DNA of 64,000 nucleotides from Candidatus Methanosphaera massiliense (GTDB lineage: Archaea; Methanobacteriota; Methanobacteria; Methanobacteriales; Methanobacteriaceae): contig NZ_JARBXM010000001.1 of NCBI RefSeq assembly GCF_028890305.1, positions 1,615,592 through 1,679,591 of the forward strand, read 5' to 3'. Of this stretch, positions 1 to 64,000 are shown in pieces (the first letter of the stretch is position 1; every line of letters starts with the position of its first letter). The notes beneath the pieces are model-generated. The model was given only the letters and a program-made list of their open reading frames with translations, was not told where the DNA came from and made no database searches. The position numbers and the translations under genes were made by a program.

Positions 1-1550
1 ATGCTAGATTTACCGCACAAATGGGTTTATCTCCAGCAGGATTAACAGGTAGAGGAGTATATGCAAAACCAGCAACAAGACTTCACAGCTTCATGCACCA
101 ATTAAGTGAAGCAATGCATGCAGGTCAAAGTAATTTAAGTGGAGGGCAAGGTATACCATCATTCAATACATTCTGTGCTCCATTTGCTGAAGGTTTATCA
201 TATCCAGAAATAAAAAAAGCAGTGCAATCCTATATATACAATATGGGAGTATTATACTCCTCACGTGGAGGTCAAACAGTATTCTCATCAGTACAAATGG
301 ATATTGGAATGCCTGAATTTCTACGTGATGAACCAGCATATGCTCAAGGTGGAAAAGTAGTAGGAACCTATGGAGACTACTACGATGAAAGCCGTCAAAT
401 ATTAAAAGCTTTCACTGAAGAAATGTATAGAGGTGACGGTCATGGACATCCATTCCTATTCCCAAACACAATCTATACACTAACCGAGGAAAGTTTTAAA
501 CCAGAATTCTCAGAAGAAATGGAACTTGCACACAAAGTAAGTGCAAAACATGGAAATAATTATTTCTTAAATCTAACAGGAAAAACAAGTCCTGAATATA
601 TATCTGTAATGGGATGCCGTACTAGTCTTCCAAGTAACTGGACAGGTGATCCGTTAACAGATTGTTTCCGTGCAGGAAACCTATCTTATGCAAGTATTAA
701 CTTACCACGTATAGGATTAGATTGTCAACAAAATGAAGATTTATTCTTTGAAATTCTTGGAGAAAGAATGGATTTAGTAAGAGAATACTTAGCATTCCGT
801 AGAAATCAGGCAGAAAAATTATTCTCATTTAACATGTTCCCCTTCCTTAATCAATATGACCATGAAGGACGTCAATACTATGAAATTAACAATTCCACAG
901 ACAGTTTCGGAGTTGTTGGTATGGATGACCTTTGTCATAATATGTTAAACAAAGGAATAGAAACACCAGAGGGACAAAAATTCGCCACAAAAGTACTTGA
1001 ATTTATGAATAATCGTAAAGACGAGTATAGTGAGGAAGAAAACAATAAGATAAGATATAGTATTATTGGAAGTCCAGCAGAAAGTGCATGTGGACGATTT
1101 GCCCAGTATGACCATAAATTATATGGAGATAAAGCATACAGTAATGGTGAAGAAGGTAACTACTACTATAGTAACAGTTGTCATTATCCTGTAAATACTA
1201 ATCAAAGTCTTGTTGATAAAATTAAATGGGAATCAACTACTCATCCTTTAATGGCTGGTGGTGCTATACTTAACTGTTGGATTGGAGAAAGTTATACAGA
1301 CTGGGATTCTTTAAGAAGCTTTACAGATAAAATCTGTAACACAGAAGCTCGCTATTACACTTATTCCTCCGCTCTCACTATATGTGATCGTTGTGGATTA
1401 TCCATGAAAGGTATTCAAGATAAATGTGTAAGATGTGGTTGTACTGATGAACTCAGAACACTTGACAAAATTACAGGTTATTTACAGAATACTGCTGGAT
1501 GGAATAACGCAAAACAAAAAGAATTTGTAGACAGAAGAAGAGTATGGTAA
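1..1550 (+). CDS. nrdD: Anaerobic ribonucleoside-triphosphate reductase, 3' part
   Basis: Oxygen-sensitive glycyl-radical enzyme that makes dNTPs from NTPs. The frame is open to the first base (it reads ARFTAQ before the first Met at 21), so the gene starts outside the window and about 515 residues are seen. The conserved core MGCRTSLPSNW with its active-site cysteine, a FRAGNLSYASINLPR stretch, and a C-terminal CxxC...CxxC zinc site (CDRCG / CVRCG) are all present. ITGYL near the end should carry the glycyl radical. The activase NrdG is not in the window. A T-run at about 1570-1579 probably ends transcription. Confidence 0.95.
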   Translation, partial: ARFTAQMGLSPAGLTGRGVYAKPATRLHSFMHQLSEAMHAGQSNLSGGQGIPSFNTFCAPFAEGLSYPEIKKAVQSYIYNMGVLYSSRGGQTVFSSVQMDIGMPEFLRDEPAYAQGGKVVGTYGDYYDESRQILKAFTEEMYRGDGHGHPFLFPNTIYTLTEESFKPEFSEEMELAHKVSAKHGNNYFLNLTGKTSPEYISVMGCRTSLPSNWTGDPLTDCFRAGNLSYASINLPRIGLDCQQNEDLFFEILGERMDLVREYLAFRRNQAEKLFSFNMFPFLNQYDHEGRQYYEINNSTDSFGVVGMDDLCHNMLNKGIETPEGQKFATKVLEFMNNRKDEYSEEENNKIRYSIIGSPAESACGRFAQYDHKLYGDKAYSNGEEGNYYYSNSCHYPVNTNQSLVDKIKWESTTHPLMAGGAILNCWIGESYTDWDSLRSFTDKICNTEARYYTYSSALTICDRCGLSMKGIQDKCVRCGCTDELRTLDKITGYLQNTAGWNNAKQKEFVDRRRVW

Positions 1551-1765
1551 ATGTGTTCGTATAACCCTTCTTTTTTTTATTTATTTTTTTTAACTTTAAA
1601 CTACAATTTACTTGAAAAAGAGTAATGATTAAATATGCTATTTTTATTAGAGTTTTTATGCTAATTTTATTATAAAAAAAAGTATTTGATTAATTATGGT
1701 GATGATTTTATTTTTTGAAAAAAGAACAGGTTGAGGGCTATATTTTTTTTATATTCATCTTTTAT

Positions 1766-2365
1766 TCAAAGGTCTTGTTCTTTATTCTTTTGCTTTCCGA
1801 TTTCTGTTGCTTCTTTTACTTCTACTAATTTTCCTGTTTCTACTTCATAAATATATCCATGTATTGGTATATTTGCTGGTACTAGTGGATGGTTTCTGAC
1901 TGTTCTTACATCGTCAACTACACTTTTTGCTAAATCGTTTATTGGTAAGAAGTTTATATATTGTCCTGCTTCTGATCCTCCTTCTTTTACTGGATTGTAC
2001 CATCCATCTTCTCCAATTGCTGCGGATTCTAAACTTTCAGATAGTAAATCATATATTTCATCGTTAGTAAATGTTAACATTCCACAGTCTGTGTGGTGTA
2101 TTATAAACCATTCCTGGGTTCCTAGAAGTTTGTGTGATATTATTAATGATCTGATTATGTCTTCTGTTACTCTTCCTCCTGCATTTCTTATTACGTGTGC
2201 ATCTCCTTCTTCTAGTCCTGCAAATTTTGCTGGGTCTAATCTTGCATCCATGCAGGTTACTATTGAAAATTTTCTTCCTGGTGGTATTGGTAGTTTGCTT
2301 TTTTCTCCAAATTCTGCTGCATATTTTTTATTTGCTTCTAATACTTCTTGTAATACTTTTGTCAT
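1766..2365 (-). CDS. cab: Beta-class carbonic anhydrase (Cab type)
   Basis: Interconverts CO2 and bicarbonate in the cytoplasm. The 199-residue product has the zinc signature of the small archaeal Cab proteins: Cys38-x-Asp40-x-Arg42 (TCMDARLDP) and His91-x-x-Cys94 (HHTDCGM), with the RNAGG turn at 60-64. A good ribosome-binding site (AAGGAAGTG) precedes the ATG at 2365. It is convergent with nrdD and divergent from the glycosyltransferase at 2597. Family assignment is firm; a role in supplying CO2 or bicarbonate for biosynthesis is inference. Confidence 0.93.
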
Positions 2366-2596
2366 GTTTTCACTTCCTTTTTGTTTTTATTCCATTTTAG
2401 TGAAATAAATTAACACTGTTAATTTTCACTATTATTAATTTAATTAACCATGTTATATAAACTTTGTTAAATTCCTGAGAAAAAATAATGGAAATAAAAC
2501 AAGAATATTTATTTTAAACTTAAAAAACAAATAAATAATTATAATTATGATTTAACAAATCATGAATACGGACAGTTAAATAGTGATTGTGATTCG

Positions 2597-4381
2597 ATGA
2601 AACTCAGCATAATAATACCAACATACAACGAAGAAGAATACCTTCCAAACCTATTAGAAAGTATAAAACGACAAAACTTTAAAGAAGACTTTGAAGTAAT
2701 AATAGCTGATGCAAATTCAACAGATAAAACAAAAGAAATAGCAGAATCATACAACTGTAAAATAGTACCTGGTGGATTACCTGGAATAGGAAGAAACAAT
2801 GGTGCAAAAGTAGCAAAAGGAGAATTACTATTATTTTTAGATTCAGACTCAGTATTAACAAATGACTACTTAAACCTAGCGATAAAAGAATTTGAAGAAC
2901 GCAACCTAGGAATAGCAATAACACAGATAGTACCATTAGAAAAAGGATTTATAAATGAGATAACACATGAAATAGCAAACTATATGACAAAACAAATATC
3001 CCACATAAAACCACATGGAGCAGGATGCTATGGTATATTAACATACAAATCACTACACGAAAAAGTAAACGGATTTGATGAAACTCTTGACTTTGGAGAA
3101 GACACAGACTACATAGAAAGAATAGGAAAAATTAGTAGATTCAAAGTATTAGACAAGCCAAAATTACTTATCTCCACAAGAAGACTTGAAGAAGAAGGAC
3201 TAAAAAATATTACAATAAAATATGCAAAAAGTACGGCGAAACAAATGGTAGGAAAAAAAGTAACACTAGACGAGTTAGATTATAGTTTTGAACACTCAAA
3301 ATCCCAGAAGAAAAAAAGGATATTTTACTCATTGTGTGGAGAAGGACTAGGTCATGCAATACGCAGCGGAGTAGTAATAAAATATCTCATAGACCAGGGA
3401 TATGATTTAATAGTATTTGCAAGTGACAGAGCATATCAATATCTAAACTCAAAATTTGACAACATATATGAAATAACAGGATTTAACACAGTATACGAGA
3501 ATAATAGTGTACGTAATAAGAAAACATTTGTCTACAATATGAAGGATGTTCCAAGTGATCTTAAAAATAACATGAATAAAATGTATAAATTAGCAAAGAA
3601 ATTTAAACCTGATTTAATAATATCTGACTTTGAATTCTATGCGAACCTCTTATCACATATAATTCATGTCCCATTAATAAGTATAGACAATATGCACGTA
3701 CTAACAGAAGCAGAATATGATTCACCAAGAAAATATAGTAAAGACAGATTATTTTCTGAAGCTGTAGTGCATGCATTCATTCAGGGAGCTGATAAAACAT
3801 TAATCTATTCATACTTCTTCCCGCCACTAAAAGATGAGGAAAATACTAGATATGTTGACCCTATAATAAGAGATGAAATCTATAAATTAAAACCAAGAAA
3901 TGGAGACCATATTCTAGTATATCAGACAAGTGACTCTAACAAGAAGTTAATAAGGCTACTAAAAAATAATCCTGAAAAACAATTTATAGTGTATGGATTC
4001 CATAAGGATGAACGTGACAATAACATATTGTATAGAGCATTTAATGAAGAACAATTATATAATGACTTTAAAGATGCACATTGTGTAATAACTAATGGAG
4101 GATTCTCCTTTATAACAGAAGCATTACAACTAGGAAAGCCTATACTTAGTATACCTGTAAAAAAACAATTTGAACAAATACTCAATGCAATATACATCCA
4201 AAAACTAGGATATGGAGAACACCATGATACCATTAATCAAAGGATTTTAGATAACTTTCTAGATAATGTACCAGAATATAAGAAAAATATCAGGGAAAAC
4301 TATAGAAGACATATTGATAACTCTGAAACATTAAATGTACTTAAAGAAACAATCGAAGAAGTATTAAATAAATCAGAATAG
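2597..4381 (+). CDS. Two-domain glycosyltransferase: GT2 fused to a MurG/UDP-glycosyltransferase-like domain
   Basis: Probable membrane-lipid or cell-surface glycosyltransferase. Residues 1 to about 225 are a family-2 (GT-A) domain: IIIPTYNEEEYL at the start, DANSTD near 38-43, the DxD-like LDSDS at 81-85 and a GEDTDY acid pair near 167-172. Residues from about 240 begin a second, GT-B-like domain: a glycine-rich loop GEGLGHAIRSG (248-258) and a C-terminal nucleotide-sugar motif NGGFSFITEALQLGKPIL, as in MurG and related enzymes. The KSQKKKR stretch (235-241) is the linker. No membrane segment is obvious. Substrates cannot be told from sequence. Upstream GTGAT may act as a weak ribosome-binding site. 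Confidence 0.85.
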   Translation: MKLSIIIPTYNEEEYLPNLLESIKRQNFKEDFEVIIADANSTDKTKEIAESYNCKIVPGGLPGIGRNNGAKVAKGELLLFLDSDSVLTNDYLNLAIKEFEERNLGIAITQIVPLEKGFINEITHEIANYMTKQISHIKPHGAGCYGILTYKSLHEKVNGFDETLDFGEDTDYIERIGKISRFKVLDKPKLLISTRRLEEEGLKNITIKYAKSTAKQMVGKKVTLDELDYSFEHSKSQKKKRIFYSLCGEGLGHAIRSGVVIKYLIDQGYDLIVFASDRAYQYLNSKFDNIYEITGFNTVYENNSVRNKKTFVYNMKDVPSDLKNNMNKMYKLAKKFKPDLIISDFEFYANLLSHIIHVPLISIDNMHVLTEAEYDSPRKYSKDRLFSEAVVHAFIQGADKTLIYSYFFPPLKDEENTRYVDPIIRDEIYKLKPRNGDHILVYQTSDSNKKLIRLLKNNPEKQFIVYGFHKDERDNNILYRAFNEEQLYNDFKDAHCVITNGGFSFITEALQLGKPILSIPVKKQFEQILNAIYIQKLGYGEHHDTINQRILDNFLDNVPEYKKNIRENYRRHIDNSETLNVLKETIEEVLNKSE

Positions 4382-4406
4382 TCTTATTCTTCAACCACTT
4401 CTTTTT

Positions 4407-5273
4407 TTATTCCAGGCTTATTGAATAAATCTTCTCAATATTATCTTTATGAATAATATATGCATCTTCCTCTGTCATTATCCCCTTGGATATATAACTA
4501 TTAGTTCTTCTAGGAACTGTTCTCGGACCTAATACTCTTCCAGGATATAATGGGTTATCCATGTAATCTGTTTCCATGAGAAATTTAGGTTTAATATTAT
4601 GTTCATGTGTTTTAGACAATGCTTCTTTTATTAAGATTTTACTAGAATTTACTGATGATGTTATTCCATAGGTTTCCTGGGGTAATACTTCACTACCTGC
4701 ATAATGCTTAATTAACTTGTATTCTTTTAAATTAGTATCTTTTAAGAGATTATGTAATTCATGATAAGTATTATTATCTGCTTCTTCCATGTGTAATTGT
4801 ACAGGACAATCAATATCACTAGCTAAATCTATTGCATACTTCATTATCTGAGTATGTACCTGCCAAATATTATCATCTACATTATAATGTGGACGTCCTA
4901 CTTCTCCTATTGCTACAGCTTTACCTTCCAAGACAAGATTCTGTGCTAATTCCAAATTTTTATACATTACTTCTCTAGCTTTATCTATGGACATTCCCTG
5001 TTCAATCATCTTATCAAAGGCTATTGGATGAATTCCTAGTACTGCATATGCCTTAACTGGCGTTTCATCATTTATATGTTTTACTGCATCTATTGTTATT
5101 TGCATTGCTTTTTCATGATTCATAGGGTCATTTGGTAATAGATTCCATGCAGGCAGATTTGGTATAATCATTGTTGTTCCACCAGATCTGTAGAAAGTAT
5201 TTGCAGTCTTTATAGGTCCTAGTTCTCCTACTGGATTTACATGTATATGATTATCTGTTACTGGTATTTTCAT
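4407..5273 (-). CDS. TatD-related metal-dependent hydrolase
   Basis: Predicted TIM-barrel amidohydrolase of the archaeal TatD-like group, 288 residues. Metal-binding features are the N-terminal D-N-H9-I-H11 (TDNHIHVNP), GEVGRPHYN in the middle, QLHMEE and a late METDYMDNP aspartate. The family includes nucleases and other hydrolases, and the true substrate of this archaeal branch is unknown to me. It ends 25 bases past the convergent glycosyltransferase gene. No clear ribosome-binding site is seen, so the transcript may be leaderless. Confidence 0.8.
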   Translation of the reverse strand: MKIPVTDNHIHVNPVGELGPIKTANTFYRSGGTTMIIPNLPAWNLLPNDPMNHEKAMQITIDAVKHINDETPVKAYAVLGIHPIAFDKMIEQGMSIDKAREVMYKNLELAQNLVLEGKAVAIGEVGRPHYNVDDNIWQVHTQIMKYAIDLASDIDCPVQLHMEEADNNTYHELHNLLKDTNLKEYKLIKHYAGSEVLPQETYGITSSVNSSKILIKEALSKTHEHNIKPKFLMETDYMDNPLYPGRVLGPRTVPRRTNSYISKGIMTEEDAYIIHKDNIEKIYSISLE

Positions 5274-5342
5274 AATAAAAATTTTATGATTCAGATAATA
5301 TAATATTATTAGAATCTAACAAAGTAAGGGATTTGTTTATTC

Positions 5343-6230
5343 ATGGAATTTTTAGATGCTAAAACTATTTTATCAAGAAATCAGAATCCTGACGGATGGT
5401 ATGGTGCTGATTATAATATGAACCTGTATCGTGGATGTCCTCATGGATGTATTTACTGTGATAGTAGATATGATGTATATCATGTGAATAACTTTGATGT
5501 GGTTAAGTCTAAGAAAAATGTTTTAGAACTACTAAGAAAGGAATTAAAAAGTAAAAGAAGTAGGGGTGTTGTTGGTATTGGTGCTATGAGTGATACCTAT
5601 AATCCCATGGAGAAGAAGTACCTGATTACAAGAGGAGCTTTAAAGTTATTATTAAGGTATGGTTATGGTGTTTCTATTGATACAAAAAGTAATCTTATTC
5701 TCCGTGATATTGACTTGTTAGAGAAAATTAATGAAATAAATGATGTTATTATAAAAATATCTATTACTACACCATATGATAATCTTTCTAAAATTATTGA
5801 ACCGAATGTTTGTTCTCCAAGCAGCAGATTTAATGTTGTTCATAAATTAAGTGATGTTGGTATTTTTGCAGGTGTTATGATGTTACCAGTTTTACCTTTT
5901 ATTACTGATAGTGTTAGTAGCATACGTGACATGGTGAAATTATCTTATGAAAATGGTGCAAGATTTATCTATACTATGATGGCCGTATCACTTAGAAGTA
6001 ATCAGAAGAAATACTATTATGAGAAGTTAGATGAATCATTTCCTGGTCTAAGAAGTAAGTATGAACAATTAGATAATTATAATTATAGATATGCTAGTTC
6101 TAATGAGAGAGAATTATGGTCTGTATTTAAGGAAGAATGTGATAAGTATGGATTATTATATGATATGGATGATATTATAAAAGCTTATAAAAAAGAGAAT
6201 AGAAAGGATGTTCAGACAACCCTTTTTTAA
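5343..6230 (+). CDS. Radical SAM protein (SPL-like family)
   Basis: Radical S-adenosylmethionine enzyme of 295 residues. The [4Fe-4S] cysteines are Cys32-x3-Cys36-x2-Cys39 in RGCPHGCIYCDSR, followed by GAMSDTYNPMEKKY and an ISITTPYDNL strand typical of the spore-photoproduct-lyase-like/Rv2578c-type radical SAM group. Its reaction is not known from sequence. It is divergent from the TatD-like gene and converges with aroE, the stop codons lying 2 bases apart. Confidence 0.85.
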   Translation: MEFLDAKTILSRNQNPDGWYGADYNMNLYRGCPHGCIYCDSRYDVYHVNNFDVVKSKKNVLELLRKELKSKRSRGVVGIGAMSDTYNPMEKKYLITRGALKLLLRYGYGVSIDTKSNLILRDIDLLEKINEINDVIIKISITTPYDNLSKIIEPNVCSPSSRFNVVHKLSDVGIFAGVMMLPVLPFITDSVSSIRDMVKLSYENGARFIYTMMAVSLRSNQKKYYYEKLDESFPGLRSKYEQLDNYNYRYASSNERELWSVFKEECDKYGLLYDMDDIIKAYKKENRKDVQTTLF

Positions 6231-6232
6231 GA

Positions 6233-7090
6233 TTATTGTTGTTTTTTAAGACTGGCTAGTAATGGTTCTTCGAATGATTCATATGATGGTGTTTTGCCAG
6301 TGAATATTTCAAATGCTGTTATACCTTGATTTATCAGCATTTTTGTTCCTGGTATTGTTTGTGCTCCGCGTAATTTTGCCTGTTTTAATAATTCTGTTTC
6401 TAGTGGATTGTATATTATGTCCATTACTGTTTGTTCTGCAACTATGTTATTTACTTCTATAGGTGGTTCTACGTTATGATTTGGATACATTCCTATTGGT
6501 GTAGTGTTGATTATTATATCCATTTCTGAAATTATTTCATTTGTATCTTTAATATCCTGGTATGATATGTTCATGAAGTTAGTCTGATTTCTGAGATTTG
6601 ATATTAATTTACTAGCATTATCTTTACTTCTGTTTGCAATTGTAAGTGTGTTTATATCCTCATTAATAAGTGTGAATGTTATTGCTTTAGATGCTCCACC
6701 AGCACCTATTACTAGTACATTTTTATCTTTTAGGGATGTGTATTCTTTTATTGATTTTACAGCACCCATTCCGTCAGTATTATATCCTTTTGCTATGCCG
6801 TCTTTAAAGCTTATAGTATTTACAGCATTGATTTTTCGTGCGGTTTCATCTATTTGGTCAAGATAGGGTATTATTTCTGTTTTATACGGTATTGTTACAT
6901 TCAGTCCTTGTATGTTCAATGTTTTAGCAGCTATTATCACATGTTCTATATTTTCTGGTTGAACATGGAATGGTACGTATTTATAATCCATATTCATTAA
7001 TTTATATGCATTATTATGCATTGGCGGTGAAAAACTATGTTCTATAGGATGGCCTATTACTCCAGTTATCAGAGTTTTTCCAGTTATCAT
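6233..7090 (-). CDS. aroE: Shikimate dehydrogenase
   Basis: Reduces 3-dehydroshikimate to shikimate with NADPH in aromatic amino acid synthesis. The 285-residue protein shows the N-terminal substrate domain (GVIGHPIEHSFSPPMHN; NVTIPYKTE with the catalytic lysine), the Rossmann loop VIGAGGASKAI and the C-terminal PGTKMLINQG motif. Length is normal for the family. A strong AGGAG precedes the ATG. No other shikimate gene is adjacent. Confidence 0.95.
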   Translation of the reverse strand: MITGKTLITGVIGHPIEHSFSPPMHNNAYKLMNMDYKYVPFHVQPENIEHVIIAAKTLNIQGLNVTIPYKTEIIPYLDQIDETARKINAVNTISFKDGIAKGYNTDGMGAVKSIKEYTSLKDKNVLVIGAGGASKAITFTLINEDINTLTIANRSKDNASKLISNLRNQTNFMNISYQDIKDTNEIISEMDIIINTTPIGMYPNHNVEPPIEVNNIVAEQTVMDIIYNPLETELLKQAKLRGAQTIPGTKMLINQGITAFEIFTGKTPSYESFEEPLLASLKKQQ

Positions 7091-7498
7091 GATTAATCTC
7101 CTAAATCTATAATCTATTGTTAAAATTCTTATAGTATAAAATTTATATCTATATATTAAATTATAGAATAATTTAATCTCTGTTTAAATAATCATATAAT
7201 CTACTATTTAATGTTATGGTTATATAAGTGGATGTTCTGTTATTCTGGATTGTTTTGTAATAATATAGTTTCAAAGGGATTAATCACTGGTAATATTACT
7301 ATCATTTTATCTAATGGTTAATACTTGAAAGGATAATATTGCAACACTAATTATATTAGTTTATTTATCCATGCAAAAAGAATAAAAGATAGTAAAATAA
7401 TTTTTTCATGTGTAAGTATTCTAGTGTAGATAAACATGTAATAATAATTTTTATGGGAAATAATAGCAATTGTTATTATTGATTTGGAGTAATAAAGT
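7091..7498. other. Intergenic region between divergent aroE and hisS
   Basis: About 400 bases of AT-rich sequence with no open frame of note. It must hold both promoters. The only structure I could make out is a hairpin at 7459-7480 just before the hisS ribosome-binding site (listed separately). Confidence 0.6.
7459..7480 (+). promoter_or_regulatory. Hairpin or palindromic operator in the hisS leader
   Basis: AATAATAGC and GTTATTATT form a 9-bp stem (one G-U pair) around an AATT loop, ending 5 bases before the GGAGT ribosome-binding site of hisS. It could be an operator or a leader hairpin for the six-gene run. Function is inference. Confidence 0.35.
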
Positions 7499-8779
7499 AT
7501 GGATTTTAAAAAACCAAGAGGAACACGAGACTTCTTATTCGATGAAATGGAAGAACGTAAATATGTTGAAAATACTATACGTAGTGTAGTTGAAAGTTAT
7601 GGATTCAAAGAAATAAAAACACCAATATTTGAGGATTTAGAATTATTCACAACAAGATCTGGTGAAGGGATAAAAGATGAGCTTTACCACTTCCAAGATA
7701 AGGGTGGAAGAGATTTAGCATTAAGACCAGAAATAACTGCAAGTGTAGCTAGATTATATAATAATAACCTCCAAAGAGAAGCAAAACCACTTAAAATGTA
7801 CTATTTTGGTAGTTGCTTTAGATATGAACGACCACAAGCTGGAAGATACAGACAATTCTGGCAGTTTGGTATAGAAGTAATTGGTGGAACTCCAATATAC
7901 AATGAGGCAGAAATCATAGCAATGGCAAATGATGCATTAAGTAAAATAAATATACAAAACTATGAAATAGCAATAGGACATTTAGGCATTATAAAAGGAG
8001 TTTTATCAAAAATAAACATACCATCAGAGATACAGACACAGATAATTGCAAGTATTGATAAGCAAGACTATGAATTACTGGACAAACTATTAACAGACAA
8101 TAATGTAACTGAGGAATATAAAACAATAATCAATGACTTAATTAATGTTAAAGGCAGTCGTGAAGATTTAGAAGCATTTAAATCAACACTAAAAAATATA
8201 CCTGAAAGTTATGAGGCTGCAGAGGAACTTAATAATATACTTGAAACATTAGAAGTATTTGGATTTAATGATTATACTGTTAATTTATCTATTGCAAGAG
8301 GTCTTGACTATTATACAGGATTAGTATTTGAAATTTATGTACCTGATCTTGGAGCAGAAAAACAGATAACCGGTGGAGGAACATACAACCTAATGGGATT
8401 GTTTGATGCTGAGGAAGTTGAATCTACTGGTTTTGCATTTGGATTTGACAGGATTATGGAAGCATACAAGAGACAGAATATTCAACTGCCTGAAAATGAT
8501 TCACCAAGAGTACTTGTTATACCTGTGAAAAAAGAGTTTAAAAACGAGGCTATATTAATTGCACAGCAGCTTAGAAGAGAAAATATTATAGCTGATATAG
8601 ATCTTAAAGGTAAAAAACTTAAAAAGAATCTGTCCTATGCAAACACTCATAAATTCAACAAAGTAATCATGATTGGACAAAAAGAAGTTGAAGATAATGC
8701 AGTGACACTCAAAGATATGGCTAGTGGAGATCAAGTAACAATACCACAAGATGAATTAATCACAAAAATACAGGAATAA
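7499..8779 (+). CDS. hisS: Histidyl-tRNA synthetase
   Basis: Class II aminoacyl-tRNA synthetase charging tRNA-His. The 426-residue product has class II motif 1 around KTPIFEDLELF, motif 2 in FRYERPQAGRYRQFWQFG, the histidine-specific ARGLDYYTGLVFE and GGGTYN loops, a motif 3 GFAFGFDRI, and a C-terminal anticodon-binding domain from about residue 330. It is the first gene of a closely spaced plus-strand run (hisS, hisI, PIN-ATPase, TIM-barrel, endA, trpS), with 12 bases to hisI. Confidence 0.97.
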   Translation: MDFKKPRGTRDFLFDEMEERKYVENTIRSVVESYGFKEIKTPIFEDLELFTTRSGEGIKDELYHFQDKGGRDLALRPEITASVARLYNNNLQREAKPLKMYYFGSCFRYERPQAGRYRQFWQFGIEVIGGTPIYNEAEIIAMANDALSKINIQNYEIAIGHLGIIKGVLSKINIPSEIQTQIIASIDKQDYELLDKLLTDNNVTEEYKTIINDLINVKGSREDLEAFKSTLKNIPESYEAAEELNNILETLEVFGFNDYTVNLSIARGLDYYTGLVFEIYVPDLGAEKQITGGGTYNLMGLFDAEEVESTGFAFGFDRIMEAYKRQNIQLPENDSPRVLVIPVKKEFKNEAILIAQQLRRENIIADIDLKGKKLKKNLSYANTHKFNKVIMIGQKEVEDNAVTLKDMASGDQVTIPQDELITKIQE

Positions 8780-8791
8780 GGAGTAACACCA

Positions 8792-9181
8792 ATGATAAAA
8801 CCTAACTTTAGGCATACAATCAATGGAAAAAAGCTGGCAATAGGAATAGCACAGGACTATAAAACTGGAGAAATACTAATGGCAGCATATATGGATGAAG
8901 AAGCTTATAATAAAACCGTGCAAACAAAAAAAGCACATTATTATAGTACAAGTAGAAACAAAATCTGGTTTAAAGGGGAAGAATCAGGACACATACAACA
9001 AGTAAAAGAGATATACCTTGATTGTGACAAAGATGCTATTCTTCTAAAAGTAGAACAAATTGGTGGAGCTTGTCATACAGGACACTACTCCTGCTTTTAC
9101 AATAAATTATCAGATGATGGCGAAACTATAACCGAAAAAGAGGACAAAGTATTCGACCCAGACAATGTATACAACCACTAG
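8792..9181 (+). CDS. hisI: Phosphoribosyl-AMP cyclohydrolase
   Basis: Third step of histidine synthesis: opens the purine ring of phosphoribosyl-AMP. At 129 residues it is the stand-alone archaeal form without the HisE pyrophosphatase domain. Family marks are [29 protein letters not shown] with metal-binding acids, and the zinc cysteines in [18 protein letters not shown] site precedes the ATG. Placement after hisS links histidine synthesis and use. Confidence 0.96.
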
Positions 9182-9195
9182 GAGGATGAGTATTC

Positions 9196-11055
9196 TTGAC
9201 AAAATTAGTACCAGATACTAGTATAGTAATAGACCAACAAGTAAGTAGAATAGTACAGGAAGAATACGAAGGTGCAGAAGTACTTATACCCGAGGCTGTA
9301 CCATCAGAAATAGAAAATCATGCAAATAAAGGAAAAGAAATAGGATATCAAGGTTTAGATGAACTAAAAAAGTTAAGACAGCTCAGCGAAGAGGGAATAA
9401 TAACACTAAGCTATGTTGGAAGAAGACCAAAACTAGATGAGATATCAATTGCTAGTGGTGGAGAAATCGATGCAATGATAAGAGATATTGCAAGAAAGTA
9501 TCATGCAATACTACTAACAAGTGATAAACTACAAAAAGAAGTAGCAGAAGCACAGGGTGTTGAAACATACTTCTATAAAAAAGAGCCAGAACATGTCCCA
9601 ACAAAAATAACAGAACTAGAAAAATATTTCTCTGATGATATATCCTCAGTTCATCTAAAGGAAAATACCACACCAATAGCAAAGAAAGGTACACCTGGAC
9701 ATGTGGAATTAGTTGAACTAGACTATGTTCCCCTAAGATACCGTGACATGAATAGAATATCTAAAGAAATCATAGAACAATCAAAGATTAGACATGATAG
9801 TTTTATTGAAATAGATAAGAAAGGAGCAACAGTAGTACAATTTGGTGATTTAAGAATAACAATAGCTAGACCACCATTCTCTGATGGACTAGAAATAACT
9901 GCAATCAAACCAGTGAATCAATTAGACCTTGAGGATTACAACATCACAGATAAATTACTAGAAAGATTATCTAATGATGCAAAGGGAATACTAGTAGCAG
10001 GTTCACCTGGAGCTGGTAAATCTACATTTGCACAGGCATTAGCAGAGTACTACTACTATGACATGGAACAGATAGTTAAAACCATGGAATCACCAAGAGA
10101 CATGAATCTTGACGATAACATAACCCAGTATGCACCACTAGAAGGTGATATGGAAAATACTGCAGACATCCTATTACTTGTCAGACCTGACTTCACAATA
10201 TTTGATGAAGTACGTAAAACAAGAGACTTTGAAATATACTCTGATATGAGATTAGCTGGAGTGGGAATGATAGGAGTAGTTCATGCTACAAGAGCAATAG
10301 ATGCTGTGCAAAGATTTATAGGACGACTTGAACTTGGAGTAATACCTTCAGTTATAGATACAGTAGTATACATTGAAGACGGACAGGTAGAAACAGTATA
10401 CTCCATAGAACTAACAGTCAAAGTACCAACTGGTATGATAGAAGCTGATCTTTCAAGGCCGGTAATTGAAATCAAAGACTTTGAAACTGAGGAGTTATTC
10501 TATGAAATCTACACATATGGTGAACAGACCATTGTAATGGATATTAACAAGGCTTATAATGATAAAGATGTAGAGGAAGAAGAAAAAAGTCCTGTTAGTA
10601 AAATTGTTGAAAGAGCTATTAGAAAAGAAGTTAACAGAGTATCACCTAATGCTATTATGGAAGTATCACTTATATCTGATAAACGTGCATTACTAGAAGT
10701 TGACCCAGATCATACTGGTGCAGTAATTGGTAAAAATGGTAGAACAATTGCTCAAATAGAAGAGCGTGCCGGTATTAGTATTGATGTTGAAGAATTAGAG
10801 TTAAAAGATATTGATAGTAAAATACCAATTAATGTTAATGTGTCTGGTAATTATTTATCTCTCAACTTTAAAAAAGAGGATATTGGAGATAGCTTCGATA
10901 TAATTGTTGAAGATGAGTATCTGTTCACAGCTACTGTTGGTAAAAAGGCAAATATTCGTCTTAAAAAGGATATTGAAATGGCTGAAATTATTATTAATGC
11001 TATGAAGAAAGATGAACCAATATATGCTAGACTACGTAATGAGGATTTATACTAA
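9196..11055 (+). CDS. PIN domain - PilT/VirB11-type ATPase - KH domain protein
   Basis: Archaeal three-domain protein of 619 residues. An N-terminal PIN nuclease-like domain (LVPDTSIVID with Asp7; IDAMIRDIARKY; LLTSDKLQKEVA) is followed by a secretion-type P-loop ATPase with Walker A GSPGAGKST at 269-277 and the acidic FDEVRKTRDFE region. A KH RNA-binding domain follows, with its GxxG loop IGKNGR at 511-516. TTG is the start: AGGAGG lies just upstream and no ATG fits. PIN plus KH suggests an RNA target, and the neighbours are tRNA synthetase and tRNA-splicing genes, but the cellular role is not established to my knowledge. Confidence 0.85.
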   Translation: MTKLVPDTSIVIDQQVSRIVQEEYEGAEVLIPEAVPSEIENHANKGKEIGYQGLDELKKLRQLSEEGIITLSYVGRRPKLDEISIASGGEIDAMIRDIARKYHAILLTSDKLQKEVAEAQGVETYFYKKEPEHVPTKITELEKYFSDDISSVHLKENTTPIAKKGTPGHVELVELDYVPLRYRDMNRISKEIIEQSKIRHDSFIEIDKKGATVVQFGDLRITIARPPFSDGLEITAIKPVNQLDLEDYNITDKLLERLSNDAKGILVAGSPGAGKSTFAQALAEYYYYDMEQIVKTMESPRDMNLDDNITQYAPLEGDMENTADILLLVRPDFTIFDEVRKTRDFEIYSDMRLAGVGMIGVVHATRAIDAVQRFIGRLELGVIPSVIDTVVYIEDGQVETVYSIELTVKVPTGMIEADLSRPVIEIKDFETEELFYEIYTYGEQTIVMDINKAYNDKDVEEEEKSPVSKIVERAIRKEVNRVSPNAIMEVSLISDKRALLEVDPDHTGAVIGKNGRTIAQIEERAGISIDVEELELKDIDSKIPINVNVSGNYLSLNFKKEDIGDSFDIIVEDEYLFTATVGKKANIRLKKDIEMAEIIINAMKKDEPIYARLRNEDLY

Positions 11056-11069
11056 TAGGAGAGTTAAAT

Positions 11070-11828
11070 ATGAAAATAAGTGTATCTACTTTAGGATTAT
11101 ATCCTGCTAAGATTGAAAATGTATTAAATTTTGTTACTGAGCAGAAATTAGATTATCTTGAAATTATAAATGAATATCCTTATAACTCTGTTACTAGTGA
11201 TGATTTAAATTCATATGATATTGGATTAAGTATTCATGCTCCCATGTCTGATGTTAATATATCATCTCATATATATAAGATTAGAAATATTTCCGTTGAA
11301 CTAATGATTGACTCATTTAAAACAGCAAATAAGTGGGGGGCAGATAGAGTTGTAGTACATCCAGGTTCCATTCCCGTGATGGCTCTAAAATATCCTGAGA
11401 AGATATTAAAATATAATATAGAATCATTAATCAAATGTCAAAAAGCAGCAGAGGATTATGGTGTAATGATGTGTGTTGAAAACATGCCTCTTATTGAAAG
11501 AGCATTATACACTAATATTGAAGCATTATTTGATGATGTTGATAGTAAGCTACATTCCGGTATAACAATGGATGTCGGTCATGGACATAACAATGGATTT
11601 ACAGAGGAGGAAATGCTTCAATCAGATAATATTCACCATATACATCTAAGTGATAATGATGGATCATATGATATGCATGACGCACTGGGAAGTCATGATA
11701 TTGATTTTCCCAAAATATTTGATATTCTCAAAAACAAGAAATATGATGACATATGCGTTATCGAAGTAAATACACTACACGATGTCTATAAAAGTATAGA
11801 TTATCTTAAAAAAATCAATGTATTATAA
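11070..11828 (+). CDS. TIM-barrel sugar isomerase/endonuclease IV-like protein
   Basis: Xylose-isomerase-like (AP-endonuclease 2 superfamily) protein of 252 residues. Visible marks are SIHAPMSDVNISS, ADRVVVHPGSIP, MCVENMPL, TMDVGHGHNNG, HIHLSDNDG and a final CVIEVNT, i.e. the histidines and acids that bind divalent metal in this fold. Function (isomerase, epimerase or AP endonuclease) cannot be chosen from sequence. It lies 14 bases after the PIN-ATPase gene with its own AGGAG site. Confidence 0.8.
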   Translation: MKISVSTLGLYPAKIENVLNFVTEQKLDYLEIINEYPYNSVTSDDLNSYDIGLSIHAPMSDVNISSHIYKIRNISVELMIDSFKTANKWGADRVVVHPGSIPVMALKYPEKILKYNIESLIKCQKAAEDYGVMMCVENMPLIERALYTNIEALFDDVDSKLHSGITMDVGHGHNNGFTEEEMLQSDNIHHIHLSDNDGSYDMHDALGSHDIDFPKIFDILKNKKYDDICVIEVNTLHDVYKSIDYLKKINVL

Positions 11829-11851
11829 TAAAAACAGGATGTGAAAATTAA

Positions 11852-12358
11852 ATGTACTCATTACTAACAACAGATAAAGTAATCGTTAAAGATGAAAATG
11901 CTCATAATCTATATAACAAACGATTTTATGGTAATCTAACTGAATCAGGACTTGAATTATCATATATTGAAGCATTATTCTTATTAAATAAAGGAAAAAT
12001 TGAAATATATGACTCTGATGAGAACCCTGTAACAAGGGAAAAACTTACAGATATTATACGAAAACAGAATGATTATCCACATTATCTTGTATACAAAGAT
12101 CTTCGTATACGTGGATATATTATCAGAACAGGCTTTAAATATGGAAGTGACTTCAGAATATATGAAAGAGGTCATTCACCAGGTGACGGTCACTCAGCTG
12201 CCCTAGTAAAAATATTATCAGAGGTAGAATCAATCAGGGTAAGAGATTTCTCAAGTTATGTTCGTGTAACTCATGGTGTACGTAAACAATTACTACTTGC
12301 TGTTGTTGATAGTGATTATGATATTACATACTATAATGTATCATGGACTAGACCATAA
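11852..12358 (+). CDS. endA: tRNA-splicing endonuclease
   Basis: Cuts introns from pre-tRNA. At 168 residues it is the short homotetrameric archaeal type. The C-terminal catalytic half holds the expected triad: Tyr in DFRIYERG, His in PGDGHSAALV and Lys in GVRKQLLLAVV, followed by the YYNVSWTRP terminus. It sits between the TIM-barrel gene and trpS. Confidence 0.95.
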   Translation: MYSLLTTDKVIVKDENAHNLYNKRFYGNLTESGLELSYIEALFLLNKGKIEIYDSDENPVTREKLTDIIRKQNDYPHYLVYKDLRIRGYIIRTGFKYGSDFRIYERGHSPGDGHSAALVKILSEVESIRVRDFSSYVRVTHGVRKQLLLAVVDSDYDITYYNVSWTRP

Positions 12359-12414
12359 AAAAATAAAGTTTTAATTAAATGAATAAAAATATGAAAAAAA
12401 GGAGTGTGTTAAAA

Positions 12415-13512
12415 GTGAATATGATAGACCCATGGGGTTCCTCAATTATTGATTATGAAAAGTTAACTGAACAATTTGGTATAAGACCATTCTCAGAAGT
12501 TGTGGATGATATAGATAATCCTAGTAAACTAATGACTAGAGGTATTATTTTTGGACAGCGTGATTATAAACAAATAACTAATGCCTTAAAAAATAATAAA
12601 GAATTTGCAACTATGACTGGTATGATGCCTAGTGGACGTATGCATATAGGACATAAAATGGTTGTAGACCAACTAAAATGGTACCAAGAACAAGGCTCAG
12701 ATATTTATGTTTCCATTGCAGATATGGAGGCATATGCTGCCAGAGGTATTAATAAAGAAAAAGCAAGAGATTTAGCATTAAATGAATACATTGTAAACTA
12801 TATTGCATTAGGTCTTGATGTTACAAGAGATAATTTTCATCTATACTTACAATCAGAAAATGATGATGTTAAAAACCTTGCATATATATTAGGAAAAAAG
12901 GTTACATTCAGTCAAATGCGTAGTATTTATGGATTTGATAACAGTGCTAATGTAGCACATATTTACACGCCATTACTACAAGTTGCAGATATATTACATC
13001 CACAATTAGAAAAATATGGTGGACCAAAACCAGTTATTGTACCTGTAGGACCAGATCAGGATCCTCATATTCGATTAACAAGAGATTTAGCATCAAAATT
13101 TAATGAGGAATATGGATTTATTGAACCATCAGCAACATTCCATCGTTTTATGACTGGATTAACTGGTGAAAAGATGAGTAGTAGTAAACCTAAAAGTGCT
13201 ATTTACTTAACAGATACTATTAAAGATGCTACTAAGAAGGTTAAAAGTGCAAAGACTGGTGGACGAGAAAGTCTAAAAGAACAGAAAGAACTTGGTGGAC
13301 ATCCTGACCAGTGTTCAATCTATGAATTACTTGTATATCATCTTATTGATGATGACAAAAAACTAGAAGAAATAAGAAACAAATGTTTATCTGGAGAAAT
13401 TGTCTGCGGTAACTGTAAACAATGTGCTAGTGAATTATTAACCGATATGTTTGAAGATATAAATTCTAAACGTGAAGAAGCACAGAAAATTGCACAAACA
13501 CTACTCAAATAG
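12415..13512 (+). CDS. trpS: Tryptophanyl-tRNA synthetase
   Basis: Class I synthetase for tRNA-Trp. The HIGH-type motif is in MPSGRMHIGHKMV and the KMSKS-type loop is GEKMSSSKP. A CGNCKQCA cysteine cluster lies near the end. The longest frame opens at ATG 12379, but AAAAGGAG at 12397-12404 lies inside that extension and is correctly placed for the in-frame GTG at 12415, giving a product starting MNMIDPWGSS as in archaeal relatives. I therefore choose 12415 (365 residues); ATG 12421 is the other option. Last gene of the hisS run; a T-run at 13567-13573 may terminate it. Confidence 0.93.
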   Translation: MNMIDPWGSSIIDYEKLTEQFGIRPFSEVVDDIDNPSKLMTRGIIFGQRDYKQITNALKNNKEFATMTGMMPSGRMHIGHKMVVDQLKWYQEQGSDIYVSIADMEAYAARGINKEKARDLALNEYIVNYIALGLDVTRDNFHLYLQSENDDVKNLAYILGKKVTFSQMRSIYGFDNSANVAHIYTPLLQVADILHPQLEKYGGPKPVIVPVGPDQDPHIRLTRDLASKFNEEYGFIEPSATFHRFMTGLTGEKMSSSKPKSAIYLTDTIKDATKKVKSAKTGGRESLKEQKELGGHPDQCSIYELLVYHLIDDDKKLEEIRNKCLSGEIVCGNCKQCASELLTDMFEDINSKREEAQKIAQTLLK

Positions 13513-13850
13513 AAAAATATAATCTGAATAAATCTATCATATTCAATAACATCACTAACCCCCAAATCTTTTTTTACAATACTACAACAAAAACTGGAGT
13601 CTACTTTTAATTAATCCATTAATAAATAGTGAATATACTATTTTAACTTAATATCCTTAATAATTATAAATATTAATTTTAATATAAATATTAGATATAT
13701 TTATACAGAATTTCTATGAATTACAGAAAATAACTAGTAATTAACGATATAATAAATCTATAGATAAAATAAATAATAAGCAGGATAATTAATAATAAGT
13801 GTATTTATAGAAATTAGATAAATAATTAAAAATTTATGGAATGAAAACAA
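13513..13850. other. Intergenic region, trpS to the 529-aa gene
   Basis: AT-rich; contains the probable T-run terminator of the hisS run near 13567-13573 and, presumably, the promoter of the next gene. I see no RNA gene or repeat. Confidence 0.6.
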
Positions 13851-15440
13851 ATGGCTGAAGAATTAGAAGAAATCTGGACTAATTATGATAGACAAACCGT
13901 GTTCAATTACGTGGAAACTAGATTACACCATTACCTATTTACAAAAATATTCAAAGATGAAGCAGAAATAATGAGTAAAATCATTGAAATTTCTGAAAGA
14001 GAATTAACAGGATTTAAAGTAAATTACTACCTTAACATACCTGAAACACGTGATTTAATACAAAACTTTTCCAAACTAGAAAAAGAATTAGAAGGAAAAG
14101 ATGTAACACAAGAACCATACTCTGAAATTCTTAGTGTAATTAAATACATGTTTGAACATGTGAAAAATAATGATGTTAATAAAATCAGTAATAAAAACTT
14201 TGATGAAGACAAACTTAACATTATCAATGATAACCTTTTAAAAAACAAAAAAGAAATGTCAAAAATACTTAAAAAAGATTTATTTAAAGATATTGAAACT
14301 CCTGATATTATTGACATTAACTTATTAGAAGATGCATGTAAAAATACTGATAAAATATACAATTTAGCAAGAGTTTATGAAGTATATGATGAATTATTTG
14401 TATTCCCAAGTAAAATGGAATTATATAATACTATTACTAATGAGATTCTTGTAGCAATGAGTAATGATAAATTATTCGAATTATATGTATTACTTAACAC
14501 CTTAGAAGTTCTTGAAACAACAAAAGGTACTATTACCTTCCAAAAAGCTGGTGTTCGTGAATTAACTGAGTACTACTACCAAGTAGAAGAAAATAATATG
14601 GAACACACAACAGTAATGCAAATATTCTTCCACGATTTACCAGAAGAATTAGATGCAAAATTCAAACCAATCCTAAAATATCCATACATTTGTCTACGTA
14701 TGAAGAACTCTGTTAAAGCACGTAACCTCACACGTACAAGTTACTTACTACTAGAAATTGAAAGAATTACTGATAATCAGATAAAATACAAATGTAAAGC
14801 AACAGAAGATATACGTAACATCCTCGTGGTATGGGACCATAGGTTATTCAATGATGAAAAATCACACATTAAGGTATTAGACTATAAAACATTACAAATG
14901 GGATTAAATAAATCATTTGGTAACATATTCAAATTCCCTAATATTGAAAATGTTGATGCTATTCTTGAATACTTACCATACTTTGAAGATACTAGTAATG
15001 AATTTGTAAAAGTTGAAAATGGTCAGAGATATTACGATGATGAAGCTGACTTCTTTAAAGATGATTTATATCAAGAAAATATTTACAAAACTTTTGATAA
15101 TCTTAAAGATTGGGAAGAAAAAGGATGGAAGTACATTAATAATCATGAATTAATTAAAAGAGTTGATCTTTTAACAATTATGAAAATTGTATATCTTATC
15201 ATGCAAAAAGAGAATACTAGACCAGGATTCCTTGGTAAACTTATGGAAGATGGTACTGTTCTTACAATTCTCAGGAGACTTAAAGAGATTAGGGATGTTA
15301 ATGAAAGTGAGATTACTGAATTATACTCACCATATAAAAAACTTAAATGTTGTCCTATTCATGACCCTGATTTCTATGCTGAGAAAGAAAAAGAAATGGA
15401 TGATCTTTTATCTAGAAAAGCAGATGATGTTGAAGAATAA
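13851..15440 (+). CDS. Hypothetical protein, 529 residues
   Basis: I do not recognise this protein. It is lysine-, glutamate- and asparagine-rich, predicted mostly helical, without a signal peptide or membrane segment. Visible pieces: an N-terminal helical part with LHHYLF (about 25-30), a middle with YYYQVEENNMEHTTVMQIFFHDLPEELDA-like mixed strands, and a C-terminal CCPIHDPDFYAE with two cysteines and a histidine before an acidic tail. Codon and base use match the neighbours. It stands alone, with long AT-rich spacers on both sides. Confidence 0.75.
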   Translation: MAEELEEIWTNYDRQTVFNYVETRLHHYLFTKIFKDEAEIMSKIIEISERELTGFKVNYYLNIPETRDLIQNFSKLEKELEGKDVTQEPYSEILSVIKYMFEHVKNNDVNKISNKNFDEDKLNIINDNLLKNKKEMSKILKKDLFKDIETPDIIDINLLEDACKNTDKIYNLARVYEVYDELFVFPSKMELYNTITNEILVAMSNDKLFELYVLLNTLEVLETTKGTITFQKAGVRELTEYYYQVEENNMEHTTVMQIFFHDLPEELDAKFKPILKYPYICLRMKNSVKARNLTRTSYLLLEIERITDNQIKYKCKATEDIRNILVVWDHRLFNDEKSHIKVLDYKTLQMGLNKSFGNIFKFPNIENVDAILEYLPYFEDTSNEFVKVENGQRYYDDEADFFKDDLYQENIYKTFDNLKDWEEKGWKYINNHELIKRVDLLTIMKIVYLIMQKENTRPGFLGKLMEDGTVLTILRRLKEIRDVNESEITELYSPYKKLKCCPIHDPDFYAEKEKEMDDLLSRKADDVEE

Positions 15441-16046
15441 TCTCCTCCCTCTCTTTTTTATTATTCGTTAGTATAATTAAAGTATTATTAATCTATTATA
15501 AAGCTATTTTTAATAACTATTTGATAAAAAGTATTACTTATTTAATTTAACATATAAATAGCAGTATTACAAAAACACGATTTATACTAGCCTAAACTCA
15601 ATGATAATAAGAATAAATGATTATTAATAATATTAAACAACTGTAATAACGATATAAAGAAAGATAAGGTCAAATAAGTATTATTAATCAAAACGTTTAT
15701 ATAGAACAAAATATAAAATTTTTAGTATAAAATTAATAATAACAATTTTATATAAAGTATTACTTATTGGTATTTTTAATATAAAATAGTAATAATTTAT
15801 TTATCATCATAAAAGATTAAAAAAAATATTTTTTAATCGTGATTAAATCGGTCATTACACGATTAAAAAATAAGGTGTGAACAAAAAAATATTATCAGTA
15901 TAAATTATCTAAAAAATAAGTTATACTAATGTAATTTATTTTTTTCAACTATTAAAAAATTTTCTAAATTTTTTTATTTTTTCTTTTTTTTCACACTATT
16001 AATCTTTTTTTATTTTAGAATAAAAACATGAAAAGGAGATTTAAAA
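15441..16046 (+). promoter_or_regulatory. Long AT-rich leader/promoter region upstream of cbiM
   Basis: About 600 bases without a gene. Near-identical 15-16-base stretches (core AAGTATTACTTATT) occur at about 15529 and 15756. GTATTACT (15757-15764) and AGTAATA (15788-15794) are inverted. A perfect 13-bp inverted repeat lies at 15829-15870, a smaller AGTATAA/TTATACT hairpin at about 15897-15930, and GTGTGAA (15875-15881) is mirrored by TTCACAC (15990-15996). This looks like an operator set plus structured leader. No B12 box of a cobalamin riboswitch is visible. Confidence 0.5.
15829..15870 (+). repeat. Perfect 13-bp inverted repeat upstream of cbiM
   Basis: TTTTTTAATCGTG at 15829-15841 is the exact reverse complement of CACGATTAAAAAA at 15858-15870, with a 16-base spacer. 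As DNA it could be an operator; as RNA it could be a hairpin in the cbiM leader. It ends about 175 bases before the cbiM start. Metal-dependent control of the cobalt transporter is inference. Confidence 0.6.
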
Positions 16047-16682
16047 TTGCATATACCAGATGGTTTTATCTCAATTCCACTTTGTATTGTTTTATATGTA
16101 ATAGCAATAATTTTCATATATCTTTCAGCAAAATGGAGTAGAGAACATTTAGACGAAAAATATATACCATTACTCGCAGTATTAGCTGCAGGAATATTTG
16201 CAATAATGTCATTTAACTTACCAGTACCTTTCGGTTCTAGTGGACACTTATTAGGAGCAGCATTAGTAGCAATCATATTCTGTAGTCCATACGCAGCAAT
16301 ATTAGTATTAACAGTAGTATTAATAATTCAAGCATTATTCTTCGGAGACGGAGGAATCACAGCATTAGGAGCAAACATCATAAACATGGGAGTTGTTGGT
16401 GGATTTGTAGGTTATTACGGATTCAAATACCTCAAAGATATAATTGGAAAATATCAAAGTATATTTGTATCTTCATGGGCAGCATGTTTCATAGCAGCAT
16501 TAATAGCAGCTGTTGAAATGTCAATAAGTGGAACATTCCCGTTAGAATTAGGATTATTCTACATGGGTGGATACCATGCAATGATTGGTATTATTGAAGC
16601 AGTGATTACTGTAATCATTATTAAAGGTATCGAATCCTCCAGACCTGATTTATTAGCTTGGAATCGGAAAGAAGGTGAATAA
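16047..16682 (+). CDS. cbiM: Cobalt ECF transporter S component CbiM
   Basis: Substrate-binding membrane subunit of a Co2+ (possibly Ni2+) energy-coupling-factor transporter, 211 residues. Translation starts at TTG 16047 after AAAAGGAGAT, giving the family's invariant MHIPDGF N-terminus, whose His2 binds the metal. Several hydrophobic helices follow, with [10 protein letters not shown] and [16 protein letters not shown] motifs typical of CbiM/NikM. First gene of a cbiM-cbiN-cbiQ set. Confidence 0.93.
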
Positions 16683-16684
16683 AG

Positions 16685-16978
16685 ATGGAAACTAAACAAG
16701 TTTACATAGCAATATTTGCAGTAGCATTAATCATATGTATCTTATCACCATTTTTAGCTTCAAGTGCTCCTGATGGTTTAGAAGCTTCTGCTTATCATAT
16801 TAACCCGGCATTAAATGATGCTGCTCAAGTAATTAGTCCTATCATGCCAGATTATACTCTTGAAGGTATGGAAGATAATCCTTTAGTGGGTGTAGGATGT
16901 TTAATAGTAGGAGCTCTTATTTCTGTAGGTTTAGCATACGGAGTATTTTATCTAGTTTCAAATAAAAATGGAAATTAA
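16685..16978 (+). CDS. cbiN: CbiN-like/PDGLE-domain transporter subunit
   Basis: Small two-helix membrane protein (97 residues) that assists CbiM. It has an N-terminal helix (IAIFAVALIICILSPF), the SSAPDGLE motif just outside it, and a C-terminal helix (VGCLIVGALISVGLAYG). This is the PDGLE/CbiN-like arrangement. Two bases separate it from cbiM, with AAGGTGA in the cbiM end as its ribosome-binding site. Confidence 0.85.
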   Translation: METKQVYIAIFAVALIICILSPFLASSAPDGLEASAYHINPALNDAAQVISPIMPDYTLEGMEDNPLVGVGCLIVGALISVGLAYGVFYLVSNKNGN

Positions 16979-17107
16979 ATAAAATTCCCCTCCAATTTTT
17001 TTTTAAGAAATCATATATACTAATAAATTTTTGGAATAATCGATTTCTAGAAGATTATATTATCTATTATTAACAAATATACATATTATTAAATTGAGGA
17101 ACATACT

Positions 17108-17902
17108 ATGGTTGGTGTTGAAGAACTAAAAAAACAGGATTATCTTTCTAATCAAGATAGCATACTACACAATATTGATGGTAGAATAAAACTTATTACT
17201 CTAGTACTAATCATTGTATATGCTGTATCTTCACAAAATAACTGGGTATTTTTAACTTTAGAAGTTTATTTATTATTATTGGTTATTATTTCAGGTATTC
17301 CTCTAAAAGATGCTATTATCAGAGTTCTTTTAATATTACCTTTCGGATTTTTCATTGCGATTTTTCAACCGTTTATACATCCAGGTCAAATATTATATAC
17401 ATTACCTTTAGGAATTCATGTAACATTAGAGGGTCTTCAATTTGCTGAATTATTAATGTATAGATTAACTATAAGTATAACAGCAATAGTATTATTCTCA
17501 TACATCACGCCAATGAATGATATAGCAACTGCATTTAGGAGATTACATTTTCCAAGTGAATTTGCAATGATTTTTTCATTATTTGTCAGATTCATATTCC
17601 TATTTTACGATGAACTCTCCAGTATTAGACAAGCACAGGCAAGTCGTTGTTTTGATATAAGTGGCAATACACCATATAAATGGAGAATCAAACAAGTTGG
17701 AAATCTTTTCCTTATGATGTTTTTAAAAGCATATGAACGTGGAGAAACAGTTTTTAACACTATGGCAAGCAGAGGATATAACTCTGAAAGTACCCTTTAT
17801 ACATCAAATGATAAAATTTCCACAAATAGTATATTGTACATATCAATACCCATCATTATTATGATTATATTATCCGTTTTACAGTATATTTCAATAATAT
17901 AA
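17108..17902 (+). CDS. cbiQ: Cobalt ECF transporter T component CbiQ
   Basis: Transmembrane coupling protein (EcfT family), 264 residues with about five hydrophobic helices. The two cytoplasmic coupling motifs that dock on the ATPases are visible: QASRCFDISG and MASRGYNSES, each with the Arg-containing A-S-R core. LDGRIKL near the start fits the family N-terminus (HxxDxRxK). No cbiO ATPase follows; the next gene is unrelated, so an ATPase must be encoded elsewhere. Confidence 0.92.
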   Translation: MVGVEELKKQDYLSNQDSILHNIDGRIKLITLVLIIVYAVSSQNNWVFLTLEVYLLLLVIISGIPLKDAIIRVLLILPFGFFIAIFQPFIHPGQILYTLPLGIHVTLEGLQFAELLMYRLTISITAIVLFSYITPMNDIATAFRRLHFPSEFAMIFSLFVRFIFLFYDELSSIRQAQASRCFDISGNTPYKWRIKQVGNLFLMMFLKAYERGETVFNTMASRGYNSESTLYTSNDKISTNSILYISIPIIIMIILSVLQYISII

Positions 17903-18032
17903 TACTTCTTTTCTATTTTTTTAATATTTATTCAATATTTAGACCATACTCTTATTAAAATAAAAATACATATAGTATAAATATAGATTACTTTAATTAA
18001 TTTATTGACTTCTAATAATAAAGAGGGATAAA

Positions 18033-19397
18033 ATGAAATCAATAATAAATCTAGAGGATATGACTGTAAAACAAGGCAGAACTGGAACAATCCACTTTAC
18101 AGTTACAGACGAAAACAATAATAACATAAATGGAAAAACAGTGATAAAATTTAATCAAAAAACATTTCTAACTGGAAAAGTTGTTGATGGTCTGTTTTCA
18201 AAGGAATGTGACTTTTCTGATTTTGGAAATGATTCATATGAAATGACTGTTATATTTGCTGGAAATGATACGTGTAATGCATCTAAAGCTGATGCAATAT
18301 TATATATTGATAAAAGTACTTCCAGATATGGAGACAATGGTAAATTAAACTCTAAGATTATTATCAATGATCTTAATGTTAGACCTGATCGACTTGAAAA
18401 TATGGCATTCAAAGTAAAAGATATGGATAATAATCCCGTATCAGGTAAAGTAACAGTTAAACTAAATGATAAGACATTTATCATGGGACATGTTGTTAAT
18501 GGTCTGTTTTCAGAAAAAATTGATTTCTCAAATTTACGAAATAAGGCATATAATATGACTGTATTATTTGCTGGTAATAAAAAATGTAATCCCTCAAGTA
18601 CAAGTGTAAAATTATTTGTTAAACAAGATAAAAAATTTTTAAGGGCTAATAAAATGGATTCTAAAATTGATTTAAAAGATTTTACTGTAAAAAAAGGTGC
18701 AAAGAAGAGAGTTGAATTTACGGTAACCGATGAAAATGGTGAACCTGTTAGTGGTAAAGTTGTAATGAAAATAAATAAGAAAACTTTCCTACGTGGAAAA
18801 GCTGTTGATGGTGTATTTTCAGAGGAAGCTGATTTTTCTAATTTAAATAATGATTCATACGACGTGACTGTTTTATTTGGTGGAAATATGGATTGTGATC
18901 CTGCTTCTGTTGATGTTAAGTTATACATTGATAAAACTAAGGATATTGAATTAAGTATCCAGGATATTCAAAATGCTAGTTACAGATTATGCAAATGGAT
19001 TGAAATCAATAAAAGATTACCTGGTAAAATAGCTATCAACAAGGAAAAAATTACTATTGGTAGTTTATTAAGTGTTTTAACTAATACTATTAAAAATATT
19101 GGTGATAACAATACAGGCATAGTTGTATCTGGAAGAGCTAAAACTCCTAAGGTTTCAAGTGAGAGTATTACGGAAGTAGAACTTATTCCATTTGATGATT
19201 ATATGGATATTGTTGAAAAAGTTAGTAGTTATATTGCAGAAAATAGAGAAGCTCCTTCAACTATTGAGAGTAGTTATGGTAATATCGGCTTTATGAATTT
19301 AGTCTATACTTCTGCTAAGATAGTTGCTAATAGTTCTTCTACTGGACTTTTATCTTCTGTATATGTAAGACCTTGGAAGAAAATCATAGCTAAATAA
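18033..19397 (+). CDS. Ig-like repeat protein with pseudomurein-binding repeats
   Basis: 454 residues. Three similar repeats of about 95-105 residues (roughly 1-95, 103-198, 208-305), each with the pattern FTVTDENGxPVSGKVxxKxNxKTFxxGxxVDGxFSxxxDFS, end in a D/N-rich YDVTVLFxGNxxCxxS strand: bacterial-Ig-like adhesin units. Residues from about 307 hold two pseudomurein-binding repeats (IQDIQNASYRLCKWIEINKRLPG; a second around YMDIVEKVSSYIAENREAPS). These repeats bind the cell wall of Methanobacteriales. Oddly, there is no signal peptide or membrane anchor at the chosen ATG, which has a GAGGG site. Confidence 0.85.
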   Translation: MKSIINLEDMTVKQGRTGTIHFTVTDENNNNINGKTVIKFNQKTFLTGKVVDGLFSKECDFSDFGNDSYEMTVIFAGNDTCNASKADAILYIDKSTSRYGDNGKLNSKIIINDLNVRPDRLENMAFKVKDMDNNPVSGKVTVKLNDKTFIMGHVVNGLFSEKIDFSNLRNKAYNMTVLFAGNKKCNPSSTSVKLFVKQDKKFLRANKMDSKIDLKDFTVKKGAKKRVEFTVTDENGEPVSGKVVMKINKKTFLRGKAVDGVFSEEADFSNLNNDSYDVTVLFGGNMDCDPASVDVKLYIDKTKDIELSIQDIQNASYRLCKWIEINKRLPGKIAINKEKITIGSLLSVLTNTIKNIGDNNTGIVVSGRAKTPKVSSESITEVELIPFDDYMDIVEKVSSYIAENREAPSTIESSYGNIGFMNLVYTSAKIVANSSSTGLLSSVYVRPWKKIIAK

Positions 19398-19740
19398 TCC
19401 TTTTCTCTTTTTTTTTAATTGTATTTGATTAGTATCCTTATTTTAGAGAATATAATCTTAAAACACGATAAAAATAGTCTTTTTTTGAATAATAATTTTA
19501 TAAATAGTTTACATGAAAAGTAGTGCATTTAATAAAAATAATATGTTATAAAAAAAAATCAAATGTGACTATATAATTTTATTATATAGAAATTATATGT
19601 TCACAATTTAAAATATATTGTTTTGTGGGTACAATTAAATATTTAGTCTTTCTAGGATATAAATAATTTTACTAATATGGTAAATTTTACATTAAAAACA
19701 TTAAAATTAATTTAAAACATGCTTCCACACAGTAATATTA
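19398..19740. other. Convergent gap with one copy of a TGTGGGTACAATTA inverted repeat
   Basis: Between the convergent Ig-like gene and the DRG GTPase gene. T-runs after both genes can end transcription. The notable item is a 43-base element at 19600-19642 that recurs inverted at 21650-21692. No gene seen. Confidence 0.6.
19600..19642 (+). repeat. Dispersed inverted repeat, copy 1
   Basis: Core TGTTTTGTGGGTACAATTA (19619-19637) matches the reverse complement of 21655-21673 at 18 of 19 bases; over 43 bases, 33 match. The pair brackets the DRG and RelE-like genes, each copy lying downstream of one of them. Confidence 0.7.
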
Positions 19741-20835
19741 CTATTTTTTGATAATTATTCTTACTATATCATGATCCATTAACTCATGGTCAAGTCCGAC
19801 TTTTTGTCCAGGGAACTTTACAGAATCTCCCCATACCTTAGCATATTTAAAGTTCTTTACAAAATCCCTATGTAATTTTCTTGCAACATCTTCTACTGTT
19901 GAACCTCTACGGATAATTAATGGTTCTTCCATATCAGCCTTTTTTCCCTGAGGTTTAAGATATAAACGAATTAAATCTAAGTCCACAAATATTCTTTCCT
20001 TTAATTCTTCCATCTTTATACCATCATCTGCTGATACAAACAATGCATTTGGTAATTTTTTTCTTAATTGTGCTAATTGTTCATCAGTAGCTAAATCTAT
20101 TTTGTTAACCACAATTGTCATTGGAATGTATGCTCTGTTTGGTTCTAATGCATCGATGAATCTGTCAATTGTTACATCCTCTCTTAGTACAACATCTGCA
20201 CTATGTATTCCGTATTCACTTAGTATGGAATGTATTGTTTTTTCATCAATATGTGTTTGTTCCACTGTGGATATTATGTTTAATCCACCTCTTTTCTTAG
20301 GAGATACCTTTACATTTGGTTTTTTCTCGTTCGGTCTTACACCAATATTTCTAACTTCTTCAAGTATTACATCCATGTGTTCTGGCTGAAATACATCTAA
20401 AACCATGATTATTAAATCTGCATTACGTGTAGCAGATAGAATTTCTCTACCTTTTCCTTTACCTTTAGATGCTCCTTTAATGATTCCTGGTATATCTAAT
20501 ATTTGTATTTTAGCATCTTCATACCTCATTATTCCCGGAACTATATCCAGTGTTGTGAATTCATATGCTCCTACTTTAGAGTTTGCATTTGTTAAGTAGT
20601 TTAATATGGTTGATTTTCCAACTGATGGAAATCCAAGTAATACTGCTGTTGAATCTCCACTTTTTCTAACAAGGAATCCTTCACCTTTAGTACTTGAACT
20701 GTTACGTTTTTCTATTTTCTCTTTTAATTGTGCTATTTGAGCTTTTAATTTACCTATATGGTGTGATGTTGCCTTGTTTTTCTGAGTATGTTTTATTTCT
20801 TCCTCTATCTCTTTTATTCTATCCTCTGCTGACAT
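19741..20835 (-). CDS. DRG-type Obg-family GTPase
   Basis: Archaeal/eukaryotic developmentally-regulated GTP-binding protein of 364 residues, thought to act with ribosomes. Order: an N-terminal charged helix-turn-helix coiled region (1-45), G domain with G1 [11 protein letters not shown] near 66-76, a TTLDIVPG switch [15 protein letters not shown] (G3), VVNKIDL (G4) and FVSADDG (G5), then a C-terminal TGS domain ([14 protein letters not shown]...[11 protein letters not shown]). Length is normal. GTGAG upstream is a possible ribosome-binding site. Confidence 0.95.
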
Positions 20836-21251
20836 ATTCTCACACTATAAGTTTTTTCTTATTCATAGTTTTATTTTCTATGAATTTTTTTTTTGAATTA
20901 ATCTTTTATCAATGCTCATCTAAGATGTATAGTATCTTATCTTAGTGATTATTGTCTTAATAAGTATTTTATTAATTTAAGATAAAAATTAGTATTCATA
21001 AAATTAATATATATTTATATTTGTTTTTATTCTTTATTAATTATTTTATTAACTTCACAAAATATTTATACTTCAATTAATAGACAATTGTATAGGATAA
21101 AGAATTTTTTTTGAATTAAATTTCAATAAATATTTTAAAATATTATAATATTTATAATATTTATATATTTTAGTTAAATTTTTTTAATTTATGAGAAATA
21201 TAACTGTATTTTTTAAACAATATATATTATCATGATAAAGGGGAGAATCAT
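20836..21251. other. Divergent promoter region, DRG GTPase and RelE-like gene
   Basis: About 415 very AT-rich bases that should hold both promoters. I see no antitoxin-like reading frame in front of the RelE-like gene and no RNA gene. Confidence 0.55.
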
Positions 21252-21536
21252 ATGGTATATACTATTACAATGGAAAAGGAATTAGAGGAACAATTAGAGG
21301 ATTTAAAAAAATCTAATTTAAAAGAATATACTATTTTAATTAGAAAAATAGATGAAATGAAAAATTACGCTGATGTATTACAGAATCATAGACGAATATT
21401 TAATACATTTAGTAAACCATTACAGAATTATAAATGGATAGATATTAATGATAAAATATTAATATTCACTACTGATATTGAAAATAAGGAATTACACTTA
21501 TGTGAATATATTCCACGTGAAGAAGTGTTTCAATAA
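21252..21536 (+). CDS. RelE/ParE-superfamily toxin-like protein, orphan
   Basis: A 94-residue protein resembling RelE-like mRNA interferases: an N-terminal strand (MVYTITMEKELEEQL), two charged helices (LKKSNLKEYTILIRKIDEMK), a LSKPL-like stretch (FSKPLQNYKWIDINDKILIFT) and a C-terminal strand pair ending LCEYIPREEVF. AAGGGGAG gives a strong ribosome-binding site. No antitoxin gene precedes or follows it, so it may be a solitary relative rather than an active toxin. Assignment is by fold pattern only. Confidence 0.6.
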   Translation: MVYTITMEKELEEQLEDLKKSNLKEYTILIRKIDEMKNYADVLQNHRRIFNTFSKPLQNYKWIDINDKILIFTTDIENKELHLCEYIPREEVFQ

Positions 21537-21985
21537 ATAACTGTGGAAATATTAATTCTAATTACATTAATACATTTCAAACAATTTTTGTAATAATAAA
21601 GAAAATTTAAGTAAAAATAGGGTAATTATATAAAAGAGTCTTTTTACATATATATAATTGTACCCACAGAACATATAATTAAAACTTGTGATTTCTTATA
21701 ACAAGCATTTCACTTATTATAACCTTTCACAGTTTTGTTTTCTTTTTATTTGATTTACTTTATAAATATACTTTTTTTCATAGATAATTACGCGAAGAAT
21801 ATGAGAAATTATAAATCTTTTTAATAAATTTAAAGTAATAATTAATAAAAATAGCGTATATTTTAATAAGTAGTTTTAAAAAACTATTACTATATTATAA
21901 TTAACAATATTATTTATAATAGAAAAAATTCATATCTCAGAAAAGTAATATCTAAAAAACATTTCTAATTAAAGTGTAAAGGACC
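21537..21985. other. Convergent gap with second copy of the inverted repeat
   Basis: Convergent spacer between the RelE-like gene and mptE. It carries the 21650-21692 element. Otherwise AT-rich with no gene seen. Confidence 0.55.
21650..21692 (-). repeat. Dispersed inverted repeat, copy 2
   Basis: On the plus strand reads TAATTGTACCCACAGAACA at 21655-21673, the reverse complement of the 19619-19637 core with one mismatch. It lies about 115 bases after the RelE-like stop, as copy 1 lies about 100 bases after the DRG stop. Confidence 0.7.
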
Positions 21986-22711
21986 TCACTTATAATTTAA
22001 TATATTAATTATTATAAGTTGAGGATTATTTTTTTTTAAATTTTCAATTAATTTTTCAGCATATGCTAACTTTTTTTTCTTAATATCATCAGCATGAACT
22101 AGCATATTATTTATTTCAGGTCTTGAATATTTTGTTATAATTTCACCAAAATCCATTCCTGCAAGAATTATTTTATTCATATTAAGACCATATGTTGCTA
22201 TATGTACTGCCCTATCACCATCAGTAAAACCACCATAATTTTCAAGTAAATCATGTGCCTCTGACTGTGATGTAGGAATTATATTTTTTAGCAGTGGTAC
22301 ATATTGGTTTATTTTCTCAATATTATCACCATGCGCATGCACATATAATATTGATCCCTTTTGGTTTGCTTCTACTATACTATCAATACTTCCATCAAGA
22401 TCTGTTACAATTATTGTTGGAATAATATCTTCCTCAAGGAGTGCAGTAGTTGCACCATCAGCAGCAATTAAACAATAGTCTTTGATATTAACCTTATTTT
22501 TAATAAGAGCTATATGTTTTTTTATTGAAGGTCCTGCTCCAAAAACAATACATTGATTAGGTAGATGTAGATTACCTATATTAAATTTACCTTTTTTTCT
22601 AATTTTATCATTAAGTAGTCCAGCTGATTTCTCATCTGAAGATTTATCAAAACCAAAATCATCACAAATAATAGGATACCATTCATCCCAATCATTATAT
22701 ACTCTTGTCAT
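21986..22711 (-). CDS. mptE: 6-hydroxymethyl-7,8-dihydropterin pyrophosphokinase MptE
   Basis: Makes the pyrophosphate ester of 6-hydroxymethyl-dihydropterin for tetrahydromethanopterin. The 241-residue protein belongs to the archaeal DUF115-type kinases: DWDEWYPIICDDFGFD at the start, the CIVFGAGPSI glycine loop, LIAADGATTALLE, TIIVTDLDG with acidic metal ligands, HAHGDN and FTDGDRAVHIA. Length and motif order fit. GTGAT just upstream may serve for initiation. Confidence 0.92.
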   Translation of the reverse strand: MTRVYNDWDEWYPIICDDFGFDKSSDEKSAGLLNDKIRKKGKFNIGNLHLPNQCIVFGAGPSIKKHIALIKNKVNIKDYCLIAADGATTALLEEDIIPTIIVTDLDGSIDSIVEANQKGSILYVHAHGDNIEKINQYVPLLKNIIPTSQSEAHDLLENYGGFTDGDRAVHIATYGLNMNKIILAGMDFGEIITKYSRPEINNMLVHADDIKKKKLAYAEKLIENLKKNNPQLIIINILNYK

Positions 22712-22922
22712 AAAATCACAACAAATAAATTAGTTATACTTATAATTTTTATAAAAAGTAATTAATTAAGTTTATAACTACTAAATTCTCCTATACTACA
22801 TATTAAAAAGAATGACGTACATAAATATAAATATAATAAGGTTAGATAATTTTCAAGAATTTTATAAATACTATTTTATTATATATTCAAGACGACTTTT
22901 TAGACAATCTTATTATAAATTA

Positions 22923-22936
22923 AATAAACGTTTATT
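22923..22936. promoter_or_regulatory. Perfect 14-bp palindrome before the class V aminotransferase
   Basis: AATAAACGTTTATT is self-complementary and ends 30 bases before the start codon of the downstream gene, near where transcription should begin. A repressor site is plausible; no regulator is known for it here. Confidence 0.4.
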
Positions 22937-22966
22937 AAAAAATAATTTTTTGGAGGAATATTCCCA

Positions 22967-24115
22967 ATGGATGATACTTTATTAATGATTCCAGGACCAA
23001 CAACTGTTCCTAAAAGAGTACTAGAAGCAATGTCAAGGCCAATAGTAAACCACAGAGGACCAGTTTATGGAGAAATTTTAGAAGAAACAACAGCAATGAT
23101 GTCTGAAGTATTCAAAACAGATAACGAATCCTATTTAATCACAGGATCCGGAACTTCAGCAATGGAAGCTTCTATCGCTAACATCATAGAAAAAGGCGAT
23201 AAAGTAATAAATGTTGTTAGTGGTAAATTCGGTGAAAGATTACAACAACTCACAGAGGTATTCGGTGGAGAATCAATACCTATAGAGGTACCTTGGGGTC
23301 AAGCAGTAGATCCAGCAGAGATAAAAAGAGTAATGGAAGAAAATGATGATGCAAAAGCATTAACCTTAATACACAATGAAAGTTCAACTGCTGTAGTAAA
23401 TCCTATTAAAGAAGTAGGAAAAATAATGAAAGATTATGACACATTATTTGTAGTTGATACAGTATCTTCATTAGGTGGAGATTATGTAGATGTAGATAAA
23501 TATGGATTAGATATTTGTCTTACTGGTGCACAAAAATGTATAGCAGCACCACCAGGCATGGCAGCAATAACATTAAATGATGATGCATGGAAAGTAATTG
23601 ATAGTGTAGATTCAAGTACATATTACTTAGATTTAAAAGCTATGAGAAAAAGCGGAAATAAATCTCCTGCACAAACACCATACACACCTAGTGTATCATT
23701 AACATATGCTATGCGTGAAGCATTAACAATGGTTCTTGAAGAAGGATTAGAAAACCGTATACAACGTCATCATACTGGTGCAATAGCTGTTCGTTCAGCA
23801 GCAGAAGCATTAGGTTTAAAATTATTTGCACGTGAAGGCGACCGTTCTAACACTTTAACTGCTATGTACTTACCTGAAGGAGTAACTGATGACCAACTTC
23901 GTGGAACTATGAGAAACAAATATAACATAGAGTTAGCTGGTGGACAAGATCACTTAAAAGGTAAAATTTTCAGAATAGGTAACATGGGTATTACTGGTTT
24001 ACCAGAAATTGCAGCAACCATTACTTGTCTAGAAATGACCTTGAAAGAATTAGGAATCGAGTTTGAAAGCGGAGCTGGAGTAGCAGCTGTAGAAGATGCT
24101 TTCCTTAAAAACTAA
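22967..24115 (+). CDS. Class V aminotransferase (alanine-glyoxylate/serine-pyruvate type)
   Basis: PLP enzyme of 382 residues. Marks: LMIPGPTTVPKRVLEAM at the start, NHRGPVYGEI, LITGSGTSAMEASIAN, VVDTVSSLGG with the PLP-pyridine aspartate, TGAQKCIAAPPG with Schiff-base Lys190, and FRIGNMG near the end. Relatives serve as alanine-glyoxylate, serine-pyruvate or aspartate aminotransferases; the substrate is not decided by sequence. TTGGAGG precedes the ATG. A hairpin plus T-run terminator follows at 24129-24158. Confidence 0.9.
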   Translation: MDDTLLMIPGPTTVPKRVLEAMSRPIVNHRGPVYGEILEETTAMMSEVFKTDNESYLITGSGTSAMEASIANIIEKGDKVINVVSGKFGERLQQLTEVFGGESIPIEVPWGQAVDPAEIKRVMEENDDAKALTLIHNESSTAVVNPIKEVGKIMKDYDTLFVVDTVSSLGGDYVDVDKYGLDICLTGAQKCIAAPPGMAAITLNDDAWKVIDSVDSSTYYLDLKAMRKSGNKSPAQTPYTPSVSLTYAMREALTMVLEEGLENRIQRHHTGAIAVRSAAEALGLKLFAREGDRSNTLTAMYLPEGVTDDQLRGTMRNKYNIELAGGQDHLKGKIFRIGNMGITGLPEIAATITCLEMTLKELGIEFESGAGVAAVEDAFLKN

Positions 24116-24128
24116 TATTTTTTTCTTC

Positions 24129-24158
24129 GAGAGTTTTTATTTCTCTCAACTTTTTTTT
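24129..24158 (+). terminator. Hairpin plus T-run after the aminotransferase gene
   Basis: GAGAG (24129-24133) pairs with CTCTC (24143-24147), and an eight-T run follows at 24151-24158. In archaea the T-run itself is the main termination signal; the hairpin may stabilise the transcript end. Confidence 0.6.
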
Positions 24159-24344
24159 GTTAAATTATAATTAATAATTATTTAATTTTACTTTGATAAA
24201 CTTCATTAATTTTCTGGTTATTAGAAAATTTATATTATATCTTATTATTATTTTAAAAGTTACAATTATTTCTGATTTTTTTTAGTATTGTTCATATTTT
24301 TTATTGTATTTTTATCGATTTTTGTTAGTGGGAAAAACATAACC

Positions 24345-24352
24345 TTTATATA
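24345..24352 (+). promoter_or_regulatory. TATA box of amt-glnK
   Basis: TTTATATA lies 26 bases before the operator at 24378, the spacing expected between an archaeal TATA box and the start of transcription. The bases just upstream (CATAACC) are the BRE position. Confidence 0.6.
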
Positions 24353-24377
24353 CTATGTAAGTTAAACTATTAGTAAC

Positions 24378-24391
24378 GGAAATGTATTTCC
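24378..24391. promoter_or_regulatory. NrpR-type nitrogen operator GGAA-N6-TTCC
   Basis: GGAAATGTATTTCC is a perfect match to the GGAA-N6-TTCC operator described for the methanogen nitrogen repressor NrpR. It sits where transcription of amt-glnK should start, so bound repressor would block initiation until 2-oxoglutarate signals nitrogen shortage. Sequence match is direct; binding is inference. Confidence 0.75.
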
Positions 24392-24524
24392 TACTTCCGA
24401 TTGAATTAAAAAAAATGAAATCACTATATGAAAAAACAATTAAGAAGAAATATAGAAACGAAATAGAAAGCATGACCGTATATTATTAAATTAAATAAAT
24501 TTACATTAAATGGAGGATTTTACA

Positions 24525-25748
24525 GTGGTAGCAGAATCGTTACTAAATACAGGTGACACTGCCTGGATTCTAATGTCAACGGCATTAGTTATGATTATGA
24601 CCTTACCGGGTCTAGCACTATTTTATGGAGGTATGAGCAAAAAGAAAAATGTTCTTAACACAATGTTCTTATCTCTAGTAGGATATGCAGTTGCATGTCT
24701 AATCTGGGTAATATATGGTTATCAATTTACATTTGGAGCAACAATTGGTGGATTCATAGGAGCACCAACGAACTTTTTCCTATCTGGAATCTCATTAGAA
24801 ATGATTCATCCAGATTCAACAATACCTGAATTATTATATGTTGTATTCCAAGCAACATTCGCAGCAATTACAGTTGCATTAATTTCAGGTGCAGTAGTAG
24901 GTAGAATGAAAGCAAAAGCATGGATTGTTTTTGTAGCATTATGGGTAACACTAGTATACGTCCCAATTGCCCACTGGGTATGGGGTGGAGGTTGGTTATA
25001 CCAACTAGGAGCTTTAGACTTCGCAGGAGGTGCAGTAGTACACCTTAACTCAGGTATATCAGCACTCGCATTAATATTAGTACTTGGACCAAGAAAAGAC
25101 AGACGTCTATTACCTCACCATCTCGGTTATTCCGTAATAGGTGCAGCACTATTATGGTTTGGATGGTTTGGATTCAACGCTGGATCAGCTCTCGGAGCAA
25201 ACGGATTAGCAGCAAACGCATTCATTACAACAAACACTGCAACAGCTACAGCAATGATTGTATGGATCCTAGTAGATATCTGGAAAACTGGAAAACCAAC
25301 AATACTCGGTGCAATAACTGGTGCAGTAGCAGGATTAGTAGCAATCACACCTGCAGCAGGTTTCGTAGATGTACCAGCTTCAATCGTAATAGGAGCTACA
25401 ACAGTATTTGTATCATACTTCGCAATATCATACTTAAAACCAAAACTCGGTTACGACGATGCATTAGACGCATTCGGTGTACACGGTATGTCCGGTACAT
25501 GGGGAGCAATCTTAACTGGTGTATTCGCAGCACCAGCTATTAACGGAGCAACAGGATTATTATACGGTAACCCTAGTCAATTAGGTATACAAATAATAAG
25601 TATTGTTGCAGTAGCAGTATATGCATTTATAGTAACATACATAATTGCTCAAGTACTCGATAAAACCATGGGTATAAGAGTAGATGAACAAACTGAAATC
25701 GAAGGTTTAGATGCAAACGAACACGAAGAATTAGGTTACAGAATATAA
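24525..25748 (+). CDS. amt: Ammonium transporter Amt
   Basis: Trimeric membrane channel for ammonium; about 11 hydrophobic helices. Visible marks: [10 protein letters not shown], the pore region HWVWGGGWL with one conserved histidine, [26 protein letters not shown] and [14 protein letters not shown] with the second pore histidine. The longest frame starts at ATG 24510, but GGAGG (24512-24516) overlaps that codon; the in-frame GTG 24525 is correctly spaced and gives [14 protein letters not shown] (407 residues). glnK follows after 13 bases. Confidence 0.95.
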
Positions 25749-25761
25749 GGATTGTGATAGA

Positions 25762-26100
25762 ATGAAAGAAATTACCGCAATTATTAGAAGTGAACGATTA
25801 GATGCAGTAAAAACTGCATTAGAAAAAGTAGGTTGTAAAGGTATCACAATCACAGAAGTAAAAGGTAGAGGTGAACAACTAGGTATTGAAGAAAATTACA
25901 GAGGTACCAGTTACAGAATAGATCTCTTACCTAAAGTAAAAGTCACATCAGTCGTATCTGATGATGCAGTAGAAACAGTAGCAAATGCAATCACCGAAGC
26001 AGCTAGAACAGGAAACATCGGTGATGGTAAAATATTTGTTAAAAACGTGGAAAATGTAATCAGAATAAGAACTGGAGAAAGGGGGGACGATGCAGTGTAA
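25762..26100 (+). CDS. glnK: P-II nitrogen regulator GlnK (amt-linked)
   Basis: Trimeric signal protein of 112 residues that binds ATP/ADP and 2-oxoglutarate and plugs Amt when ammonium is plentiful. The T-loop is complete, with Gln39 and Tyr51 (RGRGEQLGI; YRGTSYRIDLLPK), and the B- and C-loop regions GNIGDGKIFV and IRIRTGERG are present. Linkage to amt behind the NrpR-type operator fits ammonium control. Confidence 0.96.
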   Translation: MKEITAIIRSERLDAVKTALEKVGCKGITITEVKGRGEQLGIEENYRGTSYRIDLLPKVKVTSVVSDDAVETVANAITEAARTGNIGDGKIFVKNVENVIRIRTGERGDDAV

Positions 26101-26110
26101 GCCCCCTTTC
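26077..26110 (+). terminator. G/C-rich hairpin over the glnK stop codon
   Basis: GAAAGGGGG (from 26077) pairs with CCCCCTTTC (26102-26110), a 9-bp stem spanning the last codons and stop of glnK, followed by TTTATT. It is one of the few G-rich stretches in the window, so likely selected: a transcript end or stabilising structure. Confidence 0.55.
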
Positions 26111-26623
26111 TTTATTCCATCATACATAAAAGTATAATGAGAATTAATAATTTATTTAACTAATAGGAAAATCCTCGTGGAAGAGTTTTTAAACTCTTCC
26201 TCTCCTTTATCCAATATAAGAATTAATATAAATAAAAGAAGGAATCTCCTCATAATCCTTTTTTTTAAACCAATATAAATCCCAATTTTTTCCTAATAGA
26301 TGAATAATATCTCAATAAAGAAATTATCCCCCCGTTTTTATCTTATTCTTTTTTATTTTTTATGATATAGACTATTCAATTCATTAATTAGAACAATAGC
26401 AATACTATGTTTATTTTAACAGTATGTCTAATAATTCTTAAAGTTAATTAGTGTACAATTATTTTAATTAACGATTATTTAAAAATTAGTATAATTAAAT
26501 TATAAGTTAATCTAGGATTTTTAAAGAAATTAGTATAATTAGTACCAGAAAATTAGTTTATCAAATAAATAGAAAATACTAATAAAAAAAAGAAAAAATA
26601 AATTTAATGAAAGTTATATCAAC
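26101..26623. other. Convergent gap, glnK to fno
   Basis: About 520 bases without a gene. It has the end of the glnK hairpin, a second strong hairpin at 26179-26200, a T-run near 26263-26270 and otherwise AT-rich sequence. Confidence 0.6.
26179..26200 (+). terminator. 10-bp hairpin downstream of glnK
   Basis: GGAAGAGTTT pairs exactly with AAACTCTTCC around a two-base centre, followed by a pyrimidine-rich stretch. It could be a back-up terminator or part of a small RNA; nothing further supports an RNA gene. Confidence 0.4.
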
Positions 26624-27304
26624 TTATTTTTTAGGAATACCTGTTATTCTTATTCCACCAAATTGTGATTTATATTTTATGTTTAAACCTATTAATAATG
26701 GTGTGATCTTCTCAATCATTCTAGCTTTTTCTAGTTTACCACAATCTATACAGTCGATTCCAGGTATTTTTTCAATTATTTCTTTTACAACTTGTTTAGC
26801 TTCATTATCATTACCAGCTAATAGACAATCACAGTCAATTGGTTCTGGTATATTAGCTAATAAGGAATTACTTACATTGTTAAATGCAGCTACAACTTTA
26901 ACATCTGTCTTTTTAAGTATTTTAGCTGTTCTTTCTGCAGCTGATCCTTCCATTAAATCTATAAATCTTGCTGGTGATCCACCAATAGCTGTTTCTAATG
27001 GTACTGTTGCATCTACTAATATTTTATCTCCAACATAATCTTTTATTGATTGTAAGGTTGGTTTTTGTGCTGCCAATGGTACTGTTAATATTAGTAAATC
27101 TCCAGCTTGTGCGGCATCTTCATTAGACATTCCTTCCATTTTAATGTCATCATAATCTTTTAATAATTCTAGAGATTCTTCTACTTTAGTAAGAGCTTTT
27201 TCTTCTTTTCTTGATCCTATAATTATATCTTCACCAGCAATTGCAAGTCTTTTTCCAATATTTAATCCTTGTGAACCGGTTCCACCAATTATTGCTATTC
27301 TCAT
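26624..27304 (-). CDS. fno: F420H2:NADP oxidoreductase
   Basis: Moves hydride between reduced coenzyme F420 and NADP+, supplying NADPH for biosynthesis. The 226-residue product has the N-terminal dinucleotide loop IIGGTGSQGLNIGKRLA, the NADP phosphate-binding IIGSRKEEKA, LTVPLAAQKPTL, and the C-terminal VVAAFNNVSNSLLA and GLNIKYKSQFGGIRITGIP. Length fits the family. It lies between the two glnK genes. Confidence 0.95.
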   Translation of the reverse strand: MRIAIIGGTGSQGLNIGKRLAIAGEDIIIGSRKEEKALTKVEESLELLKDYDDIKMEGMSNEDAAQAGDLLILTVPLAAQKPTLQSIKDYVGDKILVDATVPLETAIGGSPARFIDLMEGSAAERTAKILKKTDVKVVAAFNNVSNSLLANIPEPIDCDCLLAGNDNEAKQVVKEIIEKIPGIDCIDCGKLEKARMIEKITPLLIGLNIKYKSQFGGIRITGIPKK

Positions 27305-27503
27305 ATTAAAAACCTCTTGGTATTTTTACTTGAATAATTTTCATATTACGTTTTTTTTTCTTTGGAAGTGAGACTAATTACAATCATAATTTATAATGAT
27401 TAATAATTACTATTAATTCTATGTATAATAATATATAAAATTATGTAAAATAAATAATAAAAAAAACTAGAAAAATAACTAAAAATAAAAAAAAGAAAAG
27501 GAA

Positions 27504-27845
27504 TTAAATTGCATCAATACCTTTTTCACCAGTACGAATACGAATAACTTCCTCTACATTAGAAATAAAGATTTTACCATCACCCATTTTACCAGTGAAA
27601 GCACTATTCCTTATTGTTTCAGCAATGTTATCTACTTCATCATCAGTTGTTACTATTTCTAATTTAATTTTTGGAATTAAATCAACTTTGTATTCAGTAC
27701 CCCTATATTTCTCAATTATACCTAATTGTTCTCCTCTACCTTTAACCTCTGAAACTGTTAAACCATTACATCCAATTTTTTCAAGATTATCTTTAACAAC
27801 TTCTAATTTTTCCTGTCTAATAATTGCTTCTATTTTTTTAACCAT
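27504..27845 (-). CDS. glnK: P-II nitrogen regulator GlnK (glutamate synthase-linked)
   Basis: Second P-II protein, close to the amt-linked one. T-loop RGRGEQLGI and YRGTEYKVDLIPK with its tyrosine, GKMGDGKIFI and IRIRTGEKG are present. The longest frame starts at GTG 27854, but that codon is inside the ribosome-binding site (AGGTGA, 27851-27856); ATG 27845 is correctly spaced, giving 113 residues. Last gene of the glutamate synthase operon, so it may sense or control that enzyme. Not next to an amt gene, unlike most glnK genes. Confidence 0.93.
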   Translation of the reverse strand: MVKKIEAIIRQEKLEVVKDNLEKIGCNGLTVSEVKGRGEQLGIIEKYRGTEYKVDLIPKIKLEIVTTDDEVDNIAETIRNSAFTGKMGDGKIFISNVEEVIRIRTGEKGIDAI

Positions 27846-27856
27846 ACTACTCACCT

Positions 27857-29335
27857 CTATCTAACTAATGGTACATCTGTTATTTCGGAAGCTTCCATTG
27901 TTAATGCTATTAAATCAGCAAATTCTAATTTTTGTAGATCGGTGTGACCAGCTTGTTGTGCTAACATTTCAGCTTCTTTAGTCATAGCATTAATGTAATT
28001 AGCAACAGCATTTCCTCCACGTACAGGATCTAATCTTCTTCTTAATACCCTATCCTGTGTAGCTATTCCTTTAGGACATTTACCTAGACTACATCCACGA
28101 CATACTTTACATCCTATTGCTACTAAAGCTGCAGTACCTATATATGTAGCATCTGCACCTAATGCTATAGCTTTAGCTACATCTGCACCTGATCTTATAC
28201 CACCTGCTGCAACAAGACTTACTTCAGATCTTAAATTAATATCTTTAAGAGCAATGTCTGCTTTTCTAATTGCTTCTATTGTAGGTATTCCTGCATGTTC
28301 TGTAATGATTTCTGGTGCTGCACCTGTTCCACCTTGCATACCATCGATTACTATAATATCTGCTCCTGCTTTTGCAGCAATTTTAACATCTTGTTCTACT
28401 CTACCAGAAGTAAATTTAACTATGATAGGTATTTTCCAGTCAGTAATTTCACGTAATTGATCAATTTTCATTCCTAAATCTTCTGGTCCTACAATATCCA
28501 TGTGTCTAGCTGGACTTAATGCGTCAGAACCTTCTGGAATATTTCTGATTTTAGCTACTTCAGCTGTTACTTTTTTACCTAGTAAGTGTCCTCCCATACC
28601 AGCTTTTGCACCTTGACCAATTTTTATTTCTACTGCTTCAGCATTGTTAAGGTAGTTTGCAGATACTCCAAATCTACCAGATGCATATTGTGCTATTAAT
28701 TTATCAGCAAAATGACGTTCTTCTGGTAACATTCCACCTTCACCTGTATTGGTGATTGTACCTACAATACTTGAACCTCTAGCTATTGCAATTTTTGCTT
28801 CTTTACTAATTGCTCCAAATGACATAGCACCAATCATTATAGGAGTGTTTATTTTTATAGGATTTTCTGCAAAACGATCTCCTAATACTACTTCTGTTTT
28901 ACATGGTTCCCTGTATGAATCTATTGGTGGTCTTGAAACCTGTGCTGGTAATATACTTAAATCATCAAATGATGGTAATTTACGTGTTGCTCCACATCCC
29001 CTGATTTTATCTTTACCAGTTTGTGTTTTACGTTTTATTTCTAACATTGTCTGACTTGACCATATTCCCCTACCTTCATCAGGAAGTGGAGTTACATATA
29101 TAGCTTGAGTTGGACACATTTCTTCACATATTTTACATCCAACACAGTTTTCCTGATGAACTGGTTGAGGTTCATCATTAATTACCTCATATACACCATG
29201 AGGACAATTAGAATAACAACTATAACAATTTTTACATAATGATTTTTTAGGATTGTCACATAAATACCAACAACAACCCGGCCTATCATTATTTTGTTTA
29301 CAAATCTCAGATCTTCTATTTACATTAAAAGACAT
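27857..29335 (-). CDS. gltB2: Archaeal glutamate synthase, ferredoxin plus FMN synthase domain
   Basis: Central catalytic subunit, forming glutamate from 2-oxoglutarate and ammonia. 492 residues: an N-terminal cysteine-rich region (CCWYLCDNP, CKNCYSCYSNCPHG, CVGCKICEEMCP) for two Fe-S clusters, then the FMN-binding barrel (PIMIGAMSFGAISKEAK, TGEGGMLPEER, GQGAKAGMGGHL, IDGMQGGTGAAPE, AAGGIRSGADVAKAIALGADA) and the CRGCSLGKCPKGIATQ cluster site. Its ATG overlaps the stop of the FrhB-like gene by one base (TAATG), implying coupled translation. Confidence 0.95.
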   Translation of the reverse strand: MSFNVNRRSEICKQNNDRPGCCWYLCDNPKKSLCKNCYSCYSNCPHGVYEVINDEPQPVHQENCVGCKICEEMCPTQAIYVTPLPDEGRGIWSSQTMLEIKRKTQTGKDKIRGCGATRKLPSFDDLSILPAQVSRPPIDSYREPCKTEVVLGDRFAENPIKINTPIMIGAMSFGAISKEAKIAIARGSSIVGTITNTGEGGMLPEERHFADKLIAQYASGRFGVSANYLNNAEAVEIKIGQGAKAGMGGHLLGKKVTAEVAKIRNIPEGSDALSPARHMDIVGPEDLGMKIDQLREITDWKIPIIVKFTSGRVEQDVKIAAKAGADIIVIDGMQGGTGAAPEIITEHAGIPTIEAIRKADIALKDINLRSEVSLVAAGGIRSGADVAKAIALGADATYIGTAALVAIGCKVCRGCSLGKCPKGIATQDRVLRRRLDPVRGGNAVANYINAMTKEAEMLAQQAGHTDLQKLEFADLIALTMEASEITDVPLVR

Positions 29336-30408
29336 TATATCACATCCTCAGTATAATCTTTTAATGGTTTAAACACAGGACAAACAGCATATTTTGTTCC
29401 TGATGCTTTTAAAATTTCATCTATATCATCAGTTATTTTAGCTACTGGTTTCCATGGTGAATCCTCTTTTGTATCAACTACAAGTGCTCCAGTAACTATT
29501 TGATATGTTATAAGGTAGTCTAGTATTGAAGTTACTACTCCACCATCCTGACCATGATAATTCTTTGCTGATCTTACTGTTACTATTTTCTGGTAGTCAC
29601 CAAGATTATTAGAATTATCATTTCTTAAATTTGTTGGAATGAATGTTCTTGGACATACAGCAAAACATGCATGACAATCTTCTGGACATTTTCCTCTTTT
29701 TCTTGGTTTTGAATCAGCTATTGTGATTATGTTTTCTGGACAAATGTATTCACATGCACCACATAATACACATGCCCCAACATCAATTACATTACCTTTT
29801 AGGTCAGCAAAGTTAGCTGATGATATTTCTCTAAATATTGTTTTATCAGATATTTCTCTCTGATATAATACTGGTCTTGCTTTGAATTCTCTGGTATCTA
29901 TATTTTCAAAGTTTCTTTTTATTTTATTTCCAGCAATTTTATTTAATAGATTTAATTGTGTTGATGTTAGATCTTTTGCTTCAATATATCCGTGTTCTAT
30001 TGCATCATTTATTACTTTTAGTCCTGCATCTGTTCTAATAATAACAGTTGACCATCCTTTATCAGAACCTATTGATCCTACAGAGATATCTGATGTTTCA
30101 GATGTTAATTCTACACAAATATTACAATTTTTTCTTACAACCTTCTTTGCTACAGATAAAGGAATTTTCATTTTTTGTCCATTTTTTAGGAACATGAATG
30201 CGTATCCTTTTTCTATTCTGAATTTCTCAATTTCTTCCATTGTTAAATCATATTCTAATAATAATGCTTGGAAATATGAGTAGGAAAAGTTTTCCATACA
30301 AAATAGTCCTATTTTAAATTCTATTGGAGATTCTGTGAAATGTTGGATTTTAGATGCTGCCATTATTTCACATGGTGTTCCTACTAATGCTACTGTTTTA
30401 TTTACCAT
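29335..30408 (-). CDS. FrhB-like F420-binding iron-sulfur protein, circularly permuted
   Basis: 357 residues related to the beta subunit of F420-reducing enzymes, but with the parts in swapped order. Residues 1-150 match the FrhB C-terminal domain (VALVGTPCEIMAA, KIGLFCMENFSYSY, IEKGYAFMFLKNG, ISVGSIGSDKGWSTVIIRT). About 215-265 is a two-cluster ferredoxin unit (CVLCGACEYICP; CPEDCHACFAVCP). The last 80 residues match the FrhB N-terminal domain (GQDGGVVTSILDYLI, GALVVDTKEDSPWKP, ILKASGTKYAVCPV). In known FrhB proteins the last part comes first. Placed inside the glutamate synthase operon, it probably feeds electrons from F420H2 to GltB2; that role is inference. Confidence 0.85.
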   Translation of the reverse strand: MVNKTVALVGTPCEIMAASKIQHFTESPIEFKIGLFCMENFSYSYFQALLLEYDLTMEEIEKFRIEKGYAFMFLKNGQKMKIPLSVAKKVVRKNCNICVELTSETSDISVGSIGSDKGWSTVIIRTDAGLKVINDAIEHGYIEAKDLTSTQLNLLNKIAGNKIKRNFENIDTREFKARPVLYQREISDKTIFREISSANFADLKGNVIDVGACVLCGACEYICPENIITIADSKPRKRGKCPEDCHACFAVCPRTFIPTNLRNDNSNNLGDYQKIVTVRSAKNYHGQDGGVVTSILDYLITYQIVTGALVVDTKEDSPWKPVAKITDDIDEILKASGTKYAVCPVFKPLKDYTEDVI

Positions 30409-30410
30409 GT

Positions 30411-31073
30411 TTATTTACCTCCGTTAGATTTAGTTATTTTTTTGAAGTTTGTATAATCAATATCTGTTAATTCAAATCCATATTTGGTTAGTATTTGTTT
30501 TAAGTCTTTTTGATCATCTAATGTTGTTTTTTCCATTACTGCATCTTTTCCTAGACTTTTTACATTACCTAATACGTAGATGGTTCCTCTCATTATAGAT
30601 TCACCAGCGTCATCTGTTACATCCCCTAGAACAATGAGTTTTCCACCCATCATTAATAATCCAGTCATGTAACCACTGTTACCTCCTATGATAACAGTTC
30701 CACCTTTCATGATTTCACCGGTTCTTGAACCTGTGTCACCTCTTACTACAACGGTTCCACCATAGATTCCCTGACCTGCACCATCACCAGATCCACCTTC
30801 AATGATTATTTCACCAGTAGTCATGTTATCTCCGGCAAACCATCCAGCATTTTTAGTTATGTGGATTTTTGCTCCATCAACCATTGTTCCTACAAAGTAT
30901 CCTACGGATCCATTTATTTCGATTTCAACATCCTCCATAAGACCTGCAGCTATGTTATGTTTGGACTGTGGGTTGTTTATGATTATTTTATCATAATCTG
31001 CTGCATGTTCTTTTATGGATCTGTTTAATTCTTTTTCATCCATATCTTTAGCTTCAATAACATATTCAGTCAT
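30411..31073 (-). CDS. gltB3: Archaeal glutamate synthase GXGXG subunit
   Basis: 220 residues matching the C-terminal beta-helix domain of large glutamate synthase subunits. Repeated glycine-rich turns are visible: GYFVGTMVDGAKIHI, AGWFAGDNMTTGEIIIEGGSGDGAGQGIYGG, TGSRTGEIMKGGTVIIGGNSGYMTGLLMMGG. It scaffolds ammonia transfer between amidotransferase and synthase. Sixteen bases follow gltB1, two precede the FrhB-like gene; AAAGGAG is the ribosome-binding site. Confidence 0.94.
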   Translation of the reverse strand: MTEYVIEAKDMDEKELNRSIKEHAADYDKIIINNPQSKHNIAAGLMEDVEIEINGSVGYFVGTMVDGAKIHITKNAGWFAGDNMTTGEIIIEGGSGDGAGQGIYGGTVVVRGDTGSRTGEIMKGGTVIIGGNSGYMTGLLMMGGKLIVLGDVTDDAGESIMRGTIYVLGNVKSLGKDAVMEKTTLDDQKDLKQILTKYGFELTDIDYTNFKKITKSNGGK

Positions 31074-31089
31074 AAATATTACTCCTTTT

Positions 31090-32007
31090 TTATATTGTGT
31101 ATGATCTTGTTTCTCCAGGAGCTATTTGTTCTACATGATCTGTTTCAAGTACATCCTGTAATGCCATTTCCTCTGATGCTATTGCAAATACATCATCATT
31201 TTCTGCCATTACACCTGGTCTTAATCCTAATTTATCTTTTGCTATTCCTATACCATTTGGAGTTCCTACTAGTAAAGAGAATGGTCCGTCTAAATCTTCT
31301 ACTGCATTTTCTAATGCTTCTTCTAGTTTGTATCCTTCAGATAATTTATCAGCCATGTAGTGTACTACACACTCTGTATCATTATCTGTTTCGAAATGAT
31401 GTCCTTTTCTTTCTAGTACATCTCTTATCTTCCAATAGTTAGTAATTTGTCCATTATGTACTACTGTTATATCTGGTATAATATAACTTTGATATGGGTG
31501 TGCATGATATCTGTCTACACCACTTTCTGTTGCAAATCTGGTATGTCCTATACCATGTGTTCCTTTTCTTGATGGTAAATCAAATCTTTTAGATATATCT
31601 TCTACTAATCCCACATCTTTTATCATTTCAAATGAATGTGCACCATTTATTACTTGAACATCTTCAAATTTATCTAAATTACTGATTAATGGTTTTAACA
31701 TATTGTAGTTATCAAGTTCTATTTCGCATCTGTAAATATTATAATCATCTACAGAGTGAAATAGTTCTTCACTTATTATTGGACTTGACTGAGTTAAATA
31801 TGTCTTTAGATTTTCAAGCACTTTTGAATTATCCTTAACTTCTATATTTAATTGATAATGATTTTCGGGGAGATTTAATCCTCCGTAAATTGCGAAGCCT
31901 GCAGAATCAGGACCTCTGTGTTGTAGGGAATTTAACATCGCTGCTAGTGATTCTCCAACGTTATGGGTTTTTTTATCTTTATAAATTACACCTGCTATTC
32001 CACACAT
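31090..32007 (-). CDS. gltB1: Archaeal glutamate synthase amidotransferase subunit
   Basis: Class II (Ntn) glutaminase domain, 305 residues, which frees ammonia from glutamine. Starts MCGIAGVIY with the nucleophile Cys2, then LQHRGPDSAGFA, GIGHTRFATESGVDRYHAHPY, VVHNGQITNYWKIRD, and TDTECVVHY-like FETDNDTECVVHYM. Its first 13 bases overlap the end of pdxT. Confidence 0.95.
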   Translation of the reverse strand: MCGIAGVIYKDKKTHNVGESLAAMLNSLQHRGPDSAGFAIYGGLNLPENHYQLNIEVKDNSKVLENLKTYLTQSSPIISEELFHSVDDYNIYRCEIELDNYNMLKPLISNLDKFEDVQVINGAHSFEMIKDVGLVEDISKRFDLPSRKGTHGIGHTRFATESGVDRYHAHPYQSYIIPDITVVHNGQITNYWKIRDVLERKGHHFETDNDTECVVHYMADKLSEGYKLEEALENAVEDLDGPFSLLVGTPNGIGIAKDKLGLRPGVMAENDDVFAIASEEMALQDVLETDHVEQIAPGETRSYTI

Positions 32008-32573
32008 CTCAGCACCTCCTCTATAAATAACCTGTGAACTAATGTATCTTCTGTTAGTTCAGGGTGGAAAGCTATTCCAATATATTGATTTTGTTTAACT
32101 GCAATAATTTTATCATCATATTTACTTAATACTTCTACATCATCGCCAATATTATTCACATATGGTGCTCTGATAAATATGCCATGATATTTTTTGTCAG
32201 TAAATTCGATTTCAGTTTCAAATGATAATCTTTGTCTTCCAAAACCATTTCTTTCTACAGTTGCATCTATTAAATGAAGTAGTGGCTGTTCTTTATCTGT
32301 TTTATCACACAGTAATACTAATCCTGCACATGTTCCTAGTATTGGTATTCCTGAAGTTTGAAGATATTTCATTAATCCCGTTTTCTCTAAGTGTAAACCA
32401 ATAGTTGAACTTTCACCACCAGAGATTATTAGACCATCACAATCCTGAATATCTTCTAATACATTTACTAGTTTTATTGAGCCATCAATCCCCATTTCTT
32501 TCAATGCTTTTTCTGTTATTATTTGATGTTCTTCAACGTCACCTTGTAAATCTAGAATTCCTATTTTTATCAT
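31995..32573 (-). CDS. pdxT: Pyridoxal 5'-phosphate synthase glutaminase subunit
   Basis: Class I glutaminase that passes ammonia to PdxS in vitamin B6 synthesis. 192 residues: GILDLQGDVEEH, LIISGGESSTIGL, GTCAGLVLL with the nucleophile cysteine, RNGFGRQRLSFE, IRAPYV and the catalytic FHPELTED histidine/glutamate. First gene of the operon leading to glutamate synthase; an AGGTGAT site precedes the ATG. pdxS is not nearby. Confidence 0.95.
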   Translation of the reverse strand: MIKIGILDLQGDVEEHQIITEKALKEMGIDGSIKLVNVLEDIQDCDGLIISGGESSTIGLHLEKTGLMKYLQTSGIPILGTCAGLVLLCDKTDKEQPLLHLIDATVERNGFGRQRLSFETEIEFTDKKYHGIFIRAPYVNNIGDDVEVLSKYDDKIIAVKQNQYIGIAFHPELTEDTLVHRLFIEEVLRCVE

Positions 32574-33075
32574 GTCATCACCTAATTAATAATGAATTTC
32601 TAATAAAAAAATAAAGTATTGCATATAATTAATCATTATAATTGTATTTTTTCATCATATTAATCAAACATGAATATATAATAAGAATCATATTTATTGA
32701 TGAAATGATTTAAAAAACCAACTAAATCCGTAAAAAAACATGTTTTATTCATTCTTTTTAAACATGTTAACTATCATTAGTTTTATATTAAATCAATGTA
32801 TTATTTTAATGAAATAATGATTATTACACTTAATATTATATTGGTTTTTAATATATATAAATATATTGAAAATTGTTTAAGTTTATATTTAAATGACGTA
32901 AAGAACATATAGAAACTATTACAATAAATTTAATAAAAAAAATAAATTTTACAAAAAAATAGAAAAAAAATGAACAACATAAAAAAATATGGCTTAAAAA
33001 ATAATAATGTACAATATATAAAAGTACCTCTTAAAAAACCAGAAAATAAATAAGAAAAAAGAATAACTAAATAGA
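32574..33075. other. Promoter region of the pdxT-glt operon and mdh 3' end
   Basis: About 500 AT-rich bases. It has two AACATGTT palindromes at 32737-32744 and 32761-32768 (24-bp step). I found no GGAA-N6-TTCC nitrogen operator here. No RNA or small protein gene seen. Confidence 0.5.
32737..32768. promoter_or_regulatory. Pair of AACATGTT palindromes upstream of pdxT
   Basis: Two exact copies of the self-complementary octamer AACATGTT, 24 bp apart, about 165-195 bases before pdxT. Possible operator for the operon; inference only. Confidence 0.35.
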
Positions 33076-34029
33076 TTATTCCTCCAACTCTTTTTTAACT
33101 TTATAAGTAACCTTCTTAACCGTACGAGCAGCATCAAAAAATTCAGTACGCTCATCATCATTCATTTTTAAAGGAACAATCGCTTGAATACCATTTCTAC
33201 AAAGAATAACAGGTACACCTAAAGAAACATCATAAACTCCTTCAACTTCACCCTCAAGATAAGTACTAACAGTTAAAATCTTACGACTATCATTAACAAT
33301 AGTTGAAATTAAATTAGCTATAGCGTGAGCAGGTCCATATTCAGTAGCACCTTTTTTACTAATAATAGTACTTCCTGCTGATTTTAATCTAGTAACCAAG
33401 CCAGGAACATCTAAATCACTACTCTCTACAAAATATTTTAATAAAATACCACCAATAGTAGTAGAACTTAATAAAGGAACCATATGATCTCCATGTTCAC
33501 CAATAACTCTTGTATGTATTTCACCACTATTAATATTGAAATGTTTTGAAAGAATAGTCTTTAATCTTAAAGAATCTAAGTGGTTACCTAAACCTATCAC
33601 ACGACTTTTATCAAATCCAGAAGCTTCTAAAGCAACAGTAGTCATGACATCAACAGGGTTAGTAACTATTAAAATTATTGAATCTGGAGCATATTTAGCA
33701 ATCTGCTCAGCATAATCTTTCACAATCTTAGCATTAGGAACTGCTAAATCAAGCCGAGACATACCTTCTTTTCTATGTATACCTGACGTTATTAATACAA
33801 TAGCTGAATCTTTTAAATCTTCATAATTTGTTGATGGTGTTAATACTGAATCAATATCCTCTACAGCTAATGCATCATAAATATCAAGAATTTCTCCTTT
33901 AACATTTTCGATACTTGATGGCCTAGAGAACATCACTATTTCATCAATACTATCTTCCTCAGCTAATGTAAAAGCAACATTTTTACCTATTGTTCCTGAT
34001 GCTCCCATAATACTAACTTTTACCATCAT
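33076..34029 (-). CDS. mdh: Malate dehydrogenase (LDH/MDH family)
   Basis: Interconverts malate and oxaloacetate with NAD(P)H. Rossmann loop GASGTIGKNVAF at the start, SGIHRKEGMSRLDL whose first Arg is at the position that favours malate over lactate, VTNPVDVMTTVA, GLGNHLDSLR and the catalytic histidine in GEHGDHMVPL. The longest frame begins at TTG 34035, but a TTAGGA site favours ATG 34029 (317 residues). In methanogens it serves the partial reductive TCA route to 2-oxoglutarate. Confidence 0.92.
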   Translation of the reverse strand: MMVKVSIMGASGTIGKNVAFTLAEEDSIDEIVMFSRPSSIENVKGEILDIYDALAVEDIDSVLTPSTNYEDLKDSAIVLITSGIHRKEGMSRLDLAVPNAKIVKDYAEQIAKYAPDSIILIVTNPVDVMTTVALEASGFDKSRVIGLGNHLDSLRLKTILSKHFNINSGEIHTRVIGEHGDHMVPLLSSTTIGGILLKYFVESSDLDVPGLVTRLKSAGSTIISKKGATEYGPAHAIANLISTIVNDSRKILTVSTYLEGEVEGVYDVSLGVPVILCRNGIQAIVPLKMNDDERTEFFDAARTVKKVTYKVKKELEE

Positions 34030-34227
34030 TATCAAATCCTAATCATAATTATTTTAATTAAATTTTATTATTATATTTGTATTTTCTATTAATAAAAGCT
34101 TACTAAGAAAAATTGTAAATAACAAGTTACCCTTAAAAAACAGTTAACAATGTTTAATAAATTAGTAAAAAAACAAGAAAAAAGACAGATAATAAAATAA
34201 AAAAATATATAAAAAGAAAAGGTTAAA

Positions 34228-34797
34228 CTAATTTTCTAATTTATCAATGAAAGTTAAAGCATTAGCTCTTACATAACCACTTTCATCATTCTCAGATAAT
34301 TCTTTAAGAATGTCAAGTGCTTCATCTCCACCAATATTACCTAGGCCAAATACAGCACCTGAACGAACAAAACTTCTTTCATCCTTAGAAGCTTTGATGA
34401 AGACATCAAGAGTATCTTTATTAGCAATTTTAGCTAAAGCCCATACAGCTCCACCGCGAGCTCTCCAATTTTCATCATCCACTAATTTAAGTAAAGTATC
34501 TACCGCATCATCTCCATACTCAGAGAGTGCTGAGCTTGACTGTCTTCTAACCCATTTATTTTGGTCATGTAATAATTCACCAAAAACATCAATAGAACTA
34601 GGGTCTTTAACACTTTTAATAATATCGATAAGACTTAACTTAATAGACTTAGGATAATATGGTTTAACAACTTCTTCATGTAAAATATCCAATTCATCAG
34701 GCATATTGGTTGAAATTGTACTTTCAGCTTCTAATTTTACAAAATCATCTAAATCATTAAGATCTTTTATTGCATTTCTTACATCTTCTGCACTCAT
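34228..34797 (-). CDS. HEAT-repeat protein
   Basis: 189 residues of PBS-lyase-type HEAT repeats (for example WVRRQSSSALSEYGDDAVDTL, WRARGGAVWALAKIANKDTL, FVRSGAVFGLGNIGGDEALD, YVRANALTFIDKL), each about 31 residues. Such solenoids bind other proteins; the partner is unknown. GAGGAG precedes the ATG. Stands alone between mdh and the LeuB-type gene. Confidence 0.85.
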   Translation of the reverse strand: MSAEDVRNAIKDLNDLDDFVKLEAESTISTNMPDELDILHEEVVKPYYPKSIKLSLIDIIKSVKDPSSIDVFGELLHDQNKWVRRQSSSALSEYGDDAVDTLLKLVDDENWRARGGAVWALAKIANKDTLDVFIKASKDERSFVRSGAVFGLGNIGGDEALDILKELSENDESGYVRANALTFIDKLEN

Positions 34798-34946
34798 TGT
34801 TACTCCTCATTAAATTTAATTCTAGTATTTTATTTATGTTTTAACTTTTTCCTTATAGATATATTAGTTTAATAAATATAAGTAACTATACTTAATAAGA
34901 ACCTATATAATTATACTATAAAAGAAAAATAAAGGAGTAAAAAATA

Positions 34947-35918
34947 TTGTACAAAATAACAGTAATACCTGGTGATGGTATTGGACAAGAAGTAATGAAA
35001 CCTACTATAGACATACTAGAAACATTAAATACGAAATTCGAATTTATCGAAAAAGAAGCTGGAAAAGAATGTTATAAAAAACACGGTACCAATCTACCTG
35101 AGGACACAATACAACAATGTAAAGAAAGTGATAGTGTACTCTTTGGGGCAGTAACTTCAATTCCTGAACAAAAAAGTGCAATAGTAACCTTACGAAAAAA
35201 ACTGGATTTATATGTTAATCAAAGACCAATACACTCCTATACTAATCAAGACATAAACTTCACAATAATAAGAGAAAATTCAGAAGGATTATACTCACAC
35301 CTAGAAGAACAGAAGGGTGATGAAGTAATAGCTCTCAGAAAAATAACAAACAAGGGTTCAGAAAGAATTATTAAATACGCATTCAACTACGCACAAAAAA
35401 CAGGACAAAAAAGAGTAACAGCAGCTCACAAAGCAAATGTATTACCATTAACTGATGGAATATTCAAAAACACATTCTATAAAATAAGTGAAGAATATCC
35501 TAATATAGATAGTAATGATTACTATATCGATGCAACTGCTATGTATTTAATAACAGATCCTGCTAGATTTGATGTTATAGTTACAACAAATTTATTTGGA
35601 GACATACTCTCTGATGAAGGAGGAGGTTTACTAGGTAGCTTAGGATTAATACCATCAGCAAATATTGGAGATAATAATGGATTATTTGAGCCTGTGCATG
35701 GTTCAGCTCCAGACATAGCAGGACAACACAAAGCAAATCCTACAGCAATGATATTATCTAGTTGTTTAATGCTTGAATTCTTAGGAAAACAAGAAGAAGC
35801 AGATTTATTACATAAAGCTGTAGACGATGTAATACTAGAAAATAAAATAAAAACTCCTGACATGAATGGAACTAATACAACTCAAGAAGTAGCTGATGCT
35901 ATTCTACATAAGATGTAA
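34947..35918 (+). CDS. Isopropylmalate/homoisocitrate/isocitrate dehydrogenase family protein
   Basis: NAD(P)-dependent beta-decarboxylating dehydrogenase of 323 residues: VIPGDGIGQEVM, LRKKLDLYVNQRP substrate loop, RENSEGLYSHLE, AHKANVLPLTDGIF, DAMY-like IDATAMYL, GDILSDEGGGLLGSLG and the NAD site EPVHGSAPDIAGQHKANPTA. Family members make leucine (LeuB), coenzyme B 2-oxoacids (AksF) or 2-oxoglutarate (Icd). Size and substrate loop fit LeuB or AksF best; I do not choose. Start is TTG 34947 after AAAGGAG. Confidence 0.88.
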   Translation: MYKITVIPGDGIGQEVMKPTIDILETLNTKFEFIEKEAGKECYKKHGTNLPEDTIQQCKESDSVLFGAVTSIPEQKSAIVTLRKKLDLYVNQRPIHSYTNQDINFTIIRENSEGLYSHLEEQKGDEVIALRKITNKGSERIIKYAFNYAQKTGQKRVTAAHKANVLPLTDGIFKNTFYKISEEYPNIDSNDYYIDATAMYLITDPARFDVIVTTNLFGDILSDEGGGLLGSLGLIPSANIGDNNGLFEPVHGSAPDIAGQHKANPTAMILSSCLMLEFLGKQEEADLLHKAVDDVILENKIKTPDMNGTNTTQEVADAILHKM

Positions 35919-36124
35919 TTGTTGAAATTCAAATTATAATAAAAAATAATATAAATAAATTTATAAACATTAAATAAAAGAATATTATATAATATTAAAA
36001 ATTTTGTTTATTCATCATTTTATTAATAATAGGAAAATAATAGACGAGAAATTAACTCATCTACTAATAATTTTGATAAAATGCTAATATCAATAAAGTT
36101 TTACCCTAGGAGGTATAATACAAC

Positions 36125-37219
36125 ATGAAAACAACTGTAAGTATAATTAAAGCAGATATTGGTAGTGTTGGTGGACACGCAGTAACACACCAAAAACTAA
36201 TGGATACATGTAATGCACATTTATCTAAAGCAAAAGAAGAAGGACTATTAACCGACTTTTATATAACCCATTGTGGTGACGACATAGATATGATTATGAC
36301 CCACACAAATGGTCCAGACAATGAAGAAGTACATAAACTAGCATTTGATACATTCATGGATGGAGCAGAAGTTGCAAAAGGTCTTAAATTATACGGTGCA
36401 GGTCAAGATTTATTAAGTGACACTTTTAGTGGAAACATAAAAGGTATGGGACCAGGAAGTGCAGAAATAGAATTTGAAGAAAGAGGAGCAGACCCTGTAT
36501 TCACATATTGTTGTGATAAAACAGAACCAGGAGCATTTAACTTACCTCTATTTAGAATGTTTGCAGACCCATTTAATACAGCAGGATTAGTAATCGACCC
36601 TAAATTACACGGTGGATTTGACTTTGAAGTATACGATGTTATAGAAAACAGGAAAGTAACAATGTCATGCCCAAGTGAAATGTATGATTTACTAGCATTA
36701 ATCGGTTCAACTGGAAGATACGTAATAAAAAGAATCTTCAGACACTCCGATGGTGAAATAGCTGCAGCAGTAAGTACTGACAGATTAAACTTAATGGCAG
36801 GAAAATACATAGGTAAAGATGACCCAGTAGCAATAGTAAGATCTCAATCCGGATTCCCAGCAGCTGGAGAAACAACTGAACCATTTGCATTCCCACACTT
36901 AGTAAGTGGATGGATGAGAGGATCACACAACGGACCTTTAATGCCTGTAGGACAAGCAGACGCAAGACCTGTAAGATTCGATGGACCTCCACGAGTAATC
37001 GGTCTTGGTTTCCAAGTATCAAACGCTAAATTAGTTGGTCCTGTAGACATGTTTGCAGATCCAGCATTTGATGAAGCAAGAACAACTGCTACTAAAGTAG
37101 CAAACTACATGAGAAGACATGGTCCATTTGAACCTCACAGATTACCTGCAGATGAAATGGAATACACAAGTCTTCCAGGTGTACTTGAAAAACTAGAAGG
37201 CAGATTCGAAGATATGTAA
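36125..37219 (+). CDS. fbp: Fructose-1,6-bisphosphate aldolase/phosphatase
   Basis: Bifunctional gluconeogenic enzyme of archaea that makes fructose-6-phosphate from triose phosphates. The 364-residue protein starts TVSIIKADIGSVGGHAVTH, with metal-binding acids and HCGDDIDMIMTH, then LYGAGQDLLSD, GMGPGSAEIEFEERGADP, FPAAGETTEPFAFPHL and PARFDGPPR-like RPVRFDGPPRVI. Length is full. CTAGGAGGT is a strong ribosome-binding site. Confidence 0.96.
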   Translation: MKTTVSIIKADIGSVGGHAVTHQKLMDTCNAHLSKAKEEGLLTDFYITHCGDDIDMIMTHTNGPDNEEVHKLAFDTFMDGAEVAKGLKLYGAGQDLLSDTFSGNIKGMGPGSAEIEFEERGADPVFTYCCDKTEPGAFNLPLFRMFADPFNTAGLVIDPKLHGGFDFEVYDVIENRKVTMSCPSEMYDLLALIGSTGRYVIKRIFRHSDGEIAAAVSTDRLNLMAGKYIGKDDPVAIVRSQSGFPAAGETTEPFAFPHLVSGWMRGSHNGPLMPVGQADARPVRFDGPPRVIGLGFQVSNAKLVGPVDMFADPAFDEARTTATKVANYMRRHGPFEPHRLPADEMEYTSLPGVLEKLEGRFEDM

Positions 37220-37638
37220 GTACATATCCAATATAACCTCCTTTTTTTAGTAATAACTATTTTCAAATAAAATTTTCCTAATTTTTAAAATACAACATTT
37301 TTATCAGAGCCATTATAACTAATTTTACATGATAAGAAAGAATTTACAAGATTATTTTACATCTATAAAAAAGTTGATGAAAATAAAAATACAACAATTA
37401 AGTTATAAAATTACATCATTTTTGTTTACAATACAACATTTTTCAAGAAAATGAAACATTATAAAAAAGAGTAATGAAACATTTCAACTGTAAATACAAC
37501 ATATTAAAAAAAGAATACAACAATGAATATATAAAAATCTAACATTCCAAATATAATACAACATTCCAACAAATGTTCTATAAAAAAAGATAATTGTTTC
37601 ATTTAAAAAAAAAATAATAAAAAAAAAGGAAATAGAGT
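37220..37638. other. Convergent gap filled by a phased repeat array
   Basis: Lies between the 3' ends of fbp and metX, so no promoter is expected. A T-run near 37243 ends fbp. The rest is dominated by the AATACAACATT-type array described separately. Confidence 0.7.
37291..37603 (+). repeat. Helically phased array of AATACAACATT elements
   Basis: Nine core units start at 37390, 37412, 37432, 37452, 37475, 37495, 37516, 37538 and 37557, steps of 19-23 bp, i.e. two turns of the helix. Units read TACAACATT, TACAACAAT, TACATCATT, TGAAACATT, TACAACATA or close variants, usually preceded by AA or AAA. A perfect copy lies upstream at 37291, weaker ones at 37326 and 37345, and an inverted one at 37595-37603. 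Spacers are not conserved. Such a layout suits a protein that binds one DNA face cooperatively. Confidence 0.75.
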
Positions 37639-39111
37639 CTATTTATCTAATAAATTAGATATATGAGCAGTAGTAATACTACCAATAACTTTATCCTCTT
37701 CATCAATAACTGGTAAACCAGATATATTATGTTCCTTCATTTTAGTAGTAATATCAAAAATTGAATCATTTTCATGACAAGTATATACATTTCTAGTCAT
37801 GATATCCTCAATATTTTCTGCATTAGTAGCTATTGCCTTGGATAAATCCCATGCTGTAACAAGTCCTACAATTTTCTCATTAGTATCTACAATAGGAATA
37901 TGTGTTTTATTACAAGTCATCATTAATTCGGCAGCTTCTTTAATATCAGCACCATCAGTTAATGTTATAACCTTATGAGACATTACATCTTTTACCCTTG
38001 CTTTTGATAAGAAATTACTGATTATGTAATTCATTTGTCCATTTTCAATTAGAAAAGCATCATGTCCATATTCAGAATTTAATCTAGAATAACTAACATC
38101 TACATTATTTGATCTGAGTGCCATTACTATATCTTCCATGTGTTCATGTGTATATAGCCAATCTGAAGTTATTGACATTATAAGCATTCTTGCTGTTATT
38201 GGTTTTAATGCTTCTTCTAATGAATTATTGTTTCTTATATCAAAATAATCTAATGCTTTTGTAAGATATAAATAACTATTTGCATCAAATCTTTGCGTGA
38301 ATGTAACTCCTTGATGTTCAAGATAACTTTCTACCTGAAATTCATTACTAAAATCATAACTAAATGTATTTTTGTCCTGTAGCCTACGACCAAATTTTTC
38401 ATACATTGATTCATTACTTAGATAAGTTATATGAGCCATCATACGTGCAACAGATAATCCTTGTTCTGGTCTTTTATCAGTATGATAATAATCACCATTA
38501 TTCCAGTTTACATCTTCTATGATAGAACGTCTTTCAACAGCATTGAATGCAATTTGTTGTGGTGTTGAATATGCACCTGATGCTATCATTATTGCATTAC
38601 GTACTATGTCTGGATAAGATATTGTCCATTGTAGTACTTGCATTCCACCCATAGATCCACCTACTACACAATATAAGTAAGGTATTTCAAGATGATCAAT
38701 TAGTTTTTTCTGTGCATGTACCATGTCTGTTATTGTAACTATAGGAAAATCAAGACCATAATAATCACCAGTGTCAGGATTTATATCAGAAGGCCCTGTT
38801 GTTCCTTTACAACTACCTATAACATTAGAGCATATTATGAAATATCTATTAGTATCTAAGGGTTTTCCCGGACCTATTATTATATTCCACCAACCAGGTT
38901 TTTTATCACCATTATGCCATCCGGCAGCATGTGCATCACCTGTTAAAGCATGACATACTAGTATTACATTGCTTTTTTCATTATTTAAAACACCGTATGT
39001 TTCATAGGCTATTGTTGGCTTTTTTAAAATATCTCCAGTTTCTAATTTTAAATCCTCATCCATATGAAAGTAATGTGTATCTACAGTTCCTAAAGATTTC
39101 TCATATGACAT
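37639..39111 (-). CDS. metX: Homoserine O-acetyltransferase with C-terminal CBS pair
   Basis: Activates homoserine with acetyl-CoA for methionine synthesis. Residues 1 to about 370 are the alpha/beta-hydrolase MetX domain: [23 protein letters not shown]-type entry, [14 protein letters not shown] with the nucleophile serine, [11 protein letters not shown] and the late GHDAFLIE histidine/aspartate. From about 375 to 490 are two CBS domains ([39 protein letters not shown]), which often bind adenosyl ligands such as SAM or AMP and could give feedback control. GGGAG precedes the ATG. metY is next upstream on the same strand. Confidence 0.94.
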
Positions 39112-39382
39112 TGATTTTCTCCCTTAACAATTGTAATTAAAAATATATTTATTTTTTTATACATTTAATTATTATTATGTTTCTTAGTCCAAATTTAATT
39201 ATTTTTTAAAAAATTAATAATTAATTTAATTAGAATTTAAAAACAGGCTTTAATTTAATAAATAATGTAGTATTGTGAGGGTCAAAATATAATATAAATG
39301 AGAAATGATTCATTCATATCTTTTTTTCTTAAATATAAATTTAGAAGAGAAATGATTCTTCTAATAATAATATTCATTGTAT

Positions 39383-40672
39383 TTAATTAACTTTTTCTAA
39401 TGCTTGATCAATATCAGCAATAATATCTTCGATATCTTCAATACCTACAGCAAATCTGATAAGATCTGGTGTTACACCAGTAGCTCTTTGTTGTTCTTCA
39501 GTTAACTGTGAGTGTGTTGTTGATGCTGGGTGAATTATTAATGATTTAGCATCTCCAATATTTGCTAATAAGGATAATAATTCTACATTGTTAATAAAGT
39601 CAATTGCACCTTGATATCCTGCTTTTAATCCAAAGGAAACTATTCCACCATAACCTTTTTCAACATATTTTGATGCTATTTCGTGGTTTGGACTACTTTC
39701 TAATCCAGAGTAAGTTACCCATGCTACTTTTGGATGTTGTTCTAAGTGTTTTGCTACTGCTAATGCATTTTCACCATGTTTTCTAATTCTTAAATCTAAT
39801 GTTTCTAGTCCTTGTAGTAATAAGAATGATCCAAATGGGCTTGGTATTGCACCTGTATCTCTTCCAAGTACTGCTCTTATTCTTGTGGTGAATGCTGCAG
39901 GTCCTACATCTTTGTAAAATGATAATCCATTATAGGTTTCATCTGGTTCAACTAGTGCTGGGAATTTTCCATTGTCCCATGGGAAGTCACCTTTTTCTAT
40001 GATGATTCCGCCCATTGTTGTTCCATGTCCTCCAATATATTTTGTAGCGGAACTGGCAATTATATCTGCTCCATGATCAAATGGTCTTATTGTTCCAACA
40101 CCTACTGTGTTATCTACTACAAGTGGTATTCCATGGCTGTGTGCTATTTCTGATAATACGTCAAAGTCAGGTACATCTAATTTAGGGTTTCCTATAGATT
40201 CTACATATATTCCTCTTGTTTTTTCATCTATTGCTTTTTCAAATTCATCTGGTGATTGAGAATCTACGAATTTAACTGATCTTCCTAAATCTTTTAATGT
40301 ATTTTCAAATAATTCAAAGGTTCCGCCATATAAGTTATCTCCTGATACAATATTATCTCCTACTTTTGTTAAGTTGATAATAGTGTAAAAGATTGCAGCT
40401 AATCCTGCTGATGTTGCATATGCTGCACTTCCACCTTCAATTGCAGCCATTCTTTTTTCGAATGCTTCAGTTGTTGGGTTTGTTAATCTACTGTATATGT
40501 TTCCTGGTTCTTGTAATGCGAATCTTTTTGCAGCTTGTTCTGTATCTTTAAATACATAAGATGTTGTCTGATATATAGGTACTGCTCTAGAACCTGTTTC
40601 ATCAGTATCTTCTTGTCCTGCGTGTAATCCGATTGTTGCTATATTTTTCTTATTCTTAATTTGGTATGACAA
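39383..40672 (-). CDS. metY: O-acetylhomoserine sulfhydrylase
   Basis: Forms homocysteine from O-acetylhomoserine and sulfide; PLP enzyme of 429 residues. Marks: ATIGLHAGQ, PIYQTTSYVF, YSRLTNPTTEAFEKR, VSGDNLYGGTFELF, VVDNTVGVG, the Schiff-base lysine in SSATKYIGGHGTTMGG, and SLIIHPASTTHSQLTEEQ. Start is TTG 40672 (AAGGAAGTG upstream). With metX it gives a bacterial-style trans-sulfuration-free route; separated from metX by 271 bases. Confidence 0.95.
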   Translation of the reverse strand: MSYQIKNKKNIATIGLHAGQEDTDETGSRAVPIYQTTSYVFKDTEQAAKRFALQEPGNIYSRLTNPTTEAFEKRMAAIEGGSAAYATSAGLAAIFYTIINLTKVGDNIVSGDNLYGGTFELFENTLKDLGRSVKFVDSQSPDEFEKAIDEKTRGIYVESIGNPKLDVPDFDVLSEIAHSHGIPLVVDNTVGVGTIRPFDHGADIIASSATKYIGGHGTTMGGIIIEKGDFPWDNGKFPALVEPDETYNGLSFYKDVGPAAFTTRIRAVLGRDTGAIPSPFGSFLLLQGLETLDLRIRKHGENALAVAKHLEQHPKVAWVTYSGLESSPNHEIASKYVEKGYGGIVSFGLKAGYQGAIDFINNVELLSLLANIGDAKSLIIHPASTTHSQLTEEQQRATGVTPDLIRFAVGIEDIEDIIADIDQALEKVN

Positions 40673-40925
40673 TTTAACACTTCCTTATAATTAATTTTGA
40701 TTTATTCGTACTGATTATATGTTTATTTTTCTTTTAATTTAAGATTTTAATGCAATAATTAGATTCGCATTATTTCATGATTGTTATCTATATTTATATA
40801 TTTGTATTTGAAAATAATCACTTTCTTATTATTTGTTTAATATTATAATTTTAAATTCATATTGCTATATTGTTAATAGGAAATAAATTATATTCATGTT
40901 TTGATTGTTGTGTAATAATCTTATG

Positions 40926-40953
40926 GTATACTTAGGGGGTATATTAAGTATAC
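40926..40953. promoter_or_regulatory. Inverted repeat GTATACTTA-N10-TAAGTATAC
   Basis: Perfect 9-bp arms around GGGGGTATAT, a rare G-run in this AT-rich DNA. Operator-like; it may serve metY (about 255 bp away) or the coiled-coil gene. Confidence 0.5.
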
Positions 40954-41016
40954 TTTGCTTTTCTAATATAATTCATTATTTCCATTTATATGAAATTCAA
41001 ATCGTTACCTCTAAGG

Positions 41017-41034
41017 ATATAACAATAGTTATAT
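41017..41034. promoter_or_regulatory. Inverted repeat ATATAAC-AATA-GTTATAT
   Basis: Perfect 7-bp arms directly upstream of a TATA-like box at 41043-41051, where a bound factor would touch the BRE/TATA region of the RHH/coiled-coil gene. Confidence 0.5.
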
Positions 41035-41081
41035 TTTAGGTAGTATATAAACGTTATGAAAAAAGACACCTAATAATCAAA

Positions 41082-41132
41082 TACAACATTCAACATTAAA
41101 TGCAACAATTAATAAAAACAACATTCAACAAA
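41082..41132 (+). repeat. TACAACATT cluster before the RHH/coiled-coil gene
   Basis: TACAACATT at 41082, TTCAACATT at 41089, TGCAACAAT at 41101, AACAACATT at 41117 and TTCAACAAA at 41124, in the likely 5' untranslated region. Same element and orientation as the array at 37.3-37.6 kb. Confidence 0.65.
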
Positions 41133-41165
41133 AAATATATTAACAAAGAAAATAACGGGAATAAC

Positions 41166-42233
41166 ATGACAGAAGATAAAATAGTAAGAAAAAGTATACA
41201 AGTAAAAGACAAAACATGGAATCAATTTTTAGAAAAAATAGAATCAATATATGGAACTACATACAAAAAAACAGGAGAAGCAATTGAAGTAGCACTAGAA
41301 AATTATATAAACAATGTAAATAACAATCAAGATAACACAGAAGAATTAAAAGAAACAATAAACAACTTAGAAAATAATAAGAAAGAATATGAAAAACAAA
41401 TACAACAATACAAAAACAACAATACAGCAATTCAACAAGAAATACAACAATTCAAAGAACAAGAAAAAGAAACAAAAAACAATATAACAACATACCAAGA
41501 AACAATAGACAAACAAAACAACCAATTAACTGCCAACAAAACTACTATAAAAGAACTAGAAGAAACAATAAACAATCAAAAACAAGAAATAGAACAATTA
41601 ACAAAGAATAACAACCAACTACAAGAAAATAAAATACAAGAAAAAACAACAACAGAAAATCTAACAAATAAAATAAAGGAATTAGAAACAAACATTGAAA
41701 CCTACAAAAAAACAGAAAAAACATTACAAGAAGAAAATAAAAAGCTAAATCAGGAAAATATTCAACTAAAAATGGAAAATAATAATTATATAAAAGATAG
41801 TGAAAATAAAAATGAAAAAGAAGAACTATTCCAACAAGCCATAGATGAAACCAATAAAAGAAATCAATTACTAGAAGATGAACTTGTAAATCTTAAAGAA
41901 GATAAGAAAACAAACAAAGAAGTGATTGAAGAATTAAAAAATGAAAGAAAAAAATTACGTACGGATAATAATCAGATATCTCAAACTCTAGAAGTAACAG
42001 AAGAACAATATGAAAATCAATTAATAGAATATAAGAAATTAGTTAACAAAAGAGAACATACACAGGAAGTACTTAACAAACAACAATTTGAATTAAATGA
42101 AGCATTGAAAAAACTTGAAAGATATTCCTATGCAATGGGAAAACTAGAAAATATGAGTTTAATTGATAGAATACTAAATCGTATTCCATCAGAAGTAAAA
42201 GAATTATCCGCACCAAAAGAGGATAATCAATAA
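41166..42233 (+). CDS. Ribbon-helix-helix plus long coiled-coil protein
   Basis: 355 residues from ATG 41166. The longer frame from 41100 would translate the repeat cluster into low-complexity sequence, so I reject it. Residues 1-50 fit a CopG/MetJ-type ribbon-helix-helix (strand VRKSIQVKD, helices TWNQFLEKIESIYG and KTGEAIEVALENYI). Residues about 55-315 are an almost unbroken N/Q/K/E-rich coiled coil; a short conserved-looking tail (LIDRILNRIPSEVKEL) ends it. RHH domains bind DNA as dimers. A DNA-binding, rod-forming protein is the likely reading; function unknown. Confidence 0.75.
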   Translation: MTEDKIVRKSIQVKDKTWNQFLEKIESIYGTTYKKTGEAIEVALENYINNVNNNQDNTEELKETINNLENNKKEYEKQIQQYKNNNTAIQQEIQQFKEQEKETKNNITTYQETIDKQNNQLTANKTTIKELEETINNQKQEIEQLTKNNNQLQENKIQEKTTTENLTNKIKELETNIETYKKTEKTLQEENKKLNQENIQLKMENNNYIKDSENKNEKEELFQQAIDETNKRNQLLEDELVNLKEDKKTNKEVIEELKNERKKLRTDNNQISQTLEVTEEQYENQLIEYKKLVNKREHTQEVLNKQQFELNEALKKLERYSYAMGKLENMSLIDRILNRIPSEVKELSAPKEDNQ

Positions 42234-42276
42234 AAAGAATTTCACATATTCCCATTTTCTTACTACTTATTTTTTA

Positions 42277-44145
42277 TCAATAGAAATCATTTAAAAATAT
42301 TGTATTTAGTGGTGATACCACCCTTACTAATGCTTGAAAATTCTCTGCATGGGACAATAGAGAAATATTTCCAATCAATATCAATTTTTTTCTAGATCTT
42401 GTTATTGAAACATTTAGCTGATTCTTATCTGCTATGAATCTTTTCTGAAATTTCGTTAAAGACCCCCTAAAACTCTTACAAAAACTTATAATTATAATGT
42501 TTTTCTCTCTTCCCTGAAATCTATAAATTGTATCTGTTTCAATATTATACTCCTGTTTTTGTAGTATCTTTTGTATGTATAGTTTTTGTTTTCTATATGG
42601 CGTTATTATACCTATTTCCTCTTCAGAAATATTATTCGATATTAATGTTTTTATTAAGTTTAATATTAGTTCAACTTCATATTTATTACAACATCCATTA
42701 GATTTCTGTGTTTCATCATAATTCATATTAGAAGTATCTATAAATGTTATTGGATCTTCATTTAATAGAATATTATCCTGTTTTTTTAAAATAATTCTCT
42801 GATTAGCATTGGTCTCATTTGTTTTTAATCTACCATTATAATAAAGTTTACTTGCTATATCGGATATTTCATGATTCATTCTATATTGAATATTTAGGAA
42901 CGTATAATTATCAGGATATTTTTCTATAAGTAGATTAAATATAGATTTATTTAATGAGGGTATTGTATTATTATTAGTTATTGGTTGTAACTGTTTGTTA
43001 TCTCCTATTAATATAAATTTATTAGTTTTCATCAGGGGTATTAACGAAAGATATACGGGTACTTGGCTTGCCTCATCCATTATCATATAATCAAATTCTA
43101 TGTCCTTAGTTAAGTAACTTGATGATGAGAGTACTGTTGAAGCTATTATAGGTATGGTCTTGAGTAATTTGTTTTGTATAGCTTCCTTTATTTCTTGAAT
43201 TTCGGAGTTTAACTCAGTAATCTTTTGCTCGTAATTCTTATTCTGAGTTTCTTTAATATTTTTATGTATGATGTATTCAGTATTCTTAGTTCTTGTTATT
43301 TTCTGTATTATTTTTGATAATAGTGATTCTTCTATTTTTATATTTGGTTGCTGTATTACATCTTGTCTTTGTATACTTCTTTTTACTTCCTGTAACTCTT
43401 TTTTTCTTTTTAATATCTCTTTGTATTGTTTATCTTGTTTTATTTGATTATTTATAGTGTATTTCTTTGATGTATCCTGTATTTTTGAAGTATTTCCTAT
43501 TCTTAATATATCTTCTTGTGGTATATCATCTAATTTTTCTAGGATGTTATCTAAAGCTATATGAGTATGTGTTGTTATTAGTATCTTCATTCCTTGTTTG
43601 TATAGTTGTTTAATTATTTCTATTATTGTATGCGTTTTTCCTGTTCCAGGTGGTCCTTGTATTATATGGAATTTGTTTGCATTTAATGATCTTTGTACTG
43701 CTAATTCCTGGTTTTTGTTAAGATTTTGAATGTTGTATTCTTTATTCTGAAATGTTGTATTTGTCTTATATACTATTGTATTTAATGTTTCTTTGTTGGA
43801 ATTATTTATTTTATCATCTTCTATGGATGATTCTAATTCATGTAACTTTTTAATGATTATATCTTGCTGTATATTATGTAGTTTTACTTCTTGATTTGTA
43901 TGGAATTCATGTTTTTCTTGTAGTTTTATTGTAATATTCTTATTTCTATTCTTGATTATTGTTCCTTTGATTCTATTTAATTCTATTTGTGTATTTACTT
44001 TTAGTGCTGTAGGATTATTTAAGGATATTTCTATAATATTATCCTGTATTTTATTTATTTGAGCTTTTTGAGTTTGATTATCTTGTTGTTCTCTTTTTAT
44101 TAATTGTTTTAATTGATACGTTAATTGAGTATATTTTTTATTCAT
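42277..44145 (-). CDS. Superfamily 1 helicase (DNA2/UPF1/IGHMBP2-like)
   Basis: 622 residues. An N-terminal beta-rich stalk-like part (1-110) precedes motif I GPPGTGKT at 164-171, motif Ia TTHTHIALDN, a charged insertion (about 210-320), motif II DEASQ, motif III GDNKQLQP, IV QYRMNHEISDIASKLYYNG, V and VI (TIYRFQGREKNIIIISF; NVSITRSRKKLILIG). ATP-driven unwinding of DNA or RNA 5'-3' is known for the family. It converges with the RHH/coiled-coil gene, 43 bases between stops. No nuclease domain is seen. Confidence 0.92.
   Translation of the reverse strand: MNKKYTQLTYQLKQLIKREQQDNQTQKAQINKIQDNIIEISLNNPTALKVNTQIELNRIKGTIIKNRNKNITIKLQEKHEFHTNQEVKLHNIQQDIIIKKLHELESSIEDDKINNSNKETLNTIVYKTNTTFQNKEYNIQNLNKNQELAVQRSLNANKFHIIQGPPGTGKTHTIIEIIKQLYKQGMKILITTHTHIALDNILEKLDDIPQEDILRIGNTSKIQDTSKKYTINNQIKQDKQYKEILKRKKELQEVKRSIQRQDVIQQPNIKIEESLLSKIIQKITRTKNTEYIIHKNIKETQNKNYEQKITELNSEIQEIKEAIQNKLLKTIPIIASTVLSSSSYLTKDIEFDYMIMDEASQVPVYLSLIPLMKTNKFILIGDNKQLQPITNNNTIPSLNKSIFNLLIEKYPDNYTFLNIQYRMNHEISDIASKLYYNGRLKTNETNANQRIILKKQDNILLNEDPITFIDTSNMNYDETQKSNGCCNKYEVELILNLIKTLISNNISEEEIGIITPYRKQKLYIQKILQKQEYNIETDTIYRFQGREKNIIIISFCKSFRGSLTKFQKRFIADKNQLNVSITRSRKKLILIGNISLLSHAENFQALVRVVSPLNTIFLNDFY
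43729..43800 (-). repeat. Phased AATGTTGTA copies inside the helicase gene
   Basis: AATGTTGTA at 43729 and 43751, ACTATTGTA at 43772 and TTTGTTGGA at 43792, steps of 22, 21 and 20 bp. This is the reverse complement of the TACAACATT element, inside coding sequence around helicase residues 116-139. Could be chance, since it encodes Tyr-Asn-Ile and Asn-Thr-Thr codons. Confidence 0.4.
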
Positions 44146-44813
44146 AATAAGTTATTACTATTTATAGTAATTTGTATTAATAATTATTGTGATATAACAA
44201 TTAAAAAAAATAGTTTTAATATGTGTTAGAAAAATGAATATAAAACATGTTAATTGTTCTATACTCATTTTCCATAGGATATAATTTTCTACTAACCTAC
44301 ATTAGTAGATATTTGAAATATATTATTTCATAACATCTATAATATAATAGACTAAAATATTTTTAGATATTAAAAATTAAATTTAAGTTATTTTTATAAA
44401 TTTAACATAATATCCAATTGTTTAATTTTTTATAATTAAACAAATAATATTTTATTTGAAGTATATAATAAATTTTTTATCAAAAACTCTAATAATTAAC
44501 TGAAAATAAATTCAAAATATATTATTTTAAATATTATTTTTACCTGTATAGAGCTTCATACTTATTATAATAAGATTATATGATATTTAATCTAATTTAG
44601 AGCTTTTTTATGGAAATGTTGAAATTTATAAATATTCATAACACAATGTTGTAATCCCTCATGAAATGTTGTATTCTCGAATAGTAAATGTTGTAATTCA
44701 AAACTTTGTTAGAATTACTATATTAATAATATTATGTTGGAAAAATAACAATATACTAATATATTTATTTTCATAAAGTAGTTAATAAGTAGAATCATAA
44801 GGAGTATTTTTTC
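44146..44813. other. Divergent gap, helicase and 86-aa coiled-coil gene
   Basis: About 670 very AT-rich bases. Must carry both promoters. Its right part has the third phased cluster (44615-44714). No gene seen. Confidence 0.6.
44615..44714 (-). repeat. Phased AATGTTGTA cluster (inverted orientation)
   Basis: AATGTTGAA at 44615; exact AATGTTGTA at 44645, 44665 and 44687; a weak TTTGTTAGA at 44706. Steps of 20, 22 and 19 bp in the last four. On the minus strand the units read ATTACAACATT or AATACAACATT, as in the 37-kb array. Lies 100-200 bases before the 86-aa gene. Confidence 0.7.
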
Positions 44814-45074
44814 ATGAGTGACGAAAATAGCATTGAAAATCTTGAAAAAAGAATTAAGATACTAGAAAATGAATTAAATGAAGAAAAATTAAACTATAAA
44901 AAGCAGGCAATGGAAATAGGTAAATTTGTTTTTCAAAATGAAGATTATGAATATGAAATAAAAAAGTTAAAAGAAGAAAATAAAAAACTAAAAAAAGAAA
45001 ATGCTGAGTTAAATGCATTTAAACAGGAAGTAGAATCCTCAACAAGTTGGAAGTTAAAATCAATACTAAAATGA
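44814..45074 (+). CDS. Small coiled-coil protein, 86 residues
   Basis: Almost wholly heptad coiled coil (residues 5-70; LEKRIKILENELNEEK, LKEENKKLKKENAELN), ending SSTSWKLKSILK. A similar S-x-SWKL tail often closes coiled-coil parts of glycosyltransferases, so it might be a fragment of such a protein or partner one; uncertain. AAGGAG precedes the ATG. The stop lies 2 bases before the convergent nitroreductase stop. Confidence 0.7.
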   Translation: MSDENSIENLEKRIKILENELNEEKLNYKKQAMEIGKFVFQNEDYEYEIKKLKEENKKLKKENAELNAFKQEVESSTSWKLKSILK

Positions 45075-45076
45075 GT

Positions 45077-45631
45077 TTATAATAACTCATCTAAATTAAT
45101 TACATAATCTTCCTTTCTAGGATTTTCAACAGGTTCAAAGTCATCTGCAGGATATCCTAATATCACATGACCAATACCAATATAATTATCTGGAATATTC
45201 CATACTTTAAGTAATTCCTTACCTTGAAGACTTTCTATTTCTTCACAAGCTCTATGAATCCAACATGCTCCAACACCTATTGCATGAGCAGCATTAAGCA
45301 TATTACCTATTACTAAACTACCATCTTCAACACATGTAGATATATTACTATCTGCTAATACTATAATTAATGTAGATGCCCCATAAAATGGATCAACATC
45401 ACCCATCTGGTCAAGTAATTCACTAGGGAAATAAGATTTATTCCATTCACCAATTCTTTCTATAATATCTTTTCTTTGAGTTACTAGTATTATTGGCGAT
45501 TGTTTATTTCCTCCTGTAGGTGCATATGTACCTGCTTCAATAATTTTTTCTAAGTCTTCTTTACTAACAGGTTCATCTTTAAATTTTCTTACACTACGTC
45601 TTGTTTTTAAATCATCTAATGTTGATTCCAT
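45077..45631 (-). CDS. Nitroreductase-family flavoprotein
   Basis: FMN-dependent NAD(P)H oxidoreductase, about 184 residues from ATG 45631 (TTG 45640 is too close to the AGGA site). Marks: LKTRRSVRKFKDEPV, YAPTGGNKQSP, GSLVIGNMLNAAHAIGVGACWI, IGIGHVILGYP. Substrate unknown. Stands between the small coiled-coil gene and two regulators on the same strand. Confidence 0.9.
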   Translation of the reverse strand: MESTLDDLKTRRSVRKFKDEPVSKEDLEKIIEAGTYAPTGGNKQSPIILVTQRKDIIERIGEWNKSYFPSELLDQMGDVDPFYGASTLIIVLADSNISTCVEDGSLVIGNMLNAAHAIGVGACWIHRACEEIESLQGKELLKVWNIPDNYIGIGHVILGYPADDFEPVENPRKEDYVINLDELL

Positions 45632-45770
45632 AAATACCAAATTTCCTAATTGTTTATTCTATTAATTTATATTTATTTTATACTACTTATTTTTTATTTA
45701 AAATGTTATTATTATAAAACTAGATAAGATTATAAATTTTTTTATAAAAAAAGAGAAATAAGATAATGAA

Positions 45771-46592
45771 TTAAATGAGTTTAAAATTATTCTTGTAATC
45801 ATCAAATAATGCACGATGAATAACCATGTTCTCTTTTTTATAATCTATTAACATTGTTGAATCATCATAACTTTTATCTAAATAAAATAATGATAACATA
45901 GCCCAATCATCAGAGATTACATAGAATAGGTTATGTGCATCTTTATCACTTGTCCATATGTTAATTCGTTTATTTGTTCTTAATCTTTCAAATGATTCAT
46001 TGAATTCAGATCTTTGTATTGCTTTAAGAATATTTCTAGATGTTACTAGTTGTAATGTTGTGTCATTATCAATTAGTGAATGAATTATTGCCTTCATATG
46101 ATACTTTGAATATATTGGTAAAATCATTCGAATATCTCCCGCATCCTTCATTTTCTCTGTGAATATATCCAGTGTCTTATTATAATGAACATAATCAGAT
46201 TTGATTATATTAGCATCCTTCCATAAATAAAGATATCTTGAGAAATAATAGGGTATATTATCTATGCTATGAACATCCCAACATTCCTTCATCTTATTAA
46301 CTGTATACCAATTATCAAAGAAGTTCTGTAAATTTCTAGATACAAGATATCCTGCAGAAGTTAAAAAATATAATTTATCATCATATGCTACTAGTTTCTT
46401 TTCTTGAAGTTCTTTGATTGCTCTTGAAACATTACTTTCCTGTTTATTTAACCTTTTAGTTAGTTTTTCTAGTGAACAGGATTCATGATTAAATAATAGT
46501 TTTAAGATATTCAATCTTAGTTCAGAGCTCAATACAAATCGCACATGGTCATAAGAATCTGATGTTATTACATCTATATTTTGATCTATCAT
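45771..46592 (-). CDS. FilR1-like winged-helix regulator, copy 1
   Basis: 273 residues: an N-terminal ArsR-like winged helix (LSSELRLNILKLLFNHESCSLEKLTKRLNKQESNVSRAIKELQEKKLV) at about 18-80 and a C-terminal region (DIFTEKMKDAGDIRMILP, LVTSRNILKAIQ) like the methanogen FilR1/DUF1724 domain. GGTGGGGTGA precedes the ATG. Fifteen bases after its paralogue. Targets unknown. Confidence 0.8.
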   Translation of the reverse strand: MIDQNIDVITSDSYDHVRFVLSSELRLNILKLLFNHESCSLEKLTKRLNKQESNVSRAIKELQEKKLVAYDDKLYFLTSAGYLVSRNLQNFFDNWYTVNKMKECWDVHSIDNIPYYFSRYLYLWKDANIIKSDYVHYNKTLDIFTEKMKDAGDIRMILPIYSKYHMKAIIHSLIDNDTTLQLVTSRNILKAIQRSEFNESFERLRTNKRINIWTSDKDAHNLFYVISDDWAMLSLFYLDKSYDDSTMLIDYKKENMVIHRALFDDYKNNFKLI

Positions 46593-46607
46593 TGTATTTC
46601 ACCCCAC

Positions 46608-47465
46608 CTATAAATCATTATGTTTTCTTACTAATTCTTTTATATCAATATAGCCTTCTTTAAGAACTTCAAATTCTCGGAATACTTGAATACCCCAGGC
46701 TCTTGCACTTGAATCCTCTGACCGTAGAACACAATTTTTATTAAAATTTCCTTCTTTTCTTACTAAACCCACTACTATTTCATGTTCAGATACTACTAAT
46801 ACTATTCTTAATGGCGTTTCACGTAATGGTTTAATATTAAAGCGTATATTTTTTAAGGGAATATCTGTTAGGTATTCATATGCATGTTTTATAATGTATT
46901 GTGCAAATTCTAAGGGTACTATAACCTCAAAATCTGATTCTTGATTCATCATGAATTGAATCATACCCGAACAATTTGGATGTAAATATATACATATAGA
47001 CTTTACTCTACCTTTTCTCATCATAGTCTCTTCTATTGTCTCAGTAGCAAGGTAAGGATTAATATTATTTGCTTGTATTAATTCAATATTTTTTATATAA
47101 GGTAATGTTCCTATTGCCTGTAAGTCATCATTGACTACTATATGATTATTTAAGAATTCATCATATTCATGAATAAATTCAAGGTTATTATTTAAGTAGA
47201 ATATATTTAACAATTGTAAACGAGTATGTGTTTTCAACTGATATTCATTATCCTCCTTAGTTACATAGTCTAATTCAACTAATTTCTTCAAATTACTAGT
47301 TATTGAACTATATTTTAAATCTGTGATTTCATGTATTTCACTGACTGTTGCTGGCGCATCATATAGACAAGTTAATATTTGAAATCTTACTTTTGAGTTT
47401 GTTAGAAATTTTAATTCATCTTTGATTTCATTAAAATATAATTTATCTTCCATCATCACACACAT
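46608..47465 (-). CDS. FilR1-like winged-helix regulator, copy 2
   Basis: 285 residues with the same plan as the downstream gene: winged helix (LTNSKVRFQILTCLYDAPATVSEIHEITDLKYSSITSNLKKLVELDYV) and a C-terminal DUF1724-like half (DFEVIVPLEFAQYIIKHAYEYL, PLRIVLVVSEHEIVVGLVRKEG) that probably senses a ligand. The two share little beyond the fold, so the duplication is old. GAGGGGG lies 7 bases before the ATG. First gene of the pair. Confidence 0.8.
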   Translation of the reverse strand: MCVMMEDKLYFNEIKDELKFLTNSKVRFQILTCLYDAPATVSEIHEITDLKYSSITSNLKKLVELDYVTKEDNEYQLKTHTRLQLLNIFYLNNNLEFIHEYDEFLNNHIVVNDDLQAIGTLPYIKNIELIQANNINPYLATETIEETMMRKGRVKSICIYLHPNCSGMIQFMMNQESDFEVIVPLEFAQYIIKHAYEYLTDIPLKNIRFNIKPLRETPLRIVLVVSEHEIVVGLVRKEGNFNKNCVLRSEDSSARAWGIQVFREFEVLKEGYIDIKELVRKHNDL

Positions 47466-47714
47466 ATAAATACCCCCTCTTAACCTAAATACTACTTTAC
47501 TATTATATAGATTTATATTTATTATCCACCATGATTCAAAATACTTAAATTTTATTAAATAATGCTTTAATAAGAATAAGATTAACTATTTTCATCCAAT
47601 CATATTATCAAACAATAGCAATTAAAAGAAATATAAGTATAATAATAAAGAAGAAATAATAATATAATAAATAACACCATTATATTTAATAATTTATAGT
47701 GGAGGAGAAAAATA

Positions 47715-48401
47715 ATGACAAAATGTCCCAATTGTGGCTTTGAAAATAATGATAAAGACACATGTATAATCTGTGGTCAAAGCCTTAAAGATATCCCAAA
47801 TAATATAAATGAACAAAACATACAAGAAAACAATCAACCAAATCCTAATAAACAAAACAAGCCACAGCAACCAATCAAATCACAATACCAACAAGAATAC
47901 AATAACCAAGAATATCAAAACCAGAATAACCAACAGAACAACCAATACTCAACTCAAAATAATCAACAAAATAACCACTATGATAATGGAAATTCTAACT
48001 ACTATCAGCAATATAATCGAATGGACAATAATAATCAAAATAATTATCAACGCTTTGGACAACAAAACCAATACAATGAATACAGCAATCCTGAATATCA
48101 GAATTACGGAAATACTCAAGGAAATCAAAATTATGGAAATCAAAATGGACAGTATCTATCACACAAAAGTAAAACTGTTGCATTTATATTAGGTTTTTTT
48201 ATTGCTGGAGCAGGTTATGCCTATATTGACCAATGGGGAAAAGGAATAGCAGTATTTTTAATAGTTTATGTCTGTGTTGCACTTTCCATACTTATCATCC
48301 CACCATTTATAGCACTAATAATATGGATATATTCATTATATGATGTGAACAGACAAATAGGTATTATGAATAATAGAACTACCAATAACTTCAACAATTA
48401 A
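47715..48401 (+). CDS. Zinc-ribbon, Asn/Gln-rich membrane protein
   Basis: 228 residues in three parts: an N-terminal CPNCGFENNDKDTCIICG zinc ribbon (4-21), a long low-complexity N/Q/Y-rich stretch (about 30-150), and a C-terminal double-helix membrane domain (FILGFFIAGAGYAYIDQWGKG, then VYVCVALSILIIPPFIALIIW, SLYDVNRQIG) like TM2/DUF5683-type proteins. GGAGGAG precedes the ATG. Function unknown. Confidence 0.75.
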   Translation: MTKCPNCGFENNDKDTCIICGQSLKDIPNNINEQNIQENNQPNPNKQNKPQQPIKSQYQQEYNNQEYQNQNNQQNNQYSTQNNQQNNHYDNGNSNYYQQYNRMDNNNQNNYQRFGQQNQYNEYSNPEYQNYGNTQGNQNYGNQNGQYLSHKSKTVAFILGFFIAGAGYAYIDQWGKGIAVFLIVYVCVALSILIIPPFIALIIWIYSLYDVNRQIGIMNNRTTNNFNN

Positions 48402-48440
48402 ATTCCCATTACAACAAATCTTTTCCTAATTTTATTTTTT

Positions 48441-49595
48441 TTATAAAAACTTGTTTAATCGTTTTATAGCATCTAATTTATCTTTTTTATCAAGTTTTGC
48501 CTGGTCAAGTGCATCTTTAATTGTTTCAATAGAATGGTCATATACTTCTTTATCAACAGGGTATGGAAATCCATCTTTTCCACCATGAGCAAAACTATAT
48601 TTAACAGGGTCTTCCCAGCTAGCTTTTTCACCATAAACAAGGTCACTTATTAATGCTAATGCTCTTATCTTTTTTGGACCAATACCCTTTAAGGAAATTA
48701 ATTCTTTATAGTTTTCAGGTTGTATTTCATAAGCGTTTTTAAGAACTTTGAATTCTCTGTCTGATAAATCCATGTCTAGCACTTCATGATGTGCTGGCAT
48801 GCTAAATGCTTTTTGATTCTTAAATCCTGTTGGATCTTCATCATCATGTTGATTAAAATCAAAAAAGTCAGTTAGTAGTGTTTGTTTTGGGTCTTCTCTT
48901 CTGAAGTATGTTCTTAAGTGTTCAGGATTATCATTTATCAAGTCTACACTTGTTTTTTGTACTTCTTTACTGTCTTCTGATGGCATGTTTAATGCTAGTT
49001 CTTCTTTCTTATCACATTCTATACTAGTATGTGGGTCATTTAGGAAATTATCAATGTCTGTGTTCATCCAATGATATCTTCTAGCATATCCTGTATTTGT
49101 ATTCATACCTTGTTGTACAACTGCCCAATTACCTGATTCAGTTAGAAAAAAGTTATGTTGATATAATGTATAAGTATCTTGTATACATGCATTATCTATC
49201 TTAGCTGATAATTTAGATGATTCTTTCAGAGTATCAGTTGCTTTTGTAGATATATTAAATGTTGATGAAAGATCTTCTATTTGTTTAGGTGTTTTACGTG
49301 AATTTTTTCCTTTTCCACCTAATACTGCTATTCCATGTTCCTCAGGATTTAAACTTGCTCTTAGAGCACCACATGTAGTAGTAGTTGTTCCTGAAGAATG
49401 CCAGTCAAATCCTATTACACAGGAAAAGCTTTGAAACCAGTAGGGATTAGATAATCTTTCAAGAAATTTTTCCTGACTATATTCTTCAAGAATTACTTCT
49501 GTTAAAGCACGTGATAATTTAACCATCCTATTCCAGAGCCAACGTGGCGTATGATCTGAGTGTAATGGTAATGTAGTTATTCCTTTTCTTTGCAT
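48441..49595 (-). CDS. DUF763 protein
   Basis: 384 residues. The N-terminal three quarters match the DUF763 family: GITTLPLHSDHTPRWLWNRM, SFSCVIGFDWHSSGTTTTTCGALRASL, GIAVLGGKGKNSR, NTGYARRYHW. A helix-hairpin-helix (ISLKGIGPKKIRALALISDLVYGE) at about 298-322 suggests contact with nucleic acid. The reaction is unknown to me. No ribosome-binding site is evident; probably leaderless. Confidence 0.85.
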   Translation of the reverse strand: MQRKGITTLPLHSDHTPRWLWNRMVKLSRALTEVILEEYSQEKFLERLSNPYWFQSFSCVIGFDWHSSGTTTTTCGALRASLNPEEHGIAVLGGKGKNSRKTPKQIEDLSSTFNISTKATDTLKESSKLSAKIDNACIQDTYTLYQHNFFLTESGNWAVVQQGMNTNTGYARRYHWMNTDIDNFLNDPHTSIECDKKEELALNMPSEDSKEVQKTSVDLINDNPEHLRTYFRREDPKQTLLTDFFDFNQHDDEDPTGFKNQKAFSMPAHHEVLDMDLSDREFKVLKNAYEIQPENYKELISLKGIGPKKIRALALISDLVYGEKASWEDPVKYSFAHGGKDGFPYPVDKEVYDHSIETIKDALDQAKLDKKDKLDAIKRLNKFL

Positions 49596-49637
49596 GATAA
49601 TATTTATTTCATATTTATATTATAAACATTAACCGGG

Positions 49638-49677
49638 CATGATAAGTATTATTTTTCGTGTAACATGATAAATATTA
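49638..49677. promoter_or_regulatory. Direct repeat CATGATAA(G/A)TATTA
   Basis: Two 14-base copies (49638-49651 and 49664-49677) with one mismatch, 26 bp apart, between the DUF763 gene and the poly-Asn protein gene, in the DUF763 promoter zone. Possible regulator site. Confidence 0.35.
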
Positions 49678-49812
49678 ATTTTTTTTTATTAAGTTAAATG
49701 TTACATCTTTTATATTCGTTATTAATCATTGTTGTATCTGTTTAAAGATAAAATATTTAAATAATATTAATTAAAAAATTATAAATAGATAAAAGTATAG
49801 TCAGGTGAAATA

Positions 49813-50661
49813 TTGGATAAAAAAATAGTATTAACCATATTAATAGTAGCACTTATAGGGGTTGTTGCTGCTACTTATAATAGTAGTAATAATGAAACTT
49901 TATTCAATCCATTAACAGCTATTGCTGATGATTCAGCAGATAGTATTTCGGATTTATTATCATCTGGTGATGAAGGTCAATCCGTATCTGATTTATTAGT
50001 AGCTGGTGATTCCCAGAATAGTCCTGCAGGTCAAGCAGGTACTGGCACCGGTCAGGCAAGTTCAAGTAATAGTCAATCCGACACGGGTGCAGATCAATCA
50101 GGTTCAGGTAATGGTCAATCTGGTACTGGGAATAACATTGGTAACAATAACGGAAATTCTGGAAGTGGAAACTCTATTGGTACTAACACAAATAAGAAAA
50201 ACGGTGGCACTGATAACAACGGAAACTCTGGAAATGTAGATAATAACAATAACAATAACAATAATAACAATAACAATAACAATAATAACAATAACAATAA
50301 TAACAATAACAATAATAACAATAACAATAATAACAATAAAATGAATACTTCAGATAATAATATAACCAAGAATATAACTAACAAAACAGATAATATTACT
50401 GTATTATCAGTAGATGAAGCAGAAAAACTTGTATATTCTGATTTAAAAACAAATAATCATAAAGTAGATACAGTAAAACTTATTCAAACAGATACATCAG
50501 CTGATGGACATAAGTTATACATCTTCGCCGCTTACAGAAATGGTGAAGTGATTGCTGAATATGAAGTAGATACTACTACTAAACAATTATCTGGTGGAGC
50601 AGGTAAAGATGAAACTCCAGATCCAGACAATGTCACGGATGATAATATTACTACAACGTAG
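49813..50661 (+). CDS. Secreted or membrane-anchored poly-asparagine protein
   Basis: 282 residues from TTG 49813 after AGGTGA. A short N-terminal hydrophobic segment (IVLTILIVALIGVVAATY) serves as signal or anchor. Then come Ser/Gly/Gln-rich repeats (SGSGNGQSGTGN-like), a run of 32 asparagines coded by mixed AAT/AAC triplets (50242-50337), and a C-terminal folded part of about 75 residues (VDEAEKLVYSDLKTNN ... GEVIAEYEVDTTTKQLSGG) resembling a PepSY-type domain. Likely outside the cell; role unknown. The triplet tract should be length-variable. Confidence 0.75.
   Translation: MDKKIVLTILIVALIGVVAATYNSSNNETLFNPLTAIADDSADSISDLLSSGDEGQSVSDLLVAGDSQNSPAGQAGTGTGQASSSNSQSDTGADQSGSGNGQSGTGNNIGNNNGNSGSGNSIGTNTNKKNGGTDNNGNSGNVDNNNNNNNNNNNNNNNNNNNNNNNNNNNNNNNNKMNTSDNNITKNITNKTDNITVLSVDEAEKLVYSDLKTNNHKVDTVKLIQTDTSADGHKLYIFAAYRNGEVIAEYEVDTTTKQLSGGAGKDETPDPDNVTDDNITTT
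50242..50337 (+). repeat. AAT/AAC triplet repeat (32 Asn codons)
   Basis: Thirty-two successive Asn codons arranged mainly as AAT-AAC and AAT-AAT-AAC groups, so a long micro/minisatellite at DNA level. Changes by whole triplet groups would alter linker length without shifting the frame. Confidence 0.9.
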
Positions 50662-50900
50662 AAAAAATAACCTTTCTTTTTTTCCTTTTTTTAAAATTGA
50701 TAATTATTGTATTTCTAATATTATAATAATAAAAAAAAATATAATTACACAATATTTACTATTTTTCATGTATATTTATTAACATTTTATAAAATAATTG
50801 TTTAAATTATTATTTGAATATTAAATGTTGTTAAATATTACTTAAATTATAAATAATTTACTTAATATATATAATATTATAAGTAATAGGAAAATTAAAA

Positions 50901-52859
50901 ATGGATTTATACATATTAGAAAATATATCAATAATACTAATAACCTCCGTAGTAATCCTATTATTATTTAATAAATTAAAACTCCCCTCAATGATTGGAC
51001 TATTTTTAACGGGAATTATTTTAGGACAATTCATTGACTCTACAAGTATTATAACTAATATATCTGAATTAGGAGTAATCTTTTTATTATTTATTATAGG
51101 ACTTGAATTCTCAATAGAAAAATTTTCAGCAATTAAAAGATATGCAGTACTTGGTGGAATATTACAGGTAGTTCTTACAACTATTTTAGTTACACTCATA
51201 CTCTTTATAGGAAAAGCTCCATTAAATCAATCTATTTTTATGGGATTTCTCGTATGTTTCAGTAGTACAGCTATTGTAATGAAAATATTACAGAAAAAAC
51301 GTTTAGCACACTCAATCCAGGGTAGAGTAACATTAGGAATACTTATATTTCAGGATTTAGCTGTTATACTTGTAATATTATTAACACCAGTACTTGGCGG
51401 ACAATCAATAGATCTCAGTACACTTCCTACAACATTACTCAAATTAGTAGGATTTGTTATAATAATAGCTGTAAGTGCAAAATGGATTGTACCGATTGCA
51501 TTAAATGAAGCAGCAAAGACAAAAAATCGTGACTTGTTCATGCTTCTAATATTATTCATATGTCTGGGTACTACCTTTGCAACATCATCCCTTGGAATCT
51601 CACCAGAATTAGGTGCATTCCTTGCAGGTTTAATTATTTCAAACACGGAATTCAGCCATCAAGCATTAGGATATGTACAACCATTCCAGGATGTTTTCAT
51701 GAGTATATTCCTTATATCTATCGGTTTAATGATAAATGTATCCTATTTCATAAATAACATCCTATTAATAATTGCACTGGCTGCAATAGTATTAGTAATC
51801 AAATTTGTAGCAACATTTTTAACTGGAGTTATTTTAAAACTTCCTATAAAAACAACTGTAGCTATATCAGTATTATTAAGTCAGATTGGTGAGTTCTCAT
51901 TTATATTAGCAGAGGATGGAATGAAATATGGGTTAATCAGTGGAGAATTGTTTACAACATTTTTAACAGTGACAATAATAACTATGTCTGCTACTCCGTT
52001 ACTTGAGAAAATTACACCTCGTCTTGTAGGTATTTTCAAGAAAATACCATATTTCCAAGTTGATGAAGAATTAAAAACAATACAGCCTGCAGAAATTGAA
52101 GAGAATGAACTTGAAGATCATGTAATTATTGTAGGATTTGGTGTAAATGGTAGAAACTTATCTAGTGCATGTGAAACTTATAATATACCTTATGTTATAG
52201 TTGATTTTAATCCACAGGTTGTAGAAAAAAATAAAGCATTAGGTCTTCCAATTATTTATGGTAATGGTTATGATGAAAGCGTATTGAAAGAATTACGTAT
52301 TAAATCAGCAAAATGTATTGTTATATCAATGCCTAGTTATGATAGCACTATAAAAGCTGTGGATTCTGCAAGAAGATTAAATCCGGATATTCATATAATT
52401 GTTAGAACAAGATTTCTTAAAAATGTTGATGATGTATATGAAGCTGGTGCTGATGAGGTTATTCCTGAGGAATATGAAACAAGTATTATCATGTTTACAC
52501 GTGTAATGGATTATTATGATAAAGATATGGATGAAATAAATAGTACGATTGAAAGTCTTAGGTCTGATGCTTATGATACGTTCCGTCATGTATCTTCAGA
52601 TGATATTACAACTTCATTGAGTAACCGTGTGACCGATTTAAATATGGAGTCTGTACAGATTACTAGAAAACAGAAAATTAGTGATATAGACTTTAATAGG
52701 TTTAATCTTACTGTAACATCAGTTATTAGAAATAATAAAACATTCACAGAAATAGATGCCAGATTCAATTTGAAAATCGATGATTTAGTTATATTTACTG
52801 GTACCTCTGAAAATATAAGTAGTTTTTTAAGATATTTCCATGTTACTAATGAGATATAA
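50901..52859 (+). CDS. CPA2-family cation/proton antiporter with TrkA-N domain (KefB-like)
   Basis: 652 residues. About 12-13 membrane helices form the exchanger (SMIGLFLTGIILGQFIDS, FSSTAIVMKILQKK, GILIFQDLAVILVILLTPV, SPELGAFLAGLIISN). From about residue 408 a cytoplasmic RCK/TrkA-N domain follows (HVIIVGFGVNGRNLS, VDFNPQ, YGNGYDESVL) with a TrkA-C part at the end. It exchanges K+ or Na+ for H+ under nucleotide control. The ion is not decided by sequence. Confidence 0.92.
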   Translation: MDLYILENISIILITSVVILLLFNKLKLPSMIGLFLTGIILGQFIDSTSIITNISELGVIFLLFIIGLEFSIEKFSAIKRYAVLGGILQVVLTTILVTLILFIGKAPLNQSIFMGFLVCFSSTAIVMKILQKKRLAHSIQGRVTLGILIFQDLAVILVILLTPVLGGQSIDLSTLPTTLLKLVGFVIIIAVSAKWIVPIALNEAAKTKNRDLFMLLILFICLGTTFATSSLGISPELGAFLAGLIISNTEFSHQALGYVQPFQDVFMSIFLISIGLMINVSYFINNILLIIALAAIVLVIKFVATFLTGVILKLPIKTTVAISVLLSQIGEFSFILAEDGMKYGLISGELFTTFLTVTIITMSATPLLEKITPRLVGIFKKIPYFQVDEELKTIQPAEIEENELEDHVIIVGFGVNGRNLSSACETYNIPYVIVDFNPQVVEKNKALGLPIIYGNGYDESVLKELRIKSAKCIVISMPSYDSTIKAVDSARRLNPDIHIIVRTRFLKNVDDVYEAGADEVIPEEYETSIIMFTRVMDYYDKDMDEINSTIESLRSDAYDTFRHVSSDDITTSLSNRVTDLNMESVQITRKQKISDIDFNRFNLTVTSVIRNNKTFTEIDARFNLKIDDLVIFTGTSENISSFLRYFHVTNEI

Positions 52860-53244
52860 TTTCTCTTTTCTATCTTTTTTTTAATTAATTTTTTTATAAT
52901 AAGTTTTTTCTAGGAAGGTTAGATTATATATAGATTATTGATTATGTTTTCAATAATCTGTATAATAGTTTTTTATTGTATTATTCTGGTATTGTTATGA
53001 ATAATGGTATCATGTATAGTATTACGAATAGTACTATTAATTCTATTGTTATTTTTAATGCGTCTTTTGTTGAAGTTTCCATCATATTCACCTTTTGAAT
53101 TATTATAATTTTTTTATAGATTATGAAGTACTAATAGAATACTCCATTATATATTAAAATTCATTAGTTATATAAATTTAAGTAAACCTAAATATATAAA
53201 GTTTGTTATAAAATATATTCCAAATTAGAAAAAAAAGATTAAAA
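52860..53244. other. Gap with one small gene
   Basis: Convergent spacer after the antiporter. A T-run near 52877 ends that gene. The only coding feature is the 33-residue membrane protein on the minus strand (52981-53082); the rest is AT-rich. Confidence 0.6.
52981..53082 (-). CDS. Small single-helix membrane protein, 33 residues
   Basis: Short frame METSTKDALK followed by a hydrophobic helix (ITIELIVLFVILYMIPLFI) and TIPE before the stop. AGGTGA (53088-53093) lies 5 bases before ATG 53082; ATG 53085 is too close. The ribosome-binding site, charged N-terminus and clean membrane helix support a real gene. Function unknown; it may partner a larger membrane protein. Confidence 0.6.
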   Translation of the reverse strand: METSTKDALKITIELIVLFVILYMIPLFITIPE

Positions 53245-54057
53245 CTAATTCAATAATTCTCTAATTTCATCATTATACTTAGAAATAACATCAGAAACCC
53301 TCTTAAAGTAAGCATCAGTATATTCTTCACCATCAGTTAATCTAACATGAGAAGCATCAAAATACTTATCATCAATATCCAAAACCTCACTAATATAACC
53401 ATCTTCTAAAGACTTAGTACTACTATCATGAGGATTATAAGCCCTGTTACTACCATCAAATGCCGGACAAACAATAGCACAATATTTTAAATCATATAAA
53501 GAAGATTCCCTATTAATTCCAGTAGGGTCTGGTAAATTATATGTCTGTTTAAGATATTCCTTTTCCTCATCAGTGAAATTATGAATAGGTGCACAGAAAG
53601 GTATTCTACTGATAACATACCTGTCATCAAATACACGAGCCAATCCACCTTCAACAAGTGATTCCACCATAAACCTAGTTGGAGACTCTATAGAAACATA
53701 TCTATCAAGAGAAATTGTATCAATTACATCCTTAACCAATAAATTATTACCCCTATACTCAGGTAAAACATAGATATACTGAAGAACTAAAGATTTATGT
53801 TCATTAGCATCTCCACCTTTATAAGCACTAAAACCTACAACCTTATCTATATGAACAATCTCTTTAAAAATCATGCAATTCTCATTCTCTGAAATATCAA
53901 AGTTTTCTTCATTAATACTCTCAAGAAGGTAAGGATAATGCTGTTCCAGAATTGTTATGATTGGTAAACTATATCTATGATCAGGATTATTAGGGTCTAC
54001 ACTAAAAATCTGACCTTCCCCATTTTCTCTACGAATAATATCTTTATCTTTAACCAT
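53245..54057 (-). CDS. GNAT-like acyltransferase-fold protein
   Basis: 270 residues from ATG 54057, which follows GAGGGGAT; the longer frame from 54099 is rejected. LVLQYIYVLPEYRGNNLLVKDVID (about 110-132) resembles the core strand and acetyl-CoA loop (R-G-N) of N-acetyltransferases, and KVVGFSAYKGG precedes it. The C-terminal half (FCAPIHNFTDEEKEYL, DYLKYCAIVCPAFDGSNRAYNPHD-like) is not recognised. Substrate unknown. Confidence 0.6.
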   Translation of the reverse strand: MVKDKDIIRRENGEGQIFSVDPNNPDHRYSLPIITILEQHYPYLLESINEENFDISENENCMIFKEIVHIDKVVGFSAYKGGDANEHKSLVLQYIYVLPEYRGNNLLVKDVIDTISLDRYVSIESPTRFMVESLVEGGLARVFDDRYVISRIPFCAPIHNFTDEEKEYLKQTYNLPDPTGINRESSLYDLKYCAIVCPAFDGSNRAYNPHDSSTKSLEDGYISEVLDIDDKYFDASHVRLTDGEEYTDAYFKRVSDVISKYNDEIRELLN

Positions 54058-54267
54058 AAGTATCCCCTCAACTAGTTCTTTAATATGATATATGAACATA
54101 ACTTAAAGATATATTTTATTTAATTAGAAAAGAGCCTTTATAATTAATTTTCACAATAAGTTTATTTAAATTATAAATTCAGAAAAAAACAATGAAAAAC
54201 TAAATTAATTATTAAATACTTAAAAAATAGAATAAAAAAAATAAGAAAAAATAATTTTTATAAATTA

Positions 54268-54831
54268 TTAAACAAACTGATCTTTAATTATCCAGAAACT
54301 CATCGCAAATAAACATCCCACCATGATTAAAGGAGGACTTACAAAATATCCTAGAATATAAGCAATTGCAAAGAATATGAACTCTATAAAAGAATTCTTT
54401 TTACCATTATTAAGATAAACTATTAAAGCAATATTTGCAGGATCTGTTTTCTTTAAAACCTCTGCCTGTAAAATATAATGTATATGAAGAACTACAAAGA
54501 AAGCTCCAAAGCAAGCCTGAGCAAAGAATGAAAAGAAATGCTCTGAAACCATTATAGTAGCATATGGTATAAAACTTAAAATAAATATGCTTATCATATT
54601 TGTCCATACGATGGAATCTGTTAACTTATTTATTTTTATAAACAAATTATGATTTGAATTCCAAATATTAAATACAACAAAGAAACTTATTATATAAGCA
54701 AAGAATTCCACCTTTACTTCCCAGAGACTTGCTAAATCTGGATGAGCTGGTAATGGAATTTCTAAGATAATTATTGTAACAATAATAGCTAAAATTGCAT
54801 CAATCAATGCTTCAAATCTCTCAGTGTCCAT
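54268..54831 (-). CDS. TMEM175/DUF1211-family channel-like protein, copy B
   Basis: 187 residues from ATG 54831 (AAGGTGA upstream; the frame to 54849 is less likely). Six hydrophobic helices. Helix 1 reads MDTERFEALIDAILAIIVTIIILEIPLP, matching the family start R-x-x-x-(F/L)-(S/I)-D that lines the potassium pore. W-N-x-x-H (FNIWNSNHNLF) is the other family motif. Prokaryotic members form K+ channels. Its start overlaps the end of copy A by 11 bases. Confidence 0.85.
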   Translation of the reverse strand: MDTERFEALIDAILAIIVTIIILEIPLPAHPDLASLWEVKVEFFAYIISFFVVFNIWNSNHNLFIKINKLTDSIVWTNMISIFILSFIPYATIMVSEHFFSFFAQACFGAFFVVLHIHYILQAEVLKKTDPANIALIVYLNNGKKNSFIEFIFFAIAYILGYFVSPPLIMVGCLFAMSFWIIKDQFV

Positions 54832-55432
54832 CAACATCACCTTTTTCACAGGTATTTAAATACTTAAATGGTAAATTCCAAATTATAGCAGTTACTAAAC
54901 ATGCAATTAAAATTGCAATAGGATTAATAAATATTCCTAAGATAAATCCAACAATGAACACTAAATAAATCAAGACATTTAATCGAACATATCTAAAAGC
55001 ATCAAGGTTATTGTTATTATAATTATAATTATCACGAGTTACTGCAATGTGACTTGCTAACATATATAAAATATTTGTAATAACAAATAACAATCCATAA
55101 CATAACTCAGGAACTAATGAATAAGGGTATTCAGAAACCCAAAGAGTAAAGTAAGGTACAAATGTAATTGTAAGTGTTAACACCATATATATTGCTATTA
55201 CGACATTATCAATATCCTTAATTCGATCAAATAATTTTCTATGATTATTCCATATACTTGCTATAATAATAAAACTGATAAGATAACTAAGATACATCAC
55301 ACTTGATTCCATTAAACCACTGAGACTTAATGTCTCAGGTTGAGGAATTTTAATTACCATAATTGTCATCATTATAGCAAAAATAGCATCAATAAATGTT
55401 TCAAATCGACCTGAATCCAATAATAACACCAT
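54821..55432 (-). CDS. TMEM175/DUF1211-family channel-like protein, copy A
   Basis: About 203 residues, six helices, same plan as the next gene: SGRFETFIDAIFAIMMTIMVIKIPQP and IIASIWNNHRKLFDRIK. AAGGGG stands next to ATG 55432; GTG 55429 is the better-spaced start. Twelve bases after the flavodoxin gene. Tandem different copies suggest a mixed channel, which is inference. Confidence 0.85.
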   Translation of the reverse strand: MVLLLDSGRFETFIDAIFAIMMTIMVIKIPQPETLSLSGLMESSVMYLSYLISFIIIASIWNNHRKLFDRIKDIDNVVIAIYMVLTLTITFVPYFTLWVSEYPYSLVPELCYGLLFVITNILYMLASHIAVTRDNYNYNNNNLDAFRYVRLNVLIYLVFIVGFILGIFINPIAILIACLVTAIIWNLPFKYLNTCEKGDVDGH

Positions 55433-55444
55433 TCCCCTTAAATT

Positions 55445-55951
55445 TTAATGTTCAATCCAAGCTTTAATTCTATCTTTAGAATCATTAACCGCAGAACCTT
55501 TTATTTCAAGTCCTTTTTTAATATCAGCACCCTTACAAAGTTTTTTAATATCTTTCATACAATTTCCTAAACCTGATCCTTCATGGGTGATAACTGTTTT
55601 AACAGTCTTTCCAGTAAAATCAAGTTTGTCTAATTGTCTTTGTAGAACCATTGGTAATGTTCCCCACCAATTAGGTGATGCAATATATATTGTATCATAT
55701 TTACTTATATCATCAAGATTTTCTTTAGGTTCTGGATAAATATTCTTTTCTTGTTCTTCTTTTGCTATATCAATAGTTTCCATGTAAGATTCTGGATAAT
55801 CTTCTTCTGTTTCTACTTGAAAAGTATCTGCATCAATGAATCCTTTAATATAATCTACGATAATCTCTGTATTTCCTTTTTCAAGATTTACTATATCCCC
55901 ATTGAGGTAGTTCTCGCCTCTTCTAGAATAATAAATAATTAAGCTTTTCAT
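55445..55951 (-). CDS. Flavodoxin-family protein
   Basis: 168 residues. FMN phosphate-loop region IIYYSRRGENYLNG at the start, IYIASPNWWGTLPMVLQRQLDKLDFTGKTVKTVITHEGSGLGN in the middle, as in small flavodoxins and flavodoxin-like oxidoreductases. GTGAT lies just before the ATG. First of a three-gene run with the two TMEM175-like genes. Confidence 0.88.
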   Translation of the reverse strand: MKSLIIYYSRRGENYLNGDIVNLEKGNTEIIVDYIKGFIDADTFQVETEEDYPESYMETIDIAKEEQEKNIYPEPKENLDDISKYDTIYIASPNWWGTLPMVLQRQLDKLDFTGKTVKTVITHEGSGLGNCMKDIKKLCKGADIKKGLEIKGSAVNDSKDRIKAWIEH

Positions 55952-56071
55952 ATTATCACTTAATTATCGTATATATTATTTTAAATATATAAATTAAAAA
56001 TATTATTTGAACAGTTTCTTATCGTTTTTGTAAAAATAGATTAATAAGTTATAATAAAAAAAATAGGGAGA

Positions 56072-56710
56072 TTAAGAACCTTTATAAATATTCTCATTTG
56101 AGAATATCTTAATTAATTCATGTAATTCATCATTATAAGGCACTCTGAATCCAACTGCTCCAGGTCCACTTGTTTTTATATTATTTATACTGTAATCATC
56201 ATCTTCACGGCCATTATTGATGATATACCATATGTAATTATTATTAATAATAAACAATTGACCTTCACCTATTTCATGGTCTTCATAGTATATATTTGAT
56301 GGATCATATACTATGTCTGCTTTTTTTAGTAGTTTTTTTAGGAATTTTGATGGTCTTGGTGCTCCTGAAAATTTCTCCTCAATTTTTGTCATTGCCTGGT
56401 CTTTAATTTCTCGTTCTTTGTCTAGTTCTTTCTGTCTTTCTTTTTTATCTTCTGCTTGTTTTGTTAGTGTTTCTGTTATTTGTAATATTTCCTCTACTTT
56501 CTGTGTATTTTTTTCTTTACACATCCACCCGTAGGGGTTTCCCTCTATTTTCATTACATCTTTAAAGTCGTTCGGTCCATATTTTTTAAAGTATGGCTTT
56601 ATTTTTTCCATGTGATTATTACTTATTTCTTTGTTTAAAGCGTATAATTTTCCATGTTCTTCATGGTCTATGCATTTTAATACTAGCTTTAATGGTTCTT
56701 CACTGGTCAT
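56072..56710 (-). CDS. Hypothetical protein, tandem paralogue 2
   Basis: 212 residues; not recognised. Close to the upstream gene throughout: PLKLVLKCIDHEEHGKLYALNKEI, FKDVMKIEGNPYGWMCKEKNTQKVEE, a charged helix (about 70-115), APRPSKFLKKLLKKADIVYDPSN, GQLFIINNNYIWYIINNGREDD and VGFRVPYNDELHELIKIF. Its ATG follows the stop of the first copy directly, with GAGGA inside that gene's end. Confidence 0.75.
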   Translation of the reverse strand: MTSEEPLKLVLKCIDHEEHGKLYALNKEISNNHMEKIKPYFKKYGPNDFKDVMKIEGNPYGWMCKEKNTQKVEEILQITETLTKQAEDKKERQKELDKEREIKDQAMTKIEEKFSGAPRPSKFLKKLLKKADIVYDPSNIYYEDHEIGEGQLFIINNNYIWYIINNGREDDDYSINNIKTSGPGAVGFRVPYNDELHELIKIFSNENIYKGS

Positions 56711-57370
56711 TTAGTATTCCTCTATGTACATGTCGCCTTCGTATACATTGTTTTCTGTTAATGTTTTTATTAGTTCATGTAGTTCTTCTGTATAATCTAG
56801 TCTGAATCCTACTGCTCCTCCACCATCTGGTATTTCTATATTATTTATGTTCCAGTTGTCTTCTTTTCTTCCATTATTCATTATATACCATATGCTGTTT
56901 TTTGTTATGATAAAGAGGTGTCCTCCACCATAGTATCTGTTGTCTCTGAAACTGTTTGCTGGGTCATATGCTATTCTTGCTACTCTTAGCAGTGTGTCTA
57001 GTCTTTGTCTTGGTCTTGGTGCATTTGCGAATTTTTCCTCGATTTTTAGTTGTGCTTCTTCTTTTTCTTTTCTGTGTGCATCATAGTATTTTCTTTTCTC
57101 TGCTCTGTCTTTTTCCTGTTTTTCTAGTGTTTCTGTTATGCCTAGTGCTTCTTCTACTTTTGGTATGTTTTCATATGTGCACATCCATCCATGTGGATCT
57201 CCTGCTATTTTCATCACGTCGGGGAATTCTTTTGGTGAGAAGTGTTTCATGTATGGTTTTGCTTTTTCTAGTTCTTCATCGGGTATTTTCTTGTTTAATC
57301 CGTATAGGTCACCATATTCTACTGGGTCATTACATTTTATTACTAGTTTTAATGGTTTTTCATCTGTCAT
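56711..57370 (-). CDS. Hypothetical protein, tandem paralogue 1
   Basis: 219 residues; not recognised. Shares with the next gene an N-terminal KLVIKCNDPxEYGDLYGLNK, a PHGWMC motif, a lysine/glutamate helix, APRPRQRLDTLLRVARIAYDP, a GGHLFIITKNSIWYIMNNGRKEDNWNINNIE strand-rich part and GAVGFRLDYTEELHELIK. No signal or membrane segment. The IWYIxNNGR repeat suggests a small beta domain after a coiled coil. AAAGGT precedes the ATG. Confidence 0.75.
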   Translation of the reverse strand: MTDEKPLKLVIKCNDPVEYGDLYGLNKKIPDEELEKAKPYMKHFSPKEFPDVMKIAGDPHGWMCTYENIPKVEEALGITETLEKQEKDRAEKRKYYDAHRKEKEEAQLKIEEKFANAPRPRQRLDTLLRVARIAYDPANSFRDNRYYGGGHLFIITKNSIWYIMNNGRKEDNWNINNIEIPDGGGAVGFRLDYTEELHELIKTLTENNVYEGDMYIEEY

Positions 57371-57446
57371 TTTTATTTACCTTTTTCATGTTTTTTATCA
57401 TTTTTATTTATGTTTCTTTGATTCTATAGATATTTTGAAATATTTT

Positions 57447-57454
57447 ATTATTTG
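57447..57454 (+). repeat. Target-site duplication, left copy
   Basis: ATTATTTG, identical to 58658-58665 on the other side of the insertion sequence. Confidence 0.85.
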
Positions 57455-58657
57455 GGCTTTGTAGAAAACCTATAATTTCATAATAAAAATTTTTATAAAA
57501 ACATTATTTAATCTTTTAAAATTAAATTATTTTAAAAAATAGGTAATTAAATAAAAAAATTACACTTGAAATCAATCTAAATTATAAAATTAAAGAATAA
57601 TAATAAGTTTAAAAGTAATACAAGAAGAATAAGTATTTATTTAAAGAGTAGAATAGATATAATTATGCTAAACGAAAATACCTATTCTACAAATAACTAT
57701 TTGAATTCTAAACAACTTAAACTTTTCGATTTTGGAATTCAAAGACGAAATAATAATTATTTATCAGAAATATCTGAAAATGAAAAAATAGATTTAACAC
57801 ATAATATGATGTTAGATTTCGTATTAACAGCATATAATTATGCTAAATTAACTTTTAACAAATATTCATCACATTATTCAAAGAAAAAATACACACAACC
57901 ACAATTGTTTGCAATAATAGCGTATAAAATATACAATAAATACGATTACAGAACTACAATTGATAATTTAAACGTATCCACTAAATTACAGAAAGCTTTA
58001 AGACTAAAAACGATACCACATCACACTACTATTCAGAAGTTCTTCAAAAGAATAGAAACAGAACAAATAAACAATATTAACAAAATATTATTACAATATT
58101 TCCCAGTGAAAGAGTGTTATTTCAGTTTAGATGGAACAGGATACACTAATTCCTATTCAGACATCTATTATAACAATAGAACCAATAAAACAAGACGACA
58201 GTACATAAAAAACCATATCACAATCGATTCAAAATACATGTTAATAAGACATTACAATGCTTTAAAAGGACCAAAATTCGATACAGTATTTGCAATAAGT
58301 GCAATTAGAGCAATAAAAAAGTATAAACCACGATACATATTAGCAGATAGAGCATATGATTCAGAAATAATTAAAAAAACAATAGTAGAAGAAACAACAG
58401 CATTACCACAAATACCTGTTAAAACTAGACAAAAATCAGGAAAATATAGAAGTAAATGTAGAGCTATATTCTTAAAATCAATATATAACTTTAGAAATCA
58501 AGTAGAATGTGTGAATAGTATACAAAAAAGAAGATTCAATGGAATAAACTATAGCAGATCTACGAAATTGCAAATAAAAGAAACAAAATTAAAAAATGTG
58601 TTTTATAATATTTATAGATCTATTCAAATTTTACAAAAATAGGATTTCAACAAAGCC
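57455..58657 (+). mobile_element. Insertion sequence with 19-bp terminal inverted repeats and 8-bp duplication
   Basis: A 1203-bp element. Left end GGCTTTGTAGAAAACCTAT (57455-57473) and the reverse complement of the right end GGCTTTGTTGAAATCCTAT (58639-58657) agree at 17 of 19 bases. It carries one transposase gene. A perfect 8-bp direct repeat ATTATTTG flanks it, so the ends are exact and the insertion is probably recent. It sits between the unknown paralogues and a 101-aa gene without breaking either. Confidence 0.92.
57665..58642 (+). CDS. DDE transposase (IS4/IS5 superfamily)
   Basis: 325 residues, full length. N-terminal DNA-binding helices (KKYTQPQLFAIIAYKIYNKYDYRT; IPHHTTIQKFFKRIE), first acid in FSLDGTGYTNSYSD, second in YILADRAYDSEI, glutamate in FRNQVECVNSIQKRRFNG: a complete DDE triad. 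The layout and 8-bp duplication resemble IS5-type (ISH1-like) elements; the exact family is not decided. No frameshift or stop, so it could be active. Confidence 0.9.
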   Translation: MLNENTYSTNNYLNSKQLKLFDFGIQRRNNNYLSEISENEKIDLTHNMMLDFVLTAYNYAKLTFNKYSSHYSKKKYTQPQLFAIIAYKIYNKYDYRTTIDNLNVSTKLQKALRLKTIPHHTTIQKFFKRIETEQINNINKILLQYFPVKECYFSLDGTGYTNSYSDIYYNNRTNKTRRQYIKNHITIDSKYMLIRHYNALKGPKFDTVFAISAIRAIKKYKPRYILADRAYDSEIIKKTIVEETTALPQIPVKTRQKSGKYRSKCRAIFLKSIYNFRNQVECVNSIQKRRFNGINYSRSTKLQIKETKLKNVFYNIYRSIQILQK

Positions 58658-58665
58658 ATTATTTG
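58658..58665 (+). repeat. Target-site duplication, right copy
   Basis: ATTATTTG directly after the right inverted repeat, identical to 57447-57454. Confidence 0.85.
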
Positions 58666-58743
58666 TATTTATCTTATTTAATTATACAAAGACTTATATA
58701 TTAATATATATTGATATATTAGTAACAGTACAGAGATGATAAT

Positions 58744-59049
58744 ATGTCACAATATTTTCAAACCAATATAAACACTCCAAGAAACATTAGAAATGATGCA
58801 CAGAATATGTTAAATAATATATTAAATAATATGGCTGAAACTGGAGAACTAGATAATTTAAGTCTAGACGAATTACTAGAAGAACAAGAATTACTAATAG
58901 ATCAATTAGACCTAGACGACTACTGTTACTCAAATGATACATACACAGATAATAATGATATGCATTTCACTAATACAACAGATACATTAAGCCTATTTAA
59001 TGAAAAATTAATTAATAATAGAAAAACTGCAAATAAAGTTAAAGTATAA
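58744..59049 (+). CDS. Hypothetical acidic protein, 101 residues
   Basis: Not recognised. A helical, acidic protein: NDAQNMLNNILNNMAETGELDNLSLDELLEEQELLIDQLDLDDYCY, then a D/N-rich stretch and a basic tail (NNRKTANKVKV). No signal or membrane segment. GATGATAAT upstream is a weak ribosome-binding site. Lies between the insertion sequence and the FMN riboswitch. Confidence 0.6.
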   Translation: MSQYFQTNINTPRNIRNDAQNMLNNILNNMAETGELDNLSLDELLEEQELLIDQLDLDDYCYSNDTYTDNNDMHFTNTTDTLSLFNEKLINNRKTANKVKV

Positions 59050-59123
59050 CTTAATTACATTAACCCCCACATTCATTTTCTTGAAAAAATATATTTAAAG
59101 ATATAATAACAAATATAATATTG

Positions 59124-59255
59124 TTCTCAGGGCGGAGTGTAAGTCTCCACCGGTGGTAATTTAATCAGATTAATGATTAATAAGTCCACGAGCATAGTTT
59201 TATGTTGATTTGGTGAAAATCCAAAACCGACAGTTACAGTCTGGATGGAAGAGAA
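59124..59255 (+). ncRNA. FMN riboswitch (RFN element)
   Basis: All the conserved parts of the RFN aptamer are here in order: closing stem P1 TTCTC (59124-59128) with GAGAA (59251-59255); AGGGCGGAGTG ... CTCCACCGGTGGTAAT; AGTCCACGAGC; a GATTTGGTGAAAATCC hairpin; CCGACAGTTACAGTCTGGATGG before GAGAA. It binds flavin mononucleotide and lies just before ribB, so it should lower ribB expression when FMN is high. Such elements are typical of bacteria; in an archaeon this is rare and suggests transfer with ribB. Confidence 0.95.
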
Positions 59256-59296
59256 TGTACATATAAAACCAAAATATACATTTAATCCCTTTTTTT
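59254..59296 (+). terminator. Terminator-like expression platform of the FMN riboswitch
   Basis: AATGTA (59254-59259) pairs with TACATT (59277-59282), followed by a seven-T run at 59290-59296. The stem's first bases overlap the last of riboswitch stem P1. The T-run could end transcription in archaea with or without the hairpin. Linking it to FMN binding is inference. Confidence 0.5.
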
Positions 59297-59335
59297 AGCC
59301 CTGGTTCATAATATTTAAATCGATTAACAGGAGAT

Positions 59336-59995
59336 ATGATATTAATGAATCATGAAGATATGTTAGATGGAACACCAAATGAAAGAGTAGAATTAGCATT
59401 AGATACTCTTAGAAATGGAAAAGGTGTTATAGTTACAGATGATGAGTCACGTGAGAATGAAGGTGACATGTTCTTTGCAGCTGAAAGTGTTACAGAACAA
59501 CAGATGGCCTTGTTAATACGTGAGGGTAGTGGAATAGTCTGTCTATGTATGAGTGAAGATGATGCTGATAAACTAGAATTACCTCTTATGGTTGAAAATA
59601 ATACCAGTACATATAAAACAGCATTTACTATTAGTATAGAAGCCGCTGAGGGTGTTACTACAGGTGTATCTGCTAAAGACAGAGTCACTACTGTAAGGAC
59701 TTGTGTTAAAGATAATGCAAAGCCTACTGATTTACATCATCCAGGCCATGTATTTCCATTAAGAGCTAAAAATGGTGGAGTACTTGAAAGGAACGGTCAT
59801 ACTGAGGCTAACATTGACTTGATGAGAATGGCAGGACTTAAACCTATGGGAGTTTTATGTGAAATAACAAATCCTGATGGAACAATGGCTAGAATGCCTA
59901 GAATAATTGAATTTTCAGAAGAGCATGATATGCCTGTTGTTACAATTCAGGATATTATTAAGTATAAAAAAGAAGTATACATGGATAATACATAA
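59336..59995 (+). CDS. ribB: 3,4-dihydroxy-2-butanone 4-phosphate synthase
   Basis: Makes the four-carbon unit of riboflavin from ribulose 5-phosphate. Monofunctional, 219 residues: [18 protein letters not shown] acid loop with catalytic residues, [74 protein letters not shown]-like [20 protein letters not shown] (59330-59333) is only 2 bases from ATG 59336, so ATG 59345 is a possible true start. The FMN riboswitch upstream and the bacterial look suggest joint transfer from a bacterium. Confidence 0.95.
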
Positions 59996-60070
59996 TTTTT
60001 ATTATTATATTACTGATTCCTTATTTTCATTAAATCACCTACATAATTAGAATAAATTGAGGAATATATT

Positions 60071-60093
60071 GAAATTATGTTACATGTAATTTC
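60071..60093. promoter_or_regulatory. Palindromic site upstream of the MFS gene
   Basis: GAAATTA and TAATTTC flank a self-complementary TTACATGTAA (60080-60089). Lies about 160-180 bases before the MFS start. A related GTTACA-N9-TGTAAC repeat lies after the gene (61457-61477). Possible operator. Confidence 0.35.
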
Positions 60094-60250
60094 ATATAAT
60101 TTTTTTTCTTTTCAACTAGTTTATTAGAATAACTGTTTTTATTTGTTTTTAAAGTATCTATTTATATAATTATTAATAAATTGAATAGTATATCTTGTTT
60201 TATGTTAATTAGCATATAATTAAACTAAATTTATAAGAGTAAATGATACT

Positions 60251-61408
60251 ATGCATAAATACAATTCTAACCTATTAATTATGATAATGATGCTAGGAAC
60301 TTTTGGAATACTTAGCACAGAACTTGGAGTAATAGGTATTCTACCACAAATAGCTCAATATTTTAATGTTGGTATTGACCATGCAGGATTATTTGTAAGT
60401 TTATTCTCAATAACAATAGCAATAACCAGTCTATTTATACCAATGCTATTTAATAAATATGATAGAAAAAAGGTATTTTCATTAGTGTTATTAGTATTTG
60501 TAGTATGCACATTCTTCTCAGCATTCACAGATAACTTCTACTTTGCATTACTATGCCGTGTGATACCTGCTATATTTTATCCTGCATATATTAGTCTTAC
60601 ACTAGCAGTAGCAGCAGAAATTGTTCCAAAAGAAAAGGCACAAGAAAGTGTCAGTAAAGTTATTATGGGAGTAAGTGCAGGTACTATTATAGGTGTTCCA
60701 ATCACAACATTCATGGCAACTATTATAGGCTACAGAGCAGCAATGCTATGGTTTACTGTTGTAACATTTATAGCATTTATTGCAACAGTCCTATTTTTCC
60801 CCAAACTTCCAGGAAAAGTCACTGCCTATGGATCACAAGTACAAAGTGTGAAGACTAAAATATTCTTCATGTCATGTGTTGGTGTACTTGTACTGATAAC
60901 CGGTGTTTGTATAAGTTATAGTTATATGTCAGAATTCCTACAGACAGTAACACATATTGTTGGCTTAGATTTAAGTATAACATTATTCCTGTTTGGTATT
61001 GCATCACTATTTGGAAACTGGATTGGTGGAAAATTATTAACAACAAAACCAGATCAGACAACACTTACATATCCTTTCATATTAAGTGGATTATTCCTAT
61101 TATTCTATTACTATGGTCATAGTATTATTCCAACAGTGCTACTAATGATAGTCTGGGGATTTCTTGATGGACTTGTTAATGATATTATACAATACTGGGT
61201 TGTATCAGCAGCTCCACAGGCACCAGAGTTTGCTAATGGTATCTATATAAGTGTACTTAATATTGGTATAACTATGGGTACAAGCATAGGTGGATTTATT
61301 ATCCTATCCTATGGAACAATATCAATATTCCTTGCATCAATAATAATCATGTTATTCTCATTTATATTCATATTACTAAGAACAAGAATTAATCTAAATC
61401 CATCCTGA
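60251..61408 (+). CDS. Major facilitator superfamily exporter
   Basis: 385 residues with 12 hydrophobic helices, drug-efflux/sugar-efflux type (AraJ/YdhP-like). The loop-2 motif is LFNKYDRKKVF and helix 5 reads VSAGTIIGVPITTFMA, as in proton-driven efflux carriers. The gene stands alone. Substrate unknown; the closest MFS subgroup is common in bacteria, so transfer is possible but not shown. Confidence 0.88.
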   Translation: MHKYNSNLLIMIMMLGTFGILSTELGVIGILPQIAQYFNVGIDHAGLFVSLFSITIAITSLFIPMLFNKYDRKKVFSLVLLVFVVCTFFSAFTDNFYFALLCRVIPAIFYPAYISLTLAVAAEIVPKEKAQESVSKVIMGVSAGTIIGVPITTFMATIIGYRAAMLWFTVVTFIAFIATVLFFPKLPGKVTAYGSQVQSVKTKIFFMSCVGVLVLITGVCISYSYMSEFLQTVTHIVGLDLSITLFLFGIASLFGNWIGGKLLTTKPDQTTLTYPFILSGLFLLFYYYGHSIIPTVLLMIVWGFLDGLVNDIIQYWVVSAAPQAPEFANGIYISVLNIGITMGTSIGGFIILSYGTISIFLASIIIMLFSFIFILLRTRINLNPS

Positions 61409-61456
61409 TAAAAAATACAATACAAAAAAAATATTATAAATAGTATAAAATAGTAT

Positions 61457-61477
61457 GTTACAGGTACATCATGTAAC
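61457..61477 (+). terminator. Inverted repeat GTTACA-N9-TGTAAC after the MFS gene
   Basis: Perfect 6-bp arms in the convergent spacer between the MFS gene and mntP. Could be a transcript-end hairpin or a second copy of the regulator site seen at 60080. Confidence 0.35.
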
Positions 61478-61559
61478 CTAAAATTATAATTAAGAGAATT
61501 AAAGTTAATTAAAATAAAAATAGTTATAAGGAAATGATAAACTTCTAATTTATCATTCT

Positions 61560-62114
61560 TTAAAATCCAAGTAATATTTTAAATCCGAGGAATATGAGAA
61601 TAATTCCTCCAACAATCTCAAATTTATTACCAAAAATATCACCAAGTTTCCGACCAATAAATATACCAACAATAGTAAACAAGAATGCAACAATACCAAT
61701 AATAATACATGGAATCCATAAACTAGTATTAAGAATAGCAAATGTTAAACCAACAGCAAAGGCATCAATACTGGTTGCAATAGCAAGTAATGTAACCTCC
61801 TTAAAATTAAACTCATCTACAGTATCCTCCTCATCACTATCTAAACTCTCACGAATCATATTAAGACCAATACATAACAATAATATAAATGCGACCCATG
61901 GAGCAATATTAGAAATAAAAGAACTAATACTAGTACCACAAAGATAACCGATGACAGGCATCATAAACTGGAAAACACCAAAAAAGATACCATACCATAA
62001 AACTTGCATTCTAGTCAAATTCTTCTGTGTAAAACCCTTAGTCAAAGAAACACTAAAAGCATCCATAGCTAAACCAATAGCCAATAATAAAATTGCAAAA
62101 AACTCCATTTCCAT
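61560..62114 (-). CDS. mntP: Manganese efflux pump MntP
   Basis: Six-helix exporter of Mn2+, about 184 residues. Helix 1 AIGLAMDAFSVSLTKG and helix 4 AIATSIDAFAVGLTFA carry the paired D-A-F motif whose aspartates bind manganese; an acidic loop (ESLDSDEEDTVDEF) lies between the halves. AAGGAGT lies inside the longest frame, so ATG 62114 is chosen over TTG 62141. Confidence 0.93.
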   Translation of the reverse strand: MEMEFFAILLLAIGLAMDAFSVSLTKGFTQKNLTRMQVLWYGIFFGVFQFMMPVIGYLCGTSISSFISNIAPWVAFILLLCIGLNMIRESLDSDEEDTVDEFNFKEVTLLAIATSIDAFAVGLTFAILNTSLWIPCIIIGIVAFLFTIVGIFIGRKLGDIFGNKFEIVGGIILIFLGFKILLGF

Positions 62115-62176
62115 AAAAAAAATATACTCCTTATTAATCAAATTATAAATAAATTAGAAAAAAAAATAAATTAAAA

Positions 62177-62223
62177 CCTACACTATTTTTTATTAATCTA
62201 AATCAAAATAGAAATCCTACACT
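62177..62223. promoter_or_regulatory. Direct repeat CCTACACT upstream of mntP
   Basis: Two exact copies, 62177-62184 and 62216-62223, 39 bp apart, each preceded by an A-rich stretch, in the mntP promoter region. A metal-regulator site is possible; no yybP-ykoY manganese riboswitch motif is visible. Confidence 0.35.
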
Positions 62224-62326
62224 CAATACTATAATATTTCTAAAATAACCTAATAAATAATTAACCCAACCAAACTTGAATAATATTCAATAAAACATCC
62301 CTCATAACGAAGAATATAAATGAATA

Positions 62327-63706
62327 TTATTCCTTACTTCTAATAAGTGACTTAATATATAAATTAGCCCATTCCATCGTAATATTATTAGCAACCAACT
62401 CACCAATAACAATACCTAGCCAAGCACCAAACTCACCCCATCCGAGAATCATGGAAAACAACACTGCAAAAAACAAGGTGAAACCAGATTCTCTGAAAAT
62501 CGTCTGAAACATTGCAGTAACACCCTTACCAACACCCTGGAATACATATGTGGAATTAACACCAACAGCCATAGTAGGATAGAAAAACACTATACAATGT
62601 AAAAAGTCAATCAAGGAACCTGACAAAGAAACACTACTATCAGCATATGAAAATAACATTACAATCCACGGTGCAAACATATAAGTAACTATAGCACAAA
62701 CAACACCTAAAATAATGGAAATCTTCATAGAATACCTATGAACAATACGTATATTCTCAAAATTATGAGCACCATAATTAGCACCTACCACACTAATAAG
62801 AGCAGTGCCAACAGCCAACATAGGCATAGTGCCAATAGTAACAATTCTCCAACCACTACTATAAACAGCAATAACATCAGTACCACTAACTATTGTTAAA
62901 AGTAATGAAAACAAAGCAGCAAAAACTGCATTATTAATTAACTCTAAACTAGCAGGAAGACCAACCTTCAAAATATCAAAAGTAATACCCCTGCTAAACT
63001 TGAAATTACCTATAAATGGCTTTAAATATGTACTTCTACCAACATAAAACCAATATAATAATACGATGTTAACAAAAGCTAATGATATAATAGTAGCATA
63101 AGCGGCACCAGCAACACCCATACCAAATACATATATAAACAATGGATCTAAAACCATATTAAGAATAGATGTAGCAATCATAGCATACATAGTTCTTTTA
63201 GCATCACCTTCACCTCTCAGAATACCATATATAGCGTTAGACAGGATAACAAAAACAGAGCCGAGAACAATAATATTACCATATTCCAAAGCATAACCAA
63301 TAGTACTACCAGCACCCATATACACAAGAATAGGCCTTAAGAAAACCCATAAAACAAGAGTAGTAACTAATGAAAAAAACAAGGTGATAAACATAGTATG
63401 AATAGAACCATTATCAGCCTTAGACTTATTATCCTCACCGATATACTTACTTAAACTGGACGCAGAACCAGCACCAAGACCATTACCAATACCCATAATA
63501 GCAGTGAAAATCGGAGTAACAAAACCCACACCAGCAAGAGCATTAACACCAATACCAGCAACCCACATAGCATCCACAACATTATAAATACTAATGAAAA
63601 ATAAGGAAACAATTAATGGAATAGACATACGTATTAAAGCATTCCTAGAATCACCAAGTATACTTTTAACACTAGAATCATTAGAACTAACATTATCCCC
63701 TATCAA
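62327..63706 (-). CDS. MATE-family multidrug exporter
   Basis: 459 residues with 12 hydrophobic helices in two similar halves. RMSIPLIVSLFFISIYNVVDAMWVAGIG and the second-half VGLPASLELINNAVFAALF are the two MATE entry helices; GNGLGAGSASSLSKYIGEDNKS is the typical loop after helix 2. Start is TTG 63706 after GGTGG, 7 bases away. Exports cationic compounds in exchange for Na+ or H+; the substrate is unknown. Confidence 0.92.
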   Translation of the reverse strand: MIGDNVSSNDSSVKSILGDSRNALIRMSIPLIVSLFFISIYNVVDAMWVAGIGVNALAGVGFVTPIFTAIMGIGNGLGAGSASSLSKYIGEDNKSKADNGSIHTMFITLFFSLVTTLVLWVFLRPILVYMGAGSTIGYALEYGNIIVLGSVFVILSNAIYGILRGEGDAKRTMYAMIATSILNMVLDPLFIYVFGMGVAGAAYATIISLAFVNIVLLYWFYVGRSTYLKPFIGNFKFSRGITFDILKVGLPASLELINNAVFAALFSLLLTIVSGTDVIAVYSSGWRIVTIGTMPMLAVGTALISVVGANYGAHNFENIRIVHRYSMKISIILGVVCAIVTYMFAPWIVMLFSYADSSVSLSGSLIDFLHCIVFFYPTMAVGVNSTYVFQGVGKGVTAMFQTIFRESGFTLFFAVLFSMILGWGEFGAWLGIVIGELVANNITMEWANLYIKSLIRSKE

Positions 63707-63876
63707 ATCAATTCCACCGAAAAGAAAATTATGTGAATATATATCTAATTAATAATTAATTAACATTAACCTTAATAGATAAACAAAAATAGATAAATTA
63801 AATTTTGTAAAAATAGAACTTTATAATACTAAGATTTGAATAGAAATAGTTATTTATTTAAATAATATATTTGAAA

Positions 63877-64000
63877 GGCCGGCAACTTTCTGAAATTCCC
63901 ATAGACTTACCATCTATAGTACCAAACAAAACGTGGATAGACTTTATTACTGAGATCGAGACGAGATCAGATGTGACCCTATCGCTATGGTCGCCGTACC
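63877..64000 (-). rRNA. rrf: 5S ribosomal RNA
   Basis: Read on the minus strand it starts GGTACGGCGACCATAGCG and contains the loop region CTGATCTCGTCTCGATCTC, AGTAATAAAGTC, and a final GAAAGTTGCCGGCC whose GTTGCCG pairs with CGGCGAC at the 5' end. This is the most GC-rich stretch of the window. Length of about 124 fits; the 5' end is at or just beyond the window edge. 23S and 16S genes are presumably to the right. Confidence 0.88.

Follow-up and report, generated by a model that had tools for sequence, protein, structure and literature searches.

A phased repeat array beside a probable ribbon-helix-helix protein in Methanosphaera, and its possible role in DNA tethering or segregation

Results

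The array and its setting

The window analysed in this study was a 64-kb (64,000-nucleotide) stretch of the Candidatus Methanosphaera massiliense genome (G000, 1.79 Mb). Within it, the gap at 37220-37638 is flanked by the 3' ends of two convergent genes. The FBPase gene (36125..37219, + strand) forms its left edge, and a gene for an alpha/beta-hydrolase with CBS domains (37639..39111, - strand), whose product we take to be homoserine O-acetyltransferase (HAT), forms its right edge. Ten copies of a short core were found in the gap, all on the + strand, starting at 37289, 37388, 37410, 37430, 37450, 37473, 37493, 37514, 37536 and 37555 (steps of 99, 22, 20, 20, 23, 20, 21, 22 and 19 bp). The first is an isolated exact core, AATACAACATT (37289..37299), which lies 99 bp ahead of the rest. 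The other nine make up the main phased array (37388..37565, + strand, consensus AAWNCAWCATW), identified from the sequence and from a cross-species profile chain, with a mean step of 20.9 bp (range 19-23).

The array that an earlier note on this DNA had described, of nine cores in one orientation at 19-23 bp (mean about 21) between two convergent gene ends, was confirmed when the sequence was re-read. The span given there, 37291..37603, starts at what is the isolated core, and the phased run itself is confined to 37388-37565. A CRISPR locus was rejected, as the cores are 11 bp and the spacers about 10 bp long and no cas gene was present among seven neighbouring proteins scanned; CRISPR repeats are about 23-37 bp, in agreement with the earlier judgement that these repeats are too short. 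A coding repeat was rejected because the steps vary and do not keep to multiples of 3.

Clustering, phasing and background

In the window, 111 matches to the 11-mer with up to two mismatches were counted, the expectation being 96 ± 10, and 9 of 100 shuffles reached that number. Genome-wide, with up to one mismatch, 254 matches were counted against 161 for the reversed pattern. Frequency was therefore discarded as evidence on its own, the window count being hardly above that of the shuffles; what sets the array apart is its clustering and phasing. To assess these, 81 sites from the corresponding gap in other species, without G000, were made into a profile, and sites were linked into scored chains where their steps deviated by at most 1.7 bp from one to four helical turns. 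The array chain scored 58.7, compared with a maximum of 20.4 in 400 kb of G000 (20 evenly spaced stretches), 20.1 in simulated 64-kb sequences (n = 20) and 24.4 in simulated gaps of the same dinucleotide make-up (n = 2000), none of which reached 58.7. Against shuffled DNA, the comparison proposed in the earlier note, the motif was thus ordinary in frequency and distinct in clustering and phase.

The four highest chains of the window (58.7, 40.5, 31.6 and 22.6) all lay within 37.4-44.7 kb, around a gene at 41166-42233; a fifth, scoring 20.6, was found outside the locus at 47079-47165. Random placement of the nine profile-scored G000 sites (threshold 6, which includes 37289 and misses 37536) gave equal phasing in only 11 of 20000 trials. 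For steps of up to 64 bp pooled from six species (n = 71, with G004 left out as a near copy of G007), R was 0.68 near 10.25-10.45 bp. Orientation was similarly biased, the forward and reverse cores in the gap numbering 9 and 0 in G000, 23 and 0 in G007, 20 and 5 in G017, 9 and 0 in G018, 19 and 1 in G005, 22 and 3 in G004, and 2 and 2 in G011.

Pattern searches were less uniform. A strict pattern (exact core, 8-14 bases, TACANCA) matched twice in the G000 genome, both times at this locus. A looser one gave 11 matches against 8 for the reversed control, two of the 11 at this locus, and a TACAACA triple pattern gave three, two of them here, against one for its reversed control. The first cluster listing, based on regular expressions, returned many unphased clusters too, and an expectation-maximisation motif search collapsed to background.

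Neutral AT-rich repeats, produced by slippage or as decayed duplications and lacking a binder, would fit a region that is very AT-rich and in which the 11-mer is only slightly over-represented, and repeats at 17-18 bp upstream in G011 do resemble recent tandem copies. However, the spacers are unconserved, as the earlier note had stated, yet the cores, their strand and their helical phase are kept over several species. The background and the simulations score far lower, and co-occurrence with one gene (see below) would not be expected of neutral repeats. This explanation is disfavoured and is considered highly improbable.

The 41166-42233 protein

The gene at 41166..42233 (+ strand, with an open frame that could begin at 41100) lies 3.6 kb from the array and is not adjacent to it; its product is the proposed array binder. 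A profile search with the N-terminal 50 residues of 16 relatives returned a single PDB match below E 1, the ribbon-helix-helix (RHH) domain of NikR (2bj1); this match is weak (E 0.18) and in register. No Pfam family, RHH or other, fits. The N-terminus is a probable RHH domain on this basis. A glutamine (Q12) in the predicted DNA-facing strand is invariant in eight orthologues and is replaced by lysine in all nine core paralogues aligned. Residues 56-315 have a hydrophobic period of 3.50, which is coiled-coil-like. The conserved tail, MSLIDRILNRIP, stands out by its hydrophobic moment over 11 residues, which no other part of the protein exceeds (0.81-0.82; 0.45-0.83 across ten family tails), with a mean hydrophobicity of only about 0.

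Five of six public relatives were named Methanosphaera (e.g. rholeuAM74, rholeuAM130, SIG23 and SIG25), and the closest, 99% identical, was from the RUG12825 record of an uncultured Methanobacteriaceae archaeon. Comparison with NCBIfam gave only matches far under the cut-offs, mostly to coiled-coil proteins. The window protein had no match in a plasmid collection, and only a more distant relative was found on a plasmid. A viral origin was rejected, as searches for the tail in viral contigs and for the window protein in phages returned no relatives.

No NTPase partner was identified next to the gene; a scan of seven window proteins turned up products of metabolic genes, a helicase and two FilR1-type regulators. 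The helicase gene (AAA_11/AAA_12; 42277..44145, - strand) adjoins the RHH gene and was not counted in the system because it is also found in species without the RHH gene. Further along, an 86-aa coiled-coil-like gene at 44814-45074 adjoins the gene at 45077-45640, an order that was matched in several species.

Distribution of the gene and the array

Twenty genomes of the genus were searched, and a match with E below 1e-50 was taken as a close relative. The 41166-42233 product had a close relative in eight of them (G000, G002, G004, G005, G007, G011, G017 and G018), most of the others having weaker paralogue matches only; FBPase was found in 18 of the 20. As far as the contigs reach, the gene order was FBPase, gap, HAT, OAHS, RHH gene and helicase. 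In G003, G006, G010, G012 and G019 the RHH gene was missing and the helicase came next after OAHS, whereas G016 had neither of the two nearby. The gap measured 221-1720 bp in genomes with the gene and 79-208 bp in those without it, except in G010 (1011 bp, containing an alpha/beta-hydrolase gene) and G001 (10.7 kb); in G013 no HAT match was present in the stretch. In G018 the gap was interrupted by a transposase-like gene that is split in two, with matches to HTH and DDE_3 (L058 14276-15591).

The array was present in all eight genomes with the gene, with scores of 51.9-85.6. It was detected in none of the eight gene-less regions examined (G001, G003, G006, G010, G012, G013, G016 and G019, a set that leaves out G008, G009, G014 and G015), where no chain exceeded 20.4. 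As the profile had been trained on six array species, it was rebuilt with each species left out in turn (G004 and G007 together). The scores were then 47.7 for G004, 54.5 for G007, 70.1 for G005, 56.9 for G017, 78.9 for G018 and 71.3 for G011, while the own-genome background stayed at or below 21.1 and the gene-less regions at or below 20.5. In G011, whose FBPase gap was without an array, one scoring 72.3 was found ahead of the helicase gene instead, at a site that also adjoins the RHH gene, and further repeats preceded the RHH gene. Arrays are thus carried by the same-species genome G002 and by six further species, contrary to the absence of conservation between strains that the earlier note had named as refuting its reading.

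On a tree of four neighbouring proteins, a Fitch count gave at least four state changes between presence and absence. G000 was sister to the gene-less G003 (support 82), and G011 grouped with the gene-less G001 and G012 (support 64); some supports were low, and the data for G004, G005, G006, G011 and G013 were partial. The system is dispensable, since the close relatives G003 and G016 lack it. The joint presence and absence of gene and array, the probable RHH domain (weak NikR match) and the occurrence of a relative beside 11-bp iterons on a plasmid (see below) all point to the same protein that the earlier note had named as a candidate binder, and the array very probably belongs to it.

A conserved 47-aa frame (MKYN...KINND.I..KI/M) was noticed at the end of the gap in G007 (L056 5819-5962) and also in G004, G005 and G017. 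It is preceded by a TATA-like stretch about 23-31 bp before the ATG, and motif cores run through it. It was not found in the gaps of G000, G011 and G018.

Further core sites around the gene

A second non-coding array of four cores (44615..44698, - strand, steps of 22, 20 and 30, score 40.5) lies upstream of the helicase gene. Phased cores also occur inside the SF1-type helicase gene itself (43729..43795, - strand, score 31.6), and weaker ones inside the RHH gene (41398..41494, + strand, score 22.6). The 21-bp spacing of this last chain may only reflect coiled-coil heptads, and it was not relied on because such heptads alone give 21-bp steps. The window sites left of the RHH-helicase pair are on the + strand and those right of it on the - strand, so that all point at the pair; the arrays of G018 and G011 likewise point towards it.

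Cores also lie ahead of the RHH gene, between its start and a TATA-like box recognised by eye (41080..41125, + strand), including one pair 12 bp apart. A similar pair is found 78-80 bp before the start in G000, G004, G007 and G017, and 64 bp before it in G005. Alone, the start-proximal pair of G000 scored 15.7, which is within background, and those of the other four species 23.7-28.4. We propose 41080-41125 as a candidate autoregulatory site. Upstream of the TATA-like box is a palindrome-like sequence, ATAACAATAGTTAT (41019..41032), which is perfect as ATAACAATTGTTAT in G004, G005 and G007 and was looked for in G017 without being found; it is possibly the operator of another regulator.

These sites raise the alternative that the cores are operator or silencer sites. 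The protein would then be an unusual RHH repressor that controls itself and nearby genes (the helicase, FBPase and methionine-pathway genes) and takes no part in segregation. Repression is a frequent function of RHH proteins, and in five species cores precede the point where the RHH gene starts, in four of them after a TATA-like box recognised by eye. The arrays that precede the helicase gene in G000 and in G011 agree with this reading, as do the significant repeats that other subfamilies carry directly upstream of their own genes, and in four other species it is kept alive by the small frame with its own TATA-like box in the gap. A precedent is KfrA, an autorepressor with direct repeats over its promoter (PMC7783346). 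However, the largest array of the window sits between two gene 3' ends, and the plasmid member described below has 36 cores in 660 bp. Arrays of 9-23 cores also exceed ordinary operators. Control of transcription as the sole function is rather unlikely on balance.

A relative on plasmid pNP174

One of the family members preceded by ATCTTACC repeats, annotated as hypothetical, is encoded on pNP174, a 174,118-bp circular plasmid of Methanosphaera sp. ISO3-F5. In the 1.27 kb upstream of it, 39 forward and 3 reverse cores were counted. Thirty-six lie within 660 bp, and 27 of these form two runs (8 and 19), mostly with 11-bp steps. The pattern TCTTACC-N4-TCTTACC occurred 14 times in the pNP174-bearing genome, every time upstream of the plasmid member, and was absent from G000 and G016.

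Partners of known partition systems were looked for. PF13614 (ParA-type) had five matches in G000, none of them in the window, and five in G010, where every match fell on C1 and the plasmid contig (C2) had none. PF06723 (actin-like) had no match on the G010 plasmid contig and one in G000, far away, in a 626-aa frame. Among at least 139 pNP174 features listed, none was named ParA or ParM, and several were given as AAA or ATP-binding proteins with no further specification. Many TGTAGCAC and TGTGCTACA repeats, often 18-20 bp apart, were also seen to either side of the RHH gene of the plasmid (L082 3464-7670 and 11143-11699); these may be the plasmid origin or sites of another protein.

The presence of iterons together with separate TGTAGCAC repeats on pNP174 would suit the possibility that the cores are replication iterons at a second origin or at a site of replication control, in which case the RHH protein would act as an initiator or regulate copy number. 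A second Cdc6-like gene located 35-53 kb from the FBPase locus in G000 (C1:1599575, where the match is below the family cut-off), G007, G010 and G016 would suit it as well. Against this, the array is missing in G010, G012, G016 and G019, which keep the second Cdc6-like gene, and the seven window proteins scanned included no evident replication gene save the helicase, which is also present in array-less species. A replication role for the array is accordingly regarded as very unlikely. A replication terminus site was rejected, since the distance to the best Cdc6 gene was not consistently half a genome.

The protein family and its upstream repeats

Of 119 genomes in the taxonomic family, 23 contained members detected by a profile of the tail, and 18 of these belong to this genus; three members are encoded in the source genome. 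Several subfamilies share the same plan, and some members in other genera have a different N-terminus. Those at L118-L121 carry the same C-terminal tail behind a different N-terminus that, by eye, is perhaps AbrB-like. From such comparisons the tail seems to be a module common to different DNA-binding heads.

Several members bear other repeats upstream. The core paralogue genes (L073-L081) are preceded by AAA[AT]CA repeats at 7-, 14- and 21-bp steps, strongly biased to one strand; a count for eight paralogues gave 82 forward against 12 reverse, and no 10.45-bp phase (R 0.12). Repeats of ATCTTACC precede the G009 and G010 members, nearly all on one strand. TGTACAC repeats precede the G000, G003 and G016 members, and AATATTAC repeats those of G005, G009 and G017, in both cases on both strands. 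Within one subfamily the repeats are alike across species.

A generic test of repeats in the 400 bp upstream was significant (at most 1 of 100 simulations) for 12 of 30 members and not for 18; it was not significant for six of seven orthologues of the window gene and seven of eight core paralogues. Of 40 controls, drawn from 95 that passed a low-GC filter, one passed at 1 of 50 simulations. The motifs of the specificity table were chosen by eye from the same regions, and only the agreement between species is informative. The table was not cleanly diagonal: when scored with the S1 pattern itself, S1 reached only 0-1 at the G018 gap and upstream in G011, S1 gaps also scored 3-6 with the S2 pattern in four species, and S3 regions scored 5-6 with the S6 pattern. 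S7 had 11 forward matches to the S2 pattern in G016. In G003, S7 scored two forward and two reverse. The repeats of S4, S5 and S6 were on both strands. A fixed pattern meant for the TGTACAC repeats of three genomes gave one match in four genomes.

Discussion

The earlier note had likened the layout to centromere-like or iteron arrays to which a protein binds cooperatively along one helix face. This reading is supported: a phase of about 10.4 bp and an orientation on one strand recur in other species. We infer binding, oligomerisation, tethering and segregation as the steps of the following model. The phased cores would be occupied along one DNA face by RHH dimers. Through their coiled coils, dimers bound at the main array, at 41.1 kb and at 44.6 kb would come together in a single nucleoprotein complex, which the tails, brought close to each other on the array, would then dock on the membrane or on a shared partner. 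The chromosomal locus would thereby be tethered or segregated by a centromere-like, one-protein system, and the cores before the gene start would let the protein repress its own gene. Such a role in DNA tethering or segregation is the reading that we favour with some reserve.

A broader proposal is offered more tentatively, as a conjecture that may well prove wrong. The chromosomes and plasmids of Methanosphaera may harbour a family of centromere or tether systems that each consist of one protein and work without an NTPase. In every such protein an RHH reader would recognise its own array and would be joined by a coiled coil, as spacer, to an amphipathic tail of a kind common to the family, through which all would attach to one cellular partner. 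Several orthogonal systems could then coexist in a cell, like plasmid incompatibility groups, and be gained and lost together with their arrays.

To our knowledge, the placement and division of chromosomes and large plasmids in methanogenic archaea of the gut and rumen are largely unknown. If the array and its protein do serve segregation or tethering, then a plan of reader, coiled coil and amphipathic tail has arisen in archaea, or has spread among them, on the basis of another DNA-binding fold. The pair would also supply a candidate for the maintenance of pNP174 in the absence of a PF13614 ParA, and stable vectors for use in these archaea could be derived from it. The matched pairs of protein and site are directly testable. 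No published description of this family was found in the titles and abstract openings of the open-licence literature on Methanosphaera or archaeal partition, and the available part of PMC4158269 does not mention Methanosphaera.

Among known systems, chromosomal parS sites cluster near the replication origin; the array locus may differ from them, as it lies far from the best Cdc6 match (586775 in G000, compared with about 1653000 for the array); a weaker Cdc6 match is located about 52 kb from the array. The archaeal SegAB system consists of an RHH-type binder, SegB, encoded next to a ParA-type ATPase, SegA. The window protein is similarly archaeal and probably of RHH type, whereas no ParA-type neighbour was seen here. 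Omega is an RHH centromere binder that recognises 7-bp heptads, and both omega and ParG are small, are paired with a ParA ATPase and are not known to have a coiled coil or amphipathic tail. The likeness to them lies in a probable RHH protein on short repeats and in the 7-bp upstream steps of the core paralogues. Type Ib systems such as that of ParG are described as having RHH centromere binders (PMC5016525).

KfrA of plasmid RA3 is a coiled-coil protein that aids plasmid maintenance, and the window protein resembles it in its predicted DNA-binding N-terminus and long predicted alpha-helical coiled coil, as well as in direct repeats at the presumed promoter. Unlike the window protein, KfrA has an HTH domain, five 9-bp promoter repeats and contacts with the plasmid ParA and ParB (PMC7783346).

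In ParR-parC systems of type II, RHH dimers and tails assemble on iterons (PMC5016525). A C-terminal tail and helically spaced repeats are shared with the window protein, whose putative RHH N-terminus would be a further likeness, and the pNP174 member has 11-bp iterons directly upstream of its gene. The differences are the long coiled coil between the two ends, the neighbourhood, where no actin-like ParM was found among the seven proteins scanned, and the position and step of the array, which is 3.6 kb off with steps of about 21 bp, in contrast to iterons of 10-11 bp directly upstream.

RocS of Streptococcus pneumoniae and Par of pSK1 combine a DNA-binding N-terminus, a coiled coil and a C-terminal amphipathic helix; in RocS, oligomerisation is needed before this helix holds the membrane, and pSK1 Par has been called a single-protein partition system (PMC11500499). 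The same three-part plan is predicted for the window protein, with a putative amphipathic tail after the coiled coil. RocS and pSK1 Par are bacterial and have a MerR-type winged helix, whereas the window protein is archaeal with a probable RHH domain. DUF536 (PF04394) was not found in 14 tails at E up to 10, a search in which the HMMER filters drop most weak matches, nor in the whole window protein at E up to 1. By the tests made, the window protein appears to be a member of none of these families, and would work in the manner of RocS, pSK1 Par, ParR-parC and KfrA.
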